In this document: positions 1 to 64,000 of the stretch, in pieces
Layout of the letters: each line of letters begins with the position of its first letter
Position numbering within the stretch: the stretch's first letter is position 1
Assembly: GCF_038002345.1 (NCBI RefSeq)
Contig: NZ_JBBOCJ010000001.1
Location: 2,170,001-2,234,000, forward strand
Origin: Paenibacillus sp. FSL M7-0420
GTDB taxonomy: Bacteria; Bacillota; Bacilli; Paenibacillales; Paenibacillaceae
Direction of reading: 5' to 3'
Length of the DNA stretch: 64,000 bases
Made by a program: the position numbers and the translations under genes
The notes under the pieces: generated by a model
What the model was told of the DNA's origin: nothing
Database searches by the model: none
Seen by the model: the letters and a program-made list of their open reading frames with translations, nothing else

Positions 1-1
1 C

Positions 2-595
2 GAACCGATCATTATCGTTGCTCCACAGATGGACAACAGCTATGGACTGAATGCTGTAGTTAATCCAGGTGATCCCGCAGCACTGGGCGGTGAACGGTAT
101 GAGGATTATCTGGTCAAGGATGTTGTGGAATATACAGATTCGCATTTTAATACTATGGCTGAGCGCGGTTCCCGTTATATTGGCGGTATATCGATGGGAG
201 GTTTTATCAGCCTGCATTCGGCGTTTTTGCATAGCGATGTCTATAGCAGGGTTGGCGGGCATAGCCCGGCGCTGTTCCTGGATGATTGGTCTCTTGCCGG
301 AGGCGAGAACGGCCTGATCCAGTTTCTCTATCCGACGGAAGCGCTGCGGCAGGAGCGTGACCCGCTTCTTTTGGCGCAGAACAGGGACTTATCGAAGTTG
401 AGTATCTACCTGGACTGCGGGGCGGAGGATAGCTACCGGTTCTATGAAGGCACGGAGCAACTGTATACCCTGCTTAAGGAGAAGGGCGTGCCGGTAGAAT
501 ATCACCTCAGAGCAGGCCAGCATGACGGGGACTATTGGAAGAGTCACATGGACGAATATTTGAAGTTCTATGCCGGGAGGACGAAGGGATTATGA
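2..595 (+). CDS. Putative alpha/beta-hydrolase esterase (5' end outside window)
   Basis: The reading frame is open from the first bases of the window, so the N-terminus lies upstream. The visible part has the nucleophile elbow G-I-S-M-G-G (residues about 60-65 of the visible protein) and a late D-x(n)-H pair (DCGAEDS, then AGQHDGDYW), as in the esterase D / putative esterase family of serine hydrolases. No signal peptide can be judged. Its stop codon overlaps the next start (ATGA), so it is translationally coupled to the kinase-like gene behind it. The substrate cannot be told from sequence. It resembles the enterochelin-esterase/S-formylglutathione-hydrolase-like group, and the visible length of about 197 residues suggests that only 40-60 residues are missing. 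Confidence 0.75.
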   Translation, partial: EPIIIVAPQMDNSYGLNAVVNPGDPAALGGERYEDYLVKDVVEYTDSHFNTMAERGSRYIGGISMGGFISLHSAFLHSDVYSRVGGHSPALFLDDWSLAGGENGLIQFLYPTEALRQERDPLLLAQNRDLSKLSIYLDCGAEDSYRFYEGTEQLYTLLKEKGVPVEYHLRAGQHDGDYWKSHMDEYLKFYAGRTKGL

Positions 596-1614
596 CGCTT
601 ACGAATTACACATTGAATTTTGAAAAGCTGTGTGCTACATATAAGTTGGGCTTACTGAGTGGTGTGCCGGAGCAAATCTCCGGCGGTTTCCTCCACCGGA
701 TGTATCGTGTGACCACGAATCAGGCAGAGTATGCAGTGAAGGCGCTTAACCCGCAGCTGATGCGGAAGGAAGCTGTGATGAATAATATGATAGCAGCCGA
801 AAAGGTAGCCATGCTGGCCCGCAGCCAGGGAGTGAACGCACTTCCTGCACTGCTGAATGAGGGAAGCTGTATACATGAAGCGGATGGGCAATATTATTTG
901 CTGTTCCCTTGGATAGAAGGCCGTTCCATCTCTGCGGCTGAAGCGGGGCTGGAGCAATGCATTCTGATCGGACAAGCTCTGGCTGACATCCATGCAGCGG
1001 ACTTCGCTCCTCTTCACAAAGAGCTTCAAAGGGACAGCACAGCGGAGGAATTACGGACAGATTGGCAAGGGTATGCCTTGCAGGGCGAAGCTATGGGCCT
1101 ACCATGGGCTGCACCCCTTAAGGCTAATCTGGATAAGCTAAGCTGCTATGAAAAGCAGGTCAATGCCGCTATGGCGGTCCTTAGCGGGAACATAGTCATC
1201 AGCCACCGGGATCTGGACCCGAAGAATGTAATGTGGAGCTCTGAAGGCCAGCCCGTGATCATTGACTGGGAGGCCGCAGGCTGGGTTAACCCGGCGCAGG
1301 AGCTGATGGAAGTGGCGCTCTATTGGTCAGACTTTGAGAGTGGTCACATCCGCAAGGCAGATTTCTGTGCAGTAATCCATGCTTACCGTAATCAAGGGGG
1401 AGAAATTACTGATCCCTGGCCCGAGGTGCTAAGCAGCGGCTTCCACGGCAAAATAGGCTGGCTGGAGTATAGCCTCCGGCGGTCTCTGGGCCTGGAAGGA
1501 CCGGATATTTCCGAGCGGGAGCTTGGAACGAGTCAGGTGCTGCCTACCCTGCAAGCATTGAATGATTATGCCGGATTCATTCCGGTATGCCTGCAATGGT
1601 TTGAAGATCTTTGA
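592..1614 (+). CDS. Aminoglycoside phosphotransferase (APH)-family kinase
   Basis: The 340-residue protein has the APH/choline-kinase fold signatures. The catalytic loop is SHRDLDPKN (H205, D207, N212) and the metal-binding segment IIDWEAAG has D225. An ATP-lobe segment around EYAVKAL carries the conserved Lys (K50). I chose the ATG at 592 because it overlaps the upstream stop as ATGA and has GGGAGG 11 bases before it; an upstream in-frame ATG at 535 lies inside the previous gene. The family phosphorylates small hydroxylated molecules (aminoglycosides, homoserine, choline, sugars). Nothing here fixes the substrate, so this is not evidence of antibiotic resistance. It sits in an operon with an esterase and a DUF1801 protein. 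Confidence 0.8.
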   Translation: MTLTNYTLNFEKLCATYKLGLLSGVPEQISGGFLHRMYRVTTNQAEYAVKALNPQLMRKEAVMNNMIAAEKVAMLARSQGVNALPALLNEGSCIHEADGQYYLLFPWIEGRSISAAEAGLEQCILIGQALADIHAADFAPLHKELQRDSTAEELRTDWQGYALQGEAMGLPWAAPLKANLDKLSCYEKQVNAAMAVLSGNIVISHRDLDPKNVMWSSEGQPVIIDWEAAGWVNPAQELMEVALYWSDFESGHIRKADFCAVIHAYRNQGGEITDPWPEVLSSGFHGKIGWLEYSLRRSLGLEGPDISERELGTSQVLPTLQALNDYAGFIPVCLQWFEDL

Positions 1615-1640
1615 ACCAACCCAAGGGAGATGAAGCCGGA

Positions 1641-2027
1641 GTGGAAAAGAACAAAGTTACCTATGAAACGGTTGACCAATATATTGCGGACTTTGCACCG
1701 GAGGTCCAGGAGCTTCTGGAGAGCTTGCGTAAGGTCATTTCGAAAGCTGCGCCGGAGGCCGTGGAGAAGATCAGCTACCAGATGCCTACCTGGTTCCTGC
1801 ATAAGAATCTGGTGCATTTTGCCGCCTTCAAGAACCATATCGGATTCTACCCGGCACCCAGCGGGATTGAAGTCTTCAAGGAAGAGCTGGCGCGTTACAA
1901 AGGAGCCAAGGGTTCGGTGCAGTTCCCCATTAATGAGCCGCTCCCCTATGATCTCATTGCCAGAATCGTCAAATTCAGAGTAGCAGAGAATCAGCAGCAG
2001 GCTGCAGAAAAGCGGAAGAAGAAATAA
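1641..2027 (+). CDS. DUF1801 / YdhG-like protein
   Basis: This is a 128-residue protein with the family pattern VDQYIADFAPEVQELLESLR followed by YQMPTW, HFAAFKNHIGFYP and KGSVQFPINEPLP. The pattern matches the DUF1801 (YdhG-like) family, whose B. subtilis relative has been described as a frataxin-like iron chaperone. The role here is inferred only. A TTG at 1611 overlaps the previous stop but has no ribosome site. The in-frame GTG at 1641 has AAGGGAGA 10 bases upstream and gives the family's usual N-terminus, so I prefer it. The Lys/Arg-rich C-terminus ends in KRKKK. It is the last gene of the three-gene operon and is followed by a stem-loop. Confidence 0.75.
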   Translation: MEKNKVTYETVDQYIADFAPEVQELLESLRKVISKAAPEAVEKISYQMPTWFLHKNLVHFAAFKNHIGFYPAPSGIEVFKEELARYKGAKGSVQFPINEPLPYDLIARIVKFRVAENQQQAAEKRKKK

Positions 2028-2057
2028 GAGAGCGTGCTCATGCCGATCCAACTCAAA

Positions 2058-2108
2058 ATAAGGGGCTGTCCCGAAGCCATGAAGTGGCTACTTGGGACAA
2101 CCCCTTAT
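2058..2108. terminator. Bidirectional terminator-like stem-loop
   Basis: Arms ATAAGGGGCTGTCCC and GGGACAACCCCTTAT pair with one C-A mismatch on the plus strand. On the minus strand this position is a G-U pair. An inner AGCCA/TGGCT hairpin lies in the loop. It sits between convergent genes (DUF1801 and the M3 peptidase) and could end both. Confidence 0.6.
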
Positions 2109-2171
2109 AGTTGATGCTGTGATTGATGGTGCATGGAAACTTAATTGTATCTGGTGTATGAATCCCAGTCC

Positions 2172-3872
2172 TTACAGTGCCTTATCGTCTATGCTGTTCA
2201 ACCAGCCCTCAATCTCTCCGATAACAGAGCCGATGCAGCCATCCTCGAACGGGGAGGTTAATCCGGCAAGCTTCACCAGCTCCGTGAAGGAGCGGCTGCC
2301 TCCGGCCTGACAGAGCTTCAGGTAATCCGGCCAAGCCGAGGTGAAGTCCTCGTTCGAGCGTTTCCAGAACTGGAAGGCGCAGAGCTGGGCCAGGGTATAG
2401 TCGATATAGTAGAACGGGGAACGGAAGATATGAGCCTGCTTGTGCCAGAAGCCGCCTTGTTCCAGATAAGCATTGCCGTCATAATCACGGTGCGGCAGGT
2501 ATTTCCGTTCAATGTCCCGCCAAGCCTGTTTGCGTTCCTGCGGCGTAGCTTCCGGATGCTCGTACACAAAATGCTGGAATTCATCGACAGAGACGCCATA
2601 AGGAATGAACTCCAGACTGTCAGCCAGGTGGTTGAAGCGGTACTTGTCCGCCTCCTCCTTGAAGAACAGGTCCATCCATGGCCAGGCGAAGAACTCCATA
2701 CTCATCGAATGAATCTCAGCGGCTTCGGAGGTCGGGAACGCATATTCAGGGACCTCCATATTCCGGCTGGAATACACCTGGAAGGCGTGCCCGACCTCGT
2801 GGGTTAGCACATCGATATCTCCGGAGGTTCCATTGAAGTTGGAGAAAATGAACGGCGCGCGGTAGTCGCTGAAGAAGGTACAGTAGCCGCCGAATTCCTT
2901 GCCTTTTTTGCTGACCAGATCCATCAGCCCGTTCTCCTGCATGAAGGTGAAGAATTCACCGGTCTGCGGGGACATCTCCTGGTACATCTTCGCACCATTC
3001 GCCACGATCCAGTCCGGGTCTCCCTTAGGGGTAGCGTTGCCGGAATTGAACTTAATACCCTCATCGTAAAATTTCAGCCCGTCCAGCTGAAGGCGTTCGC
3101 GCTGGCGCTGCTTCAGCTTCCCTGCAACCGGCACGATATGCTCATGTACCTGCTTGCGGAAGCCTGCTACCATCTCAGCATTATAATCGGTACGTCCCAT
3201 CCGGTCATACCCGAGCTCCACGAAGCTCTTGTATCCCAGCTTGGCAGCGATTCCCGCCCGGACCTTCACCAGCTCGTCGTAGATCCGGTCGAATTCGGGT
3301 TCATGCTTTGCCATGAAGGCATTACGGGCTTCGAATACGCCTTTGCGGACTTCACGGTCCGTGGAAGAATCGAACGGAATCAGCTGTGCCAGCGTGCGTT
3401 CTTCGCCCTGGAACAGGATTTTGGCGGACGCGATTAATTGAGAGTATTCGGAGGACAGCTTATTCTCCAGCTGCAGATCTTCAATGACTTCAGGGCTGAA
3501 GGTACGCAGTGAGATCTCGGCCAGGCTTAGGAGCTGTGTTCCCCATTCCTGCTCGAACTCGGCTCTATATTTGGAATTGACGAGGGCTCTGTAATAATCC
3601 GTGATGTACTCCTGGATCACCGGTCCGGTCTCATCCATATAATCCTGCTCTGCCTTGTAGAATGCATCCTCCGTATCGATGGAGTGGCGGACACTCACGA
3701 GGGTCTCCATCGTATCGAAGCGGCTGCGCAGCTTATTGATTGCTGCCACGGCAGCCTTTTGCTCCTCCAGATTGCCTGTCTCCAGGTCCTTCAGCAGAGT
3801 GGTGAACTCCTGTTTGAATTGCTCCACATCCGGGCGTTCGTATACATATTCTGTGAATTTCATTTGCTGCAT
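2172..3872 (-). CDS. M3 family oligoendopeptidase (PepF-type zinc metallopeptidase)
   Basis: The 566-residue cytoplasmic enzyme carries the thermolysin-like zinc motif HEVGH (H358, E359, H362) within DIDVLTHEVGHAFQ. A downstream EAAEIHSMSMEFF segment supplies the third ligand. The length and all-helical N-terminal half fit the M3/M32-type oligoendopeptidase F group that trims oligopeptides. No signal peptide is seen. The start ATG at 3872 has AAAGGA a few bases upstream. It appears monocistronic, divergent from the small regulator at 4249, with a perfect TATAAT upstream. Confidence 0.9.
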   Translation of the reverse strand: MQQMKFTEYVYERPDVEQFKQEFTTLLKDLETGNLEEQKAAVAAINKLRSRFDTMETLVSVRHSIDTEDAFYKAEQDYMDETGPVIQEYITDYYRALVNSKYRAEFEQEWGTQLLSLAEISLRTFSPEVIEDLQLENKLSSEYSQLIASAKILFQGEERTLAQLIPFDSSTDREVRKGVFEARNAFMAKHEPEFDRIYDELVKVRAGIAAKLGYKSFVELGYDRMGRTDYNAEMVAGFRKQVHEHIVPVAGKLKQRQRERLQLDGLKFYDEGIKFNSGNATPKGDPDWIVANGAKMYQEMSPQTGEFFTFMQENGLMDLVSKKGKEFGGYCTFFSDYRAPFIFSNFNGTSGDIDVLTHEVGHAFQVYSSRNMEVPEYAFPTSEAAEIHSMSMEFFAWPWMDLFFKEEADKYRFNHLADSLEFIPYGVSVDEFQHFVYEHPEATPQERKQAWRDIERKYLPHRDYDGNAYLEQGGFWHKQAHIFRSPFYYIDYTLAQLCAFQFWKRSNEDFTSAWPDYLKLCQAGGSRSFTELVKLAGLTSPFEDGCIGSVIGEIEGWLNSIDDKAL

Positions 3873-3900
3873 CGCATCCTTTCTTTACCATATAGATCTT

Positions 3901-3929
3901 ATTATATAATCGGCGCCCGCAAAAAACTA
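3901..3929 (-). promoter_or_regulatory. Possible sigma-A promoter of the M3 peptidase gene
   Basis: Read on the minus strand, a perfect -10 TATAAT (3901-3906) is preceded by a weak -35 TAGTTT at 17 bp. It lies about 30 bases upstream of the start codon. Confidence 0.4.
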
Positions 3930-3994
3930 ATGTTCTTCCGGTAAACTTTGATTATAGCTAAACACTATACTCCTGGCACCGCGCACATCCGTTG

Positions 3995-4023
3995 TTGAAC
4001 CAATATGGAAATTATTCTAGAAT
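3995..4023 (+). promoter_or_regulatory. Sigma-A promoter with overlapping palindrome, upstream of the CD3324-type gene
   Basis: -35 TTGAAC and -10 TAGAAT are separated by 17 bp. The perfect 12-base palindrome TATTCTAGAATA (4013-4024) covers the -10 and would suit a repressor or autoregulator. Transcription from here would give a leader of about 220 nt before the gene at 4249. Confidence 0.5.
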
Positions 4024-4068
4024 AGAGTTAATCTGCACCAATTATTAAATCCCGGGAGGTGATGACCC

Positions 4069-4125
4069 ATGTTTCGGATGAGTCAGTATATGAACGGCAC
4101 GCTCCATGCAAAGCCTGTGAAATAA
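4069..4125 (+). CDS. 18-codon upstream ORF (possible leader peptide)
   Basis: ATG at 4069 is preceded by a very strong ribosome site (GGGAGGTGAT, 4054-4063) and encodes MFRMSQYMNGTLHAKPVK before TAA. The sequence is too short to classify. Translation is supported by the ribosome site alone. Its last six codons form one arm of two mutually exclusive stems in the leader of the downstream HTH gene, so its translation could influence which structure forms. It shows no run of a single amino acid as classic attenuator peptides do. Alternatively it is a tiny functional peptide or a chance ORF. Confidence 0.4.
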   Translation: MFRMSQYMNGTLHAKPVK

Positions 4126-4210
4126 CTAAGGCGAAAGCTTGGCATGGAGCGGATTCATATTCGCCTGAAGTATGTTTTAAGAAATACAGTTATTTATACA
4201 CAGGCTTTGC
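4101..4210 (+). promoter_or_regulatory. Structured leader with alternative stems upstream of the CD3324-type gene
   Basis: Three inverted repeats overlap. GCTCCATGC (4101-4109) pairs with GCATGGAGC (4142-4150), extended by AAGC/GCTT. AGGCGAA (4129-4135) pairs with TTCGCCT (4160-4166). A perfect 12-base pair set joins GCAAAGCCTGTG (4108-4119) to CACAGGCTTTGC (4199-4210). The first and third cannot form together. The ribosome site of the next gene (AAGGAG, 4233-4238) follows. No canonical terminator is formed, so control at translation or RNA stability is more likely than attenuation; this is inference. Confidence 0.45.
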
Positions 4211-4248
4211 CCTTAAAAGATTAATATATTTTAAGGAGCGAGCCAGAT

Positions 4249-4524
4249 ATGCAATGTATAAATGCAGCAAAGCTGTTGCCAGACCACCTGCTGAAGGAGA
4301 TTCAGCAATATATTCAAGGGGAAGCCCTGTATATCCCAACCTGCAAGAGCAAACGCAGAAAATGGGGCGAAAGCTCAGGGGCAGCCGATTACTATAAAGT
4401 CCGCAATGCTGAGATCCGTAGCCGCTTCCAAGAAGGTGCAGAGTTGTACCAATTGTGCGAGCAATACGGGTTATCCATCGACAGCATCCGTAAAATTGTA
4501 TATTCCAAGAACCCGCAGAGCTGA
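4249..4524 (+). CDS. CD3324 family HTH protein (Mor-activator-like)
   Basis: The 91-residue protein matches the small CD3324 family. It has an N-terminal INAAKLLPDHLLKEIQQYIQG helix pair, a basic KSKRRKWGESSG turn, then a C-terminal helix-turn-helix (LCEQYGLSIDSIRKIVY) related to the Mor transcription activator fold. It is presumably a DNA-binding regulator with unknown targets. The start ATG has AAGGAG 10 bases upstream. It is transcribed alone behind a long structured leader and ends in an intrinsic terminator that overlaps its stop codon. The last 30 bases and the terminator recur in degraded form at about 4954-4992. Confidence 0.8.
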   Translation: MQCINAAKLLPDHLLKEIQQYIQGEALYIPTCKSKRRKWGESSGAADYYKVRNAEIRSRFQEGAELYQLCEQYGLSIDSIRKIVYSKNPQS

Positions 4525-4536
4525 TCTGCGGTTTTT
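4513..4536 (+). terminator. Intrinsic terminator of the CD3324-type gene
   Basis: CCGCAGA and TCTGCGG form a 7-bp stem around GCTGA, followed by TTTTTT. The TGA stop lies in the loop. Confidence 0.8.
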
Positions 4537-4689
4537 TGCGGTTGGAGAGGGCGTGGTTGCCGGGAAAAGTGCCAAGCGGATGCCGTGTATGGTCAAGTGT
4601 GCATCGGTAATAGACAGTGGATGGTCAAGAGACATCAGCCAAGCTGCTATAGTTGAGTGTTGATCGGCTAAGGGTGCGATTTTCACAAA

Positions 4690-5197
4690 GGCTACGGACT
4701 GAGATTCCGCTATTGTGGATTTTCAGGACCAAGTGGAACTTTGGCGGACTGACAATCCGTTATTGCTGCTCAGACAGGCCGTTTCGGTGGTTTGTAAGGC
4801 GGATAGCGGAATCTCAGTCCGCGAACAAGCGAATAAGTAACAATTTCGGTAAAATAGCGGCTTCTCAGTCCGCGCCATCAGGCTCGTGCGTCTCGTGTAC
4901 CTCCGACATCAGTCTCCCGCACATCAGCTACCCCAAGCTCGTCATAAAACTAATATTCCAGGGACCCGCAGAGCTGAACTGCGGTTTTTTTTGAGGTTGG
5001 TGGGGGGCTACGGACTGAGATTCCGCTAATGTGGATTTACAGCGCCATATGGACTTTTGGCGGACTGACAATCCGTTATTGCTGCTTAGACAGGCCGTTT
5101 GAGTGGTTTGTAAGGCGGATAGCGGAATCTCAGTCCGCGAACAAGCGAATAAGTAACAATTTCGGTAAAATAGCGGCTTCTCAGTCCGCGGCATCAG
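4690..5197. repeat. Duplicated palindromic repeat block (two copies, 316 bp apart)
   Basis: Copy 1 (about 4690-4880) and copy 2 (about 5006-5197) are near-identical over roughly 190 bp. Each copy holds two forward units beginning CGGACTGA (4695, 4745 and 5011, 5061) and two inverted units around TAGCGG..TCTCAGTCCG (4804, 4855 and 5120, 5171). Spacing is 50-51 bp within each pair. The inverted arms could fold into a large nested hairpin. Frames that stay open across it differ between copies and have no ribosome sites, so I do not treat it as coding. The remaining 5198-5317 shows only low-complexity C-rich sequence. Confidence 0.75.
4966..4992 (+). terminator. Second copy of the CD3324-gene terminator
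   Basis: CCGCAG and CTGCGG with the same GCTGA-type loop precede eight T residues. The flanks (ATTCCAnnnACCCGCAGAGCTGA) match the end of the CD3324-type gene, so this is a duplicated 3' end without its gene. Confidence 0.6.
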
Positions 5198-5317
5198 GCT
5201 CGTGCACCTCCGCGCCATTAGACTCGTATCCCCCCCGCCACATCAGGCTCACACACTTCCGAGTCAGCCCCCCGGCTACACAGGCTTACGTCTCCCGCCC
5301 GCAAGGCTCAGCGCCTA

Positions 5318-6022
5318 CTAGACCCGGAGCTTATACGTGCGAACCCGCTCTGTACCACTCGCCACCTCCAGGACTTGTAGATCAACGAGATGGTGAAGAA
5401 TGCGCCTCGCTTGGCGGTCACACACCCGCAAATGCGCGGCCAGCTCCAGCGGCGTCAGCGGACGCAGAATACGCCGGGCCAGGCGGACGGTTTCTGCCTC
5501 CAGCCAGGATAATGATGCAGATACATCAGTAGCAGCGAATCTGCCAATGAACGCAAGTACAAGCTGCTGGCATAGCTGAGGTTCTTCTGTAATAGACGGA
5601 TAGGCAATAGGCAAAAAGGTCCAACCGTCCAGCGCCAGCAGACAATGCCGTCTGCATAAGTCTTTGAACCGCCTGACATCAAGGTCCCGTGCATGCGGAC
5701 CAAAGCCTTGAATCTCAATGCCGCCCTTGGCACCGCCTGGCATATACGCCAGATCTAAATAACAGTAACCGTTGTTGAAATCACGGACCTCCCACTCCGT
5801 ATATAGAGACTTGAAATTGCCGACAGCGGGAATCCAGACTGAGCGCAGAAACTCTACGGTCCCGTGCCCCAACCCCTTATTAAGAAACTCCAACCTTATT
5901 GAACTTGTCTCCGCATGAATCTGTTCCTGAAGCCATTCCTCAACATGCTGCTCGAATCTCGACAATGAAGCTTCCCCTTTACTGTAGATTAGCCGTGAAA
6001 TCCGCAGTGATCCTGAACACAA
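5318..6022 (-). CDS. PD-(D/E)XK-like domain fused to a C-terminal winged helix; function unknown
   Basis: This is a 234-residue protein. In the middle, YLDLAYMPGGAKGGIEIQGFG followed by RF-KD-RR resembles the D...ExQ core of PD-(D/E)XK-type nucleases related to DUF559/VSR. The C-terminal 65 residues (TPLELAAHLRVCDRQARRILHHLVDLQVLE) form a winged helix-turn-helix. It could be a regulator using a nuclease-fold sensing domain, or a DNA repair/restriction-type factor; neither is shown. I chose the TTG at 6022 because GGAGG lies 9 bases upstream. It is transcribed alone, divergent from the LytTR pair. Confidence 0.6.
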   Translation of the reverse strand: MCSGSLRISRLIYSKGEASLSRFEQHVEEWLQEQIHAETSSIRLEFLNKGLGHGTVEFLRSVWIPAVGNFKSLYTEWEVRDFNNGYCYLDLAYMPGGAKGGIEIQGFGPHARDLDVRRFKDLCRRHCLLALDGWTFLPIAYPSITEEPQLCQQLVLAFIGRFAATDVSASLSWLEAETVRLARRILRPLTPLELAAHLRVCDRQARRILHHLVDLQVLEVASGTERVRTYKLRV

Positions 6023-6103
6023 GAAAAGCCGCCTCCATAGAGACGCATCCAGAGTTAGCTCCAGATAAACGCTCTATTGAGGCGGCGTGTTCTTCACGAC
6101 CTA

Positions 6104-6141
6104 TACCGGTTATTATACCGTATTTCTTTTTATAACCGGTA
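6104..6141. promoter_or_regulatory. Inverted repeat, candidate operator in divergent region
   Basis: TACCGGTTAT (6104-6113) and ATAACCGGTA (6132-6141) are perfect 10-base inverted copies 18 bases apart, in the gap between the nuclease-like gene and the LytTR gene. The half-site shares an ACCGGTTAT-like core loosely reminiscent of LytTR targets. Which regulator binds it is unknown. Confidence 0.5.
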
Positions 6142-6238
6142 CCATTTATTGCAGAAGAACCAATGAAGGAGTTGAGCCTGGTTGGACCTCCCAAACCTGC
6201 AGCTTGAACCCGCTGGAGCGCAGCTTGCGCAGAGGCCA

Positions 6239-6267
6239 TTGTATAAGTCTTTTTACAAAAATATACT
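6239..6267 (+). promoter_or_regulatory. Sigma-A promoter of the LytTR-DUF3021 operon
   Basis: -35 TTGTAT and -10 TATACT are spaced exactly 17 bp apart, about 36 bases before the GTG start. Confidence 0.65.
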
Positions 6268-6302
6268 GTAGCTGTAGGGAGAGAAGGCAGGAGGCGGTGG
6301 CG

Positions 6303-6740
6303 GTGAAAATCACGATTGAGCAGGTTCCGGAGGGCGGTGAGCCTGAAATTATTCTCAGGTGCAATGACCCGGATGAAGCCTTGCTGGGGCTGATCTACTC
6401 GGTGAACGCAGGCGCAAGGAAGCTGATTGGTATGACCGGGCTGCAAATGCACATTATCCATCCGCGTGACGTCTACTACTTCGAGGCGGTCGATCATAAG
6501 GTGTTCATCTACTGCCAGGAGAAGGTGTATGAGTCAAGGCTGAAGCTGTATGAGCTGGAGACGGAGTATGAGTCTGGCGATTTTTTCAGAGCATCCAAAT
6601 CCAGTATTCTGAATGTGGCCAAGATCGAGTCGCTCCGCCCGGTGCTTTACGGAAGATACGAGGCGCTGCTGCACAACGGTGAGAAGGTCTACATCTCCAG
6701 ACAATACGTCCCGGTGCTCAAACGGAAGCTAGGGTTATAG
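6303..6740 (+). CDS. LytTR-domain DNA-binding protein
   Basis: The 145-residue cytoplasmic protein has a C-terminal LytTR domain (about residues 48-143: HIIHPRDVYYFEAVDHKVF, then FFRASKSSILNVAKIESLRP and the final VYISRQYVPVLKRKL). There is no receiver domain, so it is not a classical response regulator. The GTG at 6303 has GGAGG 8 bases before it; the GTG two codons earlier is too close. It is followed after 34 bases by a four-helix DUF3021 membrane protein. Such LytTR/membrane-protein pairs (LytTR regulatory systems, for example HdrRM and BrsRM of streptococci) are known in which the membrane partner restrains the DNA-binding protein. I infer the same logic here. Confidence 0.85.
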   Translation: MKITIEQVPEGGEPEIILRCNDPDEALLGLIYSVNAGARKLIGMTGLQMHIIHPRDVYYFEAVDHKVFIYCQEKVYESRLKLYELETEYESGDFFRASKSSILNVAKIESLRPVLYGRYEALLHNGEKVYISRQYVPVLKRKLGL

Positions 6741-6774
6741 CTGTGCTGTCAACACTTGAATAGGAGGAATACTC

Positions 6775-7230
6775 ATGATTACAACCAGAAAGTATGTGTC
6801 TTTGTTCGTGAAGGATCTGCTGGTGGCTTGCGGGGGGCTGATGGTGCTCGCGGCGGTTGTGCTGGCTCTGAACTCAACGGAGATGATCCGGGGCTCGCTG
6901 CTGGTGCAGCTGTTCCTGGGGGCTTCGGCATTTACCTGCTTCCGCTATGCGCTGGTGAATACGTATGAGGTAGATCCCAAAGTGCAGACGATCAGCTTCT
7001 ATCTCTGCTTCATCCTTGCCGATGTGCTGGTAATTCTCTGGCTGTGGCAGTTCGCAGATGGCCCGCTGATGGATAAGGGAGTGCTGGTGCCGTTCGTCAT
7101 TGTTATTCTGGTGGTCAAAAGTATGGTATACGCGATGATGCACATCGACGGGAAGCGGGAAGCCAAGAAGCTTAATCAGAAGCTGAATGAGTATAAGCAG
7201 GGCGGGGATCAAGGAGACGAAGAGCTTTAG
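6775..7230 (+). CDS. DUF3021 family membrane protein
   Basis: This 151-residue protein has four hydrophobic segments (about residues 12-33, 40-60, 70-90 and 98-118) and a short charged cytoplasmic tail rich in K/Q/E. It matches DUF3021, a family found next to LytTR regulators. A strong AGGAGGAA ribosome site precedes the ATG. The likely role is a membrane-bound antagonist or sensor for the LytTR protein encoded just upstream. The signal it senses is unknown. It is terminated by the hairpin at 7255. Confidence 0.8.
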   Translation: MITTRKYVSLFVKDLLVACGGLMVLAAVVLALNSTEMIRGSLLVQLFLGASAFTCFRYALVNTYEVDPKVQTISFYLCFILADVLVILWLWQFADGPLMDKGVLVPFVIVILVVKSMVYAMMHIDGKREAKKLNQKLNEYKQGGDQGDEEL

Positions 7231-7254
7231 GAAGCGCTGGAGTTAAGGAGCATG

Positions 7255-7294
7255 AAAGCCATCTTGAAGGGGAAGCGGTCCGGGTGGCTTTTTT
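7255..7294 (+). terminator. Terminator of the LytTR-DUF3021 operon
   Basis: AAAGCCATC pairs with GGTGGCTTT (one G-U) around a 19-nt loop, with a T run following the stem. Confidence 0.55.
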
Positions 7295-7388
7295 GGTGCT
7301 GAGTAAGCTTGGGGATTTTTGTTACCTTTTGCAAGACTGAACCGTAATAAGCCAAATGCTATACATAATCTTCCATGGAGATGATCTT

Positions 7389-8696
7389 ATGCTGCTTCAC
7401 AAGGTATCCCTGACAGAAATGATGAGCCGGATTCACGAACCCGGATATTCACCCGAAACTGTGCTTAACCAGTACATGGAGCGTTACAGACGACTTGAGC
7501 CGCATATCCATGCATTTGTCCCTGAGTATGACGTTGAAGGGCGTTTGGATTCGGAAAAAGCTCTGCTGCAACGTACCTACAGCGGAGATGAACGTAAACC
7601 GGCCCTATTCGGCATTCCTGTGGCCATTAAGGATCTGCTGCATGTAGACGGTCTGCCCACCCGGGCAGGGTCGCAGCTATCTGCTGAGGTGTTAGCTGGT
7701 GCCCAAGGGTCTCTGGTCACTAAACTGCGTGCCCTCGGGGCCGTGATTGCGGGCAAGACGGTGACCGAGGAATTCGCCTATAACGGGCCGATTGCTACGC
7801 TTAATCCGCATAATACCGCGCATACTCCCGGAGGGTCCAGTGCAGGCTCCGCCGCAGCGGTGGCTGCGGGGCTCTGTCCGCTGGCTGTGGGCACACAGAC
7901 GCTGCGTTCGGTGATCGCCCCGGCGTCCTTTTGCGGAGTGGTCGGCTTCAAGCCCAGCTACGGGAGGGTTCCGCTGGATGGGGTGCTGCTGTTCTCGCCG
8001 TCTTTTGACACGGTAGGGTTCTTCACGCAAGACTTGCCTGATATGGAGGCAGCGGCAGCCTTGCTTGTCCCGGACTGGGAGGCTCCTGCTGCCCCAATCC
8101 CCCGTAAGCCGGTTCTGGGTATCCCCAAGGGAGTCTATATGGAGCTGATGAGCGCGGAAGTCAAAGGGGTGTTCGAGGCTCAGATCACAGGACTTAAGCA
8201 GCTTGGATATGAAGTCCGTTATGTCCAAATGCCGTGGGAGGATGAACTCATCTATGGAAATGCCATGCTGCGTTTCATTGAGGGAGAGCTGGCACGGGAG
8301 CATGAAGATAGATTCGCGGTGCATAGAGTAGAATACGGCGTTCCCGTGCAGGAAGCGATCCTTAGAGGACAGCACATTCCGGAGGAGGAGCTGGAGCAGT
8401 ACCGCACCCGGCAACGGGAGCTTCGGCGTGATCTGACGGAGCTTATGGAGCAAGAGGGAATCGACCTGTGGGTCTCTCCGGCCCAGGGAGGGACTGCGCC
8501 GAAGATCGAGGAGCGGAATACAGGCTGGGCAGGGATGCCTGCGGTCTGGGGCTTCGCGGGAGTGCCCGCGGTCAGTCTGCCTGCGGCAACGCTTGAAGGC
8601 ATGCCGCTCGGCTTCCAGTGCATAGGAAGATATGGAGAAGACGAGATGCTGTTAGCCTGGGCACGCCAGCTATGGCCGCATCTGGCGGAGGAGTAA
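7389..8696 (+). CDS. Amidase-signature family protein with altered active-site loop
   Basis: The 435-residue protein carries the amidase signature fold: the catalytic Lys in VAIKDLL and the cis-Ser in GGSSAGSAAAVAAG. The nucleophile loop reads GTQTLRSVIAPASFCGVVGFKP. The nucleophile Ser is present, but the usual Gly-Gly or Ala-Gly before it is Leu-Arg and the Arg after it is Ala, so oxyanion-hole geometry may differ. The substrate is unknown; family members hydrolyse amides or act in GatA-type transamidation. The ATG at 7389 has GGAG 8 bases upstream; an earlier ATG at 7356 has no ribosome site. Its stop codon lies in the stem-loop at 8693. Confidence 0.8.
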   Translation: MLLHKVSLTEMMSRIHEPGYSPETVLNQYMERYRRLEPHIHAFVPEYDVEGRLDSEKALLQRTYSGDERKPALFGIPVAIKDLLHVDGLPTRAGSQLSAEVLAGAQGSLVTKLRALGAVIAGKTVTEEFAYNGPIATLNPHNTAHTPGGSSAGSAAAVAAGLCPLAVGTQTLRSVIAPASFCGVVGFKPSYGRVPLDGVLLFSPSFDTVGFFTQDLPDMEAAAALLVPDWEAPAAPIPRKPVLGIPKGVYMELMSAEVKGVFEAQITGLKQLGYEVRYVQMPWEDELIYGNAMLRFIEGELAREHEDRFAVHRVEYGVPVQEAILRGQHIPEEELEQYRTRQRELRRDLTELMEQEGIDLWVSPAQGGTAPKIEERNTGWAGMPAVWGFAGVPAVSLPAATLEGMPLGFQCIGRYGEDEMLLAWARQLWPHLAEE

Positions 8697-8725
8697 CCGC
8701 TCCCCGTGAAATAAGGAGCGGTTAC
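8693..8725. terminator. Stem-loop between convergent amidase and subtilase genes
   Basis: GTAACCGCTCC and GGAGCGGTTAC form a perfect 11-bp stem, including the amidase stop codon. No T run follows on either strand, so it may protect 3' ends rather than terminate. Confidence 0.5.
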
Positions 8726-8733
8726 CGGGCCGG

Positions 8734-10017
8734 TTATTTTGTTCGGGGTTTCTTGGGGGAGCAGCGGCGCTTCAGGAACCGTACGTCGATCTCCCCGCTG
8801 CCGCCGGTATTCGGCTTCAGGCGGAGAGGGAAGGCGTTACGCTTCAGCAAGAGCTTCACCTGGCGCGGCGTGAGACCAGGCGCAAGCTGGAGCAGCTGCG
8901 CGGCGGCACCGGACACGATGGGCGTGGAGATGCTGGTGCCGGACAGCTTGAAATACCGCTTGCCGACCTTATTGCGCGGCAATTCACGGACCAGCCGGGA
9001 GCCGGGGGCGCGCAGCGAGATCACGGAATCGCCGGGGGCGACCAGATCCGGCTTCAACTTGCCGCCGGGAGCGGGTCCCCGGCTGGAATAGACGGCGATC
9101 CGGTCATCCTTCTGCGTCAGCGTCCGGCGGTCATTGACGGCTCCGACGGTGATCGCGGAGGGGCTGATCCCGGGGGACTCTACGGTCCTGCGCCGAGGGC
9201 CGGCATTGCCGGCGGCGATGACTACGGTGAGGCCGGCTTTGACGGCTTTTTCCACGGCCTGGACGAGAAGATCATCCTTGACATGCGGAGCCACCGGTCC
9301 GCCGAAGGACATGGAGAGGATGCGCAGCTTCAGCTTTTTGCGGCGGGTGATGCAGTATTCAATCGCCTTGATGATGGTGGAGTCATAGCCGTCCCCATAC
9401 TTATCCAGCACCTTGATTCCGACAATACCCGCTTCCGGCGCGGGTCCCCGGTACTTGCCCCGGCTGGACCAGCCGTTACCGGCGGCATCCCCGGTGATAT
9501 GTGTCCCGTGTCCGTTGTCGTCATACGGGCATTTCCGGTGATTGATATAATCCTTGAACGCCAGGATGCGGTTCACCGGCCGGGTCAGATCGGGATGCGG
9601 GTAGACTCCGGTATCGAGCACAGCGATGTTGATGCCTTTGCCGGTAAGTCCTCTTGAGCGTCTAACCGCTGTAGCTCCTATGGATGGAGTCGCGATGTTG
9701 AGTGTAGCCTTCTTGATGCCATCCAGGTAGACTTTATGGACCCCGTTCCAGCGGCATACATGCTCCAGACATTTCAGGGATACCTGTGAAGCTACGGCCT
9801 GGTGCAGCCGCAGATGATGCTTGACCGGGAGGACATGCCGTCCCAGATGCTTCCTCAGTTCACGGAGCCCTGCCGGAGTAAGCGGTTGTCTGAACTGTAT
9901 GATCACCGGTATAGCAGTAGTTGAGGCAGCAGTGGAATAGGCTCTGCGGATCTTATGCTTTAGGGGCCGGTTGAGCTTGGCGGCGTGACGCCTGACCCAT
10001 GATGGTACACTTTTCAT
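8734..10017 (-). CDS. S8 subtilisin-like serine protease, AprX-like
   Basis: The 427-residue protein has the subtilase triad in order: D135 (VAVLDTGVYPHPDL), H170 (DDNGHGTH) and S362 (LSGTSISTP), with the oxyanion Asn in AAGNAGP. There is no signal peptide. The N-terminus is basic (MKSVPSWVRRHAAK) and is followed by a short inhibitor-like prodomain. This fits the intracellular AprX-type proteases of Bacillus (about 440 residues, late growth), so export is not predicted. The ATG at 10017 has GAGGTGAT at good spacing; upstream in-frame codons lack a ribosome site. It is divergent from the small basic protein gene at 10183. Confidence 0.88.
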   Translation of the reverse strand: MKSVPSWVRRHAAKLNRPLKHKIRRAYSTAASTTAIPVIIQFRQPLTPAGLRELRKHLGRHVLPVKHHLRLHQAVASQVSLKCLEHVCRWNGVHKVYLDGIKKATLNIATPSIGATAVRRSRGLTGKGINIAVLDTGVYPHPDLTRPVNRILAFKDYINHRKCPYDDNGHGTHITGDAAGNGWSSRGKYRGPAPEAGIVGIKVLDKYGDGYDSTIIKAIEYCITRRKKLKLRILSMSFGGPVAPHVKDDLLVQAVEKAVKAGLTVVIAAGNAGPRRRTVESPGISPSAITVGAVNDRRTLTQKDDRIAVYSSRGPAPGGKLKPDLVAPGDSVISLRAPGSRLVRELPRNKVGKRYFKLSGTSISTPIVSGAAAQLLQLAPGLTPRQVKLLLKRNAFPLRLKPNTGGSGEIDVRFLKRRCSPKKPRTK

Positions 10018-10182
10018 AATGTAATCACCTCTATGAAGCAGTGTATGCGGCAAGCTGCCTCGTGGGTACGAAACCATGAATGAGTACAGTAATACATTTA
10101 TGTAAATAACAGGCAATAGCGCGTTTCGGCTGATTCTTCTATTGCATTTACTACTGTATTCCAATAGAAAGTGGTGAAGTAA

Positions 10183-10545
10183 ATGAAAGAATCAGAGAAG
10201 AAGGCATTGCTGGCAAAACGTCAACTGATGGCTAAAAAAGCAAGAGCAGCGGCGGTAGTAAGACCCAAGAGACGGCGGATCAGACAGGTGCTTAATAATT
10301 TCATCGTGCTTGCCGTGAACAATAACAATGTCCCTTACGAAACACAGGGCTGGACGGCAACACTGACCCGGAGCTCCGGCACTGTGATCACGGCACAATT
10401 TGATGAATTCGGCGTTGCCCAGTTTAATACGATCAGTACGCTGACAACAGTCAGCTACACGCTCCGAATTATCGACGCGGATAATGTGCAGCGCACACAG
10501 AAGTTCGTCCCGTCGAACCGCGAGTTTTTTGTAGCACGCTTCTAA
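10183..10545 (+). CDS. Small protein with basic N-terminus and beta-rich C-terminal domain; unknown
   Basis: The 120-residue protein is not one I recognise. Residues 5-34 are strongly basic (KKALLAKRQLMAKKARAAA, then RPKRRRIR). The rest is an alternating hydrophobic/polar beta pattern (FIVLAVNNNNVPYETQGWTATLTRSSG) resembling a single Ig-like or carboxypeptidase-regulatory-like sandwich. No signal peptide or membrane segment is seen. The ATG has GGTGAAG upstream. It is divergent from the AprX-like protease with a 165-base shared intergenic region, so co-regulation in stationary phase or sporulation is possible but not shown. Confidence 0.6.
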   Translation: MKESEKKALLAKRQLMAKKARAAAVVRPKRRRIRQVLNNFIVLAVNNNNVPYETQGWTATLTRSSGTVITAQFDEFGVAQFNTISTLTTVSYTLRIIDADNVQRTQKFVPSNREFFVARF

Positions 10546-10625
10546 GGCGGTGCGCCTATTTATATTCTATGAACAGTGCAAGATAGAGAGCTAGATTGCA
10601 TAGTGTATCTATGAATGACGGAATG

Positions 10626-10672
10626 AAAGAGCTGTTTCCAGGGCCGGAGGGCTGATGGGGGCAGCTCTTTTG
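10626..10672 (+). terminator. Intrinsic terminator
   Basis: AAAGAGCTG and CAGCTCTTT form a 9-bp stem followed by TTTTG. It probably ends transcription of the small basic protein gene. The remaining 10673-10795 shows nothing else I can name. Confidence 0.65.
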
Positions 10673-10795
10673 ATATATGTGTGAGATAATATTCCGTTTG
10701 TCAAGCATTAAGGGGAGTTGGCGTTAAAATATTGGCTCAATGTACAATCCCGTCCGCAGAATTCAGCTCTTATGACAATAAACCTTCCATCAATA

Positions 10796-10824
10796 TTCAA
10801 AAGCGGGGGCATACCCTATATAAT
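10796..10824 (+). promoter_or_regulatory. Possible promoter of the flavin monooxygenase gene
   Basis: A perfect -10 TATAAT (10819-10824) has a moderate -35 TTCAAA at 17 bp, 90 bases before the start codon. Confidence 0.4.
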
Positions 10825-10913
10825 ATCGCCATAGATGTATATCAGGGATTGTGGAGCAGGATGCCAAGCGGGCAGCAGCTATGAGCTGAAGATGCCCTGG
10901 AAAGGTCTGAGGA

Positions 10914-12320
10914 ATGATGAGCCTGGAAGCCTTGAATGAACGTGTGAATACGGATCTCTCTTACCTCGCCTATGGCGGCGCGGACTGGGTCCGCCCTGTG
11001 GAGCATGTGGAAGGCCATGTCTATGATGTCGTCATTGTGGGCGGAGGCCAGAGCGGGCTCGGTGCGGCTTTTGGCCTGCTGCGCGAACGGATCTCGAATC
11101 TGCTGATCATCGATGAGAATCGTGACGGGCTGGAGGGGCCGTGGGAATCCTATGCCCGGATGGTGACGCTGCGCACACCCAAGCATCTGACCTCGATTGA
11201 TCTTGGAATTCCATCGCTGACCTTCCGCTCCTGGTGGGAGGCTCAGCATGGGGCGGGGGCCTGGAGTGAGGTAGATAAAATCCCGCGCGGGCAGTGGATG
11301 GAGTATCTGCGCTGGTACCGGCAGATTCTGAAGCTGCCGGTACGTAACGAGGTGCAGCTAATGCTGGTTGAACCTGGTGACGATGGAATCTACCGTCTGC
11401 AGGTTACAGGAGCGGGTGCGCCGGCCGGAACACTGCTGGCCCGTAAGGTGGTGCTGGCTACCGGTATTCAAGGCGGAGGGCAGTGGCATGTTCCGCCAAT
11501 GATTGCAGATCATCTGCCGGAGCGCCTGTATGCCCATACTTCCCGGCAGATTGACTTCGCTGCCCTTCGCGGCAAGCGGGTGGGGATTCTAGGCGGCGGG
11601 GCGTCTGCCTTCGACAATGCCAATTACGCGCTTCAGGAGGGCGCGGCTGAGGCCCAGGTCTTCGTCCGCCGGACGCAGCTGCCGGGGGTGAATCCGATCC
11701 GCCAGATGGAGGGCTCGGGAATGATTGAGCGGTTCCATACCCTGGCGGATGCGGACAAATATACAGTCATCTCGCATTTCTTCCAGTATAATCAGCCGCC
11801 GACGGGCGATACCTTCCGCCGGGCAGCGGCATGGCCCGGCTTCCGGCTGCATCTCGGCTCGCCGTGGCTGAAGGTGGAGGCTGCGGGGGAGCAGGCGGTG
11901 GTGACTACACCTGCCGGTGAGTTCAGCTTCGACTATCTGATCATCAGCACGGGCCTGCTCAGCGATCCTGCCCTGCGGCCGGAGCTGCGGCAGGTGGAGC
12001 CTCATATTGCCCGCTGGAGCGACCGGTACACAGCGCCTGCGGGAGCGGCGAATCCGCTGCTGGATGCACACCCTTACCTTAGTCCAGGCTTTGCCCTTCA
12101 GAGCCGGGATGAAGCAGGCCGCAAGCTGCTGCATGGCTTATTCGTGTTCAACTATTCCGCGCTGGCCAGCTGCGGGTTATCGGCATCGGCCATCTCGGGA
12201 CTGCGCAATGCGATTCCGAGACTGGTCAGCGGCGTGGCAGACCAACTGTTCCTGGATGACCGGGAGCAGATCCTGCAGGCTTATTATGATTACGATGAGA
12301 TTGAATTTACAGGCCAGTAA
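10914..12320 (+). CDS. FAD/NADP-dependent monooxygenase-like oxidoreductase
   Basis: The 468-residue protein has two Rossmann motifs: FAD-binding VIVGGGQSGLG (about residues 40-50) and NADP-binding VGILGGGASAFDNA (about 222-235). ATG sequences (VVLATG, LIISTG) follow each. This is the layout of flavin-containing/Baeyer-Villiger-type monooxygenases, although the exact FMO fingerprint FxGxxxHxxxY is not evident. The substrate is unknown. Two tandem ATGs occur at 10914 and 10917. It is transcribed alone and converges on the LtrA gene. Confidence 0.8.
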   Translation: MMSLEALNERVNTDLSYLAYGGADWVRPVEHVEGHVYDVVIVGGGQSGLGAAFGLLRERISNLLIIDENRDGLEGPWESYARMVTLRTPKHLTSIDLGIPSLTFRSWWEAQHGAGAWSEVDKIPRGQWMEYLRWYRQILKLPVRNEVQLMLVEPGDDGIYRLQVTGAGAPAGTLLARKVVLATGIQGGGQWHVPPMIADHLPERLYAHTSRQIDFAALRGKRVGILGGGASAFDNANYALQEGAAEAQVFVRRTQLPGVNPIRQMEGSGMIERFHTLADADKYTVISHFFQYNQPPTGDTFRRAAAWPGFRLHLGSPWLKVEAAGEQAVVTTPAGEFSFDYLIISTGLLSDPALRPELRQVEPHIARWSDRYTAPAGAANPLLDAHPYLSPGFALQSRDEAGRKLLHGLFVFNYSALASCGLSASAISGLRNAIPRLVSGVADQLFLDDREQILQAYYDYDEIEFTGQ

Positions 12321-12428
12321 GACGGCCGGAAGAGGCTGTACCTGAGGCGGGCAATGACCTCTGGTGCAGCCTCTTGGCGTGCAGAGCGGATAGATTGGCC
12401 AGTGCCTGAGAGCTGACTGGCACCCGGG

Positions 12429-13517
12429 TCAGGCAGTAATCCTGGCGTACAACGCGAAGAACAGCGCCAGCTCGCCCATAATCAGGACATTCGGTACATG
12501 GACTAGAAGATCCAGCACATAGAAGCAGGCCAGAATGGCGGTCAGCCCTGCCAGCGGCTTCATTCCCAGCCGATGCTGCTTATGCCTGTAGACCTGGAAG
12601 ACCAGTGCCGTGGAAGCGAAGTAGAGCAGTGCGGAGCCGAACAACAGGTTCAGCATCGGTCCATAATGTAGCTGATCCAGGAAAAGCAGCTGGATGGACG
12701 CAGCAAGCATACATAGCGACAGATAGATGAACAGATGCCCGTAGATAATCGTCTGTCCGGCAGTCTGGATGTGCATATCGACCTTCTTCTCCAGGTTGTC
12801 ATAATACTGCCACCATATGGCGATGATCAGTACAAAGGTGAGCGCAGCGAAGCCGACAGATTGTCCGGTCCAGCTGCTGGATTGCAGTACGGCGAGAATG
12901 CTGACCACGGATTCGCCGAGCAGGATCAAGGCGAACAGGGAGAAGCGCTCCAGCAGATGATGGGTATTGGCGGGCGTCTTCACCAGAATCCTCCGTCCCG
13001 TCAGCGGGAGAATAATGTCTAGTATAATCCCGGCGTACAGTACCGCATACCGCAGCCAAGAATCGAAGAACAGGGAGCAGGCCGAAATCGTAAGTCCAAT
13101 CCAGAAGCGTGATCCCAGATAACGGGCGGTGCTCCGCAGATGTCCGCTTTCTCTGGAATGGCTGTAATGATACTGGACCGCAGTCATGATCCGGAGTCCG
13201 AGGTAGCCAATCAGAAACGGCAGATAGTTGGCATCGAAATCTACCGACAGGCTGGCTGTCATAATCAATACGAAGAACAACTGGATAATCAGAAAAATCC
13301 GGTGCATCACCGTATCCTGACCATAGCGGTTAACGAAGAGCGTCTGGCCGACCCAGGCCCACCAGATCGGAATGAAGATCAGTATGAATTTGCCCTGTGT
13401 CTCAAAGGACAGGGTCTCGTGTTCTACATGCAGCAGCACATGGCTGGCTTTGGGGACCGCAGCGACAAACAGCAGATCGTAGAAGAGCTCCAGCCAGGTT
13501 ACCTTTTTGATGATCAT
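12429..13517 (-). CDS. Low temperature requirement A (LtrA) family membrane protein
   Basis: The 362-residue polytopic protein has about ten hydrophobic helices and the LtrA family start VTWLELFYDLLFVAA. HLLERFSLFALILLGESVVS and IAIWWQYYDN are further family signatures. LtrA was named from a Listeria locus needed for growth at low temperature; its molecular function remains undefined. The ATG at 13517 has AAAGGGGA 9 bases upstream; the longer in-frame extension lacks a ribosome site. It is divergent from the UbiD gene. A GCCAGT/ACTGGC stem-loop (about 12397-12422) lies just past its stop. Confidence 0.85.
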   Translation of the reverse strand: MIIKKVTWLELFYDLLFVAAVPKASHVLLHVEHETLSFETQGKFILIFIPIWWAWVGQTLFVNRYGQDTVMHRIFLIIQLFFVLIMTASLSVDFDANYLPFLIGYLGLRIMTAVQYHYSHSRESGHLRSTARYLGSRFWIGLTISACSLFFDSWLRYAVLYAGIILDIILPLTGRRILVKTPANTHHLLERFSLFALILLGESVVSILAVLQSSSWTGQSVGFAALTFVLIIAIWWQYYDNLEKKVDMHIQTAGQTIIYGHLFIYLSLCMLAASIQLLFLDQLHYGPMLNLLFGSALLYFASTALVFQVYRHKQHRLGMKPLAGLTAILACFYVLDLLVHVPNVLIMGELALFFALYARITA

Positions 13518-13704
13518 TGCGTTAGTCCCCTTTGCCGTTTGTTGTCCGGAGCTGTCCGGTTTACAAGTATAATAATGGCTCTCCACAGAAGAAGGCAAGA
13601 ATATCTGTGACAATTGGAGAGGTTGCCTTGGCGGGAATTGACCTGACGGACACACTCATTGATAATAAAGAGGTTCATATTCTTGAGAGAATGGGAGTAG
13701 AAGC

Positions 13705-15552
13705 ATGTCATATCGCAATATGGAAGAATGTATTATTGACCTGGAGAAGCACGGGCATTTAATTCGCATACATGAAGAGGTAGACCCGCATCTGGAGATG
13801 GCGGCGATACATATGAAGGTCTATGAGGCGGGCGGTCCCGCTCTGCTGTTCGAGAAGGTCCGGGGCTCGAAGTACCGTGCCGTCTCGAATCTGTTCGGAA
13901 CGATTGAGCGAAGCAAGTTCATCTTCCGCGACACGTGGGAATCGTCACAGGCGGTCATCGCCCTGCGCAGCAATCCCATGAAGGCGCTCAAGCAGCCTTT
14001 GCGGTATATCGGGACAGGCCTTGCCGCCCGTAAAGCGCTGCCGATCAAGAAGGGCAGCGGTGTACCGGCCGGGTTCGAGGAGATTAGGATCTCCGATCTT
14101 CCGCAGATTAAGCACTGGCAGGGCGACGGAGGGGCGTTCGTCACGCTTCCGCAGGTGTATTCCGAGGACCCCGATAAGCCGGGTATCATGAACTCCAATC
14201 TGGGGATGTACCGTATTCAGCTTAGCGGCAACGAATATGAGCTGAATAAGGAAGTAGGCGTCCATTACCAGATTCACCGCGGGATCGGCATTCATCAGGC
14301 CCACGCGAACCGGCGCGGCGAGCCGCTGAAGGTTAGCTGCTTCATCGGCGGCCCGCCTGCGCATACGCTCTCGGCGGTGATGCCGCTGCCGGAGGGCTTA
14401 AGTGAAATGACCTTTGCTGGGCTGCTCTCGGGGCGTCATTTCCGCTACAGCTATGTAGACGGCTTCTGCGTCAGCAGCGATGCCGACTTCGTCATTACCG
14501 GAGAGATTCATCCCGGGGAGACGAAGCCGGAGGGGCCGTTCGGCGATCATCTGGGCTATTATAGCCTGACTCACCCGTTTCCGGTGATGAGAGTACACAA
14601 GGTTTACGCCAAAAAAGGGGCCATCTTCCCCTTCACGGTGGTCGGCCGTCCGCCGCAGGAGGACACTGCCTTCGGAGAGCTCATCCATGAGCTGACCGGC
14701 GGGGCGATCCGCTCGGAGATTCCCGGCGTGAAGGAGGTACATGCGATAGATGCTGCGGGAGTGCACCCGCTGCTGTTCGCGATCGGCAGTGAGCGGTATA
14801 CCCCGTATCAGCAGCTGAAGCAGCCTGCAGAGCTGCTGACGATCAGCAACCGGATTCTCGGAACCGGACAGCTCAGTCTGGCGAAATACCTGTTCATCAC
14901 GGCAGAAGAGGACAAGCCGGTCAGCACGCATGATATCGCCGGATTCCTGACCTACATTCTGGAGCGGATCAATCTGCGCCGCGATATTCACTTCCAGACG
15001 AATACAACGATTGATACGCTGGATTATTCCGGTACGGGGATCAACAGCGGAAGCAAGGTGGTCTTCGCAGCCGTAGGAGAGCAGAAGCGGAGCTTGTGCA
15101 CGGAGGTACCTGAGGTTCTTCAGCGGGTGGAGCAGGGCTGGGGTCCGGCGGCCATGATTATGCCGGGGATTGCCGCCATGCAGGGGAAGCCGTTCCGGGA
15201 TTACGCCTCGGCGGCAGAGGAGATCTCCGGCCTGAGCGCTGCTATTGCAGCGCAGGGGGCGCTTGATTCCTGCCCGATGATTATTCTGTGCGATGACAGC
15301 AGCTTCATGTCGGATTCGCTGAACAACTTCCTGTGGGCGACCTTCACCCGCAGCAATCCTTCCCATGACATCCATGGGGTGAACAGCACGGTGGAGTATA
15401 AGCACTGGGCCTGTGATAATGTGATCATCGATGCCCGGGTGAAGCCGCATCAAGCGCCGCCGTTAATTCCTGACCCCGAGGTGCAGCGGAGGATTGAGCG
15501 GGTATTTAGTGAAGGAGCAAGCTTGGGTGGACTGCAGAGCCGTAAGGGGTGA
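13705..15552 (+). CDS. UbiD family (de)carboxylase
   Basis: The 615-residue protein belongs to the prenylated-FMN-dependent UbiD decarboxylase family. The conserved block TKPEGPFGDHLGYYS contains the family E-x-P-FGDH region, and NSNLGMYRIQ and FTVVGRPPQEDTAFGELI are also typical. It is about 120 residues longer than E. coli UbiD, as in a long-form group of Gram-positive UbiD proteins. Function needs prFMN from a UbiX-type prenyltransferase, and none lies in this window. The substrate is unknown (an aromatic or alpha,beta-unsaturated acid is inferred from family). The ATG at 13705 has GGGAG at 12 bases. Confidence 0.85.
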   Translation: MSYRNMEECIIDLEKHGHLIRIHEEVDPHLEMAAIHMKVYEAGGPALLFEKVRGSKYRAVSNLFGTIERSKFIFRDTWESSQAVIALRSNPMKALKQPLRYIGTGLAARKALPIKKGSGVPAGFEEIRISDLPQIKHWQGDGGAFVTLPQVYSEDPDKPGIMNSNLGMYRIQLSGNEYELNKEVGVHYQIHRGIGIHQAHANRRGEPLKVSCFIGGPPAHTLSAVMPLPEGLSEMTFAGLLSGRHFRYSYVDGFCVSSDADFVITGEIHPGETKPEGPFGDHLGYYSLTHPFPVMRVHKVYAKKGAIFPFTVVGRPPQEDTAFGELIHELTGGAIRSEIPGVKEVHAIDAAGVHPLLFAIGSERYTPYQQLKQPAELLTISNRILGTGQLSLAKYLFITAEEDKPVSTHDIAGFLTYILERINLRRDIHFQTNTTIDTLDYSGTGINSGSKVVFAAVGEQKRSLCTEVPEVLQRVEQGWGPAAMIMPGIAAMQGKPFRDYASAAEEISGLSAAIAAQGALDSCPMIILCDDSSFMSDSLNNFLWATFTRSNPSHDIHGVNSTVEYKHWACDNVIIDARVKPHQAPPLIPDPEVQRRIERVFSEGASLGGLQSRKG

Positions 15553-15588
15553 AGCAGCACTTCTATAACCGCTGAAAAGAGGGGTTGT

Positions 15589-15723
15589 ATGGCTGAGCTA
15601 TTCGGGGTGCTTTTCGAAGTTATGCTGGAGCTCGTATTGGGCCGTAAGGACCGCAAGCGGAGGAGAGAACGAAGAAGACAGAGAAGAATAGAGCGGAGAA
15701 TGAAAAGGCAGGGGCGTTTGTAG
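15589..15723 (+). CDS. Small basic 44-residue protein
   Basis: ATG at 15589 has AGAGGGG 5 bases upstream, 36 bases after the UbiD stop. The product starts with a hydrophobic helix (MAELFGVLFEVMLELVLG) followed by an extremely basic helix of Arg/Lys/Glu. Its TAG stop lies in the loop of a terminator, which supports a real gene. It could be a membrane-associated nucleic-acid-binding microprotein; the function is unknown. It is probably co-transcribed with UbiD. Confidence 0.5.
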   Translation: MAELFGVLFEVMLELVLGRKDRKRRRERRRQRRIERRMKRQGRL

Positions 15724-15735
15724 ACGCCCTGTCTT
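15709..15735 (+). terminator. Terminator overlapping the 44-residue ORF stop
   Basis: CAGGGGCGT pairs with ACGCCCTG (one bulged G), followed by TCTTT. Confidence 0.6.
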
Positions 15736-15760
15736 TCATTTGGTGGCTGTTGGATGTTAG

Positions 15761-15806
15761 ACGCATAAACGTCATTTATGATAATAATGACGTTTATGCG
15801 TTTTTT
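15761..15806 (+). terminator. Strong intrinsic terminator
   Basis: A perfect 16-bp stem (ACGCATAAACGTCATT against AATGACGTTTATGCGT) with a 9-nt loop is followed by TTTTTT. The arms are A/T rich at the outer end, so it may act in both directions. Confidence 0.8.
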
Positions 15807-15879
15807 ATCGTGGCGGAAAATGTATGCGAAAACAAACATGTCTTTCAAGGCACAACTCCAGCATAAAAATGAGCAGCAC

Positions 15880-16078
15880 GGAGGTGTGCAGACCAAATGT
15901 AATCGAAAAACCGATCACAATACGCAACGTGGAGGCGAGCGCACCAAATGTAATCGAAAAACCGACCACAATGCGCAGCGTGGAGGCGAGCGGACCAAAT
16001 GTAATCGAAAAACCGATCACAATACGCAGCACGGAGGTGTGCGGACCAAATGTAATCGAAAAACCGACCACAATTGGA
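15880..16078. repeat. Tandem array of four 51-bp units (family II)
   Basis: The core ACCAAATGTAATCGAAAAAC recurs at 15892, 15943, 15994 and 16045, exactly 51 bp apart. Each core contains imperfect inverted arms TGTAATCG and CGATCACA around AAAA. Spacers (CGCArCryGGAGGyGwGCgg type) are conserved, not unique. Because 51 is a multiple of three, several frames stay open on both strands; no ribosome site supports translation. Confidence 0.85.
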
Positions 16079-16167
16079 CTGGAGGTGCCGCGTAGGTGGT
16101 GCGTTTATCGCAAGAGACGTATTTTCACAGAAAAACCGAGTGCAATCGAATGTGAAAGTGCAGTTCC

Positions 16168-17340
16168 TCAGTTCTGACTGCCGGGCCATGTGTAGGTCTT
16201 GATGATATCCTGGCTGCCGTCCATTCTGTGAAGCTTGAAGGTGAAGACATTGTCAGTACGTCCGGTGAAGTAGATATAGTCTCCCGGGAACATGAAATCG
16301 GGCTGCTCTACCTCGCGCTGGCGCTCTGCACTGAGTAGCTGCTTGTATAACAAAGTCTGCTCACCGGTAGCACGGTCAACTAGGGTCAGGAAGGCGGTGT
16401 CTGTAGGGCGGACCAGCAGAACATCCGGGTAGACGGCTTCGACGTTGTAGTAGACATCCTGGGCAACGGTGGTGCCCAGCAGTTTCGGTAGATTTACGGT
16501 CTCGCTGACCGCTCCGGTTCCATCCTCAATGAGCCTTAGTGTGCGGCCGTCGTTGAAAATCAGCTTGCCGTCAGCCCAGACCGGGGCTGTGCCGAAGGAG
16601 GTATGGATATTCGTATGCCCCTGGCGGATCACACTGTTGTTCTTCACTAGATAGGTGTAATACCCTGCATGTACATGGGGCTCGCCATACGAATTCACGA
16701 CTTGAAGCAGAGTCAGACCGGCAGGTGTGCGCTCGAAGGTGAAATCCACTACATCCAGCCCTCTGCCGAGAACAGCCAGCTTATGTCTGGTGTTCTGCTT
16801 CGTGGTCAAATACAGCTCGCCGCTGTCCAGCGACAGGGAGTACACTCCGCCGTCGAACACTTCCGAATAACCGCGGTACATATGCAGACCATTGGCCCGT
16901 ATCGTATTCGTGGCGGCATCCCATCTTACGGGCCCGCCTTCAAGAGCCGCTACCACAAACTTGACGGGTACATACAGTTGCTTATCCGCCATATAAGGTG
17001 TGCCTCCAAGGGAGACCTTCTTCCCGTCCAGTACGCCGGTGGATTGACCAAGCTTCATGCTGAAGCTTTTGTTCCACCCGCTGAAGGTAGCGGTTTTGTC
17101 TGCATTACTCCACTTGCCCTCAAGACCCATGATTGTGACCAGGTTAGCCGGCATATAAGAGACTCCGTTCTTGATCTGTGCGGTGCCTCCGGCCATGCCT
17201 GATATCCCGCTTCCGTTGCTGTAGGTTAATTGAAGTTGTACCTTCGGGGCGGGCTTGGCCGAAGCCGGAACGGCTTCAGCCCCTCCGGCCAGAGCCAGTG
17301 CAAGTGCGGGGAGGAGTAATAACCTCCGGTTGATCTTCAT
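16168..17340 (-). CDS. Secreted protein with copper-amine-oxidase N-terminal (stalk) domain
   Basis: The 390-residue protein begins with a signal peptide (MKINRRLLLLPALALALAGGAEA, cleavage near ASA-KP). It then has a PF07833-type copper amine oxidase N-like domain (about residues 45-155: GVSYMPANLVTIMG, KQLYVPVKFVVAALEG) and a C-terminal beta-propeller-like region of about 230 residues without named motifs. In Bacillales such domains occur in secreted wall-associated proteins without oxidase activity. The ATG at 17340 has AAAGGA 8 bases away; the ATG three codons earlier is too close to it. It lies downstream of the HTH-TPR regulator and its candidate peptide on the same strand, so it may be part of their regulon or operon. 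Confidence 0.8.
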   Translation of the reverse strand: MKINRRLLLLPALALALAGGAEAVPASAKPAPKVQLQLTYSNGSGISGMAGGTAQIKNGVSYMPANLVTIMGLEGKWSNADKTATFSGWNKSFSMKLGQSTGVLDGKKVSLGGTPYMADKQLYVPVKFVVAALEGGPVRWDAATNTIRANGLHMYRGYSEVFDGGVYSLSLDSGELYLTTKQNTRHKLAVLGRGLDVVDFTFERTPAGLTLLQVVNSYGEPHVHAGYYTYLVKNNSVIRQGHTNIHTSFGTAPVWADGKLIFNDGRTLRLIEDGTGAVSETVNLPKLLGTTVAQDVYYNVEAVYPDVLLVRPTDTAFLTLVDRATGEQTLLYKQLLSAERQREVEQPDFMFPGDYIYFTGRTDNVFTFKLHRMDGSQDIIKTYTWPGSQN

Positions 17341-17377
17341 GTTCGTCATCCTTTCTGCGGGCGCGGCCGCTGCTGGA

Positions 17378-17521
17378 TCAGCCGTCCCCCGTCCCGTGAC
17401 CCATAGGCTGAACCTGGGATTGTACGGTAGTCTCTCTTACAGATTCATAACCCCCCAGGGGGTGAACAGCTATAACGGCCAAGCTACATGACACTAGAAG
17501 CATAATCATTTTTCTTATCAT
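17378..17521 (-). CDS. Candidate quorum-sensing pheromone precursor (47 residues), overlapping the regulator 3' end
   Basis: On the minus strand an ATG at 17521 opens a 47-codon frame that overlaps the last 38 bases of the HTH-TPR regulator in a different frame and ends at TGA 17378-17380. It has its own strong ribosome site inside the regulator (GGAGAGGTG, 17532-17540, about 10 bases upstream). The product has a secretion-signal layout: basic MIRK, a hydrophobic core MIMLLVSCSLAVIAV, then a polar tail ending in QPMGHGTGDG. That is the form of Phr, PapR, NprX and AimP/AloP-type precursors, whose C-terminal 5-10 residues are exported, matured and re-imported to bind the cognate TPR receptor. 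The mature peptide is inferred to lie in the C-terminal tail. I know of no sequence identity to a named peptide. Confidence 0.65.
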   Translation of the reverse strand: MIRKMIMLLVSCSLAVIAVHPLGGYESVRETTVQSQVQPMGHGTGDG

Positions 17522-18881
17522 TGGATTCTTGCACCTCTCCAATCAGAAGTCTGTATTGCTCTGTCTGTTCCTCAGTGGCTTGATGCCGGAATTGTTCAAA
17601 CAGATTCACACATTTAATGATTATGCTATCACTCTTTATTTTAGCAGAAGATTCCAGACTTTGGAGCAGGAAGCCCATTCCTTCGGGGCGGTGATTGCGT
17701 AAATAATAGTTGGCTAATTCCGCGAGAAAGGTAGAGTACTGGTCGGCCAGGATCTGCTGGTTGTGAAGCTCCCCGAAGTCCTTCAGGTTGGTCCGGTAAG
17801 GGATATAGGAAGGGAACTGTTCAAGCACCTCATCGACATTCCAGGAGAAGCGGTTGGCTGAGATCATAATATGGTACAGGGCAACGAAAATCTCACTGGC
17901 TTGCGGAGCAATATAGGCCACATATTCAGGCAGCGCTCCATGATCACCGGACATCATCCGGTAGAGAAGGGTGTTGGCCGTGCCCCACTCCTGGAATTGG
18001 TCCAGGATGCGCCGGGTGTCTTCCCCTTTTTCACGTATCCAGCTCCTATCCATATATAGAGCTACGTATTTCAGCGCCGATTCATAGTCCCGGAATTCTT
18101 CGCACACGCTTGCCCGCATCAGATGCGAATACAGCGCATAGAAGAATACCGGCTTCTCCGGGCTTTTATCCTGGCGGTCCCTGCGCTGCGATCGGTGCAG
18201 ATGGTGGTAGCTGAGCATGGCAAGGCGGTGCATCTCCTGGGCCAGGGCATCCACCTTGTCCCACTTGTGCAGCGAGTAATAGACATGCATCAGAGCTTTC
18301 AGTCCATCGAGCTGATCCGGCACCTCAAGCCGTTCAATATAACATTCGAACAAAAGAGCAGCCTGGAGGTTGAGTGTCTGGCTGTCTCCGAGGGTAATGC
18401 GGAACAAACGGTACTGGCAGAGGGCCAGCCGCTCGGAATGCTGATACTTCTCGCTTGCGCTGATATTCTTGTAGAGCACGGCCGCCGCTTGCCAGTGATG
18501 CTCCTGGAACAGGTCCTCGGCCACTTCAAAAAGCATCGGAGCGTAGGTTAGGTTGTCCAGCAGATTTTTGACTACAAGCTCAATACAGTCCAGCCGCCCC
18601 AGCTCCGCTGAATTCAGGATGAAGGGGCGCAGCCGCCGCCAGGTTGGTGCCGAATATAAGAAGCACTCATCGACATACATGCTATAGAAATGATCCTCCG
18701 GCAATGACATGCCCCGGGTAATCAATTTCAGGTGGTTCATGGCAATCGGCTGCTGGCCGCTAAGGATACGGCTTAAGGTGCCGGAATTAACGCCGGACAG
18801 AATGGAGAACTGGTTGATGGACAACTGCTGGGAATAGAGATAAGCCTCAAGATGACTGCGAATCGTTGTGAGAGGCTTCAA
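17484..18881 (-). CDS. HTH-TPR transcriptional regulator, RRNPP / AimR-like type
   Basis: The 465-residue protein has an N-terminal lambda-repressor-type helix-turn-helix (about residues 13-45, QQLSINQFSILSGVNSGTLSRILSG). The rest is an all-helical TPR-like array of about 400 residues. This is the architecture of peptide-responsive regulators such as PlcR, NprR, Rgg, AimR and the AimR-like AloR proteins reported in Paenibacillus polymyxa. I start at the TTG at 18881 because GGTGAT lies just upstream and residues beyond it are not family-like; a longer in-frame extension to 19031 would be transcribed through the promoter at 18931-18959. A peptide-precursor ORF overlaps its 3' end, matching receptor/pheromone gene pairs. 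Confidence 0.75.
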   Translation of the reverse strand: MKPLTTIRSHLEAYLYSQQLSINQFSILSGVNSGTLSRILSGQQPIAMNHLKLITRGMSLPEDHFYSMYVDECFLYSAPTWRRLRPFILNSAELGRLDCIELVVKNLLDNLTYAPMLFEVAEDLFQEHHWQAAAVLYKNISASEKYQHSERLALCQYRLFRITLGDSQTLNLQAALLFECYIERLEVPDQLDGLKALMHVYYSLHKWDKVDALAQEMHRLAMLSYHHLHRSQRRDRQDKSPEKPVFFYALYSHLMRASVCEEFRDYESALKYVALYMDRSWIREKGEDTRRILDQFQEWGTANTLLYRMMSGDHGALPEYVAYIAPQASEIFVALYHIMISANRFSWNVDEVLEQFPSYIPYRTNLKDFGELHNQQILADQYSTFLAELANYYLRNHRPEGMGFLLQSLESSAKIKSDSIIIKCVNLFEQFRHQATEEQTEQYRLLIGEVQESNDKKNDYASSVM

Positions 18882-18930
18882 GGGATCACCGCCTGACTGA
18901 ATTCCATATTTTGGATTATTGTATATGTGT

Positions 18931-18959
18931 ATAATATAAGTCATTATTCCAATGGTCAA
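18931..18959 (-). promoter_or_regulatory. Sigma-A promoter of the HTH-TPR regulator
   Basis: Read on the minus strand, -35 TTGACC and -10 TATTAT are 17 bp apart, 50 bases upstream of the TTG start. A dyad-like TATACACATATA directly follows the -10 and could be an autoregulatory site. Confidence 0.65.
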
Positions 18960-19048
18960 TAGAGTGATGGGGAGAAACCGTGAACAATGGAAAAAAGCAT
19001 TCCCATAGTCCCAGGAACGCTTAGTCTTCATAGGGGGCAGACAGCGGA

Positions 19049-20206
19049 TCAGGCGGTATAAATCCCTGCTTCATTCTTGATCCTGCGGTGCTCGATGACT
19101 TCTTCATAATCTTTAATCAGTCTGTCAAAAATCTGCTCCCAGGAGCGTTGGAGGGCTTGGCGCCGCCCTTCGCGGCCCATTGCGCTCAACAGCAGGGGCC
19201 TGGCGGCGGCGGTGCAGATCTGCTCTGCCATGGCTGCCGGGCTGCGCGGCTCGAACAGCATGCCGGTGACACTGGGTGCGATCAGCTCCCGCGTTCCGCC
19301 TGCATCTGCGGCGATCACGGGAAGCCCCGACGCCATGGCTTCAAGCACGACGTTGCCGAAGGTCTCCGTGCAGGAGGGGAAGACGAACAGATCGGCGGAG
19401 GCGTACAGCTCTGCCAGCTCTTCGCCGTGTCTGGCACCGGTGAAGGTGACATTCTCCTGTGCCTGCGATTTAAGCTCAGGCAGCAGCGGGCCATCGCCGG
19501 TAATCACCAGCTGAACCTGCGAACGCACGGACTCCGGCAGGAGCTGCGTAGCCTGAAGGAGGGTGGTGAGATCTTTTTCCGGGGCAATCCGTCCGACATA
19601 GAGCATCATCAGCGCTGCTCCCTTGCCGTAACGTTCCCTGGTCTCTTCGCTTCTTCTCTCCGGCGAGTAGAGGGTACAGTCCACGCCTCTGGACCACAGA
19701 CGCAGCCGGGTGAAGCCCTCCATGCGCAAGCTGGTTAGGGTCTCGCGGGAAGGGGCCAGGACGGCATCGCAGGAACGGTGATACCACTTCATGTATTTCC
19801 AGTAGAGCGGGAGGATTCTTCTCATTTTGTAATATTCGAGGTAACGGTCGAAGTGGGTGTGATAGGAGGCGACATGGGGGATTTGCTGCTTGCGGGCATA
19901 CCGGAGGCCGGTTAAGCCGATATTGAAAGGGGTGGCGAGATGGAGCAGGTCAGGGGCGAACGCAGTCAGTTCACTCTGTATGGAGGACATGCCGGGCAGG
20001 GCCAGCCTGCACTCGGGATACAGGAAAAAGGGGATGCTGGCCACGGGTCTGACAGGATCGGGGTAGCTGCTCTCCGGGGCGGATTTTGGCGTGAACAGCA
20101 GATGATCGATTCCCCGGCGGTGCAGGTGGCCGGTCAGCCGGCCGAGTGTACGGGCAACCCCATTGGTCTGCGGAAGAAAGGTATCCGTGAATAGAGCCAG
20201 ACGCAT
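19049..20206 (-). CDS. GT4 family glycosyltransferase
   Basis: The 385-residue protein is of GT-B fold. The N-terminal Rossmann domain begins MRLALFTDTFLPQTNGVARTL, the phrase typical of GT4 mannosyl/glucosyl transferases acting on lipids. The C-terminal donor domain has YVGRIAPEKDL and the E-x7-E motif FPSCTETFGNVVLEAM (about residues 288-303). The likely role is glycosylation of a membrane lipid or cell-surface glycan using a nucleotide sugar; the acceptor is unknown. The ATG at 20206 has GGGAGGG 6 bases before it. It is divergent from the Pro-rich small gene, with a 10-bp repeat tract between them. Confidence 0.85.
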   Translation of the reverse strand: MRLALFTDTFLPQTNGVARTLGRLTGHLHRRGIDHLLFTPKSAPESSYPDPVRPVASIPFFLYPECRLALPGMSSIQSELTAFAPDLLHLATPFNIGLTGLRYARKQQIPHVASYHTHFDRYLEYYKMRRILPLYWKYMKWYHRSCDAVLAPSRETLTSLRMEGFTRLRLWSRGVDCTLYSPERRSEETRERYGKGAALMMLYVGRIAPEKDLTTLLQATQLLPESVRSQVQLVITGDGPLLPELKSQAQENVTFTGARHGEELAELYASADLFVFPSCTETFGNVVLEAMASGLPVIAADAGGTRELIAPSVTGMLFEPRSPAAMAEQICTAAARPLLLSAMGREGRRQALQRSWEQIFDRLIKDYEEVIEHRRIKNEAGIYTA

Positions 20207-20330
20207 CGGTATCCCTCCCAGTAATCTTGTTGCCTTGATCTTAACAACCAACTATTACTTGGAGATCAACCGCAGGTTAAACATCTTGCATGAAGAGGGG
20301 GATTTACAGGGAGGGTCGGAGGGAAGCCGG

Positions 20331-20430
20331 GAGGACAAGGGAGGACAAGGGAAGACAAGGGAGGACAAGGGAGGACAAGGGAAGACCAAGGGGGACTAGG
20401 GAGGACTAGGGAAGACCAGGAAGGACTTGG
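20331..20430 (+). repeat. Tandem 10-bp G-rich repeats (10 units)
   Basis: Ten consecutive 10-mers of the form GAGGACAAGG (variants GAAGACAAGG, GAGGACTAGG, GGGGACTAGG) run without slippage in the gap between divergent genes. The tract is purine-rich, repeats at one helical turn, and puts G runs every 10 bases on one strand. It could vary in length by slippage and so tune the flanking promoters. Confidence 0.85.
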
Positions 20431-20498
20431 ACAATAAGGTTAAGGGAGGAGCGGAACGGGTATACATGAGGTATCAGGAATGAAGGAGGTATATGGAT

Positions 20499-20687
20499 AT
20501 GAGCAAAGATCTGCCGCCGGAGGTTCCGCCGAAGGTTGTCCCTGATGTGAAGCCGGATATCCTCCCGGAGCCGGTAGTAATCCCGCCGGAGATTGTGCCG
20601 GAGAAGCATCCCGAAATCGTGCCGCCAGAGCAGCCCGAGATTATCCCGCCGGCCCCGCCGGAGATTCTTCCGAATGATCCGCTGTAA
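20499..20687 (+). CDS. Small Pro/Glu-rich repeat protein (62 residues)
   Basis: The product consists almost entirely of P-P-E-[IV]-[VL]-P-type repeats (PPEVPPKVVPDVKPDILP, then PEIVPPEQPEIIPPAPPEIL). It has no signal peptide and no other domain, and is probably an extended polyproline-II rod. AAGGAGG lies 9 bases before ATG 20499; the ATG two codons earlier is too close. A good intrinsic terminator follows. The function is unknown. Its repetitive codons are compatible with a true coding sequence because the E/P/I/V pattern holds to the end. Confidence 0.6.
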   Translation: MSKDLPPEVPPKVVPDVKPDILPEPVVIPPEIVPEKHPEIVPPEQPEIIPPAPPEILPNDPL

Positions 20688-20755
20688 GCTGGAATGCTGT
20701 CTGACAGCAGACTAAAGACTGACTGACAGAAGAATAGTGGATAGATTATGCTAAG

Positions 20756-20777
20756 CGCCCGGGGAACCGGGCGTTTT
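20756..20777 (+). terminator. Intrinsic terminator of the Pro-rich gene
   Basis: CGCCCGG and CCGGGCG with loop GGAA are followed by TTTT. Confidence 0.8.
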
Positions 20778-20788
20778 GCGATTATATA

Positions 20789-21120
20789 GGAAACTAAAGT
20801 TTCCTACTGTAGAAAAGGTATGTGTACATTTGTGAATATGAGTTCTTGGAATGATTCGTAAAATGACCTTGATGCTGAATGTGACTGAGGGCTGAATGTA
20901 TGTGAAAAACAGTACACAATGTGTTCACAAGCAGGCATATGGACCAAATGTATGTGGAAAACAGTATACATTGTGTTCGCAAGCAGGCATATAGACCAGA
21001 TGTATGTGAAAAACAGTATACATTGTGTTCGCAAGCAGGCATATGACCAAATGTATGTGAAAAACAGTATACATTGTGTTCGCACGAAGGTAATCTTATT
21101 CGTCCGTAGGATGATTTTGC
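20789..21120 (+). repeat. Palindromic array C (four 51-52-bp units, family I) with end modules
   Basis: Units start near 20895, 20947, 20999 and 21050. Each unit has arms AATGTATG and a (partly degraded) CATACATT/TATACATT around a TGAAAAACAG loop, plus a conserved spacer of about 26 bp (TGTGTTCGCAAGCAGGCATA). A left palindrome GGAAACTAAAGTTTCC (20789-20804) and a right hairpin TCGTCCGTAGGATGA followed by TTTTG (about 21101-21119) bound the block. Matching end modules bound array F at 41.5 kb. Confidence 0.85.
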
Positions 21121-21312
21121 TGTGTGCTCTGTTCCGCGTAAAGTACCTGGGCAGGTATCGGAGCTAGAGCCAAAATCCACTTGTTACCTGATATTCTTGA
21201 GAAACTGGCGAAATAAGATACGTTTTTCCAATTGTTAGTGGCAGGCACCTGTTTCCTGAGGTGGAGAAGAGCGTGGCAGTAATATGGACGGGTCAGGTGT
21301 TTGTTAAGCAGC

Positions 21313-21440
21313 TGGCTTCCTGTTCCAGGTTGGCGGTGCCCGGTGACCGGTTCCCGATCCTGGTTGACAGTTCCCGATGCCCGGCTCCCTGTTCCAGGTT
21401 GGCGGTTCCCCGTTCCACCGTACCCGCTCTCCAATCTCCG
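21313..21440. repeat. Degenerate GC-rich direct repeats
   Basis: TGTTCCAGGTTGGCGGT occurs at 21321 and 21390 (69 bp apart). Degraded copies of the GTTCCCGATxCxxGGT type lie between, suggesting a subunit of about 23 bp. The block lies between array C and the 3' end of the phospholipase gene. 21213-21231 holds a 19-base sequence (ATAAGATACGTTTTTCCAA) that recurs at 35598-35616. Confidence 0.6.
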
Positions 21441-21448
21441 CTCTACCC

Positions 21449-22432
21449 TCAACTGCCCGGGAGACTTGTCCAGATCGGTTCGGCGTATTGGTTCTGCAGA
21501 TTCATGCTGCAATCCTTGCCGGTATCGTAGGAGCGGTTGCCCAGCACCTGTGCGAATTGCTCCTGCTTGCGCCTTACTGCAGCGGGTTCCTTGCACTCCA
21601 GCCAATCGGCAAGCGCTCCGAGCACCGTCCGGCCTTCCGCAAGAGCCGCCTCCCATAGCTCCCACACCGATTCTGTGCGGACCTCGGAATAGAGTGCGGG
21701 ATGCCGCCATTCGGAGTGCCGCTCATTTAGATAATCCAGCTGCTCCTCACGCGCGGTAAGCTTGCGGGAGAACAGCAGGCGGGTCCGTCCCCAGGTGATG
21801 GCCTTCTTCCAGCCCTTCGGGTCATACAGGCAGCGCTGGGCCAGCACCATATCGCGGTAAGAGGTCTGCCAGATCTCTTCAGGCAACCGGGACATCGCCT
21901 CCGGGTAATGCTTAAGGGCCGTAGTGTGAAGGATGCGGTGAACCGGACCGGGCAGGCGGGAGCCGGCGTCAATCAGAGACCAGGCCGGGTTCTCCCACGT
22001 GTTGAGCTTCCGCCGCCGGTTCATGAACAACGTGTCCAGATCAATCTCGAACCGCTGATGATCGCGGTATTGATAGCCCGCCTTCCAGTTAATATAGGGA
22101 TGGAGATTGCGGTCCAGCAGATGATGGGTGAGGAAGCCGAGGAAGTAGAGCAGGGCCTGCTCCCCTTCAGCCCCGCTAAGGTTCCGCGCAGACTCCCAGA
22201 AGTCCATAAGAACAGGCCCGCAGCTTCGCGTATGCATCAGATCCCCGAGATGTAGCGCCCCGGCATCCTTGCTCCAGGGGAGAAAGCTGTGATACAGCAG
22301 AATATCCGGGCCCTGACAGCCAAGATGATAGAGAGGCTGCTGCTGCTCCAGCTGCTGAAGAAACGGAAGCCGATTACTGAATTCTCCGGCCAGCTGCCGC
22401 CCGTACTCGATATGCATCCAGATATTAGGCAT
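21449..22432 (-). CDS. Zinc-dependent phospholipase C-like protein
   Basis: The 327-residue protein has the zinc-dependent phospholipase C family pattern: MPNIWMHIEYGRQL at the N-terminus, GCQGPDILLYH, HLGDLMHT and FLTHHLLDRNLHPYI. These place the His/Asp zinc ligands of the alpha-helical PLC fold. There is no signal peptide, unlike secreted PLCs, so it is a cytoplasmic member of unknown substrate. The ATG at 22432 has AGGAGG at 7 bases; an ATG two codons earlier is directly against the ribosome site. Confidence 0.75.
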   Translation of the reverse strand: MPNIWMHIEYGRQLAGEFSNRLPFLQQLEQQQPLYHLGCQGPDILLYHSFLPWSKDAGALHLGDLMHTRSCGPVLMDFWESARNLSGAEGEQALLYFLGFLTHHLLDRNLHPYINWKAGYQYRDHQRFEIDLDTLFMNRRRKLNTWENPAWSLIDAGSRLPGPVHRILHTTALKHYPEAMSRLPEEIWQTSYRDMVLAQRCLYDPKGWKKAITWGRTRLLFSRKLTAREEQLDYLNERHSEWRHPALYSEVRTESVWELWEAALAEGRTVLGALADWLECKEPAAVRRKQEQFAQVLGNRSYDTGKDCSMNLQNQYAEPIWTSLPGS

Positions 22433-22606
22433 GATCATTCCTCCTATCAGTTCATGTGTCAGCCGCAACTAAGGATATTCATATATTTTACCCCTTGTAT
22501 GTAAGAAGAAAATCAGAAATTCCGCATAAAACAGCCTGCATTCTTTTACAATTCTGTGAATGAACTCAATTGAACCCATAGACCTGCATTTGGCCGGAAA
22601 ATAACC

Positions 22607-22660
22607 CATCAAACAGCGGCAGTCAGGGACGGAATGTCCCGGCTGCCGCTGTTTGCTGGG
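22607..22660 (-). terminator. Terminator of the leftward SIS-GH20-GNAT operon
   Basis: AAACAGCGGCAG pairs with CTGCCGCTGTTT (12 bp), extended by CCCA/TGGG. On the minus strand the stem is followed by TTATTTTCC. The gap 22433-22606 shows no gene. Confidence 0.65.
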
Positions 22661-22683
22661 TGCTCACACAAAACAAATCGTAT

Positions 22684-23163
22684 TCAGTCCATGCTGATCA
22701 GGTCACGGAATACCCCGGGAAAAGAGTCAGGGACCGCAATCGCACCCACGGTCTTCTCATAGAAAGGGACGGCGTCCGCCACCCAGCCGATAATGGCATA
22801 GCCATAACCGCTCTGGTGCATCGCGGACAGGCATTCCAGCAGCAGGGCCTTCCCGATGCCCAGCCCCCGGTAATCCTCCAGCACCCCGGTGGGGCCGAAG
22901 AAGTTCTTCACTACAACCTCGTGACAGGCGAAGCCGATCACCTCGCCTTGCTTCACGGCAATATAGCAGTGGACGGGCAGGTGGGCGAAGGCTACCTCGC
23001 ATTCATTCCGCCAGCTCTCCGTGAAATGGCGGCCGACAAAATCGACAATAGCCTGCTTATCTCCGGTCATCGCCCGTTTAATAACAATGCCTTGTCCCCG
23101 CAGACGCTCCAGCAGCGCCCCGTTGTCCGGCAGATCGTATAGCTTCACAAGCATATCAGGCAT
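22684..23163 (-). CDS. GNAT family N-acetyltransferase
   Basis: The 159-residue protein has a GNAT fold with the acetyl-CoA pyrophosphate-binding loop RGLGIGKAL (about residues 99-107), preceded by the strand GPTGVLEDY. It is the last gene of the SIS-GH20-GNAT operon; its ATG overlaps the GH20 stop codon by one base (TGATG), with GGGGGA upstream. The acceptor is unknown. Given the context an amino sugar or amine could be acetylated, but GNAT proteins are too diverse to say. Confidence 0.8.
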   Translation of the reverse strand: MPDMLVKLYDLPDNGALLERLRGQGIVIKRAMTGDKQAIVDFVGRHFTESWRNECEVAFAHLPVHCYIAVKQGEVIGFACHEVVVKNFFGPTGVLEDYRGLGIGKALLLECLSAMHQSGYGYAIIGWVADAVPFYEKTVGAIAVPDSFPGVFRDLISMD

Positions 23164-24974
23164 CAGCTATCCCCCGCTTTCTGTTCTATGATCTCAAGAT
23201 CGGTAATCATGGCATGCAGGTCTGCTTCAAACAGCTCCGGCCGGTAGAAACGGGAGCGGATGAATAGCTCCGCCATCTGCGGCACAAGCAGCTCGGCAAG
23301 CACGCTCTGCATTCTTAGCTTGGCCCGCCGGAGATCCCCGTATCCGCTCCGGTATTTGTCCCGGAGGAAGGTCAGCACTTCCTCGCTCCCCGGTGACATC
23401 GCTCCCCGGAAGAGGAAGGTATGCAGCGGGGAGCGGCGCTGCGCCGGGATCTCATACTGGATCATGGCGTCGATCAGCTCGGCGGTCAGGCGGTTCTTCC
23501 TCACCTCCGGCAGGAGCTGCGGAATCAGCGCGTAATAATCGGTTACCGCATAATCCGCCCATTCTTCCCCGCTGAGCCGGTCCGCAGGCAGGCCGTGGAA
23601 CTGGTGCAGGAACCGTGTCAGGAAGGTTCCGGTCTCTGCTCCGACGTTCCAGCTCTGCTCCGCAGCGAAGAAAGCCGGATAACGCGAGGTCTCGAACAAG
23701 CCGTAGGGGCTGCCTAACGAGAACGGGCAACCCCAGTTCGTATGAATAATGCCCTCCAGCTGCTCGGAGCGGGCGAGCTGAATCCAGTCCTGCACATTCT
23801 TGACCCGGTTATGGATGACCGGATAATTCTGGTCGCCGTTATCATCCCAGCAGCGGACGGACGAAGCGCCAAGGGTCTGAATGCCCGCATCCCGCAGCTT
23901 ATGGAGAATCAGCCGGGCATCGGCCTTCATCCGGTGTCCGCCATAGATCCAGACAACGACTATAATGCGTTTGTCCAGCGCCGCAATCTCTTCCGCAGTC
24001 GCATGCATGATCATATCATGCCAGATCATCGGCTGCTTGCCAAGGCTGACCGTCTTCTCCGCCAGCTGATTGACGAAGCGGATGAACGAAGCCTCCGGGG
24101 TAAGCCCGGACCGCTTGCAGTCTTCACAGGTGCCCAGGGTCCAGACCTCATCACAGCCCAGATGAAGATATTCGCTGTGCGGATGAAGGGCGGCCACTTC
24201 CTCCAGAATGCCGGCCATCATCTCGAAGGAGCCTGCGCGGTGCGGGCATAGCTCCGAGACCGTCTCCGGGATCTCGCGCAGACCGATATAAGCCGGATGC
24301 TTCAGGATATATTCCAGATGGCCGAAGGACTGCTGCTTCGGAATCACGGTGACGAAGTGGTCATGTGCGGTCTTGAGCAGCCGCTGGTGTTCTTCTTCAG
24401 TGAGGGCAAGCTCAGGATGCCGCAGGAAATCCAGCTTACGGAAGGGCAGCTTGTCTTCATATTCAATGACCAGCGTATTGATCTTATAATCGGCCATCTC
24501 CGCGATATACTCCAGGATATGCTCATAGGTCGGATAGACCGTGCGCAGATCGAGATAATCGCTGCGCAGCTTCAGCTCCGCCCAGTCGGCAACCGTAAGT
24601 GCAGGCACAGTGCCTTCGCCGGAGGTTATCAGCTGCTCCAGCGTCTTAATGCCGTAGAACAGGCCGGAAGCACTTAGCGCATACAGCTCCATCCGGTCCG
24701 TGTCTGTAATGAGAACGTAACCGTCATGCTTGCCTTCTACCCGCCGGGCCATCAGCGGGTTGAGCGGGGTACCCTCCGTGACCAGAGAGAATACACCGCT
24801 GCCGTCATGCGTAGTACACACCGTCACCTCTGTGAATATCCTTTGCGCTGCCGCAAGCAACCGGACATCCTTCATGGGGAGCTGAAGCTGCACCGTCCAG
24901 CCGCTAATACCGCTGACCGGCTCCGGTCCCCGGCTCTGCACCACCTGAGGCTCTGGAATCAGCTGAAGGTTCAT
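23163..24974 (-). CDS. GH20 beta-N-acetylhexosaminidase (cytoplasmic)
   Basis: The 603-residue protein has an N-terminal GH20b-type domain (about residues 1-130) and a catalytic TIM barrel with the family catalytic pair D275-E276 in HLGCDEVW. SYLDLRTVYP-like and WHDMIM segments follow the GH20 barrel. No signal peptide is present, so it acts on imported chitin/GlcNAc oligosaccharides or glycan fragments inside the cell. The start overlaps the SIS gene stop by 4 bases (ATGA), and the GNAT gene overlaps its end. Divergent sugar ABC transporter genes and downstream NagB/NagA support a GlcNAc-oligosaccharide pathway. The exact substrate linkage is not determined. Confidence 0.88.
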   Translation of the reverse strand: MNLQLIPEPQVVQSRGPEPVSGISGWTVQLQLPMKDVRLLAAAQRIFTEVTVCTTHDGSGVFSLVTEGTPLNPLMARRVEGKHDGYVLITDTDRMELYALSASGLFYGIKTLEQLITSGEGTVPALTVADWAELKLRSDYLDLRTVYPTYEHILEYIAEMADYKINTLVIEYEDKLPFRKLDFLRHPELALTEEEHQRLLKTAHDHFVTVIPKQQSFGHLEYILKHPAYIGLREIPETVSELCPHRAGSFEMMAGILEEVAALHPHSEYLHLGCDEVWTLGTCEDCKRSGLTPEASFIRFVNQLAEKTVSLGKQPMIWHDMIMHATAEEIAALDKRIIVVVWIYGGHRMKADARLILHKLRDAGIQTLGASSVRCWDDNGDQNYPVIHNRVKNVQDWIQLARSEQLEGIIHTNWGCPFSLGSPYGLFETSRYPAFFAAEQSWNVGAETGTFLTRFLHQFHGLPADRLSGEEWADYAVTDYYALIPQLLPEVRKNRLTAELIDAMIQYEIPAQRRSPLHTFLFRGAMSPGSEEVLTFLRDKYRSGYGDLRRAKLRMQSVLAELLVPQMAELFIRSRFYRPELFEADLHAMITDLEIIEQKAGDS

Positions 24975-25735
24975 AGCCAGCGGACCCGGCCCTTGAAGCG
25001 TTCAATGAAGCGGTTGTTCCACTCATCCCCGCCGGGAGCATTGCCGCTGCGCCAGACCGGCACCTCGATCCCTTTGGCCCCGAGACAGGCCGCTGTAGTC
25101 ATCATCAGGGAATTGAGCAGAAAAGCGTTGGCGAAGGTTGAGGTCGAACCCATCTTCGGTTCAATTCCGTCAATATGCAGCGCAGCGTCACCGGGCTTCA
25201 CCTTGCTGTCCAGGACATAGTCGCACAGCTCATACAGATTCTGCCCTGAGGGGTGGCGGGCAATATGATCCTTAGGCGTAGCTTCAGCATGGCCGACCGA
25301 AGTAACGGCAATCGTTGTGACTCCCCGGCGACGGGCCTCTACAGCCGCATCAACACAGGCGGTGTTAATCCCGTAAGCATTGGCAAGAATCAGAATATCG
25401 CCCTCGCCCAGCCGGTTGTCTTCAATAACAAGTGTTCCGTAGCCGGGAGTGCGTTCAACGGCCATCGAGCGCAGAGCGCCGTTCGAGATCATCGTGCCTT
25501 CATCTAATATGGCGCTGATATGCATCAGGCCGCCGGCGCGGAAGAAGACTTCAGTCGCATTCATATTGGAATGGCCGCCCGGGCCGTAGAGGTAGACCAG
25601 CTTGTCCTGTGCGATATGATCCGCAAGCAGCTCTGCCACCTGCTGCAGCTTGTCCTGCGGTTCGTTCCGGATCTCATTCAGCAGCTCAACAATAGTATCC
25701 ATATAAGCGGACATAATATCTGGCTTGGCGTTCAT
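24971..25735 (-). CDS. SIS-domain phosphosugar isomerase/binding protein (UPF0309-like)
   Basis: The 254-residue protein has one sugar-isomerase (SIS) domain. VYLYGPGGHSNMNATEVFFRAGG corresponds to the phosphosugar-binding glycine loop, and GDILILANAYGINTACVDAA forms the second strand-loop. This fits the UPF0309/SIS group found with amino-sugar genes. It is first in the leftward operon, overlapping the GH20 start. ATG 25735 has AGGAGGA 6 bases upstream. A plausible role is handling a GlcNAc- or MurNAc-type phosphosugar, or ligand-dependent regulation; neither can be chosen from sequence. Confidence 0.75.
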   Translation of the reverse strand: MNAKPDIMSAYMDTIVELLNEIRNEPQDKLQQVAELLADHIAQDKLVYLYGPGGHSNMNATEVFFRAGGLMHISAILDEGTMISNGALRSMAVERTPGYGTLVIEDNRLGEGDILILANAYGINTACVDAAVEARRRGVTTIAVTSVGHAEATPKDHIARHPSGQNLYELCDYVLDSKVKPGDAALHIDGIEPKMGSTSTFANAFLLNSLMMTTAACLGAKGIEVPVWRSGNAPGGDEWNNRFIERFKGRVRWL

Positions 25736-25789
25736 CTGGATTCCTCCTAAAAGTTTATAAGTACAAGCCCGTGTGTGCTTGCCTAGAAG

Positions 25790-25819
25790 ATAACAAAGCG
25801 GGCAAACCAAGTAAATCAA
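25790..25819 (-). promoter_or_regulatory. Probable promoter of the SIS-GH20-GNAT operon
   Basis: On the minus strand -35 TTGATT and -10 TGTTAT are 18 bp apart. CAAGC and GCTTG arms (about 25774-25791) just downstream form a possible operator. Confidence 0.45.
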
Positions 25820-25941
25820 CTATTTTGCGCAAATCTGCACCGTTTTTGACCGATTTGCAACAGCAGTTACCAGATGTCCGGGGAACGCTGATCATCCGCA
25901 GCGGCAGGTAAAAATTTTTCTGAACGGGTCAGGATCGTAGC

Positions 25942-25970
25942 TTATGTAAAATTCTTTGCTTTTCTATAAT
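25942..25970 (+). promoter_or_regulatory. Probable promoter of the sugar ABC transporter operon
   Basis: A perfect -10 TATAAT (25965-25970) has a weak -35 TTATGT at 17 bp, about 37 bases before the TTG start. A weak -35 suggests activation, plausibly by the AraC-type response regulator encoded in the same locus. Confidence 0.45.
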
Positions 25971-26006
25971 GAGAGATAAGATCACGCAAGAGGGGGGACA
26001 GAGCCT

Positions 26007-26942
26007 TTGAAGACGTCAGTTACCTTACCGCAGTCCCATCAGACACCAACCGCCGGCAGCAGAAAAAGAAAACGGATAGAAGCGGGGATGGGCTACTTTT
26101 TCGTCGGACCCATGCTACTGGGGGTGCTGGTATTTACACTTATTCCGATGATATTCTCCTTCATGCTCAGCTTCACCAAATGGTCATTCGTCACCGGGTT
26201 TGATAAGATCCGCTGGAGCGGCCTCGATAATTTCCGCCAGCTGTTCCAGGATGAGGTGTTCCTGAAGTCGCTGGGCAATAACTTCATTATGCTGCTGGCG
26301 GTGCCGGTAGGGATGGCCATAGCGCTGATCCTCGGGGTAATTATCACGAGTCATGTATATGCGCCGGGTGCCTTCAAGGTCATCTACTTCATGCCCCAGA
26401 TCTCCAGTGTAGTTGCTGTGGCGGTAGTGTGGCAGGTACTCTTCCATCCTTCGTACGGTCCGGTCAACGGATTCCTGTCGGCGATCGGGGTGGACAATCC
26501 GCCCAAATGGCTGGCCGATCCCACGTATGCGCTTCCATCGGTCATGCTGCTGATGATCTGGATTGACCTTGGGGTCTCGCTGATTATCTACATTGCCGGG
26601 ATCAAGAATATCCCTGCCGACCTGTATGAAGCGGCGACGATTGACGGCGCGTCCAAGCTCGCCCAGTTCCGCTCCATTACCTTTCCGCTGCTGACGCCGA
26701 CGACCTTTTTCCTGCTGGTGACCGGGATTATCGGCAATTTCAAATCCTTCGCCCTGGTCAAGGTGCTGACGGACGGCGGACCGGCTAACTCCACTTCTGT
26801 CGTAGTGTACGATATGTACCAGACCGCATTTGTCGATCTTCAGACCGGTTATGCTTCATCCATGGTCATGATTCTGTTCGTCATCGTGCTTGCCATTACC
26901 GGCCTGCAGTGGCTGGGACAGCGTTATTGGGTCAATTACTAG
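26007..26942 (+). CDS. Carbohydrate ABC transporter permease, MalF-like
   Basis: The 311-residue protein has six predicted membrane helices after a basic N-terminus and the ABC-permease EAA loop EAATIDGASKLAQFRSITFPLL (about residues 208-229). It pairs with the MalG-like permease 19 bases downstream and the lipoprotein further on. No ATPase gene is in the locus, as is usual for sugar importers that share MsmX-type ATPases. The TTG start at 26007 has AGGGGGGA upstream. Confidence 0.9.
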   Translation: MKTSVTLPQSHQTPTAGSRKRKRIEAGMGYFFVGPMLLGVLVFTLIPMIFSFMLSFTKWSFVTGFDKIRWSGLDNFRQLFQDEVFLKSLGNNFIMLLAVPVGMAIALILGVIITSHVYAPGAFKVIYFMPQISSVVAVAVVWQVLFHPSYGPVNGFLSAIGVDNPPKWLADPTYALPSVMLLMIWIDLGVSLIIYIAGIKNIPADLYEAATIDGASKLAQFRSITFPLLTPTTFFLLVTGIIGNFKSFALVKVLTDGGPANSTSVVVYDMYQTAFVDLQTGYASSMVMILFVIVLAITGLQWLGQRYWVNY

Positions 26943-26961
26943 ATAAGGGAGGCACATACCT

Positions 26962-27798
26962 GTGAGAATAGGCAATCTGGACTGGGGAAAAGCCATCATC
27001 ACCCTGATCATGGCACTGCTGGGCATTGTGTTTCTGCTCCCTTTTATATGGATGCTGTCCGCTTCGCTCAAGCCTGAGGCCGATGTGTTCAAATATCCGA
27101 TCGAATGGATTCCGCAGACATGGAGGGCGGCGTTCAACTATCATTCCGTCTGGTTCGGCAAAGCCAACTTCACCCTGTATTACTGGAACTCGATTAAAGT
27201 CACAGCGCTCACGACACTTCTCTCTGTAGCGGTGTCCAGCATGGCGGCCTATGGCTTCACCAAGATCCGTTTTCCCGGCAGAAATGCACTTTTCGTACTG
27301 GTGCTGGCCACTTATATGATTCCTGCGGAAGCTACGCTGGTGCCGCTGTTCATTATCTTCCGCTCCACCGGCCTGTACGATACACATCTGGGCCTGATCC
27401 TGCTTGGCGGGTTCAGCGTGCTGGGCACCTTTCTGCTCCGCCAGTTTTTTGCCTCACTCTCGAATGAGTATATCGAATCGGCGCAGATCGACGGCGCGGG
27501 ACATATCCGTATCTTCCTGTCGATTCTGTTCCCGCTGGTCCGTCCCGCCATTGCCACTTATGCCATTCTGCGGTTCATCTGGACCTGGAATGATTTTCAG
27601 ACGCCGCTGGTCTTCCTGAACAGCAAGACACTTTATACGCTTCAATTGGGCATGAATGCTTTCGCTGACCGCAACGGCGCCTTCTATTCGCTCATCATGG
27701 CGGCTTCGGTCTCGGCGATTGTCCCGCTGCTGGTCGTGTTCATCCTCGGGCAGAAGCAGGTGATCGAAGGTATTTCCTTGGGGGGGGTGAAGGGGTGA
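26962..27798 (+). CDS. Carbohydrate ABC transporter permease, MalG-like
   Basis: The 278-residue protein has six helices and the EAA loop ESAQIDGAGHIRIFLSILFPLV (about residues 173-194), and ends in the usual QKQVIEGISLGGVKG C-terminus of CUT1 permeases. The GTG start has AGGGAGG upstream. It forms the membrane channel with the preceding permease; the likely substrate is an amino-sugar oligosaccharide by context. Confidence 0.9.
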   Translation: MRIGNLDWGKAIITLIMALLGIVFLLPFIWMLSASLKPEADVFKYPIEWIPQTWRAAFNYHSVWFGKANFTLYYWNSIKVTALTTLLSVAVSSMAAYGFTKIRFPGRNALFVLVLATYMIPAEATLVPLFIIFRSTGLYDTHLGLILLGGFSVLGTFLLRQFFASLSNEYIESAQIDGAGHIRIFLSILFPLVRPAIATYAILRFIWTWNDFQTPLVFLNSKTLYTLQLGMNAFADRNGAFYSLIMAASVSAIVPLLVVFILGQKQVIEGISLGGVKG

Positions 27799-27902
27799 GG
27801 GCTGGCAAGTTCCCGGAAGCTGCATAACCGGAAGACAGGCGGGCGGATAGGATGGTCAGGGAGTGCATGGAACTGTAGACCACATTAGAAGGGGTGTTAG
27901 TA

Positions 27903-29264
27903 ATGAAAAAGAATGTGTTCGCTCTGGTATGGATCATCGTGCTTCTGGTAGCCCTGGCGGGCTGTGGCAATTCAAACAACACCAATGGTGCAACTCCCAC
28001 TTCCGGCAGCACGGCTGCACCGGAGGCGGGGGAGAGTGCTGCACCTTCCGCAGAACCGGTAACGATCAAAGTCGCCAACTGGTCGCCTGCGGCGGATATG
28101 GAACCGATTCTGCAGGCGTACGAGGATTCCCATCCGGGAATTACACTGGAATACGTGGAGCTGGCTGACAACGGCGATTCGGTTGCCGGGATGAAGAAGC
28201 TGGATCTGCTCGTCGCATCCGGCGAGAACCTGGATGTGGTATTCATGCCGGGGGCAACTGACTATTCACAGCGTGCCGGACTCGGACTGCTGGCTCCGCT
28301 GAATGACCTGATCAGCAAGGAAGGCATTACGCTGACAGACGAGTATACGGTTGATCCGTCCGTTGACGGCAAGGTATATGCACTTCCGGATACGCTGGAG
28401 AATTATTTCGTCCTGCTGAACAAGGACAAGCTGGATGCGGCAGGCTTAGCCGTTCCCACCGATTGGAGCTGGGACGATTACCTTGATTACGCAGCCAAGC
28501 TGACCAGCGGCACCGGGCCGTCCAAGACCTTCGGTACGTATTTCCATACCTGGGCCATGTACTGGGAGCTGGCCGTCATCAACCAGGAGAAGGACAATAA
28601 TCTGGTCAACAATGGTATCGTGAATATCGACAGTGCGGGGATCCGCCAGTCCCTGGAGCTGCGCAGCAAGGCAGAGGCATCGGGAGTAGCGGTGCCGTAT
28701 GCCGACACCATCTCCCAGAAGCTTGCGTACCGCTCGGAGTTCTTCACCGGACATGCCGCGATGATCGTGACCGGCAACTGGATGATCGGCGAAGCAGGCG
28801 GGTCGGAAGAATTCCCGGCTACGTTCACCACCGCGTTCGCTCCGATGCCGTCCAATAGTGCCGGACAACCTGCGGGAGTCAGCATTGCCAACGGCAACTA
28901 TGTAGGCATCCTGGAGAAGTCGGGACATCAGCAGGAAGCCTATGATTTCATCCGCTGGTACTCCACAGAGGGCGAGCAGATGCAGAATGTATATTCCGCG
29001 TGGAAGAAGCAGGATGTGGACAAGTTCATTGCCGGCGTCAAATCGGGTGCCATGAGCCCCGACAAGATTGACGAAGCCTCACTGGCCTATGTGATTAAGA
29101 ATGCCAAGCCCGCACCGCTCAGCGTGCCGCCGACCTATCAAGGCGAGCTGGAAACAGCCTTTACCAAAGAAACCGAGCTGTACATCCTGAAACAGCAGGA
29201 TCTGGAGACTACCATCAAGAAGGCGCAGGCTGAGCTGCAGAAGATAGTAGACGCCAATAAGTAA
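27903..29264 (+). CDS. Extracellular sugar-binding lipoprotein
   Basis: The 453-residue protein has a lipoprotein signal peptide ending in the lipobox LVALAGC (Cys21), then a low-complexity Asn/Ser/Ala/Glu linker, then a solute-binding family 1 fold (VTIKVANWSPAADMEPILQAYEDSHPGI near the start). It is anchored to the membrane and delivers the sugar to the two permeases upstream. ATG 27903 has AGAAGGGGTG upstream; the in-frame GTG at 27894 overlaps that site. The ligand is unproven; genes around it suggest GlcNAc-containing oligosaccharides. Confidence 0.88.
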   Translation: MKKNVFALVWIIVLLVALAGCGNSNNTNGATPTSGSTAAPEAGESAAPSAEPVTIKVANWSPAADMEPILQAYEDSHPGITLEYVELADNGDSVAGMKKLDLLVASGENLDVVFMPGATDYSQRAGLGLLAPLNDLISKEGITLTDEYTVDPSVDGKVYALPDTLENYFVLLNKDKLDAAGLAVPTDWSWDDYLDYAAKLTSGTGPSKTFGTYFHTWAMYWELAVINQEKDNNLVNNGIVNIDSAGIRQSLELRSKAEASGVAVPYADTISQKLAYRSEFFTGHAAMIVTGNWMIGEAGGSEEFPATFTTAFAPMPSNSAGQPAGVSIANGNYVGILEKSGHQQEAYDFIRWYSTEGEQMQNVYSAWKKQDVDKFIAGVKSGAMSPDKIDEASLAYVIKNAKPAPLSVPPTYQGELETAFTKETELYILKQQDLETTIKKAQAELQKIVDANK

Positions 29265-29389
29265 AAATTGGAAGCGCTGAACAGCCCTCTTTTACCGGAA
29301 ATAATAGATTGAAATGAGCTGCTGGAGGCGGAAAGCTGATATGATAGAGGCATAGAAAACGATAGTCTGATTGTGAAGGAGGATTGCCA

Positions 29390-31216
29390 TTGCTGCCTAG
29401 AGGATGGAGACTCGGTTTTCGCAATAAGCTGCTCGTCGCTTCTCTGCTCTGTCTGCTGCTTCCCGCCTCTATTACCTTGTATATCTCCAATTCCTACACC
29501 GAGCATATCCTCCGCTCCCAGGTGATTCAGAATGAACGCCGTTCGCTGGAGCAGGAGAGCCTATATATCTCTAACCTTCTCAGCAATATGGTGCTGGTGG
29601 CGAATTATATCCAGTTCGACCCCGGCATCACTCTTATTCTCAAAGAAAACTGGCAGCGCAGCAAGCTGCACGAGCCTGATACCGCCAAGCATATTCTCGA
29701 TTTCAAAGAGGTGACGGACAAGCTGAACAGTGTCACCTCCATGATGGAAAAAACGTTCGTCACCGTTCTCACCTCAGATGGACAATATTATTCAAACTAT
29801 GCTTACGCCAAGCTGGATGTCGGGGCACTGCTGAGGCAGCCCTGGATGGAACAAGCCCGCCGGCAGCCTGCCTTCGAGCTATATTGGGCGGGTGTGCTTG
29901 CTAACTATATCCCGACTGCTGCTCCGAGCAGCCCGCAGGTGCTGACCATTGCCAGGAATCTCAAGCTGTCCTCCAATTCAACCTATGCTACCTTGGTGAT
30001 CAGTATTGGGGAGAGCCGGATCAGCCAGATTTTTAATGACAACGGGCAGGGACAGGAGACGCTGCTGATTGCGCCTGACGGAACCGTTCTTGCCGCCAAG
30101 GACAAGACCCGGCTGGGCCAGCCGTTCGCGCTTATGGATGCTGTGAAGCATTCAGAAGGTTCGGGGTTTATGGATTACCGGGGCGAGCAATATCTGCTGA
30201 GCAGCCTGGAGATTCCTTACGGGAATTACCGGATTGTCAGCCTGGCGCCATACCGTGAGGCCGTGAGCCAGATCAGTGCGACCCACCGCTGGAGCAGTGC
30301 CGTGCAGATCGTATCGGGCGCTTTTTTCCTGCTGATCCTGGTGTTGCTGGTAAGGCAGTTCACCAAGCCGGTGATCCGGCTGGATCAGGTGGCGGCGCGG
30401 GTGGACCGGGGAGAGCTGGGCATCCGCTCAGGCGTCCGCGGCTATGATGAGATCGGACGGCTGGGCAAGTCCTTCGACCATATGCTGGACCGGGTGGAAC
30501 GGATGATTATCCAGATCAAGGTGGAGCAGGCGCAGAAGCGCAAGGCCGAGCTGGCAATGCTGCAATCGCAGATCAATCCCCATTTCCTGTTCAATATTCT
30601 GAATTCGATCCGCCTGCGCATCATGATGCGGGGCGATGAGGAGAATGCGGAGCTGCTGTTCTCGCTCTCCCGGCTGCTGCGGATGACCATTCAACAGCGG
30701 GATGAGTACACTACCCTGCATGATGAGCTGCATATTGTCAGGAGTTATGTGGAGCTGCTGAATTTCCGCCAGTCCGAGGAGGTGTCGCTGGATACCGATT
30801 GTACTTCGGAGAGCCTTGGCGTGAAGATCCCCCGCTTCCTGCTGCAGCCGGTCATCGAGAATGCCTACATTCATGGTCTGCATCAGGAGAGCGGACGTAT
30901 TCTGATCCGGACCCGGACGCAGGATCACCGGCTGCTCATCGAGATTGAAGACAACGGGCAGGGGATGGATGAGGTAACCTTAAACCGCCTGCGTGCCGAG
31001 TTAAGCTCTGAATGGCAAGAGAAGGAAGCGATGCCGTCCAGCAGACTGGCCCATATCGGCATGTCCAATGTCTATGAGCGGCTGTATCTGACTTACGGTG
31101 TTGCCTTCCAGATCACGATTGACAGCCTGCCCGGACAAGGGACGACCTTCCGGTTCGTGCTGCCTGAAGAGATTCCGGATCAAGGCTATGAAAGGGAGCG
31201 TGGAAGCGATGTATAG
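29390..31216 (+). CDS. YesM-type sensor histidine kinase
   Basis: The 608-residue protein has TM1 at about 14-36, a large extracellular dCache-like region, TM2 at about 304-324, a HAMP domain (about 325-380), and a His_kinase domain with the phospho-acceptor in QSQINPHFLFNILNSIR (His near 397). A HATPase domain follows, with N-box LLQPVIENAYIHGL and G-box DNGQGM. I use the TTG at 29390, 7 bases after AAGGAGG; the TTG at 29384 is too close. Such kinases sense extracellular sugars or binding-protein complexes. The response regulator gene overlaps its end by 8 bases. Confidence 0.9.
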   Translation: MLPRGWRLGFRNKLLVASLLCLLLPASITLYISNSYTEHILRSQVIQNERRSLEQESLYISNLLSNMVLVANYIQFDPGITLILKENWQRSKLHEPDTAKHILDFKEVTDKLNSVTSMMEKTFVTVLTSDGQYYSNYAYAKLDVGALLRQPWMEQARRQPAFELYWAGVLANYIPTAAPSSPQVLTIARNLKLSSNSTYATLVISIGESRISQIFNDNGQGQETLLIAPDGTVLAAKDKTRLGQPFALMDAVKHSEGSGFMDYRGEQYLLSSLEIPYGNYRIVSLAPYREAVSQISATHRWSSAVQIVSGAFFLLILVLLVRQFTKPVIRLDQVAARVDRGELGIRSGVRGYDEIGRLGKSFDHMLDRVERMIIQIKVEQAQKRKAELAMLQSQINPHFLFNILNSIRLRIMMRGDEENAELLFSLSRLLRMTIQQRDEYTTLHDELHIVRSYVELLNFRQSEEVSLDTDCTSESLGVKIPRFLLQPVIENAYIHGLHQESGRILIRTRTQDHRLLIEIEDNGQGMDEVTLNRLRAELSSEWQEKEAMPSSRLAHIGMSNVYERLYLTYGVAFQITIDSLPGQGTTFRFVLPEEIPDQGYERERGSDV

Positions 31217-32852
31217 CGTAATGCTGGTGGATGATGATCAGCCGGTACTGGACTTTCTCTCGGCAATGATTCCCTGGGACGAGCTTGGATTAACGCTGCA
31301 TTCGGCCTGCAAGAATGGTCTGGTTGCCCTGGAGAAGGCACAGGCTGATATGCCCGATATTGTCATTACGGATATTGGCATGCCCTATATGGATGGTCTG
31401 GAGCTGATCCGCGAGCTGAAGCTGCGCAGCGAAGAGCTGCGTGTGGTGGTGCTGTCCTGCATGGATGACTTCACGTACGCCCAGCAGGCGGTGAAGCTGA
31501 TGGTGAGCGACTATATTCTGAAGGAAATGATCAGCCGCGAACTGATTACCGGGCTGCTGCGGGAGCTGTGTGAGGACCTGCGCCGCAGGGATGCGGACAA
31601 AGCCCAGACGCTGAAGTGGAAAAGCATGGCCGAGCATCAGAAGGTGCTGCTGAAGCAAAGTGTGCTGCGGCGCATCGCTGCCCGCGAGCTGCCGGACAGC
31701 GAATGGCGGGCAGACGCCGCCGAGCTGGGAATTATGCCGGATCTCACGGCCCATGTAGCCGTGCTCTGCCGGATCAGCGGCAAAGCCGGGGAGAGCGAAC
31801 CGGAGGAGCTTGCGCTAATGTCATGGGTGGAATCCGCCGCCGAAGCCGTGCGGCAGGAGGATACCACTGCTGTGTGCCTGCCCTACAGCGGCCGCGATTG
31901 TGTGCTGGTCTTCAGCGGCGGTATGGGCAATGGAGCGGACTCAGGCCATATCTCCATGCTGGGCAGGCTGCGTTCTGCCATTCAAGCGCTGCCGGGGGTT
32001 AAGGCTTCCTTTCAATATTTGTGTATACCGGCGGGCGGCGGGCATTTCCGGGAGGGTATTATTGATCTGCTTAGCCAAGGCCGCGAATATGCCTTCTATC
32101 TGAAGCCGGGAGAGCTGAACGGCCTGAAGACGCTCCCGCCGTTCACGGAGGAGGATCTGTTCCTCTATTATGCCGAAGCCTCGCAGGAGATCCGTGAGGC
32201 CTTCCTGGAGGAAGCGGCGGACAGGCTTGCGGCCTTGCTGTCGAAATGGATGAATACCATCCGTGCCAGACGTTATGCACCGCGACAGGTGAAAGAGTGG
32301 ATGCTCAAGCTGCTCTACGATAACCAGATGCGGCTGATGGCCCGCCAGCAATACCAGTCCACCTTTTCCCTGGAGCTTCTGCATGATACCCTGACGGCCA
32401 TTGATCATATCGATCACCTGGAGGAATGGTCTCAGCAGTTCTTCAGCGAACGGCTGCCGGTGATCCGGGAGATGTACCAGGAGACCCGCCGGGATGAGAT
32501 CAAGAAGGTGAAGCAGTATGTAGACCGCCATCTGAACCGTAAAATCACGCTGGAGGAGGTGGCGGAATACACGCATTTGAATTCGAGCTATTTCAGCCGC
32601 CTGTTCAAAAAAGAAACCGGAATGAGCTTCATCCACTATGTCACCCATACCAAAATGGAGCAGGCCAAGGAATGGCTGGACCAGTCTCCGCAAAGTGTGG
32701 AGCAGGTAGCGGAGCAGCTCGGATATGAGAATAAAAGCTATTTCACGAAGCTCTTCAAGCTGCATACAGGCACTACGCCCGGAGAGTTCCGGGGGGAGGA
32801 AGGCAGCCGGTCTGCACAGACATCAGGCACAAGGAGGCACTACCCATGCTGA
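31209..32852 (+). CDS. AraC-type two-component response regulator (YesN-like)
   Basis: The 547-residue protein has a receiver domain (residues 1-118) with acidic pocket VDDD and phosphorylatable D55 (VITDIGMP). A roughly 300-residue linker region follows, then a C-terminal AraC double helix-turn-helix (about 455-540: ITLEEVAEYTHLNSSYFSRLFKKETG and VEQVAEQLGYENKSYFTKLFKLHTG). It presumably activates the transporter and amino-sugar genes in response to the kinase. The start ATG lies within the kinase end with GGGAG upstream. Confidence 0.9.
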   Translation: MYSVMLVDDDQPVLDFLSAMIPWDELGLTLHSACKNGLVALEKAQADMPDIVITDIGMPYMDGLELIRELKLRSEELRVVVLSCMDDFTYAQQAVKLMVSDYILKEMISRELITGLLRELCEDLRRRDADKAQTLKWKSMAEHQKVLLKQSVLRRIAARELPDSEWRADAAELGIMPDLTAHVAVLCRISGKAGESEPEELALMSWVESAAEAVRQEDTTAVCLPYSGRDCVLVFSGGMGNGADSGHISMLGRLRSAIQALPGVKASFQYLCIPAGGGHFREGIIDLLSQGREYAFYLKPGELNGLKTLPPFTEEDLFLYYAEASQEIREAFLEEAADRLAALLSKWMNTIRARRYAPRQVKEWMLKLLYDNQMRLMARQQYQSTFSLELLHDTLTAIDHIDHLEEWSQQFFSERLPVIREMYQETRRDEIKKVKQYVDRHLNRKITLEEVAEYTHLNSSYFSRLFKKETGMSFIHYVTHTKMEQAKEWLDQSPQSVEQVAEQLGYENKSYFTKLFKLHTGTTPGEFRGEEGSRSAQTSGTRRHYPC

Positions 32853-33625
32853 ACATCAAACCGATTCATACAGAACTGTCAGGTGCTATGCTTGTCCGTG
32901 TATACAAGAACCGCTCACAGCTCGGAGCTGCTGCCGGGCGTGAGGCAGCGGCGGCCATCCGGGCGCTGCTGGCCTCCAAGGCACAGGTGCGGATCGTGTT
33001 CGCCGCTGCACCCTCCCAGAATGAATTTCTTGCGGAGCTTGCCGCTGCGCCGGATTTGGACTGGAGCCGGATTACTGCGTTCCATATGGATGAATATATC
33101 GGCCTGCCGGCAGGCTCGCCGCAGAGCTTCGGCAGCTTCCTCAGGGAGGCGCTGTTCGGCAAGGTCTTGCCGGGAACGGTCCATTATCTGAACCCTGCCG
33201 CCAGCCCGGAAGCCGAATGCAAGCGTTACGGACGGCTGCTGGCGGAAGCGCCGATCGATATCGTCTGCCTCGGCATCGGGGAGAATGGTCACTTGGCCTT
33301 CAATGATCCGCCGGTGGCAGATTTCAATGACCCGCTTCCTGTGAAGCTGGTGGTACTGGATGAGGTCTGCCGGAACCAGCAGGTGAATGACGGGTGCTTC
33401 CCCAGCCTGGCGGAAGTGCCGCAGCAGGCCTTGACGTTGACGATTCCGGTCCTGCTGTCCGCGCAATGGCTGTTCTGCATGGTGCCGGGCGCTTCCAAGC
33501 GCGGCGCGGTTACCCGCACGCTGCATGAATCTGTCTCTACGGCATGTCCGTCCACGATCTTGCGCGAGCACGGGGATTGCCGGATGTTCGTGGACACCGA
33601 CTCCTTCGGGGCGGTCCTCTCATGA
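32846..33625 (+). CDS. nagB: Glucosamine-6-phosphate deaminase family protein (NagB-like)
   Basis: The 259-residue protein belongs to the NagB/6-phosphogluconolactonase family. The phosphosugar loop region and acidic FHMDEYIG (D82, E83) are present. The catalytic loop is GIGENGHLAFNDPP, with His149. The Glu of the classical loop (FNEP) is Asp154 here, a variant seen in GH-associated NagB relatives. It should convert GlcN-6-P to Fru-6-P and ammonia. The ATG at 32846 overlaps the regulator stop by 7 bases and has AAGGAGG 8 bases upstream. It is coupled to nagA by an ATGA overlap. Confidence 0.85.
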   Translation: MLNIKPIHTELSGAMLVRVYKNRSQLGAAAGREAAAAIRALLASKAQVRIVFAAAPSQNEFLAELAAAPDLDWSRITAFHMDEYIGLPAGSPQSFGSFLREALFGKVLPGTVHYLNPAASPEAECKRYGRLLAEAPIDIVCLGIGENGHLAFNDPPVADFNDPLPVKLVVLDEVCRNQQVNDGCFPSLAEVPQQALTLTIPVLLSAQWLFCMVPGASKRGAVTRTLHESVSTACPSTILREHGDCRMFVDTDSFGAVLS

Positions 33626-34794
33626 ACATTGACGCGCTGCATTACCGGACAGGCGAACCGGTCCGCATTACGCTGCAGGAGGGCTTCATTGCTGCAATTG
33701 AATCTCTTGATACGGAGCTGACGCTGGAGGAACGGGCGGAGCTGTCTATGGTTGCGCCTGGCCTGGTCGATCTGCAGATCAACGGCTATGGCGGATATGA
33801 TTTCAATCATCCGGCATTGGGTGCAGAGGATGTCAAGAAGGCGGTCCGCGCGGTGTGGCGGGAGGGGATAACGGCCTTCTACCCGACTGTAATTACCGGC
33901 GCCCCGTATACTATTCTCGGAGCGATGCGGGCGATTGCCCGGGCCTGTGACGAGGATGAGGCCAGCGCGGCGACGATCAAGGGCATCCATCTGGAAGGCC
34001 CGTTCCTCTCGCCGGAGGACGGGCCGCGCGGGGCACATGCGCTGGAGCATATCCGTCCGCCGGATACGGCCTTGTTCGACCAGTGGCAGGAGGCTTCGGG
34101 CGGACGAATCTCCATTGTGACGCTGTCCCCCGAATGGGAGGGGAGCGCGGAATTCATCCGCCACTGCGTACGGCAGGGAGTGACGGTCTCCATCGGGCAT
34201 ACGTCAGCGGATACCGCGCAGATTGCCGGGGCGGTTGCCGCCGGAGCGCGGCTGTCCACGCATCTGGGCAATGGTGCCCATGCTATGCTGCCGCGCCATC
34301 CGAACTACCTGTGGACCCAGCTCGCCGAAGAGGCGCTGTGGTGCACCTTGATCGCCGACGGCTTCCACCTCCCGGATGAGGTGCTGAAGGTGGCGATGAA
34401 GGTCAAGGGCCGGCGGGCACTGCTGGTCAGCGATGCCGTTGCCCTCGCCGGGCTTGCGCCCGGCAGCTACGACACGCCGGTCGGCGGCCGTGTCGTGCTG
34501 ACCCCGGCGGGCCGGCTGCATCTCGCCGGCGAGCCCGGGCTGCTGGCGGGCTCGGCGCAGATGCTGCTGCGCCACATCGCGCGCCTCAGCGCCGCGGGCC
34601 TGGCCAGCCTGCCGGACGCCTGGGACATGGCGTCCGTGCATCCGGCAGGCTTCATGGCCCTGCCGGCGGCCGCGGGCCTGGCCCCAGGAGCGCCGGCGGA
34701 TCTTGCGCTGATCCGCCGCTCGGGCACCGGCGCGGCCGGGCTTGCGCTGACGGCGCTGTGCCAGGCCGGCGGCTGGGTCTACCGCCGGGACTGA
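33622..34794 (+). CDS. nagA: N-acetylglucosamine-6-phosphate deacetylase
   Basis: The 390-residue amidohydrolase has the NagA version of the metal site. The first motif is PGLVDLQINGYGG (Gln-x-Asn in place of His-x-His, as in E. coli NagA). E125 is in GIHLEGPFLS, H193 in SIGHTS, H214 in STHLGNGAH, and the catalytic Asp is D271 in VSDAVALAG. It removes acetate from GlcNAc-6-P, feeding NagB encoded just upstream. The start ATG overlaps the nagB stop. The last 350 bases are clearly more GC-rich than neighbours, with Ala/Gly/Leu-rich codons. Confidence 0.92.
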   Translation: MNIDALHYRTGEPVRITLQEGFIAAIESLDTELTLEERAELSMVAPGLVDLQINGYGGYDFNHPALGAEDVKKAVRAVWREGITAFYPTVITGAPYTILGAMRAIARACDEDEASAATIKGIHLEGPFLSPEDGPRGAHALEHIRPPDTALFDQWQEASGGRISIVTLSPEWEGSAEFIRHCVRQGVTVSIGHTSADTAQIAGAVAAGARLSTHLGNGAHAMLPRHPNYLWTQLAEEALWCTLIADGFHLPDEVLKVAMKVKGRRALLVSDAVALAGLAPGSYDTPVGGRVVLTPAGRLHLAGEPGLLAGSAQMLLRHIARLSAAGLASLPDAWDMASVHPAGFMALPAAAGLAPGAPADLALIRRSGTGAAGLALTALCQAGGWVYRRD

Positions 34795-34820
34795 GTGAGC
34801 GGCGGCGGTAAGGTGTGGGC

Positions 34821-34857
34821 AGGTCCCCGGTTAAGGGGGCCTGTTATGGTTTTTTTA
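34821..34857 (+). terminator. Terminator after nagA
   Basis: AGGTCCCC and GGGGGCCT pair (one G-U) around GGTTAA. A seven-T run follows after a short spacer (TGTTATGG). Confidence 0.55.
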
Positions 34858-34890
34858 TGCCTTTAGCCAGTTGAGTGCGTGAAACATGCG

Positions 34891-34927
34891 AAATCAGGAC
34901 CACCCGTCCAACGGATGGTCCTGATTT
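34891..34927. terminator. Stem-loop, second terminator-like hairpin after nagA
   Basis: AAATCAGGACCA and TGGTCCTGATTT form a perfect 12-bp stem with an inner CGT/ACG pairing. The A/T-rich outer ends could work on both strands. Confidence 0.55.
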
Positions 34928-35037
34928 GGAAGTGAATCGCTTAACTTGAGCGATTACAGGCGGAGGGAGCGGCATGGGCAGGGCATGGGGATGGCTGTTG
35001 CGCCAGCGTCTGCTCCACGCCAGTAACATTAACAGTA

Positions 35038-35376
35038 AATGTGTTCTGTTTTCCGCACACATTTGCCCCGATCGCCTTCGGGCAGCGAGAATGTATGCTG
35101 TTTTTCACATACATTCGGGCCATGCGCCTGCGTGCCACCACAATGTATGTTGTTTTTCACATACATTCGGGCCATGCGCCTGCGTGCCACCACAATGTAT
35201 GCTGTTTTTCACATATATTCGGGCCATGCGCCTGCGTGCCACCACAATGTATGTTGTTTTTCACATACATTCGGGTCATGCGCCTGCGTGCCACCACAAT
35301 ATATGTTGTTTTTCACATATATTCGGGCCATGCGCCTGCGTACCACCTCAATGTAATCGTTTTTCCGCATACACCC
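35038..35376 (-). repeat. Palindromic array D (seven 52-bp units, family I, reverse orientation)
   Basis: Units begin exactly 52 bp apart at 35038, 35090, 35142, 35194, 35246, 35298 and 35350. Each has arms AATGTATG and CATACATT around a CTGTTTTTCA loop, the reverse complement of arrays C and F. Spacers (CGGGCCATGCGCCTGCGTGC + CACCAC) are nearly identical in the middle units. The first and last units are diverged; the last contains TGTAATCG like array B. From 35377 to 35670 I see only a low-complexity, Ser/Ala-codon-like stretch without a supported gene. Confidence 0.9.
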
Positions 35377-35670
35377 GCACTAGCTATCTGCACTATGTCC
35401 GCACTAGCGTCAACGTTTGCGCCAGCGCCTGGACCAGTAGCTGCATCAGCATCAACATAGTTATCTGTACTAGCCTCAGCCCCGGGCTCACCACTAGCCC
35501 CAGCCTCACCGTCTGCATCAGCCCCACCCTCAGGAAGCAGTTGAACTTTTAGGTACTTGTTCAGGGGCGGAAGCGGGCACACTCCAAAGGACCAACTATA
35601 AGATACGTTTTTCCAACGATATAGATTGGAATTTTATTTTGTAACTTGTCCCAAAAAAGCACCCGCAGAA

Positions 35671-36240
35671 CTAATAATCCAGCAGACGCCCGTTGTCATG
35701 CCACTCTCCGTACATTTTGTTCACGCGGGTATTCTCGATGAATTTGTCCAATCTGCGTTCGAACAGCTCCGGCTGGCGGATATAGCTCTGAATGGTGTCG
35801 ATCCGCACCCGCTGATACAGCGCCGGAAAGGCCAGGAAATGGCGATACACCTGCTCGTCCTCCTTCAATCTCTGTTCAATCACAGGATCGATTCGAAAAG
35901 CTCCGACATTCATATCAGGCAGGCATCGCCGTCCCTCGCCGCGCATCAGCCCCAGCTTCTCCAGCCTTCGCACGCGCTCCTTATTAAGCTCAGTCCATGA
36001 ACTCCGCTTGCTGCGTGGAGACAGCCGTTGCATCAGCTTGCCTTCAGCATTCACCTTCTTCACCCCGTCAATCCAGCCGAAGCACAGCGCTTCTTCCACG
36101 GCGTCAAGGTACAGTATTGTCCCCGGGAGCGGCTTCAGACTGACCTCGACCCAGCAAGAACCCTCTGTGGTACTGTTCGCCATCAGCCAATTTCTTAATT
36201 CTTCCCTCGTTGTAGCTGCAAGCCTATTTTCAATGATCAT
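35671..36240 (-). CDS. YdeI/OmpD-associated family protein
   Basis: The 189-residue protein has the hallmark CFGWIDGVKKVNAEGKLMQRLSPRSKRSSWTELNKERV segment (about residues 53-90) of the YdeI/OmpD-associated family. The family was named from E. coli and Salmonella proteins linked to bacteriocin or peptide tolerance. The function in Gram-positives is unknown. There is no signal peptide. The start ATG at 36240 has GGGAG about 14 bases upstream, a rather long spacing. It is transcribed alone. Confidence 0.75.
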   Translation of the reverse strand: MIIENRLAATTREELRNWLMANSTTEGSCWVEVSLKPLPGTILYLDAVEEALCFGWIDGVKKVNAEGKLMQRLSPRSKRSSWTELNKERVRRLEKLGLMRGEGRRCLPDMNVGAFRIDPVIEQRLKEDEQVYRHFLAFPALYQRVRIDTIQSYIRQPELFERRLDKFIENTRVNKMYGEWHDNGRLLDY

Positions 36241-36345
36241 AGTTAGTGTTCACTCCCTTCTGACGTTAACCCGTTGCTCTCTTCCTGATCCAAATCCTGC
36301 ACATTATACAACTTCTCCCTTATTAAACTAATCCAAATCTAAAAA

Positions 36346-36475
36346 TATTGCACAAAAGGCAGCATTCCCTCTTCTCTAAGTGGTTAGGCGGCGACATTCC
36401 TGCATTTTTTGCAACAATCCTGCCATTCCGGCGGTATGTATGGTATTAATGCTGCAATTTGTGCAACATCCTCCG
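36346..36475. repeat. Palindromic array E (three 52-bp units, family III)
   Basis: TGCA-centred units at 36348, 36400 and 36452 (exactly 52 bp apart) carry the pattern CCTGCATTTTTTGCAACAAT or GCTGCAATTTGTGCAACA; the first is diverged. The TGCA..TGCA core is palindromic. The same family, with the same period, recurs at 48.35-48.53 kb. The rest of the 36241-36635 gap is A/T-rich with no gene. Confidence 0.7.
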
Positions 36476-36635
36476 TTTCCCTTAAATTTTGCCGCTTTGT
36501 TAACACTTTCGCAACACATTCTTTACGCTGCGCATACACAACTTGAGAGAGTAATTAATATCCGGCTTTTACAATGAGGTTATTAGCATAATATACCTAT
36601 TGCAAAATCAGGCTGGATATGAAGGGATGATACTT

Positions 36636-38714
36636 TTGAAGGGGAAGCCGCTGCACTTTTCGATGAAATGGAAGCTGATCTTGAGTTTCTCGGCGATTAC
36701 ACTTATTTTTCTGGGCGTGGCTGTGTACCAGGGACATAAAATCAAGCAGGTCGAGCTGTCCATGGAACGGCAGAAGAGCGAAATGGAGAATAGAATCACG
36801 GTCTCAACCATCACCCAGCAGCTGCAGGAGCTGAACCATGCCGAGACTTCCTTGGCGGAATCCAGCGACCTGGAGCAGGCAGAACCCTTGCAGGAGAAGC
36901 AGCAGCAGCTGTCTGGCGAGCTGGATAAGGTGAATTTTGAGCAGGGTGCGCCTGCTTCTGCCAGTTATAAGCTGCTGTCTGCCCAGGCCGCAGAATACAG
37001 TGCTCTGACGAAGGAACTGGTAACAACGATGGCGGATGAGACCCTTGACCCGCTAAGTGTTTTGGAGAAAATCGATGGTATACATACGAAGGCGCTCGCA
37101 TTGAATCAGGACATGCTGAAGACGAACGGGAAGCTGTACACCGCCGCTGCCAAAAATGCCGAACAGGCGCAGAATGTCTCCTTCGCCCTGCTGGATGATA
37201 CGGTATCCATCGTGACGTATGCTGCGATCGCAGTGTCCCTGTTCCTGCTGATGCTCGCCTGGCTGCTGATCCGCTCGTTCCTCACCCCGGTACGCAAGCT
37301 GCAGGCCGCGCTCAGACAGATCGCGGATGGCGATCTGCGGCAGCAGATTAACTCCCCGTACAATGACGAGCTGGGACAGCTGAGCCATCATTTCGACCAT
37401 ATGGTCAATAGGGTACAGGGGATGCTGCGGCAGACGTTGTCTGCGGCGGGGTCGCTTGCCGATTACGCGCAATCTTTTCAGGGGTCTTCGGCGGTTACAG
37501 CGCATACGAACCAGAATATTGTCAGAACCATACAGGAGATTTCGCTTGGAGCAGACCAGCAGGCCAGCCAGTCGGAGCAGAGCACGCAGCTCCTGGTGGA
37601 GCTGGCCTCCGGGGTTCAGGAGATTACTGACTATACCGATGTGATGCTGACTACGAGTGAAGCCGCTAACCGGAACAGACAGCTGGGCTCGGAGACCGTT
37701 ACGGCGCTGCGCCAGAGCTCGCAGGATTCCCGGGTGTCCATCAGCAAGGTCTACGGGGCGCTGGACAAGCTGGTGAGCCAGTCCAAGGATATCTCGCGCA
37801 TTACCCATTCGATCACCGAAATCTCGAAGCAGACGAATATTCTCTCGCTGAACGCCGCGATTGAAGCGGCCAGGGCCGGAGCAGCAGGCAAAGGCTTCGC
37901 CGTGATTGCCGATGAAGTGCGCCAGCTGTCCGTCCAGACGAATGGCTCCTCGGTGCATATCAGCAGGATTATTCAGGAGCTTGAGGCCGGTATGGCTGAT
38001 TTCCAGGGACATATGATGGAGACCCGTGACCGTCTGGAGCAGCAGGACCATCAGGTGGAACAGACCCTGGCTTCCTTCGCCGCGATCGACGAATCGATTA
38101 CAGGCATCAGCACACAGATCGGGCAAATTCACCTTAAGGTGGAACAGACCAGTGTCCTCAATTCGCGGCTGGCCGAATCTGTACATTCTGTTGCGGCTGT
38201 AGCTGAGCAGACAGCGGCCGGAGTTCAGGAGGTGAACGCTTCCAGCACCCAGCAGGATCAGGCCATCAGCGACATTGCCAGGCAGGCCGGGGAGATTAAT
38301 GAAATCTCGCAGCGGCTGTTCCGGGAGATCAATGTGTTCAAAATTGCGGAGGCTGCTGAGGCCGGATTCGAGCTTGGAGTAGCGTCTGAGCTAGAGCCAG
38401 ACCCAGATTCCGTTTCAGATTCAGGTGTAAGTTCAGCACATGCAGACCGAACGCTTCGCGGAAGGGTGCAGGAACCGGAAGAGCAGCAGGAAGCGGAGAC
38501 AGCCGTGGAAATTCAGCCCAAGCTACAGCAGGAGATGCATACGAACCTCACGGAGCAGACAGACAAAAGGGCAGAAGCCGGAATTCACCGGCCCCTGCCT
38601 GCGGGAATACCGGTGCAGGAATGGCCTGCGCCCGGCCAGAGTATAATTGTGAATGAACCGCAGAAAGAAATCTCCAAAGAGCTGAAGGAGGAGCTACTGG
38701 TCCTTGCGAAGTGA
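36636..38714 (+). CDS. Methyl-accepting chemotaxis protein
   Basis: The 692-residue chemoreceptor has TM1 at about 10-33, an extracellular helical domain of about 150 residues, and TM2 at about 188-213. A HAMP domain ([19 protein letters not shown]) is followed by the MCP signalling domain with the conserved hairpin [21 protein letters not shown]. The last 120 residues form an acidic, Pro/Gln-rich disordered tail with no CheR-tethering pentapeptide evident. I prefer the TTG at 36636 (GAAGGG 9 bases before) over the earlier TTG/ATG codons. Its 3' end overlaps the convergent epimerase gene by 21 bases. The ligand is unknown. Confidence 0.88.
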
Positions 38715-39593
38715 ATGGGTCAGCGACGAGACCAGCTCCGGGAACCACTCTGATAAGGACAGGAAGCTGAAGCCCGCACTGCGGGCTTTTGCCGTATCCA
38801 TGAACCAGGATGCTGGTATCCCAAAAGGAGATTGATCCGCTTCAGCGGCGTCGTCCCGGATGACTGCCGTCAGTCCGGTAATCTCTTCAATGATGGAGAT
38901 GACGCCGCCAATGGTGAGGGTTCCGTCCGAGCAGGCATTCACCGGCCCCGTGACGGCTGAGCCCTCCCGGCCTAGCCAATGCAGGAAATCAGCCGCTTCG
39001 TCCGAACGGATGAACGAGATCTCCGCCTGCGGATTAGGGATGCCCACCGGTTGACCCGCCAGAACATGCTCGATGTGAAAATGCAGCCGGCGCGTATAAT
39101 CATCCGTGCCCAGCACAATCGGAAAGCGTATCGCAGCCACCGGGAAATCCGCTGTCTGAAGCAGAATGGCTTCGGCTTGCCTTTTGCCTTCCTGGTAACT
39201 GACATCCGCCTTCCCGCCAGACTTCAGCGGATAATGCCAAGGGTCAAAGTCCGTTTCAGCCAACGCCTCCGGCTGCGGATCGTACACCGACAAGCTGGAA
39301 GTCAGGATATACCGCTTGGTCCGTCCCGCCCAGATCCGCCCAGCCGCCGCTGCCTCATCCGGCGAGAAGCAAATATTATCATAGACGATATCCCATTCGG
39401 TATCTCCTACAGCCCGTTCAAGTGCTGCTTCATCCGTCCGGTCCACGGCCAGCCGGGTGACACGCTCCCCGAACGTATCCTCAGCCAGGCCCCGGGTCAG
39501 AATAGTGACCTCGCTGTCCTGGTCCTGGAGCAGAAGCTCCACCAGCCTTTTGCCGAAAAATCGCGTTCCTCCAAGCACAAGCACCTTCTTCAT
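38694..39593 (-). CDS. NAD-dependent epimerase/dehydratase-like protein (extended SDR)
   Basis: The 299-residue protein has the nucleotide-binding start [21 protein letters not shown] (GGTRFFG in place of GxxGxxG) and a YQEGK active-site Tyr-x-x-x-Lys (about residues 136-140). This is typical of the isoflavone-reductase/epimerase-like extended SDRs. The substrate is unknown. It lies 50 bases behind the ECF sigma gene on the same strand and may be controlled with it. Confidence 0.8.
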
Positions 39594-39643
39594 GGGATCA
39601 CTCTCCTAAGTTATAGTCAGAGCCACTGCTCCATTCATCCGTA

Positions 39644-40414
39644 TTATGCAGCCATCCGAAGCTCACCGTACGCAGGTGCTCCCTGGGTATAGGCGTATCT
39701 CGCGTTGTCTGTATACATGGAATACACGGCCTGAACTGTAAAGGTGCTTACAGCAGATGCTGTCTCCCCGGCGTTCTCCTGGCGGAGCAACTCCAGCAAT
39801 ACTGGAATCTGCCCTTGCTCATAGGCCTCAGCCAACGCCCGCAGATACCCCCGGTAATCGGCATCCTGCGGTAGAGCGGGGCCTTCATGCTGGATCAGCT
39901 CTTCCCGGACCCTGCTCAAAGCCTGGCGTGCACGGTGCAGCGCTGCTTTGACCGCTCCTTCCGTGGTTGACAAGAGTCCGGCGGACTCAGCGGCTGAATA
40001 CCCCAGCACATCGCGGAGGACCCAGGCGGTCCGCTGTGGCGGCGAGAGATGGGCGAGCAGCGCCTGGAAGGTCAGCTCCAGCCCGGAAAGCTCCTCTAGA
40101 GCTGCGGCCGCAGAAGCCGGGTCTGATGATGCTCCAGACCGCTGCATGGCGCGAATGAGGGACCCCTTGCGGCGGGAGGCGTCAATCCAGGTATTCTTGG
40201 CAATCCGCAGCAGCAGGGCTTCGGGATTGGGGCTGATGGTGAATTTGCGGTAGCCCAGCGCTTTGGCCCAGGTCTCCTGCGCCAGATCGTCGGCGTCGAA
40301 GCGGGAGCGGGTGAGCGACAGGCAGTAGCGCTGCAGTGTTGTTCCCAGCTCTTGAAGATGTCTTGTATCCATAGCTATCGTATCCGGTGTCCGGTGATGT
40401 TCAAGCATCGTCAT
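39644..40414 (-). CDS. ECF-type RNA polymerase sigma factor with C-terminal extension
   Basis: The 256-residue protein has sigma region 2 (LQRYCLSLTRSRFDADDLAQETWAKAL) and region 4 with helix-turn-helix (DVLGYSAAESAGLLSTTEGAVKAALHRARQAL, about residues 137-168). An 85-residue C-terminal extension is shorter than the SnoaL domain of ECF41/SigJ types but in the same position. No anti-sigma gene is adjacent. ATG 40414 has AGGAGAGG upstream. It may drive the following SDR gene. Confidence 0.82.
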   Translation of the reverse strand: MTMLEHHRTPDTIAMDTRHLQELGTTLQRYCLSLTRSRFDADDLAQETWAKALGYRKFTISPNPEALLLRIAKNTWIDASRRKGSLIRAMQRSGASSDPASAAAALEELSGLELTFQALLAHLSPPQRTAWVLRDVLGYSAAESAGLLSTTEGAVKAALHRARQALSRVREELIQHEGPALPQDADYRGYLRALAEAYEQGQIPVLLELLRQENAGETASAVSTFTVQAVYSMYTDNARYAYTQGAPAYGELRMAA

Positions 40415-40596
40415 AGTAGCCCTCTCCTTCGATGGATTGTGTTGCTTCTATTATATAAACGAACGGCGCATTGTAAAAGATACGCACTCCCGCTATTTCC
40501 GCTCCTCCTCCGGCTTCCGTATCTTTTCGTGCAGGCTGACCGTTTACAGGGTATCAAAACCAACACAGGAAGACAGATCAGAGGAGGCACACCAGA

Positions 40597-41178
40597 ATGA
40601 GCGTAATACCTTATGTGATTGAACAGACAGCCGGAGGAGAGCGGTCCTATGATATTTATTCCCGGCTGCTGAAGGACCGGATTGTATTCGTGGGTGCGGC
40701 GATCGATGACGGGCTGGCTAATAGCATTATCGCGCAATTGCTGTTCCTGGCGGCGGATGAGCCGGAGAAGGATATCCAGATGTTCATTAACAGTCCGGGA
40801 GGTTCGACTACCGCAGGCTTCGGGATTTATGATACGATGCAGGTAATTAAACCTCAAGTCAACACGATCTGCACTGGTTTTGCCGCTTCGTTTGCTTCTC
40901 TGCTATTGCTCTCCGGCGCTACAGGCAAACGGTCGGCCCTGCCGAACAGCGAGATTATGATCCATCAGCCGCATGGCGGGGCGCAGGGGCAGGCGAGCGA
41001 TATTGCGATCAGCGCCAGACGTATTCTTCAGATCCGCGAGAAGATTGTCGAGATCACCGCGCAGCGGACCGGTCAGCCGCCGGAGAAGGTGGAGAAGGAC
41101 ATGGACCGGGATTATTTCATGTCGGCTGAGGAGGCACTGGATTACGGAATTATTGACACGATCATCACCCATTTGTGA
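40597..41178 (+). CDS. clpP: ClpP-family serine protease (second-type ClpP)
   Basis: The 193-residue protein has the ClpP triad: S98 in GFAASFAS, H123 in MIHQPHGG, and Asp in [15 protein letters not shown] (D172). The nucleophile loop reads GFAASFAS rather than the usual GMAASMGA, as in ClpP paralogues found beside the housekeeping copy. It should form a tetradecameric protease with a Clp/Hsp100 ATPase. ATG 40597 has GAGGAGG upstream. It is followed 19 bases on by a small Sm-like protein, with a shared terminator. Confidence 0.88.
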
Positions 41179-41197
41179 GACGAAGGAGAGGAAGAGC

Positions 41198-41404
41198 ATG
41201 CTGGAAGCGCTGAAGGGACAGGAAGTTCATATTCATTTTTTGGATGGTACAAGTGTTAGGGGAGGCGTACTGGAGGAGCTGGACGAGAGGTTCGTGAAAT
41301 ACAGCACCGAATATCAGACCCTCTACATTCCGATTACTTCGATCCGGGCGGTAGATGTGCAGACCAAGGAGCGTGAGCGTCCGCGCGTCGGCTTCGGGCA
41401 ATAG
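41198..41404 (+). CDS. Small Sm-like-fold protein (68 residues), unknown
   Basis: The product (MLEALKGQEVHIHFLDGT, then VRGGVLEELDERFVKYSTE and LYIPITSIRAVDV) shows the alternating five-strand pattern of an Sm/LSm-like barrel. It has a Sm1-like G-x-V-L-E-x-L-D-E turn and a Sm2-like I-P-x-x-S-I-R-A-V strand. It may bind RNA or be a structural spore-coat-like barrel; I cannot decide. AAGGAGAGG precedes the ATG. It is co-transcribed with the ClpP paralogue. Confidence 0.6.
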   Translation: MLEALKGQEVHIHFLDGTSVRGGVLEELDERFVKYSTEYQTLYIPITSIRAVDVQTKERERPRVGFGQ

Positions 41405-41434
41405 TCGTTCGGGAGCTGCATGTAAAAGCGTACA

Positions 41435-41481
41435 ACACCCCGTCATCTCTGCTCAGAACGAGCGGAGATGACGGGGTGTTT
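41435..41481 (+). terminator. Strong terminator of the clpP operon
   Basis: A perfect 15-bp stem (ACACCCCGTCATCTC / GAGATGACGGGGTGT) with inner GCTC/GAGC pairing is followed by a short T run. Confidence 0.75.
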
Positions 41482-41492
41482 GCGCTTGTTCA

Positions 41493-42190
41493 GGAAATTA
41501 TAGTTTCCACAACCGAATACAATAGGCTAGCGCTACGGCGCATGGCCTGAATGTATGTGAAAAACAGCATACATTGAGGTAGCACGCAGGCGCATGGCCC
41601 AAATGTATGCGAAAAACAGCATACATTGTGCTCGTAAGCAGGCACACGGACCGAATGTATGTGGAAAACAGCATACATTGAGGTGGCACGCAGACGCATG
41701 GCCCGAATGTATGTGAAAAACAACATACATTTGCTAGCGCGCAGGCACATGGCCCGAATGTATGTGAAAAACAGCATACATTGTGCTCGTAAGCAGGCAC
41801 ACGGACCGAATGTATGTTGAAAACAGCATACATTGTGCTGCAAGCAGGCATATGGATCAAATGTATGTGGAAAACAGCTTACATTGTGGTGGCACGCAGA
41901 CGCATGGCCCGAATGTATGTGAAAAACAGCATACATTGAGGTAGCACGCAGGCGCATGGCCCAAATGTATGTGAAAAACAGCATACATTGAGGTAGCACG
42001 CAGGCTTATGGCCCAAATGTATGTGAAAAACAGCATACATTGTGGTGGCACGCAGACGCATGGCCCAAATGTATGCGAAAAACAGCATACATTGAGGTGG
42101 CACGCAGACGCATGGCCCGAATGTATGTGAAAAACAGCATACATTTGCTGTCGCGCAGGTAATCTCATTCACCCGCAGGGTGATTTTGTT
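41493..42190 (+). repeat. Palindromic array F (twelve 51-52-bp units, family I) with end modules
   Basis: Units start at 41550, 41602, 41654, 41706, 41757, 41809, 41860, 41912, 41964, 42016, 42068 and 42120. Each is a palindrome with arms AATGTATG/CATACATT around TGAAAAACAG, separated by conserved spacers of about 26 bp (TGAGGTRGCACGCAGGCGCA and TGTGCTCGTAAGCAGGCACA variants). Left end module: GGAAATTATAGTTTCC (41493-41508). Right end: GGTAATCTCATTC then hairpin TCACCCGCAGGGTGA and TTTTG (to about 42189). Several frames remain open but encode only repeats. Confidence 0.92.
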
Positions 42191-42326
42191 CAAAGAGAAT
42201 TGATATGCTTCGCGCTATACATTATCCTTCTATTTCTCGCTGAAACGGTACCGCCTTTAAAAGGACGACACAGCCGTTTCCACTTGTGCGCGTAAGTTCT
42301 GGCACCTGTATGAACGCCAGTCCCGC

Positions 42327-44231
42327 TTATACGGATAACAAGAAGGCAGGCTCCAGGCGGTGTACTCCCTTAGGGGAGTAGCCTAGGGCTGAGCTTAATC
42401 CGCACAAGTCCGCCAACAGATAGATAATGCTCAGCCACATCTCGGTGCCCTGCAGGCCGGTATCCTGCTGCCGGGACAGCTGGAAGGCGAAGCCGCGCTC
42501 CGGAACCCAGAACTTCAGCACTTCGCTGAGCAGCTTCTCGGCCCAGGCACGGATCTCCGCCTGCCGGTAATCACTCTGCTTCTGGCAGAGCCAGAGCGGA
42601 TGAACCACATCCAGCACGTTGCAGGCATTCAGCAACTCCGCCCGGAAGAAGCGGCGATCCCGGCTGTGGGCCAGCGCGGTATCGATGCTGCGCTCCGGGT
42701 ACGGCAGGGGCAGACCGAACTGGGCGTAGGTAGCGCGGGTAAGCCGGTAAAAGCCGTTCACCGGCTGCAGCCAGCCCTCCTCCGCAGTAGGCAGACCCCA
42801 CAGCCCGGAGTCCCGGCGGCAATGCGTCGCCAGCCAGCCGAACAGATCATCCGGGCGCTTGCCGGAGCCGAAGGACTTCAGATTGTGATACAGGCCGGTA
42901 GTATAGCAATCGATCCAGTCACCAGCGCCCCAGGCATTGTCCGCCCATGGCAGACTATTCAACTGCTGGTACAGTGTCACGGTATCCATATTCTCGGCCA
43001 CGGCAACGGGGTAGGGCAGAGCAGATCCTAACACCTCCAGTGCGTAGCCTGCTGCAAGAAGATGATACCGGGAGAGATGATCGGATAATAACGCGGGCTG
43101 GTCATCCTCTCCAGGCGGAGACCAGGGATCGGGCAGCAGTCCTGTGCTGCTGTCCTGAAATCCCTGCAGCTTGGCGATAAGCTCCTCCCGGGTCCAGCCG
43201 GGCGGCAGGCTGCCGAACATGCCTGCGATCTCCACGGCATCACAATATGCTCTAAGGGTCCGCTTTGAGCCCGGCCGGTCCCGGAACAGCTTCTCTCCCT
43301 CTATCGTTTCCGAGTACAACTCCAGCAGGGGAACAAGCTGTTCCCGTACCTGTCTGCCGAAGTCAGCGAGTTGCCGCGAGCGCATCATGCGAGTCTGTCT
43401 ATCCTCTGTAACAAGCGTTGTCTCCCCGCTGCCAGCAAGCAACGTCTCCACCGCGCCCGCATGACCGGCAGCATCTGCCACTTCATGCACTGCGCCCGCG
43501 CTCCACGCAGGGGATTCCCCTGCATACTCCTTCCTCGCTGTCACCGAGTCCATGTGTACCGCCCCCTCGCTCCACTCTGCGGGACTCCCTGTGTCTTCCT
43601 TCCTCGCCAACGCCGCTTCCTCCTTCTGTCCCTGCGGCACGGCTTCTGCCGGGGAATCCCCGGCCAGCCGGCTGCGGATCAGCCTGGCCGGATTGCCGCC
43701 GACAATGCTGTACGCGGGCACATCCCGGGTCACGATGGCACCCGCCGCAACAATGCTGTGCGACCCGATCCGCACTCCGTCAAGAATCACGGCATTCGCC
43801 CCGATCCACACATCATCTCCTATGACAATGCCCTTGACTGTCAAAGGCTGGCGGAAGACCGGAACATCCGTCACAGCATAGCCGTGATTGAAGCCGTATA
43901 GACTTGCATGGGAAGCGATCCGCACGCCATTTCCCATGGTAATATCGCCTGACAATATGCTATAGCTGTTCATAGAGCAGTCGCTGCCTGTGACCAGCCG
44001 TGTGCTGCGGATAATCGCACCTCCTGCAATGTAGCTCCGGTCGCCGAGCGCCAGCTGATCCGGCAGCACGATGGCTTGCGGCGAGACGAAGCAGGCTTCT
44101 CCGAAGGTGCAGGGATAATCCGCAGCAAGCTGCTGCTGGTGGCGGTCCTGCTTAAGCCGTTCTTGTTCGGACAGGCCAATCCAGGGCATGTAATCCAGGG
44201 CTTGTACCGGGGTGGACAGGGTTTCAGTCAT
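42327..44231 (-). CDS. Left-handed beta-helix acyltransferase fused to an all-helical domain
   Basis: The 634-residue protein has three parts. Residues 40-190 are a hexapeptide-repeat acyltransferase (GDRSYIAGGAIIRS, VIGDDVWIGANAVILDGVRIG, VGGNPARLIRSRLAG) with candidate catalytic His116 (YGFNHGYAV). Residues 191-280 are an Ala/Glu-rich linker with an internal duplication. Residues 280-634 are helical and Trp-rich, resembling alpha/alpha-toroid folds of terpene cyclases or glycoside hydrolases (WADNAWGAGDWIDC, RDSGLWGLPTAEEGW). ATG 44231 has AAGGAGAG 7 bases upstream. It is divergent from an AraC regulator that probably controls it. The substrate is unknown. Confidence 0.78.
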   Translation of the reverse strand: MTETLSTPVQALDYMPWIGLSEQERLKQDRHQQQLAADYPCTFGEACFVSPQAIVLPDQLALGDRSYIAGGAIIRSTRLVTGSDCSMNSYSILSGDITMGNGVRIASHASLYGFNHGYAVTDVPVFRQPLTVKGIVIGDDVWIGANAVILDGVRIGSHSIVAAGAIVTRDVPAYSIVGGNPARLIRSRLAGDSPAEAVPQGQKEEAALARKEDTGSPAEWSEGAVHMDSVTARKEYAGESPAWSAGAVHEVADAAGHAGAVETLLAGSGETTLVTEDRQTRMMRSRQLADFGRQVREQLVPLLELYSETIEGEKLFRDRPGSKRTLRAYCDAVEIAGMFGSLPPGWTREELIAKLQGFQDSSTGLLPDPWSPPGEDDQPALLSDHLSRYHLLAAGYALEVLGSALPYPVAVAENMDTVTLYQQLNSLPWADNAWGAGDWIDCYTTGLYHNLKSFGSGKRPDDLFGWLATHCRRDSGLWGLPTAEEGWLQPVNGFYRLTRATYAQFGLPLPYPERSIDTALAHSRDRRFFRAELLNACNVLDVVHPLWLCQKQSDYRQAEIRAWAEKLLSEVLKFWVPERGFAFQLSRQQDTGLQGTEMWLSIIYLLADLCGLSSALGYSPKGVHRLEPAFLLSV

Positions 44232-44403
44232 CTGGTATCTCTCCTTCATCATTCCAGCCGTTAATGTCCTAAGTGTAGCAATGAATGCAGGGGAGTGGCA
44301 TGGTATAATGAACAGAATTGGCATGTCAAAAACGCTTCGAATATCCCAGCCCGGATTGAACTCATTCCGGTAAATGGCAGGCCGAGAAACGGAGGAGCTG
44401 TAC

Positions 44404-45240
44404 ATGGAGGAGATTCCGCAGAATCTGGTGATGGATATCCACTGGATTCATGATAAGATCACCTTCCCGCACTGGAAGGATATCCGTCAGAATAGACATG
44501 TACACAGTCTGTACTGGATTCAGGAGGGGGAGGGTGTGTTCCGGACAGACACAGAGGAGCATACGGTGTCGCCGGACATGCTGTTCTATTTGCGGCCGGG
44601 CCTGTCCATGGAGATGAGCAGCGGAGGCGGGGAGCCGCTGCGGATCACCATGATCCTGCTCTCGCTGTATACATTGTCTCCGTCTGCGGACAATCAGGGC
44701 AGGGTGGAGCCGCTTCATGCGCTGCCCTTGCCGTTCCGCCTGAAGCCCGGAAGGGAGCCGGGCAGACAGTTGGGTCAACTCTTCCACCGGATTGCTGACG
44801 GCTGGGTTCCCGGAAGTCCCGGAAGCCAGCTACAGACTCAGGCGCTGCTCTATCAGCTTTTGCATGAATTGCTCCAGGTCCGGGCCATTGACCATCCAGA
44901 CCGTGGACAGGGCTATGAACTGTTTGTACGGATGAAGGAGGAGCTTGAGCGGCGCTACAGTGAACCCTTGCAGATCCATGAGCTGGCGGTGCGCTACGGG
45001 ATATCGCCCTCGTATGTACGCAGCCTTTTTCAGCAATATCTGCACAAGAGTCCCAAAGGGTATTTAAGTGAAATCCGCTATGAGCATGCGAAGAAGCAGC
45101 TGCTGTACACCAGGCTAACCCTGAAGGAGATTGCGGCCGCCTGCGGGTACAGCGATGAGTTTCATTTCAGCAAAGCCTTCAAGCAGCTCAGCGGACAGCC
45201 GCCGTCTGCCATGAGGTTCCGCGAATCCCGCAAAGGCTAG
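44404..45240 (+). CDS. AraC family transcriptional regulator
   Basis: The 278-residue protein has an N-terminal cupin-like sensor domain (HVHSLYWIQEGEGVF, about residues 32-46) and a C-terminal AraC DNA-binding domain (about 180-275: LQIHELAVRYGISPSYVRSLFQQYLHKSPKGYL and LTLKEIAAACGYSDEFHFSKAFKQLSGQPPS). ATG 44404 has GGAGGAG upstream. The divergent acyltransferase fusion gene is the natural target. The sensed ligand is probably a sugar or small metabolite. Confidence 0.88.
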   Translation: MEEIPQNLVMDIHWIHDKITFPHWKDIRQNRHVHSLYWIQEGEGVFRTDTEEHTVSPDMLFYLRPGLSMEMSSGGGEPLRITMILLSLYTLSPSADNQGRVEPLHALPLPFRLKPGREPGRQLGQLFHRIADGWVPGSPGSQLQTQALLYQLLHELLQVRAIDHPDRGQGYELFVRMKEELERRYSEPLQIHELAVRYGISPSYVRSLFQQYLHKSPKGYLSEIRYEHAKKQLLYTRLTLKEIAAACGYSDEFHFSKAFKQLSGQPPSAMRFRESRKG

Positions 45241-45427
45241 GCACGACAGAGGTATGGGATAGAGCGGGTTACGCATAATAAAAGGATGGACCGGATCAGA
45301 GTAGTCAACACTGGGCGGCGGCCTTTACAATGATCAGTTAACGGCAGCGAAAAACGGGTAATTTATTATTATGTGTCTCATTGGCACTTTTGTCCGGCTG
45401 ACCTTGCTTAAATTTGAAATAAATAAG

Positions 45428-45455
45428 TTGAACAACACCGCTGTTGTGATATAAT
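45428..45455 (+). promoter_or_regulatory. Promoter P1 upstream of the polyamine operon
   Basis: -35 TTGAAC and a perfect -10 TATAAT are 16 bp apart. It would start the structured RNA described next. The preceding 45241-45427 shows no gene. Confidence 0.55.
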
Positions 45456-45461
45456 TATCCG

Positions 45462-45618
45462 GTTGGCCTGATGCACTGGAAATGGACGGGACCCCAAGCT
45501 GTTTTCCATTCGGTTAAGGTTAAAAGCGAAGGAAAACGAAGGATTTCAGTGCAATGAAGTGAATTACAGAGTATTAATGTAGAAAACTGCAGATTTTACA
45601 CGGAAGATCACAGTTTTT
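45462..45618 (+). ncRNA. Candidate structured RNA (leader element or small RNA)
   Basis: Two nested helices are visible. P1a joins TGCACTGGAAAT (45472-45483) to ATTTCAGTGCA (45543-45553) with one bulge. P1b joins GTTTTCCATTCG (45501-45512) to CGAAGGAAAAC (45527-45537) with one bulged A and a 14-nt loop. A further AAAACTG/CAGTTTT hairpin (45583-45617) ending in T residues resembles a weak terminator. It begins right after promoter P1 and precedes a second promoter for the polyamine genes. It fits no riboswitch class I can name. It may be a cis-regulator or a separate RNA of about 155 nt. Confidence 0.4.
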
Positions 45619-45629
45619 GTCGGATTTTA

Positions 45630-45658
45630 TTGATTTATTAAGAAAGTTTCTGTATAAT
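45630..45658 (+). promoter_or_regulatory. Promoter P2 of the polyamine operon
   Basis: -35 TTGATT and a perfect -10 TATAAT are 17 bp apart, giving an 80-90-nt leader before the TTG start. Confidence 0.6.
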
Positions 45659-45748
45659 CAGCGTTGTTGATTTTTCATAGGATGTAGCCTGTTCCAGAGC
45701 AGCAAGGCTAATAACTAATAACTTAAGCATAATTAGGGGGTTATTATT

Positions 45749-46948
45749 TTGGGAAAAGCGTTAATTATTGGCGCTGGCGGTGTAGCGAGCGTTGTTGTTC
45801 ATAAATGCTGCCAGAACCCGGATGTATTCGAAGAGATCTGCATTGCCAGCCGTACGGTGTCGAAGTGCGATGCGCTCAAGGAGAAGCTGGACGGGGGCCT
45901 GACTAAGATTTCTACGGCCAAGCTGGATGCTGACAACACGGAAGAAGTCATTGAGCTGATCAAGAGCTTCCAGCCGGATGTCGTGATTAATGTGGCTCTT
46001 CCTTACCAGGATCTGACGATCATGGATGCCTGCCTGGCTACCGGAGTGCACTATGTGGATACAGCGAACTATGAACCGCAGGATACGGCGAAGTTCGAAT
46101 ATTCCTGGCAATGGGCTTACAAGGAAAGATTCGAGAAGGCCGGAATTACGGCGCTGCTCGGCAGCGGCTTTGACCCTGGCGTAACCGGTGTGTTCACGGC
46201 TTATGCGCAGAAGCATTATTTTGACGAGATTCATACGATTGATATTGTAGATGCGAACGCGGGCGACCATGGTTATCCCTTCGCCACCAACTTCAATCCT
46301 GAGATTAATATCCGCGAGATTACTGCGAACGGACGTTACTTCGAGAATGGCGAGTGGATTGAGACAGCGCCGCTGTCCGAGAAGAAAGTATACGATCTCC
46401 CGGAGATCGGCCCGAAGGATATTTACCTTTTGTACCATGAAGAGTTAGAATCCCTGGCTGTTAACATTCCTGGCGTGAAGAAAATCCGCTTCTGGATGAC
46501 CTTCTCGCAGAACTATCTGACTCACCTGAAGGTGCTTGAGAATGTCGGCATGACTTCTATTGAGCCAATTAATTACGAAGGTAAAGAGATTATTCCTTTG
46601 CAGTTCCTGAAGGCCATTCTGCCTGACCCGGCTTCCCTGGGACCAAGAACCAAAGGTAAAACCAATATCGGCTGTATTATTCAAGGAACCAAAGACGGCC
46701 AGCCCAAGACCTATTATGTCTATAATGTCTGCGATCACGAAGAGTGCTACAGAGAGGTTGGCTCTCAGGCCATTTCCTACACTACCGGCGTTCCTGCGAT
46801 GATCGGGGCAATGATGATTATCAAAGGCATCTGGAACAAGCCGGGTGTACACAATATCGAAGAGTTCGACCCAGATCCATTCATGGATGCTCTTAACAAA
46901 CACGGCCTGCCTTGGCAAGAAGATTTCTCGCCGACGCTGCTGGATTAA
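45749..46948 (+). CDS. Carboxynorspermidine/carboxyspermidine dehydrogenase (saccharopine dehydrogenase family)
   Basis: The 399-residue protein has the NADP-binding start MGKALIIGAGGVASVVVHKC and the conserved GSGFDPGVTGVF segment (about residues 139-150) of the CANSDH branch of the saccharopine dehydrogenase family. The enzyme joins aspartate semialdehyde with putrescine or diaminopropane to form carboxyspermidine or carboxynorspermidine. TTG 45749 has TAGGGGG 8 bases upstream. The decarboxylase gene follows within 12 bases, confirming the pathway. Confidence 0.88.
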   Translation: MGKALIIGAGGVASVVVHKCCQNPDVFEEICIASRTVSKCDALKEKLDGGLTKISTAKLDADNTEEVIELIKSFQPDVVINVALPYQDLTIMDACLATGVHYVDTANYEPQDTAKFEYSWQWAYKERFEKAGITALLGSGFDPGVTGVFTAYAQKHYFDEIHTIDIVDANAGDHGYPFATNFNPEINIREITANGRYFENGEWIETAPLSEKKVYDLPEIGPKDIYLLYHEELESLAVNIPGVKKIRFWMTFSQNYLTHLKVLENVGMTSIEPINYEGKEIIPLQFLKAILPDPASLGPRTKGKTNIGCIIQGTKDGQPKTYYVYNVCDHEECYREVGSQAISYTTGVPAMIGAMMIIKGIWNKPGVHNIEEFDPDPFMDALNKHGLPWQEDFSPTLLD

Positions 46949-46959
46949 GGCGTATGACC

Positions 46960-48111
46960 ATGAAGAACAAGGACATCGATATTGATATCAGCAATCTGCC
47001 GTCCCCTGCGTATCTGGTGGATGAACGGCTGCTGACGAAGAACCTGGAGACTCTGAATTATGTGCAGGAGAAGAGCGGAGCCAAGATTCTTCTTGCGCAA
47101 AAAGGCTTCTCCATGCACGCTATGTACCCGCTGGTAGGCAAATACCTGCATGGCGTAACTTCCAGCTCCCTGTTCGAGGCCCGGCTGGGCTTTGAGGAGA
47201 TGGGCAAAGAGGTCCATGTCTATGCACCGGCTTATGTAGACCGCGAGTTCGATGAGCTGCTTCGCTACAGCGATCATATGGTGTTCAACTCGTTTGACCA
47301 ATGGAGCCGGTTCAAGCAGCGCGTGCAGAACGCGCCGAAGCAGATTAGCTGCGGGATTCGCGTCAATCCGGAGTATTCCGAGATTGAAGTGCCGCTCTAT
47401 GATCCTTGCTACAACTTCTCCCGCATGGGCGTAACCCTGCCGAACTTCCGGCCGGACGAGCTGGACGGCATTGACGGCCTGCATTTCCACACGATGTGTG
47501 AGCAGAATTCGGACACGCTGGAGCGTACGCTTAAGGTCGTAGAGGAGAAGTTCGGCCAATATCTGCACGGTATGAAATGGCTGAACTTCGGCGGCGGGCA
47601 TCATATTACCCGTCCTGACTATGATCTCGACACCTTGATCAAGTGTATTCTGCACATGAAAGAGACTTATAATGTAGAGATCTATCTGGAGCCGGGCGAG
47701 GCCGTTGCCTTGAATACCGGTTATCTGGTTGCAACGGTACTCGACACCATGCATAACGGCATGGATATTGCGATTCTCGATACTTCGGCGGAATGCCATA
47801 TGCCGGATGTGCTGGCGATGCCTTACCGTCCGGGCATTATCGGGGCCGGAGAACCGGGCGAATTCGCCCACACCTACCGGCTGGGCGGCATGACCTGCCT
47901 GGCGGGGGATGTTATCGGCGATTATTCCTTCCCCGAGCCGCTGAAATACGGCGACAAGCTGATCTTCACCGACATGGCGCATTACTCCATGGTGAAGAAC
48001 CACATGTTCAACGGCGTCAACCTCCCGGCCATCGCTTCTTATAATGAAGCAGAAGGCCTCAAGGTAATCCGCGAGTTCGAATATAGTGACTTCAGCGGCC
48101 GGTTGTCTTAA
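46960..48111 (+). CDS. nspC: Carboxynorspermidine/carboxyspermidine decarboxylase
   Basis: The 383-residue PLP enzyme has the alanine-racemase-type fold. The lysine that binds PLP is in ILLAQKGFSMH (about residue 43), and LNFGGGHHITRPDYD, EPGEAVALNTGYLV and GDVIGDYSF are typical NspC motifs. It decarboxylates carboxyspermidine to spermidine, or carboxynorspermidine to norspermidine. I prefer ATG 46960, 9 bases after AAGG; ATG 46954 is possible. Together with the upstream dehydrogenase it gives an SpeD/SpeE-independent route to spermidine. Confidence 0.9.
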   Translation: MKNKDIDIDISNLPSPAYLVDERLLTKNLETLNYVQEKSGAKILLAQKGFSMHAMYPLVGKYLHGVTSSSLFEARLGFEEMGKEVHVYAPAYVDREFDELLRYSDHMVFNSFDQWSRFKQRVQNAPKQISCGIRVNPEYSEIEVPLYDPCYNFSRMGVTLPNFRPDELDGIDGLHFHTMCEQNSDTLERTLKVVEEKFGQYLHGMKWLNFGGGHHITRPDYDLDTLIKCILHMKETYNVEIYLEPGEAVALNTGYLVATVLDTMHNGMDIAILDTSAECHMPDVLAMPYRPGIIGAGEPGEFAHTYRLGGMTCLAGDVIGDYSFPEPLKYGDKLIFTDMAHYSMVKNHMFNGVNLPAIASYNEAEGLKVIREFEYSDFSGRLS

Positions 48112-48148
48112 CGAATAGCTGCGAATGAATATATAGATGCATAATAGA

Positions 48149-48185
48149 AGCGCCCCTTCAGCTTTGGCTGTTGGGGCGCTTTTTG
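48149..48185 (+). terminator. Terminator of the polyamine operon
   Basis: AGCGCCCC/GGGGCGCT with inner AGC/GCT pairing is followed by TTTTT. Confidence 0.85.
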
Positions 48186-48348
48186 GGTGCGCGGATAGGC
48201 AGGGGGAGCTTGCTTGATTGGCAGCCTGCGATATTGCCAATTTGCTATTTTTCTGATGAATCTCCGCTATATCCCCGCTAATCAGTAATTAGTCCTGTTC
48301 ACCGTTCACCGTTACTTTCCCGGTGCCGCGCTGCTTTACCTGCCGCTG

Positions 48349-48532
48349 GAAATGCTGCAATAAATGCAATAATGCCGCCGCTGATCTGCCGGTCTGCGCG
48401 AAATCCTGCACAAAATTCAACAATATGCTGATCTCATCCGCTAATCCACCGGAAATGCTGCAAAAACTACAACAATGCTTAGATTAGTCCCCTAACCAGC
48501 CAATAATCCTGCATTTAGTGCAACAATGGAGG
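48349..48532. repeat. Palindromic array G (four 51-52-bp units, family III)
   Basis: CTGCA-centred units at 48355, 48406, 48458 and 48509 (spacings 51, 52, 51) follow AATSCTGCAnnnnnTGCAACAAT. The last unit, CCTGCATTTAGTGCAACAAT, is the cleanest palindrome. It is the same family as array E 12 kb away. The region 48186-48595 has no supported gene. Confidence 0.75.
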
Positions 48533-48595
48533 TCGGAGAGAACGCTATATCATGGGAGATAGCCCGTTTTGCTCTTTTATGGGAGGAAGACCTTC

Positions 48596-50128
48596 TTACT
48601 TCATACTAATCGCAATTCTGCTCTCCTGTGGCAGCCAGTCAACCTTCGCCCCAAGCTGTTCGCTGATGAAGCGCAGCGGCAGGTAGACGGTGCCATTCAC
48701 TACAAACGGCGGTGTTGCCAGAGTGACGCTTTTATTATTTACGGTGGTGGCTCCGTTCACGGTCTTGATGACGATAGTTAGCGGAGTTTTGTCGGCAGCG
48801 GTACCGGTAATCGTTACTACTTTGTCCATGGAATAACCGATAGTAGCTCCCATCTTGGTGAACAGCGAACGCAGCGGAATGAAGTTCTGTCCGTTACGGG
48901 TGATGACACCGTTGGTGAAGGCGATGGATTCGCTATTCAGGGTAACAGAGATCGGCTTCTGCATCGGGACCGGCTGCTTATAGCTGAATTCATAAGTACC
49001 GTACCCGAGCTCAGCATTCTTGTTCACGCCCCAGCCCCAGAGCGTGCCGTCATTCTTCTGCATAATGACATGTCTTCCGCCGCCTTTTATCGACTGGATA
49101 TCGGAAGCAAGCAAGGTGAACTTTGCATTCGGCGACATAAGCTCTGCTGCAATCGAAGCTGCATAGACCTTGCCGTCTGAGGTCAGGGCGACAATAGATT
49201 GTTCAACGATGTAGGCATCGGTCACCTTGCTGATTCCTGAGAAGACAACCGGAACGGGTTCATCCTGATATGTGGTTCCATCCGAATATCCGGTGACCGT
49301 GGAGCCCCAGAACCATAGACGGGATTGCTTGTCAATCGCGAGCCGGCTGCGCCCGTTGTTGTACAGGGCCCGAATATCTTTTAAGCCGGAGAATGGAGTT
49401 GCAGTTAACTGGGCCGGGTCACTATAGGTTTCCGGTAAATAACTATCCTGGTCCGGCCAGGTCCATACGCTGCCATCCTTGCTGAGCGCATAATTCTGTT
49501 CGAGTTGCACAATATCCTTCAGATTGGGGACTGGTGTAAAAGTGGCAAGTTCGTCAATGCTGGTCCAGACCGTCCCGTCTGTCTTCAGGAACAGATAACG
49601 CTGCCAGTCGCTATCCTTATTGTTAAGCTTATTGCTCTCGTAATATTGAGAGATAGCTGCAACGTGATCCAGGCCCGGAACAGGCGCAAACGGTGGGGTC
49701 GTATTATCGTCAGTTGACGTAACTGAAGTATATACCGTACCCTCTCCGGTGACTGCTAAATGACGCGGGTATCTGCTTTGGAAATTGCTCATTTCCTTCA
49801 ATTCCGGTACAGGCGTAACTTCGATGGCCATAGTCCGGGCATTGCTAGTCCATTTCCAGACCGAGCCATCCTTGGTGGTTACCAGCGCACCATTCCATAG
49901 CGGGAAAGAAGCCTGTACATCACTTAGTCCATGTACCTGTGTAGGTACAGACTTCGTCTCACCCCAGACCCACAGGCTCCCGTCATCCTTAATCAGATAA
50001 TCGGGTCCGTAGGAAGCGATGCCGGAGCCACCGCCACTAGCTGCTGCTGTTGCAGCCTCGGGAGTCCCAACAGTCAGACACGCCGTCAAACCCATCACCA
50101 TGCTCACTAGCAAATTTCTTTTTTTCAT
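48596..50128 (-). CDS. Secreted RCC1-like repeat protein with copper-amine-oxidase N domain
   Basis: The 510-residue protein has a signal peptide (MKKRNLLVSMVMGLTACLTV; cleavage near ATA-AS). The body has repeated DGSLWVWG/DGSVWKW/DGTLWGWG segments characteristic of RCC1-type beta-propeller blades (about residues 40-390). The C-terminal 115 residues are a copper-amine-oxidase N-like domain (NFIPLRSLFTKMGA, TVYLPLRFISEQLGAKVDW). It is extracellular and of unknown role. ATG 50128 has GAGGAT 8 bases upstream. The gene at 16168 encodes another protein using the same stalk domain. Confidence 0.85.
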   Translation of the reverse strand: MKKRNLLVSMVMGLTACLTVGTPEAATAAASGGGSGIASYGPDYLIKDDGSLWVWGETKSVPTQVHGLSDVQASFPLWNGALVTTKDGSVWKWTSNARTMAIEVTPVPELKEMSNFQSRYPRHLAVTGEGTVYTSVTSTDDNTTPPFAPVPGLDHVAAISQYYESNKLNNKDSDWQRYLFLKTDGTVWTSIDELATFTPVPNLKDIVQLEQNYALSKDGSVWTWPDQDSYLPETYSDPAQLTATPFSGLKDIRALYNNGRSRLAIDKQSRLWFWGSTVTGYSDGTTYQDEPVPVVFSGISKVTDAYIVEQSIVALTSDGKVYAASIAAELMSPNAKFTLLASDIQSIKGGGRHVIMQKNDGTLWGWGVNKNAELGYGTYEFSYKQPVPMQKPISVTLNSESIAFTNGVITRNGQNFIPLRSLFTKMGATIGYSMDKVVTITGTAADKTPLTIVIKTVNGATTVNNKSVTLATPPFVVNGTVYLPLRFISEQLGAKVDWLPQESRIAISMK

Positions 50129-50320
50129 CAAGATATCCTCTACTCTCTTTAGGAAATTACTGAATTAGGTAAATAAAAGAATATATTACCTTGAATATAG
50201 ACGCTGCTTGTCCCTGAAAAGTTTCTTTGAAAATTAACCGTTCTTGGCGGCGCTCCTGTGGTACAATAATTTAGTCTGTTTTTTTGGAATTGTCCGTACT
50301 TGAGGAGGAAATTAGCGTTA

Positions 50321-50944
50321 ATGAAACATGCACCTTTTATAGCCGTGGAAGGCCCGATTGGAGCCGGTAAAACCACCCTCGCCACGATGCTCGCCACCGA
50401 ACTACAGCTTCCGGTCATCAAAGAAATTGTTGACGAAAATCCGTTTCTGGACAAGTTCTATCAGAATATGGACGATTGGAGCTTCCAGCTGGAAATGTTC
50501 TTTCTCTGCAACCGGTTCAAGCAGCTTGAAGACACGACTGTGCAGTACATAGATCAAGGGAAGCCGGTCATTTCGGATTATCATATCTATAAGAATCTGA
50601 TCTTCGGGGAACGTACACTGAAGGGATCGAAACGGGACAAATACCGGGAGATCTATCATATCCTGACCGATGATTTCCCCAAGCCGAACATTATTCTGTA
50701 TATCCGCGCGGATCTGGATACGCTGCTGGCCCGGATTGCCAAGCGCGCGCGTACGTTCGAAGAGATCATTGCCCCTGCCTACCTCCAGCAGTTAATTGAG
50801 GATTACGACGATGCAATGGCATCACTGGCCCTCCGCGAACCGTCCACCGTAATCGTCACGATCGACGGAAACCAGGTGGATTTCGTGGAGAACCCGGAAG
50901 ACTTCACCGCCATCGCGGAACAAGTAAAGGAGCTTATGAAATGA
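50321..50944 (+). CDS. dgk: Deoxyguanosine kinase-type deoxynucleoside kinase
   Basis: The 207-residue protein has P-loop EGPIGAGKTTLA, the substrate-binding DENPFLDKFY (about residues 39-48) and the ERS-like/LID segments of the deoxynucleoside kinase family. In B. subtilis the dgk and dck genes stand together in the same order and phosphorylate purine and pyrimidine deoxynucleosides for salvage. ATG 50321 is 12 bases from GAGGAGG, a slightly long spacing. The next gene overlaps by ATGA. Confidence 0.85.
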   Translation: MKHAPFIAVEGPIGAGKTTLATMLATELQLPVIKEIVDENPFLDKFYQNMDDWSFQLEMFFLCNRFKQLEDTTVQYIDQGKPVISDYHIYKNLIFGERTLKGSKRDKYREIYHILTDDFPKPNIILYIRADLDTLLARIAKRARTFEEIIAPAYLQQLIEDYDDAMASLALREPSTVIVTIDGNQVDFVENPEDFTAIAEQVKELMK

Positions 50945-51594
50945 ACAGTTACAATATCCCGAACAATGCCATTATCACTGTGGCCGGAACCGTAGGCGTT
51001 GGCAAATCGACGCTGACCGCAGCACTGGCGGAGCGCCTGGGCTTCCAGACCTCACTGGAGCAGGTAGATCATAACCCGTACCTGGAGAAGTTCTATCACG
51101 ACTTCGAGCGGTGGAGCTTCCACCTGCAGATCTATTTCCTGGCGGAGCGCTTCAAGGAGCAGAAGAAGATGTTCGAGCTGGGCGGCGGTTTCGTGCAGGA
51201 CCGTTCGATTTATGAAGACACCGGGATTTTCGCAAAAATGCACGCTGATCAAGGCACCATGTCCCCGACGGATTATGCTACTTATACCAGCCTCTATGAA
51301 GCCATGGTGATGACGCCATACTTCCCGCACCCGGATGTGCTGATCTATATTGAAGGCAGCCTGCCTTCGATCCTGACCCGGATCAATGAGCGCGGGCGCG
51401 AGATGGAGATCCAGACGGACGTCTCCTACTGGGAACATATGCACGGCCGGTATTCCCAGTGGATCAACGAATTCAGCGCCTGCCCGGTGCTGCGCCTGAA
51501 CATTGACGAGTATGATGTGAAGGACCCGGCTTCCATGTCGGAGATTTTGACCCGGGTCAGCGCGATAATTAACCGGACTGCGGTGGGGAAATAA
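50941..51594 (+). CDS. dck: Deoxyadenosine/deoxycytidine kinase
   Basis: The 217-residue deoxynucleoside kinase has P-loop AGTVGVGKSTL, VDHNPYLEKFYHDFERWSF and the DRS motif QDRSIYEDTGIF (about residues 85-96). Together with the upstream kinase it salvages deoxynucleosides. The start ATG overlaps the dgk stop by four bases. A good terminator follows. Confidence 0.87.
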   Translation: MNSYNIPNNAIITVAGTVGVGKSTLTAALAERLGFQTSLEQVDHNPYLEKFYHDFERWSFHLQIYFLAERFKEQKKMFELGGGFVQDRSIYEDTGIFAKMHADQGTMSPTDYATYTSLYEAMVMTPYFPHPDVLIYIEGSLPSILTRINERGREMEIQTDVSYWEHMHGRYSQWINEFSACPVLRLNIDEYDVKDPASMSEILTRVSAIINRTAVGK

Positions 51595-51606
51595 ATAGTT
51601 AGAGTG

Positions 51607-51646
51607 AAAAAGCAGCACCAGGGGTTGATCCTGGAGCTGCTTTTTT
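51607..51646 (+). terminator. Terminator of dgk-dck
   Basis: AAAAAGCAGCACCAGG and CCTGGAGCTGCTTTTTT pair around GGTTGAT, ending in six T residues. Confidence 0.85.
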
Positions 51647-51687
51647 GATCCACCTTCCTGCAATGAGGCCAGATCCATCACAGAATG

Positions 51688-52377
51688 TTAAAATACAATG
51701 GTTTCGGGGGTTACACCCTGGGGATATTCTTCCTCCCATACGGTTTTGTCCATATAGGCTTGATACCACATGTCGCCAATCACATCCGGATCATTGATTG
51801 CGCCAGTACCCGACTCCTTAATCAACAAGCCTAAAGAACGGTGACCAACAAAAATGCCTTGAGCAGCCAATGAAGTATGAAGATTAGCTACATAATTGCG
51901 CAGTCCTGAAAGAGCAATACCGATATTCCCCATCAGTGGGACGGGATACATGGCAGATAATCCTGTGGTAAAGAGTATGGAACCCTCTTTCTTAGCGAGC
52001 ATATCAGGGAGAACAGCATTGACAACTTGGATGGCACTGACCACATAGGCCTCAAATGAGTCCCTTACATTCTCTACTGTTAACTCCAATACAGAGGTAG
52101 GAGGATAGTTGCCTGCTGTAGGACTGAATTCCAGCACATCAATCTGGTCATACTGTTCTTTAATATTGGTGATCGCCTGTTCAATCTGTTCTTTACTGAA
52201 AATATCCGCTATGAAATAAGAGGCCTCAATACCCTCCGCTTTCAATTCATCCACCATTTCTTGCAGCTTTGCGGCGTTTCTTGCGACTAATGCCACTTGG
52301 AAGTCATTTTTTCCAAAGCTTTTCGCAATAGACATTCCTAATCCCTTACCTGCACCAATGATCGCTAGTGTTTTCAT
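51688..52377 (-). CDS. Atypical short-chain dehydrogenase lacking the Tyr-x-x-x-Lys motif
   Basis: The 229-residue SDR-fold protein has cofactor motif AIIGAGKGLGMSIA (residues 5-18) and NADP-preferring ARNAAKL. The active-site region reads FTTGLSAMYPVPLMGNIGIALSGLR, where the usual Tyr-x-x-x-Lys is missing (Ile/Gly and Ser/Gly occupy its places). It may be a non-catalytic or ligand-binding SDR. ATG 52377 has AAAGGAGA 8 bases away. The divergent TetR gene presumably represses it. Confidence 0.75.
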   Translation of the reverse strand: MKTLAIIGAGKGLGMSIAKSFGKNDFQVALVARNAAKLQEMVDELKAEGIEASYFIADIFSKEQIEQAITNIKEQYDQIDVLEFSPTAGNYPPTSVLELTVENVRDSFEAYVVSAIQVVNAVLPDMLAKKEGSILFTTGLSAMYPVPLMGNIGIALSGLRNYVANLHTSLAAQGIFVGHRSLGLLIKESGTGAINDPDVIGDMWYQAYMDKTVWEEEYPQGVTPETIVF

Positions 52378-52423
52378 ATCTGATTCTCCTTTTATGAATA
52401 CGTGAGTGTAATTGACAACTATA

Positions 52424-52452
52424 ATAGTAAAATATACAATTATAATGCTCAA
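52424..52452 (-). promoter_or_regulatory. Sigma-A promoter of the SDR gene
   Basis: On the minus strand -35 TTGAGC and -10 TACTAT are 17 bp apart. Confidence 0.5.
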
Positions 52453-52469
52453 TGGTTGATATAATGCAG

Positions 52470-52498
52470 AATGACATTTAAACATCATTTTATATAAA
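52470..52498 (+). promoter_or_regulatory. TetR-gene promoter with overlapping dyad operator
   Basis: The imperfect 20-base dyad AATGACATTTAAACATCATT (52470-52489) overlaps a -35 ATGACA; the -10 TATAAA follows at 16 bp (52493-52498). It is placed to let the TetR protein control itself and the divergent SDR gene. Confidence 0.45.
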
Positions 52499-52531
52499 TT
52501 TGACTATTATTTATGAAGGAGTGGCTTATTA

Positions 52532-53119
52532 TTGGGTAAGGATAAGGTGGATCTGCGTATTCTTAAAACGCGAAAAGCGATTAAGGAAGCCTTCTTGAGA
52601 CTAGTGCAAACCAAAGGCTACGAACGAATTACTGTACAAGACATTGCCGACGAAGCGATGATAAACCGAAACACATTTTATTTACACTATGTAGATAAAC
52701 CTGAATTCATGGACAAGTTATTTCAGGAGAGCGTACAGAATTTGAATGCTTGCTTGAGCCTGGAGGTGAGCTCGATCCATGAGATGGACAAGGATATGTT
52801 CGGTGCAATGATAAAAACGATTTTCGACAATATTGATGCAAACATGATATTCTTTAAAACCATGCTTACTCAAAACATCCAACCCAACTTCTCCATATAT
52901 TTAAAAGATGCTTTTAAAACGTTCATCTTCGCCGGAATCGGCGATTATCACCACGATGAAAAGATGAAAATTGGTCTCGAGTACATGATATCGGGATTGG
53001 TAGGTGTGATTTGTCTATGGATTGTTGAACGAGAGAATTATAAAATGGATGGCTTTATCGAGCATCTGAGTGAAATTCATTATCACAACATGGTTGACTT
53101 GTTGAAGAATACTAGGTAG
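52532..53119 (+). CDS. TetR/AcrR family transcriptional regulator
   Basis: The 195-residue protein has an N-terminal TetR helix-turn-helix (about residues 9-56: TRKAIKEAFLRLVQTKGYERITVQDIADEAMINRNTFYLHYVDKPEF) and a helical ligand-binding C-terminal domain of the type found in DhaS/TetR_C_7-like regulators. The TTG start has AAGGAG 11 bases upstream. Its codon and base use is more A/T-rich than most neighbours. It is divergent from the atypical SDR, its likely target. Confidence 0.88.
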   Translation: MGKDKVDLRILKTRKAIKEAFLRLVQTKGYERITVQDIADEAMINRNTFYLHYVDKPEFMDKLFQESVQNLNACLSLEVSSIHEMDKDMFGAMIKTIFDNIDANMIFFKTMLTQNIQPNFSIYLKDAFKTFIFAGIGDYHHDEKMKIGLEYMISGLVGVICLWIVERENYKMDGFIEHLSEIHYHNMVDLLKNTR

Positions 53120-53130
53120 CAAAACAACAC

Positions 53131-53171
53131 CAATAAACCGCAACTGAGCCGTTCTCAGTGCGGTTTATTTT
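53131..53171 (+). terminator. Terminator of the TetR gene
   Basis: AATAAACCGCA and TGCGGTTTATT, with inner CTGAG/CTCAG pairing, are followed by TTTGC. Confidence 0.8.
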
Positions 53172-53466
53172 GCTTTTCAGACATTTTCTCTTAAAAATTC
53201 AGGACTTTTTTCGTTTTCCGAGTGTATTAACCCTATTTTGGGGCGTTTGACGCAGCTTTTGTCGAGATTTGTTAAGAGTTTGTTTAGAGCTGCCTGATAG
53301 AATAAACGCAGATATGAAAAAATAGGTAGTTTATAACTAGTATTTTTTGTCCACGGGAGGGCAGGGCGAAAGGAGAATGCGGAAGCATAGGGAGTGAATC
53401 TTAGACTACAGCGAAGCTTGCTGCATGCCGGACAGGAAATGATGAACGAATAAGGGGGAGCACCAA
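53172..53466 (+). other. Long leader region of the giant secreted-protein operon
   Basis: 295 bases precede the first giant gene. Possible promoter elements (TTGTTT at about 53279-53285) lack a good -10. The lower half is GA-rich (GGGAGGGCAGGGCGAAAGGAG, 53356-53376), suggestive of a structured leader, but I could not match it to a known riboswitch. Confidence 0.3.
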
Positions 53467-56400
53467 TTGTTAATGAGCAGGAGATTGAAGAGATATACCT
53501 CGTTAAGCTTGATTCTTAGTATGTTGTTATCGTTAATGCCCAGTTCCTTTAGTGGACTGGCAGAGGCTGCGGGTGATGATTTTGAGGTCACGTTTCCAAA
53601 CGGACAACATGTCGGAAATCTAAGCTACCCTGCGGACAATACGTTTCTTAACTTTTATACCAAGGTTGACGGTTTTGTCCAGACAGAGACAAGTGCAAAT
53701 GCCAAATATGATTGGGCCAAGGGCGATATTTTTGCCGGTGTCAATGATAAAAAGACCACGGTTCGATTCCAGGTTAAGGTAGCAGACAATCCGATTCTAA
53801 AAAATATGGCCGAGAGCGGACATGCGGAGATGCTTACAGGGTTCGCTGTGCTGCGGCGTCACTCCGGGGTCTTCTGGACGCGCCATTCTGAAATTACAGT
53901 AAACATCGACGGAAAAGATATTATCAATGAACGAACCGGCAGCAGCCAGCGGTATAACAAGTCGGCCAAGGCCATCATCAAACCTAATTCTGTTATTACC
54001 ATTAGGGTCTGGGGTGAAGGCGATGACGACGGTGAAGCAGCCGGTGTACGCGGATTCTACCTCAAGTTCCAGGATCTCAAGCGTCCGGTCATCGATAACT
54101 ATACCTTTACAGGCAATGGTGCAGAACGGCTCAACGAGAAGATTAACCAGAAAGAGCTGTATGTCAAAAGAGATGAGAACATCACACTCAGCTACAACTT
54201 CAGTGAGCCGGTCAGACCGACTTCAGTAGTGAAGGCAAATTCTGATTATTTCCTGCGGCACAAGCTCTTTGTTAATGATGCTCTAACTGGACTGCCAGCA
54301 GCCGGACAGCAGCAGTACCTGCAGAATATATCGTTCAATGAGAATAATCTGGATTCCTACCAGAAAAAAATTGCCTACAGATATACGGGAGTTCCTTTTC
54401 ACAACAGCGGCAATAATCCGCTGAGACCGTTAATTACTGGAGGAACCACCGGCGGAGCGCAGATGGATCTGTCGCTGGATAATAAATTGAAAGAAGCCGT
54501 GCTTAGCGATGCGGCAGGCAATAAAGCGGTTGTCAATCTCAACACCGTGCCCAGCAGCGGCAGCAATGCCTGGCTGGACAGGAAAAGCGGGAACCCGTTT
54601 GACTTCGACCGGGGCGGCTTCCGTGTCATTGTCGATGCCGTGCGTCCGAAGTATTCCAAGACCAAGAACGGCATTCAGCCGGAGATTCTGACCGGAGTTA
54701 CGCTGAATAAGGGAGATGTGATTGACTTCACCCTCCAGATGACGGAAGAGGCGATTGCCAAGACCGGCTGGGATGAGAAGAAAACCTTCATCCTCTTCAA
54801 TAACGGCATGAAAGCCTATTATGTTGCAGGTCGGAATACACCAAATTGGAGCTTCCGCATGACTGTGCCTGATGGCAAAACTGTGGAAACCCCGCTCCTT
54901 AAGGCTGTTGCTATATCTAATGATGCCAAGGGCGGCAGTGAGCCTATCCAGATGGATACCGATGTTATCCAGGATTACGCAGGGAACCTGATGATTCAGC
55001 CTGCTAACTACGATGGAATCCATAAAGAGGAAATTAAACCTTACGGCAGTGATGATTCGCTCGCCAACTCCAAGATTGACTGGGCGAACCTGTTCATCGA
55101 CAATACGGAGCCGGTGATCGGTTACCGGTTCGAGACTGGCGGCGCTACTGATCAGGAGTATGCCAAAAAAGGCAAGGTTACAATTGACGCCAACGATCCT
55201 TCCATTAAAGTACCGCATCTTGATCCTACCGTCCCTGACCGTGGTACGGAACGGCCGAGCCGCGGCATCTACCGCCCTTCCAACATGAGTGCGGAAGCTT
55301 CTCCTTCTGTGGGCCTGGTGTACTACTGGTGGAGCCAGGATAAGGCTGATCCGTTCGCCGGTGTAGCCGGAGATCATTATGCAGCACTCAAGCGTTACGC
55401 ACTCTCCGCCAAGCAGCCGTCGGATGAGCTGTATCCCGGAGAATTCGAGAATATAGAGCTGTCGGTAGTGAATAACAAGACGAACCTGCTTGCTCCTCCG
55501 GCGGAAGCCTTCGAGGAAGGGAACAGCGGGGAGTGGTACCTGCATACCTGGACTGCCGATATGTCCTGGGATTCAGCCAGAGAATTGATGCAGCATGAGA
55601 AGAAAGATGTATACAAGAAAACCCATCAGGCGCAGTACGATGCTTGGATAGCAGAAGCGCCGGGTGAAGAGGCAGATAAGATCTTCTATGCCGACAATCA
55701 GGCGCTGGCCGCCGTTGGACAATACGGCGATAAGAGTGTCTGGCCGCTTAAAGATTTCAAGAATGACGACTCCAACTGGAAGCATGAAGTAGGAGTTCTG
55801 AAGCTGGACAACCAGGGACCTGCCATTACATTGGCAGGCGAGGATACCGCAACGGTACAGGCCCTCGTGAAAGACCCGCATAGCGGAGTCAGCAGTGTAC
55901 AGTATCAATGGGTGAAGGACGGGGATTCCCCGGCCAGCGGGAAGTGGGCAGATACGCCATACACCGGTTCGACCGTAACCCGGTCTACCTATGAGGATAT
56001 TGATGAGGACGGCTCGTACTGGCTCTATCTGAAAGCACTGGATAAAGCGGGCAATGAGACGATCAAGACACCGCAGGAAAGAGCGGTGGTTGTAAGTTCT
56101 GAGGCGGCTATTCCGACAGAGTTCACACCAGAAGCCAATCCTAACTATGTGAAAAGTCATGATGTTACGTTCCGGATCAGCGGTGTGCATCCCGATTATG
56201 CGGGCTATGCCATCAGCGACAGCTCGCTTCGTCCAAAAGATAGTGATTTCACCGGACTGGAGGTTTCCGAGTCATCCGGCATATCTCCACTGGCTGATAA
56301 AAGTCTAATTGAAGACGGTTCGGAACCGGGTGCATCTGGTGCCCCTACAGAGCCAAGTCCTCCGGTTGAGCCAGAAGTTACAGCAAGCATCGGGCCGGTG

Positions 56401-59061
56401 GCCCTTATGAAGTTCTTGTCCTCCGGGCCGTCAGCGCCTTCGCTGACCCCGCTTGAACCGGAAGAGACTCCGGCACCGGATAACAGTGCTGAGCCGGTAA
56501 CGACTCCTGCTGCTTCGGCCGAAGCAACTGAACCGGCAGTGACACCTGCGGTTTCGCCAGAAGCATCTGAACCGTCGGCGGCACCGGAAGCCAGCCCCGA
56601 TGCCAAGCTGGCAGCCAAGGGTCTTGGCGCTTCTGTAAGTGAAGCCACTTACAGCTATGTCATTCCTGCTGATAAATTAAAATTGAACGGCACGCAATAC
56701 ATTCATCTTATGGTGAAGCACAGCGACAAAACGTACTACTACTCGAAGGCTTATTATTTTGATAATGAAGCACCGGTAGTATATTTCAGCCCTGATTCAG
56801 TTGCTTACCCGCTGCCGCTGCAGAAGACGAAGATCAGCGTGTCGGAATTCTACAGCAAAACAGGACTGGTCAGCAAGTATCAATGGGTCAGACAAGATGC
56901 AGGTGCAAAAGTACCTACAGAGTCTTCTACCAAATGGGAAGATGTTCCGGCAGGCGGCTCAGTATCCATCGACGACAAATCGCTGGATGCAGGAGAAATC
57001 TCTGAGTTCCGCTTATATGTACTCGCGGTTGATGGAGCTGGCAACAGCACGATCAAGGCAAGTGCAGGAACCTTCAAGGTCTCGGCAACGACCAAGCCGG
57101 ATGCGCCGGTGTCGGATGCCAAGTCTTCTCTGATCTATCTGTCCGGTGATGCAGCGGACGGCTACACAGCCATTATGAAGCTGAGTCTCGAAACGGAAGA
57201 CAAGACCGGTTACGAATATTCAGTCTCACCGGATAACGGAGTGAGCTGGCTGAACTGGAAGCCTTATACGAACTTCGTAGCCGTGAAGGTTCCGACGAGT
57301 AAGGCTGAGGAGCTTCAGGTGTGGGTCAAGTACAGAACGCCGGGCGGTCTGATCAGCAAGCCGGCCCAGCTTGAAATCAAGCTTCCTCTTACTACCGTAC
57401 AGCCGGTCTATGCGCTTGCTTCACTCAGCGTGAACAGCCCGGTTAATGCCAAGGTTGGTGCGGATATTGAGATTACGCTCCCGCCGGGTATCCGTGTAAC
57501 GCCTTCGAAGATTAACCCTTCGGTGCCTGTGCGGACCGGCAATTCATTCAAGATCTACGAGAATGGTTACTACAGCTTCGATCTGACTGATCTCAGTGAT
57601 CCGGACCGGACAGATACTCTATATCTGGTCGTGAAGAATATTGACGGTACTGCTCCTGAAGGAACCGTTGAATATTCATACATGGAGAGTACGAACGGTA
57701 ATGTGGTTGCCCTTCTTCAGAGCACCTCTGAGCCGGTGACGGTTGTGAACAATGGCGGCAAGACAGCCTACACCTTCACGGAGAACGGCAAGTTCGAATT
57801 CGAAATTAAGGATGCTGCCGGAAATGTCAATAAGGTTGAAGCAACGGTTGCGAACATTAACAAGGAAGTGCCTAGGGTGAAAGTTGTCCGTTCCTACCAA
57901 TATGGCGAGAATGGAAGCCAGACCTTCGGCACCCTGAAGGATAATAGCGGCAATGTGCTGTTCTCCACAGGTGTAACACTTAACGTAGAGAAGGCAGATG
58001 CATCGGCTAAGGCATTCAATGTCATCAGTGCCGATAAGAGCATTACACTCATGGAGAATGGAACGGCTTCATTTACTGTGGTGGATGTGTACGGCAATAC
58101 GACAGTTATCAAAGAGAAAGTAACCAATATTCTCTCTGCGCCGCCGGTACCGGACAAAGTGGCCTATACCTTTGTAGATGCCGAAGGCAAAGCGGTTCCG
58201 GCCGATCAGATTGTTACCATCGGCGGACAGAAATATGCCAAGGGCAAAGTGAAGGTCACGCTTAGCGGCACAGTAGCTGCCCCTAACCAAATGTTCTCAG
58301 GCGTAAGACCTATTTCAGATGGAGCCGCGTATACGAACCAGATCAGTAAAGCGGATGGAACGTACAGCTACTCGCGTGCTTTTGAGAGCAGCGGATCAGC
58401 GGTTATTGCGATCTCGGATCTGCTGGGCAATGTGAACAAGGTTCCGGTGACCATAGCCGGACTTGATAACACAGCGCCTGAGCTGACACTGAACAAGGAA
58501 ACCGTAGGAATTGTTCAGAACAAGAAAGACTTTAGCTTCCGTACGGATCTCGGCGGGTTCACCGTATCTGATAATGTATCGGCTGAGGCTAACGTGAAAG
58601 TATCGGTCAGCGGGCTGGATCTGAGCAAGCTTGGACGCCAGCGCGTAGCGTACACTGCAGTTGATCAGGTAGGCAATAAGTCGGTGGTCTATCAGGATGT
58701 GGTGGTCGTGAAGGACGGCGGATTGCTGGTCTTCGGTAACGATACCTTAATCTCGGCTTCATCCGGCGAATCCGCATTGTTCAATACCAACACCATTACC
58801 TTCAAGGTATCCGGCTTCAACCTGATGAAGGTAGGCGGAGTAGACAAGGTCAATCAGGCAGGAACGTTCGATATTCTGTATTACCCTGGTCTGTACCGCG
58901 AAGGACAGCTGAAGCTGGTGAAGCAGAAGCTGACCTATGCTGAGCTGGTGAGCAGCAATTTCAAGGTCACCTTCCCGAAAACAGGCTGGTACACCATTGT
59001 GGTGAGAACCCAGGAGCGGGACCGCGAATTTGCTACCTTCTTTGTCGGCAATCTGAAATAG
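53467..59061 (+). CDS. Giant secreted multidomain protein with Ig-like repeats (1864 residues)
   Basis: It starts with a signal peptide (basic MLMSRRLKRY, hydrophobic SLSLILSMLLSLM, cleavage near AEA-AG). The body is almost wholly beta-rich, with repeated Ig-like modules ending in DKAGNETIK, DGAGNSTIK, DAAGNVNKV and DQVGNKSVV, the loop typical of bacterial Ig-like domains. A Pro/Thr/Ala/Glu-rich linker occupies about residues 1000-1060. No LPxTG motif, SLH domain or enzymatic motif is visible. It probably forms a long extracellular or cell-surface fibre. TTG 53467 has GGGGGAG 6 bases before it; ATG 53473 is possible. The second giant gene follows after 27 bases. Confidence 0.8.
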   Translation: MLMSRRLKRYTSLSLILSMLLSLMPSSFSGLAEAAGDDFEVTFPNGQHVGNLSYPADNTFLNFYTKVDGFVQTETSANAKYDWAKGDIFAGVNDKKTTVRFQVKVADNPILKNMAESGHAEMLTGFAVLRRHSGVFWTRHSEITVNIDGKDIINERTGSSQRYNKSAKAIIKPNSVITIRVWGEGDDDGEAAGVRGFYLKFQDLKRPVIDNYTFTGNGAERLNEKINQKELYVKRDENITLSYNFSEPVRPTSVVKANSDYFLRHKLFVNDALTGLPAAGQQQYLQNISFNENNLDSYQKKIAYRYTGVPFHNSGNNPLRPLITGGTTGGAQMDLSLDNKLKEAVLSDAAGNKAVVNLNTVPSSGSNAWLDRKSGNPFDFDRGGFRVIVDAVRPKYSKTKNGIQPEILTGVTLNKGDVIDFTLQMTEEAIAKTGWDEKKTFILFNNGMKAYYVAGRNTPNWSFRMTVPDGKTVETPLLKAVAISNDAKGGSEPIQMDTDVIQDYAGNLMIQPANYDGIHKEEIKPYGSDDSLANSKIDWANLFIDNTEPVIGYRFETGGATDQEYAKKGKVTIDANDPSIKVPHLDPTVPDRGTERPSRGIYRPSNMSAEASPSVGLVYYWWSQDKADPFAGVAGDHYAALKRYALSAKQPSDELYPGEFENIELSVVNNKTNLLAPPAEAFEEGNSGEWYLHTWTADMSWDSARELMQHEKKDVYKKTHQAQYDAWIAEAPGEEADKIFYADNQALAAVGQYGDKSVWPLKDFKNDDSNWKHEVGVLKLDNQGPAITLAGEDTATVQALVKDPHSGVSSVQYQWVKDGDSPASGKWADTPYTGSTVTRSTYEDIDEDGSYWLYLKALDKAGNETIKTPQERAVVVSSEAAIPTEFTPEANPNYVKSHDVTFRISGVHPDYAGYAISDSSLRPKDSDFTGLEVSESSGISPLADKSLIEDGSEPGASGAPTEPSPPVEPEVTASIGPVALMKFLSSGPSAPSLTPLEPEETPAPDNSAEPVTTPAASAEATEPAVTPAVSPEASEPSAAPEASPDAKLAAKGLGASVSEATYSYVIPADKLKLNGTQYIHLMVKHSDKTYYYSKAYYFDNEAPVVYFSPDSVAYPLPLQKTKISVSEFYSKTGLVSKYQWVRQDAGAKVPTESSTKWEDVPAGGSVSIDDKSLDAGEISEFRLYVLAVDGAGNSTIKASAGTFKVSATTKPDAPVSDAKSSLIYLSGDAADGYTAIMKLSLETEDKTGYEYSVSPDNGVSWLNWKPYTNFVAVKVPTSKAEELQVWVKYRTPGGLISKPAQLEIKLPLTTVQPVYALASLSVNSPVNAKVGADIEITLPPGIRVTPSKINPSVPVRTGNSFKIYENGYYSFDLTDLSDPDRTDTLYLVVKNIDGTAPEGTVEYSYMESTNGNVVALLQSTSEPVTVVNNGGKTAYTFTENGKFEFEIKDAAGNVNKVEATVANINKEVPRVKVVRSYQYGENGSQTFGTLKDNSGNVLFSTGVTLNVEKADASAKAFNVISADKSITLMENGTASFTVVDVYGNTTVIKEKVTNILSAPPVPDKVAYTFVDAEGKAVPADQIVTIGGQKYAKGKVKVTLSGTVAAPNQMFSGVRPISDGAAYTNQISKADGTYSYSRAFESSGSAVIAISDLLGNVNKVPVTIAGLDNTAPELTLNKETVGIVQNKKDFSFRTDLGGFTVSDNVSAEANVKVSVSGLDLSKLGRQRVAYTAVDQVGNKSVVYQDVVVVKDGGLLVFGNDTLISASSGESALFNTNTITFKVSGFNLMKVGGVDKVNQAGTFDILYYPGLYREGQLKLVKQKLTYAELVSSNFKVTFPKTGWYTIVVRTQERDREFATFFVGNLK

Positions 59062-59088
59062 TTGAAACAAGAACAGGGGGAATACTTG

Positions 59089-62000
59089 GTGAAGTTGTTG
59101 AAACGCACAGTAGCGGTAATGCTCACCTTAATCATGGTATTTCTGTCCACCTCCGAGAGCTTCCATGCTCTCGTCGAGGCGGCCAGCAGTACCAAGACAA
59201 CCATGATCCAGAATGACTTTATTAAGGTCACCGTGGATAACGAGACGGGCCGCTACGGCATTCGCACTGTAGAGGGTCAACCGATCCGCAAGAAAGATAA
59301 TAATGTTAACCTGCTGTTCCAGGGTGATGACCCGGAGACGTCGTTCACGACGTTCCGGATCGATGGAACGGATTATATTTACGGCAATAAATACAAGTTC
59401 GACAGCAGCCATTATTCTGAGACTACTGCACCTAAAGTGGTAGAAAATTCAAATGGCACCAAGCAGCTGGAGATGATCTGGAAGATTAAGGGCGTAGAGA
59501 TCAAGCAGATTCTGATGCTCTACACCGACAGCAAGGATGCTGTGAATTCCGGTAACGTCAACATCCGCTATGAAGTGAACAACAAGAGCGGGGCGCAGGT
59601 GCAGATCGGCAGCCGGATTCTGCTGGATACGATGGTCGGCGGTAACGACGGGCCGCAGTTCCAGATTGGCACAGCCTACAAGTCACCGCTGCAGGTAGAG
59701 CGGAAGCTGGTGCATAATCCGGAGGACGATAAGGGGATTCCCTTCGAAGATAGAGCTTACTTCAAGATTCCTGCTTATTGGGTGATGCGCGACAAGCTGG
59801 ATCTGACGAATCCTCAGGCAACCAATGTGGTGGCCTACGGTTTCAATAACTTTGCCGAACAGAATATTAATATTGTGGATGAGATGATCGTCGGGCACTG
59901 GAACGGCCTGGCGAATACGAAATGGGATTATAAAATTAATCCGAATCTGGACTTCACCAGAGATACCAATGATTTCGGTACGGCGGATTCCGCCGTTGCC
60001 TTCTACTGGAACCCGGAGAAGCTGGCACCGGGAGGCTTCCAGAGCTTCGAGACCGTATATGGCCTGGGTGAACTGACAGCCCCGGATAAAGTGTTCTCGA
60101 TCCGTTATGTAGATCAGGTTCAGCAGCTGGCGACAGCTTCGCTGGGAACGGGGGAGACCGTTCCGTCGAAGTATGTGGATAATGGTGTCTTCACGATTAC
60201 AGCCGAAGTAGAAAACTTGCAGGCCTACAATATGGAGCACTCCAAGATTGAAGTGGAGATGACGCTGGAGAGTGGTCTCAGCTTCGTCAGGCAGGATGAG
60301 TTGGGCCAGGATGTTAAGGATGCCAATGGCAATCCGGTCCTGGAGAATTCCCGCAGCAAAATGCTGGAGTTCAAAAAGTCAGCCACACCCGACGAAGCAG
60401 CCATGGGCATTGAGCCGAAGTACAAGCCGGGTGACGCGATTACCGCGACCTTCCGCGTTCAGGCCAAAGGCAGACCTTGGCCGGTTACCCGGGAGTATAT
60501 GATTTCCGCGAGAAGCCCGGAAACACAAGGCAAAATCGAAGGCGTGAAGGATGAGGGCATCAAAGCCCAGTATGAATCGACTCGTACCAACTTCATTCTC
60601 CTGCCCCCGGTAGGAGAAGCGACAGCTACGTATTCCTATGCACTTGCTCCGGCAGAGCTGTATAGCACAGATGTGAAATATCTGACGGTCAATCTGTCGA
60701 ATATTGAAGCATACAATACAGGCAATGCAACGACTGCTCCGAACTTTGATCTGTACCTCAAGAATAAAGCAGACGGTAACCGGTATAAAGTCAATGTCCA
60801 GGATGCAGTGGTGATGCAGCCGACGGATGACGGATTCTCCGGCGCCATGCGGATTACGTACCGCGGCGGTGATCAGGTGGATTCAGGCGGCAATGTGCTG
60901 GAAGCCGGGCTTGGACCGGAATTGCCGCTTGGTGAATATCAGGTGGAGATTGATTACAAAGGCGACGCCGGAGGGGACGAGGAAGTAGCGGCTCTATATG
61001 ATATGACGACTCCGCAATCCTTCCTGGTCACCGATAATAACGACACACGAATCCGTGAGGCCGGAGTGATGGCGGTCTATAAGGAAGCTGTAGATATCAG
61101 CGGCCTTGCGAACGGTGCTTCGGTAAAGGATGAGCTGGTGGATCAGCTGAACTCTCTGTTCCCGGGCAAGCCGTTCAAGGACGGTTCGTTCCTGTACAAG
61201 GCTGTTACCGAATATAAGAAAACCAAAGCCTTATTCGGCGCAGCGAGCAAAGCGGTTGATCCGAAGTTCGATATCAGCGAATTCATGGATGATGAAGCGC
61301 TGAAAGAGACGCCAATGTATGCTTACAAGCTGTTTGCAACGGAAGAGGACTTTGAGGAATTCAAGGAAGAAGCGGAAGCCAAGGACCCGGAATTCGACCG
61401 TGAGATTCTGGTTACCGTCCGCGGCATGATCAAGCAGGTGGGTACAGGTGATGAAGAGCAGGTCATCGTGGATACCAAGACAGAACCGGCCATTATTAAT
61501 GATGCTGTAGCTTATAAAGGTAAAGATCTGTCTTTTGTACGCGGCAAGCTGGATATCTTCGGCAACACCCTGCCTGGCGATCTGCCCTTCCTGGATACCC
61601 TGTTTGTCAAGGGTGAAGGAACGCTGAGCGTAGCGAGCAGCGGATTCGTCTTCCATAAGGGCGAATGGACGCTCGACTTCTTCAACGGCTTCAACAAGTC
61701 GCTTGGAGAAGAGGACTTCGATCCGACGAAGGAAAAAGAGGAAGAAGATAAGGGCAAGGATGACGATAAGAAGGACGAGAAGGGCAATGACGGCAATCCG
61801 GAAGACGACAGTCAGAACGGCAGCCTGAAATGGGCCATCGGCGGTGTAGGTGACAGATTGAACCCGCTGCGCCAGATCATGATTGAGGATGTGTACTTCA
61901 ACAAGCAGTCTTTGTTCGGGGCACCAAGCTTCTCGATCGACGGCTTTGGCTTCTCCTTCAATGACTTCATTCTTAGAGAGAATGGGATTTCCTTCGGAGG

Positions 62001-64000
62001 CTCGCTGTCCCTGAAGATCATTAACTCCGAGATCAAGAATGTCATCTTCAACAGTGCCGGCTTCTATGGCGTCGATGCCTCACTGGGCTTCGATCTCAAT
62101 CAGGAGATGGGCTTGTTCGGACCGGATAAGAAGAAAGATGCGAATAAGAAAAAAGGCCCGGATGCTCCTAGCGGCAAGGTTACGATCAAGCACGCTGTGC
62201 AGGGCAAGGGGATCGGTAATGAATACGGCCTGGAGTTCGCAGCACAGCTGAAGAATATGATGGGCGTAGAGATTGAATTCTCGCTCAAGAAGGTAAAGGA
62301 CGGCCGGATTCTTCCGGATGTCATTGCCTTCGGGGCAGAGCTTCCGCAGCCGGGTATTCTGGTGACGGGTGCAACTTATCTGACAGCCATACGGGGTGCA
62401 GTGCGTGAACTGGCGGATACGATTGCCGGAGGTACGGCACAAGATCCATTCCCTTTAACCATTCAAGCAGGCGTAGGCATGCGGTTCGGGATTGCTCCGG
62501 CGTATTTCTTCGGCGATGTGGACCTGACGGTGAAGCGCACCGGCCTTAAGGTGGAAGGTAGGCTGGATTTCGCCGCCAAAGCCGATGCGGAGAAAGATGA
62601 CCGGCTTCCAATGCTGACCAAAGCGCTGCTCGAAGCGCAGTGGGTAACCCCATGGTTCGTGCGCGTGGAAGCAGAGATGGATATCGGCGGATGGGATATC
62701 ATCATCGGGAAGGCTGGTATCTTCGTCGGACAGAATCTGGAGAAGAACCGTACGGATTTTGAAGGCTATATCAGCTCCAAGGTGCAGATTCCGAACGATG
62801 TACCGGTTGTGGGAGGCATGCCGCTGTCCAGTATGTTCCTTGGGGTCAACAATGACAAGGTCTGGGGTAGCATCGGCATTCTGCTGATCTCCTTAGGCAT
62901 TACCTACTACTGGAGTGGGGGCATTGAATTCGGTACTTCTACAGATCAGCTGCCGGAAGGTATGATCCATCTGGTGGTGGATGATCCTGAGCTTGGACCG
63001 CGTCTGATGGTGATTGGGGCAGGCGTGCAGACGCTGGCCACATCCAAGGTGGCTTCCGAGGAAGAGAATCAGGAGATTATCTACCGTGAGGTAGAAGAAG
63101 GCGTTAAATATGTCGAGAACGGCTCGATCAATGTCGGCGTAGGCGGCATTACGGTCAAGAACGGCGGCAGAATCCATGAGATTCCGATGGACGGCGTAGC
63201 CGGCAATGCCATCATTGAGATGGAGTACAGCAGCAAGGAAATGCCGGAATTCAAGCTGCAGGATGCATCAGGCAAATTGTATCCGGTGAAATTCGATAAC
63301 ACGAACACTGATCCTACAGCAAATGCTTTTACACAATATATTCCTGCAAGCTATAAAACAGATAATGGGTCCAAACTCAGCAGCGAAGTGGACATTCGCA
63401 GAGCATATATCATTATTCCTGAGAATGAAGCCACAAAAGGCGGCACTTGGAAGCTGACAGCCGTCTCGGCGGTTGACACCAAGCTGTTGAACGTTCCTAC
63501 CCTGCCTACTCTGGGTGAAGTCAACCTGGCGAAGGACAGCTCGAATGCGAATAAGTTCACAGCCTCCTGGAAAGTCGCCAACGCAGCCGAAGGCGATACA
63601 GTGAACCTGTATCTGGCAGAGGATGCGGTGACAAACCGCAAGGAAATGCTGAATGGTCAAGAGATTCTGCAGACGGGTGATCCCGGTATGCTGATCGCCA
63701 AAGATGTACCGGTCGGCGCAGGCGGCTCGGTCAGCGGCGGAATCACGAGCGGCAGCAAAGTGATCGATGTAACCAATGTAACCTTGATGGGGAACCCGGA
63801 AGATATCCGCGGGCTGCTCAGACAGGGCAACTATTACCTGCGGGCCGAGCTGAAATCCAGCTCGAACTTCGGGACGAAGACATCGCCGCAGCGCTTTGAG
63901 ATCATTGATCCGCTTGCACCACAGAGTGTCAGTGATGTCATTGTTGAGCCTGCCGGCAACGGATTGTTCTCACTCTCCTTCAAGCCGGGAGCGAAGAAAC
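59089..64000 (+). CDS. Giant secreted protein, at least 1637 residues (3' end outside window)
   Basis: The frame is open from GTG 59089 to the window edge. It has a signal peptide (MKLLKRTVAVMLTLIMVFLS, cleavage near VEA-AS) and an N-terminal beta domain of about 290 residues. A middle region of unrecognised type follows, then an acidic/Lys-rich low-complexity stretch (about residues 880-905), a long beta-helical-like section (residues about 920-1130) and a C-terminal part that ends in the start of a fibronectin-III-like module (PQSVSDVIVEPAGNG). AGGGGGAA lies upstream. It is co-transcribed with the first giant protein; a joint extracellular assembly is likely but unproven. It could contain enzymatic or anchoring domains beyond the edge. 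Confidence 0.8.
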   Translation, partial: MKLLKRTVAVMLTLIMVFLSTSESFHALVEAASSTKTTMIQNDFIKVTVDNETGRYGIRTVEGQPIRKKDNNVNLLFQGDDPETSFTTFRIDGTDYIYGNKYKFDSSHYSETTAPKVVENSNGTKQLEMIWKIKGVEIKQILMLYTDSKDAVNSGNVNIRYEVNNKSGAQVQIGSRILLDTMVGGNDGPQFQIGTAYKSPLQVERKLVHNPEDDKGIPFEDRAYFKIPAYWVMRDKLDLTNPQATNVVAYGFNNFAEQNINIVDEMIVGHWNGLANTKWDYKINPNLDFTRDTNDFGTADSAVAFYWNPEKLAPGGFQSFETVYGLGELTAPDKVFSIRYVDQVQQLATASLGTGETVPSKYVDNGVFTITAEVENLQAYNMEHSKIEVEMTLESGLSFVRQDELGQDVKDANGNPVLENSRSKMLEFKKSATPDEAAMGIEPKYKPGDAITATFRVQAKGRPWPVTREYMISARSPETQGKIEGVKDEGIKAQYESTRTNFILLPPVGEATATYSYALAPAELYSTDVKYLTVNLSNIEAYNTGNATTAPNFDLYLKNKADGNRYKVNVQDAVVMQPTDDGFSGAMRITYRGGDQVDSGGNVLEAGLGPELPLGEYQVEIDYKGDAGGDEEVAALYDMTTPQSFLVTDNNDTRIREAGVMAVYKEAVDISGLANGASVKDELVDQLNSLFPGKPFKDGSFLYKAVTEYKKTKALFGAASKAVDPKFDISEFMDDEALKETPMYAYKLFATEEDFEEFKEEAEAKDPEFDREILVTVRGMIKQVGTGDEEQVIVDTKTEPAIINDAVAYKGKDLSFVRGKLDIFGNTLPGDLPFLDTLFVKGEGTLSVASSGFVFHKGEWTLDFFNGFNKSLGEEDFDPTKEKEEEDKGKDDDKKDEKGNDGNPEDDSQNGSLKWAIGGVGDRLNPLRQIMIEDVYFNKQSLFGAPSFSIDGFGFSFNDFILRENGISFGGSLSLKIINSEIKNVIFNSAGFYGVDASLGFDLNQEMGLFGPDKKKDANKKKGPDAPSGKVTIKHAVQGKGIGNEYGLEFAAQLKNMMGVEIEFSLKKVKDGRILPDVIAFGAELPQPGILVTGATYLTAIRGAVRELADTIAGGTAQDPFPLTIQAGVGMRFGIAPAYFFGDVDLTVKRTGLKVEGRLDFAAKADAEKDDRLPMLTKALLEAQWVTPWFVRVEAEMDIGGWDIIIGKAGIFVGQNLEKNRTDFEGYISSKVQIPNDVPVVGGMPLSSMFLGVNNDKVWGSIGILLISLGITYYWSGGIEFGTSTDQLPEGMIHLVVDDPELGPRLMVIGAGVQTLATSKVASEEENQEIIYREVEEGVKYVENGSINVGVGGITVKNGGRIHEIPMDGVAGNAIIEMEYSSKEMPEFKLQDASGKLYPVKFDNTNTDPTANAFTQYIPASYKTDNGSKLSSEVDIRRAYIIIPENEATKGGTWKLTAVSAVDTKLLNVPTLPTLGEVNLAKDSSNANKFTASWKVANAAEGDTVNLYLAEDAVTNRKEMLNGQEILQTGDPGMLIAKDVPVGAGGSVSGGITSGSKVIDVTNVTLMGNPEDIRGLLRQGNYYLRAELKSSSNFGTKTSPQRFEIIDPLAPQSVSDVIVEPAGNGLFSLSFKPGAKK

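Follow-up and report, generated by a model that had tools for sequence, protein, structure and literature searches.

The locus lies on the minus strand of a 64,000 nt stretch of the Paenibacillus sp. FSL M7-0420 genome (the window, to which the coordinates refer unless stated otherwise) and includes two overlapping genes. The aloR-like receptor gene (17484..18881) is read from a TTG start at 18881 to a TAG stop at 17486-17484 and codes for a 465 aa protein with an N-terminal HTH and a TPR superhelix. The aloP-like pro-peptide gene (17378..17521) runs from an ATG at 17521 to a TGA ending at 17378, and its 47 aa product is MIRKMIMLLVSCSLAVIAVHPLGGYESVRETTVQSQVQPMGHGTGDG. The two genes share 38 nt (17484..17521), read in different frames and containing the receptor stop codon. 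A ribosome site, GGAGAGGTG (17532..17540), is located 10 nt before the aloP ATG. The 3' end of aloP (17378..17401) codes for the conserved tail GHGTGDG, which is predicted to contain the mature signal, and includes the stop codon. A consensus scan places a sigma-A-like promoter upstream of aloR, TTGACC (18959-18954) and TATTAT (18936-18931) separated by 17 nt; this region (18931..18959), with its conserved spacer (TTGACCnnTGGnATAnT), is a proposed AloR operator. A first-pass annotation of this DNA had described the 47-codon frame starting within the last codons of the regulator, its own ribosome site, its MIRK start with a hydrophobic core (judged here by a hydropathy rule only) and the promoter, and all of these are present.

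Two further genes on the same strand adjoin the pair: a stalk-domain gene (Cu_amine_oxidN1, 16168..17349) just downstream of aloP and a GT4 glycosyltransferase gene (19049..20206) upstream. Both are neighbours, the former not an obligate part of the unit and the latter not a part of it.

The earlier description of the regulator as an HTH-TPR protein is borne out by its relatives and by its predicted fold: HTH_26 of Pfam matches 53 of 54 aligned family members (best E 4.3e-6) and TPR_2 matches nine of the 54, while in the window receptor itself neither domain was found at E<=0.1. The AlphaFold2 model (pLDDT 88.9) is all helical, has helices from residue 7 to 76 at the N-terminus and aligns to TPR superhelices. 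The receptor is named by none of the Pfam and NCBIfam models, and the one PHROG that it matches at E<=0.001 has no assigned function. PDB sequence searches returned no RRNPP receptor, the best matches being small HTH regulators (E 0.0022), and an IMG/VR scan with the receptor found no relative.

Conservation of the small frame and of its overlap with aloR

Nine loci around the closest receptors (78-97% identical), together with the window, form a set of ten orthologues; one of them belongs to Paenibacillus silagei DSM 101953, whose receptor is 97% identical. The receptor start codon is at the same place throughout (TTG in eight, ATG in two). The small ORF is present in all ten loci as 48 codons including the stop, with no indel and no internal stop, and its overlap with the receptor gene is always kept. 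The tail reads GHGTG[DN]G in every orthologue and, apart from the D/N change, all codon differences in the tail are synonymous. Across the ten, the tail (codons 38-47) has a pN/pS of 0.18, compared with 0.69 for the linker (codons 14-37) and 0.42 for the overlap; restricted to the eight closest orthologues, the values are 0.13, 0.53 and 0.19 in the same order. The small ORF is under selection as a protein. Conservation with a synonymous bias and the recurrence of the overlap in relatives were among the checks proposed in the first-pass annotation, and both speak for a gene.

For a wider survey we used 122 receptors: 13 from this genome, 29 from loci found in a search of the genus and 80 chosen among the matches listed. 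A signal-like ORF was defined as one of 25-65 aa with a charged start and a hydrophobic core, starting within -100..+150 of the receptor stop. Such an ORF is found at 94 of the 122 receptor ends, at 86 of them with an ATG and a ribosome site. In 90 of the 122 it has HG among its last 14 residues, a feature noticed in the data before being counted, and this proportion is somewhat favourable because the set omits 22 of the listed receptors, all of the L007 type, two members of which (L007 and L131) have no peptide. Seventy-two of the 90 HG peptides start exactly at -38 nt, the offset seen in the window, and 72 of the 90 are preceded by [A/G]GGTG 10 nt ahead of the start. Among 78 non-receptor gene ends used as a control, ten have a signal-like ORF, none with an ATG and ribosome site and none with HG. 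As the receptors are homologous, these counts do not represent independent events.

The remaining 32 receptors lack an HG peptide (L003, L007, L009, L012 and 28 others) and can be called orphans. Some of them (L003, L007) stand second in a tandem alo locus, and in L102, L151 and L158 a short frame is kept at the usual place.

The receptor TAG provides the last base of peptide codon 12 and the first two bases of codon 13 (Cys-Ser). In this register TAG gives serine (or arginine) in the peptide, while TAA or TGA would put Lys/Asn or Asp/Glu, respectively, into the signal helix. Of 88 receptors overlapped by an HG peptide (L035 and L042 of the 90 were left out for their offsets), 86 end in TAG, among them all 72 with the -38 offset, because the receptor stop sits inside this helix. 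TAG also ends 15 of the 32 receptors that lack an HG peptide. Of 94 gene ends in the window and the neighbouring loci, a set with 16 AloR among them, 31 have TAG. In the named plasmid and phage records, 11 of 12 receptors end in TAG, the exception being a phage receptor with no peptide by our rule. A TAG stop in a receptor gene thus suggests itself as a cheap marker for a living pair.

It is hardly credible that the small ORF is a chance frame next to an ordinary HTH-TPR regulator, even though it is nearly absent from protein collections (one cluster at E<=0.01 among 5.77 billion sequences) and has nothing better than E 0.085 in Pfam, PHROGs and NCBIfam, since the frame is intact in 10/10 orthologues with purifying selection in the tail, HG ORFs follow 90/122 relatives and 0/78 controls, the stop codon is TAG in 86/88 pairs, and scarcity in collections would fit gene callers skipping short overlapping frames. 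With a single cluster retrieved for this peptide, protein collections seem to lack most peptides of the kind.

Relation to the AloR–AloP family

The AloR–AloP system was described in P. polymyxa ATCC 842 (Voichek et al., PMC7425212). By the method of that paper, homologues of at least 250 aa in ATCC 842 count as AloR; we infer that the receptor on the ATCC 842 plasmid is among AloR1-16 and used it for comparison in place of AloR13 itself. The window receptor is 41% identical to it over 98% of the length, and about 38-42% identical to the P. polymyxa and P. peoriae plasmid receptors in general. These values exceed the rule of 30% identity over 80% mutual coverage given for known clusters in PMC10075063. 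The architecture agrees as well: an N-terminal HTH, a C-terminal TPR or TPR-like domain and, by the hydropathy rule only, a short ORF (32-50 aa) overlapping the receptor 3' end and coding for a hydrophobic N-terminal helix. Judging from the primers in PMC7425212, AloR13 starts with MENATTIR (the window receptor has KPLTTIR after its start) and the AloP13 start stands in the same frame relation to the receptor end as in the window. Thirty-one of 34 plasmid records with a receptor match are named Paenibacillus or Brevibacillus.

In a midpoint-rooted tree of 48 receptors, the window and P. polymyxa receptors belong to one clade of 43 (support 100/99). Within this tree the window receptor falls into the ten-member orthologous group (100/100), and the P. 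polymyxa and P. peoriae plasmid receptors form a clade of their own with eight rows. This separate clade, the rather low identity of 38-42% and the lack of an HG tail in seven of the eight peptides of the plasmid clade could be taken to mean an RRNPP family related to AloR and yet distinct from it. We consider such a split most improbable, as the 30%/80% rule is exceeded, the 43-row clade includes both groups, the overlap and the TAG stop are common to them, and AloP13 itself has a tail of the HGxG type. Across the named records, seven of 11 peptides found end without HG, the ATCC 842 plasmid peptide included. Neither a search with the AloP13 pro-peptide nor a pattern for the first codons of AloR13 gave a match in 100 genomes; the SHGRGG tail pattern in 100 genomes gave no AloP among the matches examined, and none of those loci matched the receptor.

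The two-gene unit is conserved, its pro-peptide frame starts in the last codons of the receptor, and both the receptor and the layout are homologous to those of P. polymyxa. The locus is therefore very probably an AloR–AloP quorum-sensing pair, with a function predicted from Alo13 and from RRNPP biology. In common with AloR13–AloP13, the receptor is of the HTH-TPR type, the overlapping pro-peptide after it falls within 32-50 aa and has a signal helix, the tail is of the HGxG type (SHGRGG in AloP13), each genome has many paralogues and the hosts are Paenibacillaceae. The window pair differs in belonging to another orthologous group with the tail GHGTGDG, and in having no spo0E-like gene next to it. 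As for arbitrium (AimR–AimP), NprR–NprX and PlcR–PapR, AimR, NprR and PlcR are not among the PDB sequence matches of the window receptor, and the peptide differs from NprX and PapR. AimR–AimP is carried by phages or prophages and controls lysogeny; the present locus is flanked by the same genes in the nine orthologous loci.

The receptor plus pro-peptide make-up of RRNPP type postulated in the first-pass annotation is upheld by the conserved unit and the synonymous bias in the small frame, and AloR–AloP had been correctly named there as a relative. The pair had also been called probably new and its tail unfamiliar; it is best filed as a new locus of the already described family, with a tail of the AloP HGxG type comparable to SHGRGG. 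An unannotated signal gene and its receptor are in this way assigned to a communication family that is known but has been little studied.

Two further records concern AloR-like proteins. Brevibacillus phage SecTim467 (1067-4502 of its locus) carries an AloR-like receptor 27% identical to that of the window and a second HTH-TPR gene; a spo0E-like gene is located just upstream of the receptor, and no signal-like peptide ORF is found at the receptor end by our rule. The AloR-like protein P0116 (518 aa) has a Spo0E-like domain (PF09388) and represents either the regulator fused to what is usually the product of a neighbouring gene, or a frame that reads through.

The peptide tail as a predicted signal and its possible recognition

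The small protein could itself be active, as a membrane peptide, a toxin-like product or a lipoprotein, rather than serve as a signal precursor. It has a hydrophobic helix with Cys at position 12, and residues 12-13 are Cys-Ser in 46 of the 72 peptides at offset -38; LVSC at this place resembles a lipobox. However, serine 13 follows from the receptor stop codon in the overlapping frame, Cys 12 is replaced (by F, G, V, A, T or L) in the other 26 of the 72, and the most conserved part of the protein is its far tail, as expected for a signal that is cut off. Fragments of nine AloP peptides were detected in P. polymyxa medium (PMC7425212). An activity of the small protein itself, in place of a role as signal precursor, is accordingly very unlikely.

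In P. polymyxa the mature AloP13 signal is SHGRGG, active in a reporter test from 10 nM (PMC7425212). Judging from Alo13 and from RRNPP biology, AloP would be secreted by means of its N-terminal signal helix and cut outside the cell, freeing approximately the last 6-7 residues (HGTGDG or GHGTGDG). The freed tail may then be taken up again by an oligopeptide permease, as in RRNPP systems. Inside the cell, AloR would bind it in the concave groove of its TPR superhelix, and the binding is expected to change the action of AloR at promoters.

The 90 HG peptides carry 57 different tails, 89 of them with HGxG, and nine of the 13 receptors in this genome have an HG peptide. For a covariation test, receptor pairs were matched for overall identity and labelled by residue x of HGxG. 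The ten receptor columns that best track x (198, 202, 204, 246, 255, 258, 261, 304, 311, and 333) all fall within 190-340, while 25 other peptide positions used as a control of localisation place one to seven of their ten columns there. Alternate helices of a TPR array line its groove. The ten columns lie on, or one residue beyond, helices 187-203, 245-262, 287-310, and 328-345 of the model, and none lies on the helices between. In 42 disjoint closest pairs, these columns, which were chosen on the same data, differ in 36% when x differs (21 pairs) and in 9% when it does not (21 pairs); the corresponding figures over all columns are 24 and 12%. The residue before HG tracks partly other receptor columns, and the residues after HGxG track mostly columns 365-382, outside 190-340. 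The contrast is very strong relative to shuffled labels, but other peptide positions used as labels reach equal or larger contrasts, and the larger ones show the weight of descent, so that the localisation and the disjoint-pair comparison are what is left of the test. The tracking of the variable tail residue by receptor positions on alternate TPR helices is thus suggestive, not proof, with descent as a confounder.

Candidate targets of the pair

The ten orthologous aloR promoters are strongly conserved from -35 to -10. To look beyond orthologues, we took 36 receptors with mutual identities below 70% and kept the 24 that have a promoter with a 17 nt spacer and a score <=2, dropping 12. TTGACC was the search string, so only the columns outside the two hexamers are unbiased. 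Among the 24 promoters, spacer positions 8, 9, 14, and 16 from the -35 start are T (20), G (22), A (22), and T (23), the two bases before -35 are TA (20 and 19), and most columns further out are near background. The module TTGACCnnTGGnATAnT-N6-TAnnAT occurs with 0-1 mismatch at five places in the genome, all of them upstream of aloR genes (the window and L002-L005); one further place elsewhere has two mismatches, and a reversed control gave none. At 0-1 mismatch it is absent from the other eight receptor loci of this genome, and a shorter pattern at the same stringency was not found in the named plasmid and phage loci L078-L081 or in L056, L057, and L060, which have spo0E-like genes.

We propose that the TTGACCnnTGGnATAnT module is a candidate AloR operator, though related promoters may simply share it by descent. 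Such a role would fit the cross-regulation among alo genes reported in PMC7425212. The main text of that paper makes no mention of a promoter motif, which may be published elsewhere. A GTTCAC box upstream of -35 was rejected as a candidate: it is present in six of the 24 non-redundant promoters, within the range of shuffled sequences, and its genome search gave 22 places against ten in the reversed control.

The most likely direct targets would be the alo promoters themselves, bound via the TTGACCnnTGGnATAnT module, implying autoregulation and crosstalk between paralogous channels. Tentatively, we picture about nine Alo channels with different tails operating in parallel in a cell, with x of HGxG read by ten positions on inner TPR helices (198-333), at least five channels wired together via the shared aloR promoter module, and the overlapping genes locked by the TAG stop in the signal helix; this combined scheme is possible, though less likely than not. 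The analysis as a whole makes testable predictions about the residues that free the signal, the receptor positions that set specificity and the promoters that respond.

The first-pass annotation had named the adjacent stalk-domain or GT4 gene as a possible target, which finds no support here. In the nine other orthologous loci the pair is always located between the same two flanking genes, which we take to be zinc phospholipase-like and UbiD-like. All nine keep the pair, while the stalk gene is present in six and absent in L050-L052, and GT4 is absent in two (L050, L051). Therefore, neither gene is an obligate target. Stalk domains are common (57 matches in this genome). In L049 the match to the stalk gene (4604-5799) is split into two pieces that overlap, which has the look of a frameshift in that genome.

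A specific control of the stalk gene, similar to that of a neighbouring spo0E-like gene by Alo13, appears rather unlikely, although there are points in its favour. The gene is on the same strand, starts about 30-40 nt after aloP in the window and accompanies the pair in the six loci mentioned; Alo13 does act on its downstream neighbour (PMC7425212). On that strand of the window the consensus scan shows no terminator separating aloP from the stalk gene, so co-transcription there is conceivable. On the other hand, three loci keep the pair and lack the stalk gene, two of them having a hairpin directly after aloP (read by eye), the same scan has no promoter-like site listed on that strand from the aloR start down to the stalk gene, and at 0-1 mismatch the shared module is confined to aloR promoters in this genome. 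Other Alo loci adjoin spo0E-like genes (PMC7425212); in the present genome three of the five spo0E-like genes adjoin other AloR paralogues, not this copy.

Two dispersed tandem repeats are located near the locus. A 51 bp repeat array covers 15873-16074 (2185873-2186074 in the genome). A 23-base piece of it has 444 genomic matches with <=3 mismatches (289 forward, 155 reverse; 0 in a reversed control), and among the places listed the forward copies extend up to 3.43 Mb and the reverse ones are found from 3.79 Mb on, as if oriented with replication. The second repeat (52 bp) covers 20895-21084, and a 30-base piece of it has 34 genomic matches (15 forward, 19 reverse), which are mostly, not wholly, split by position in the same way.
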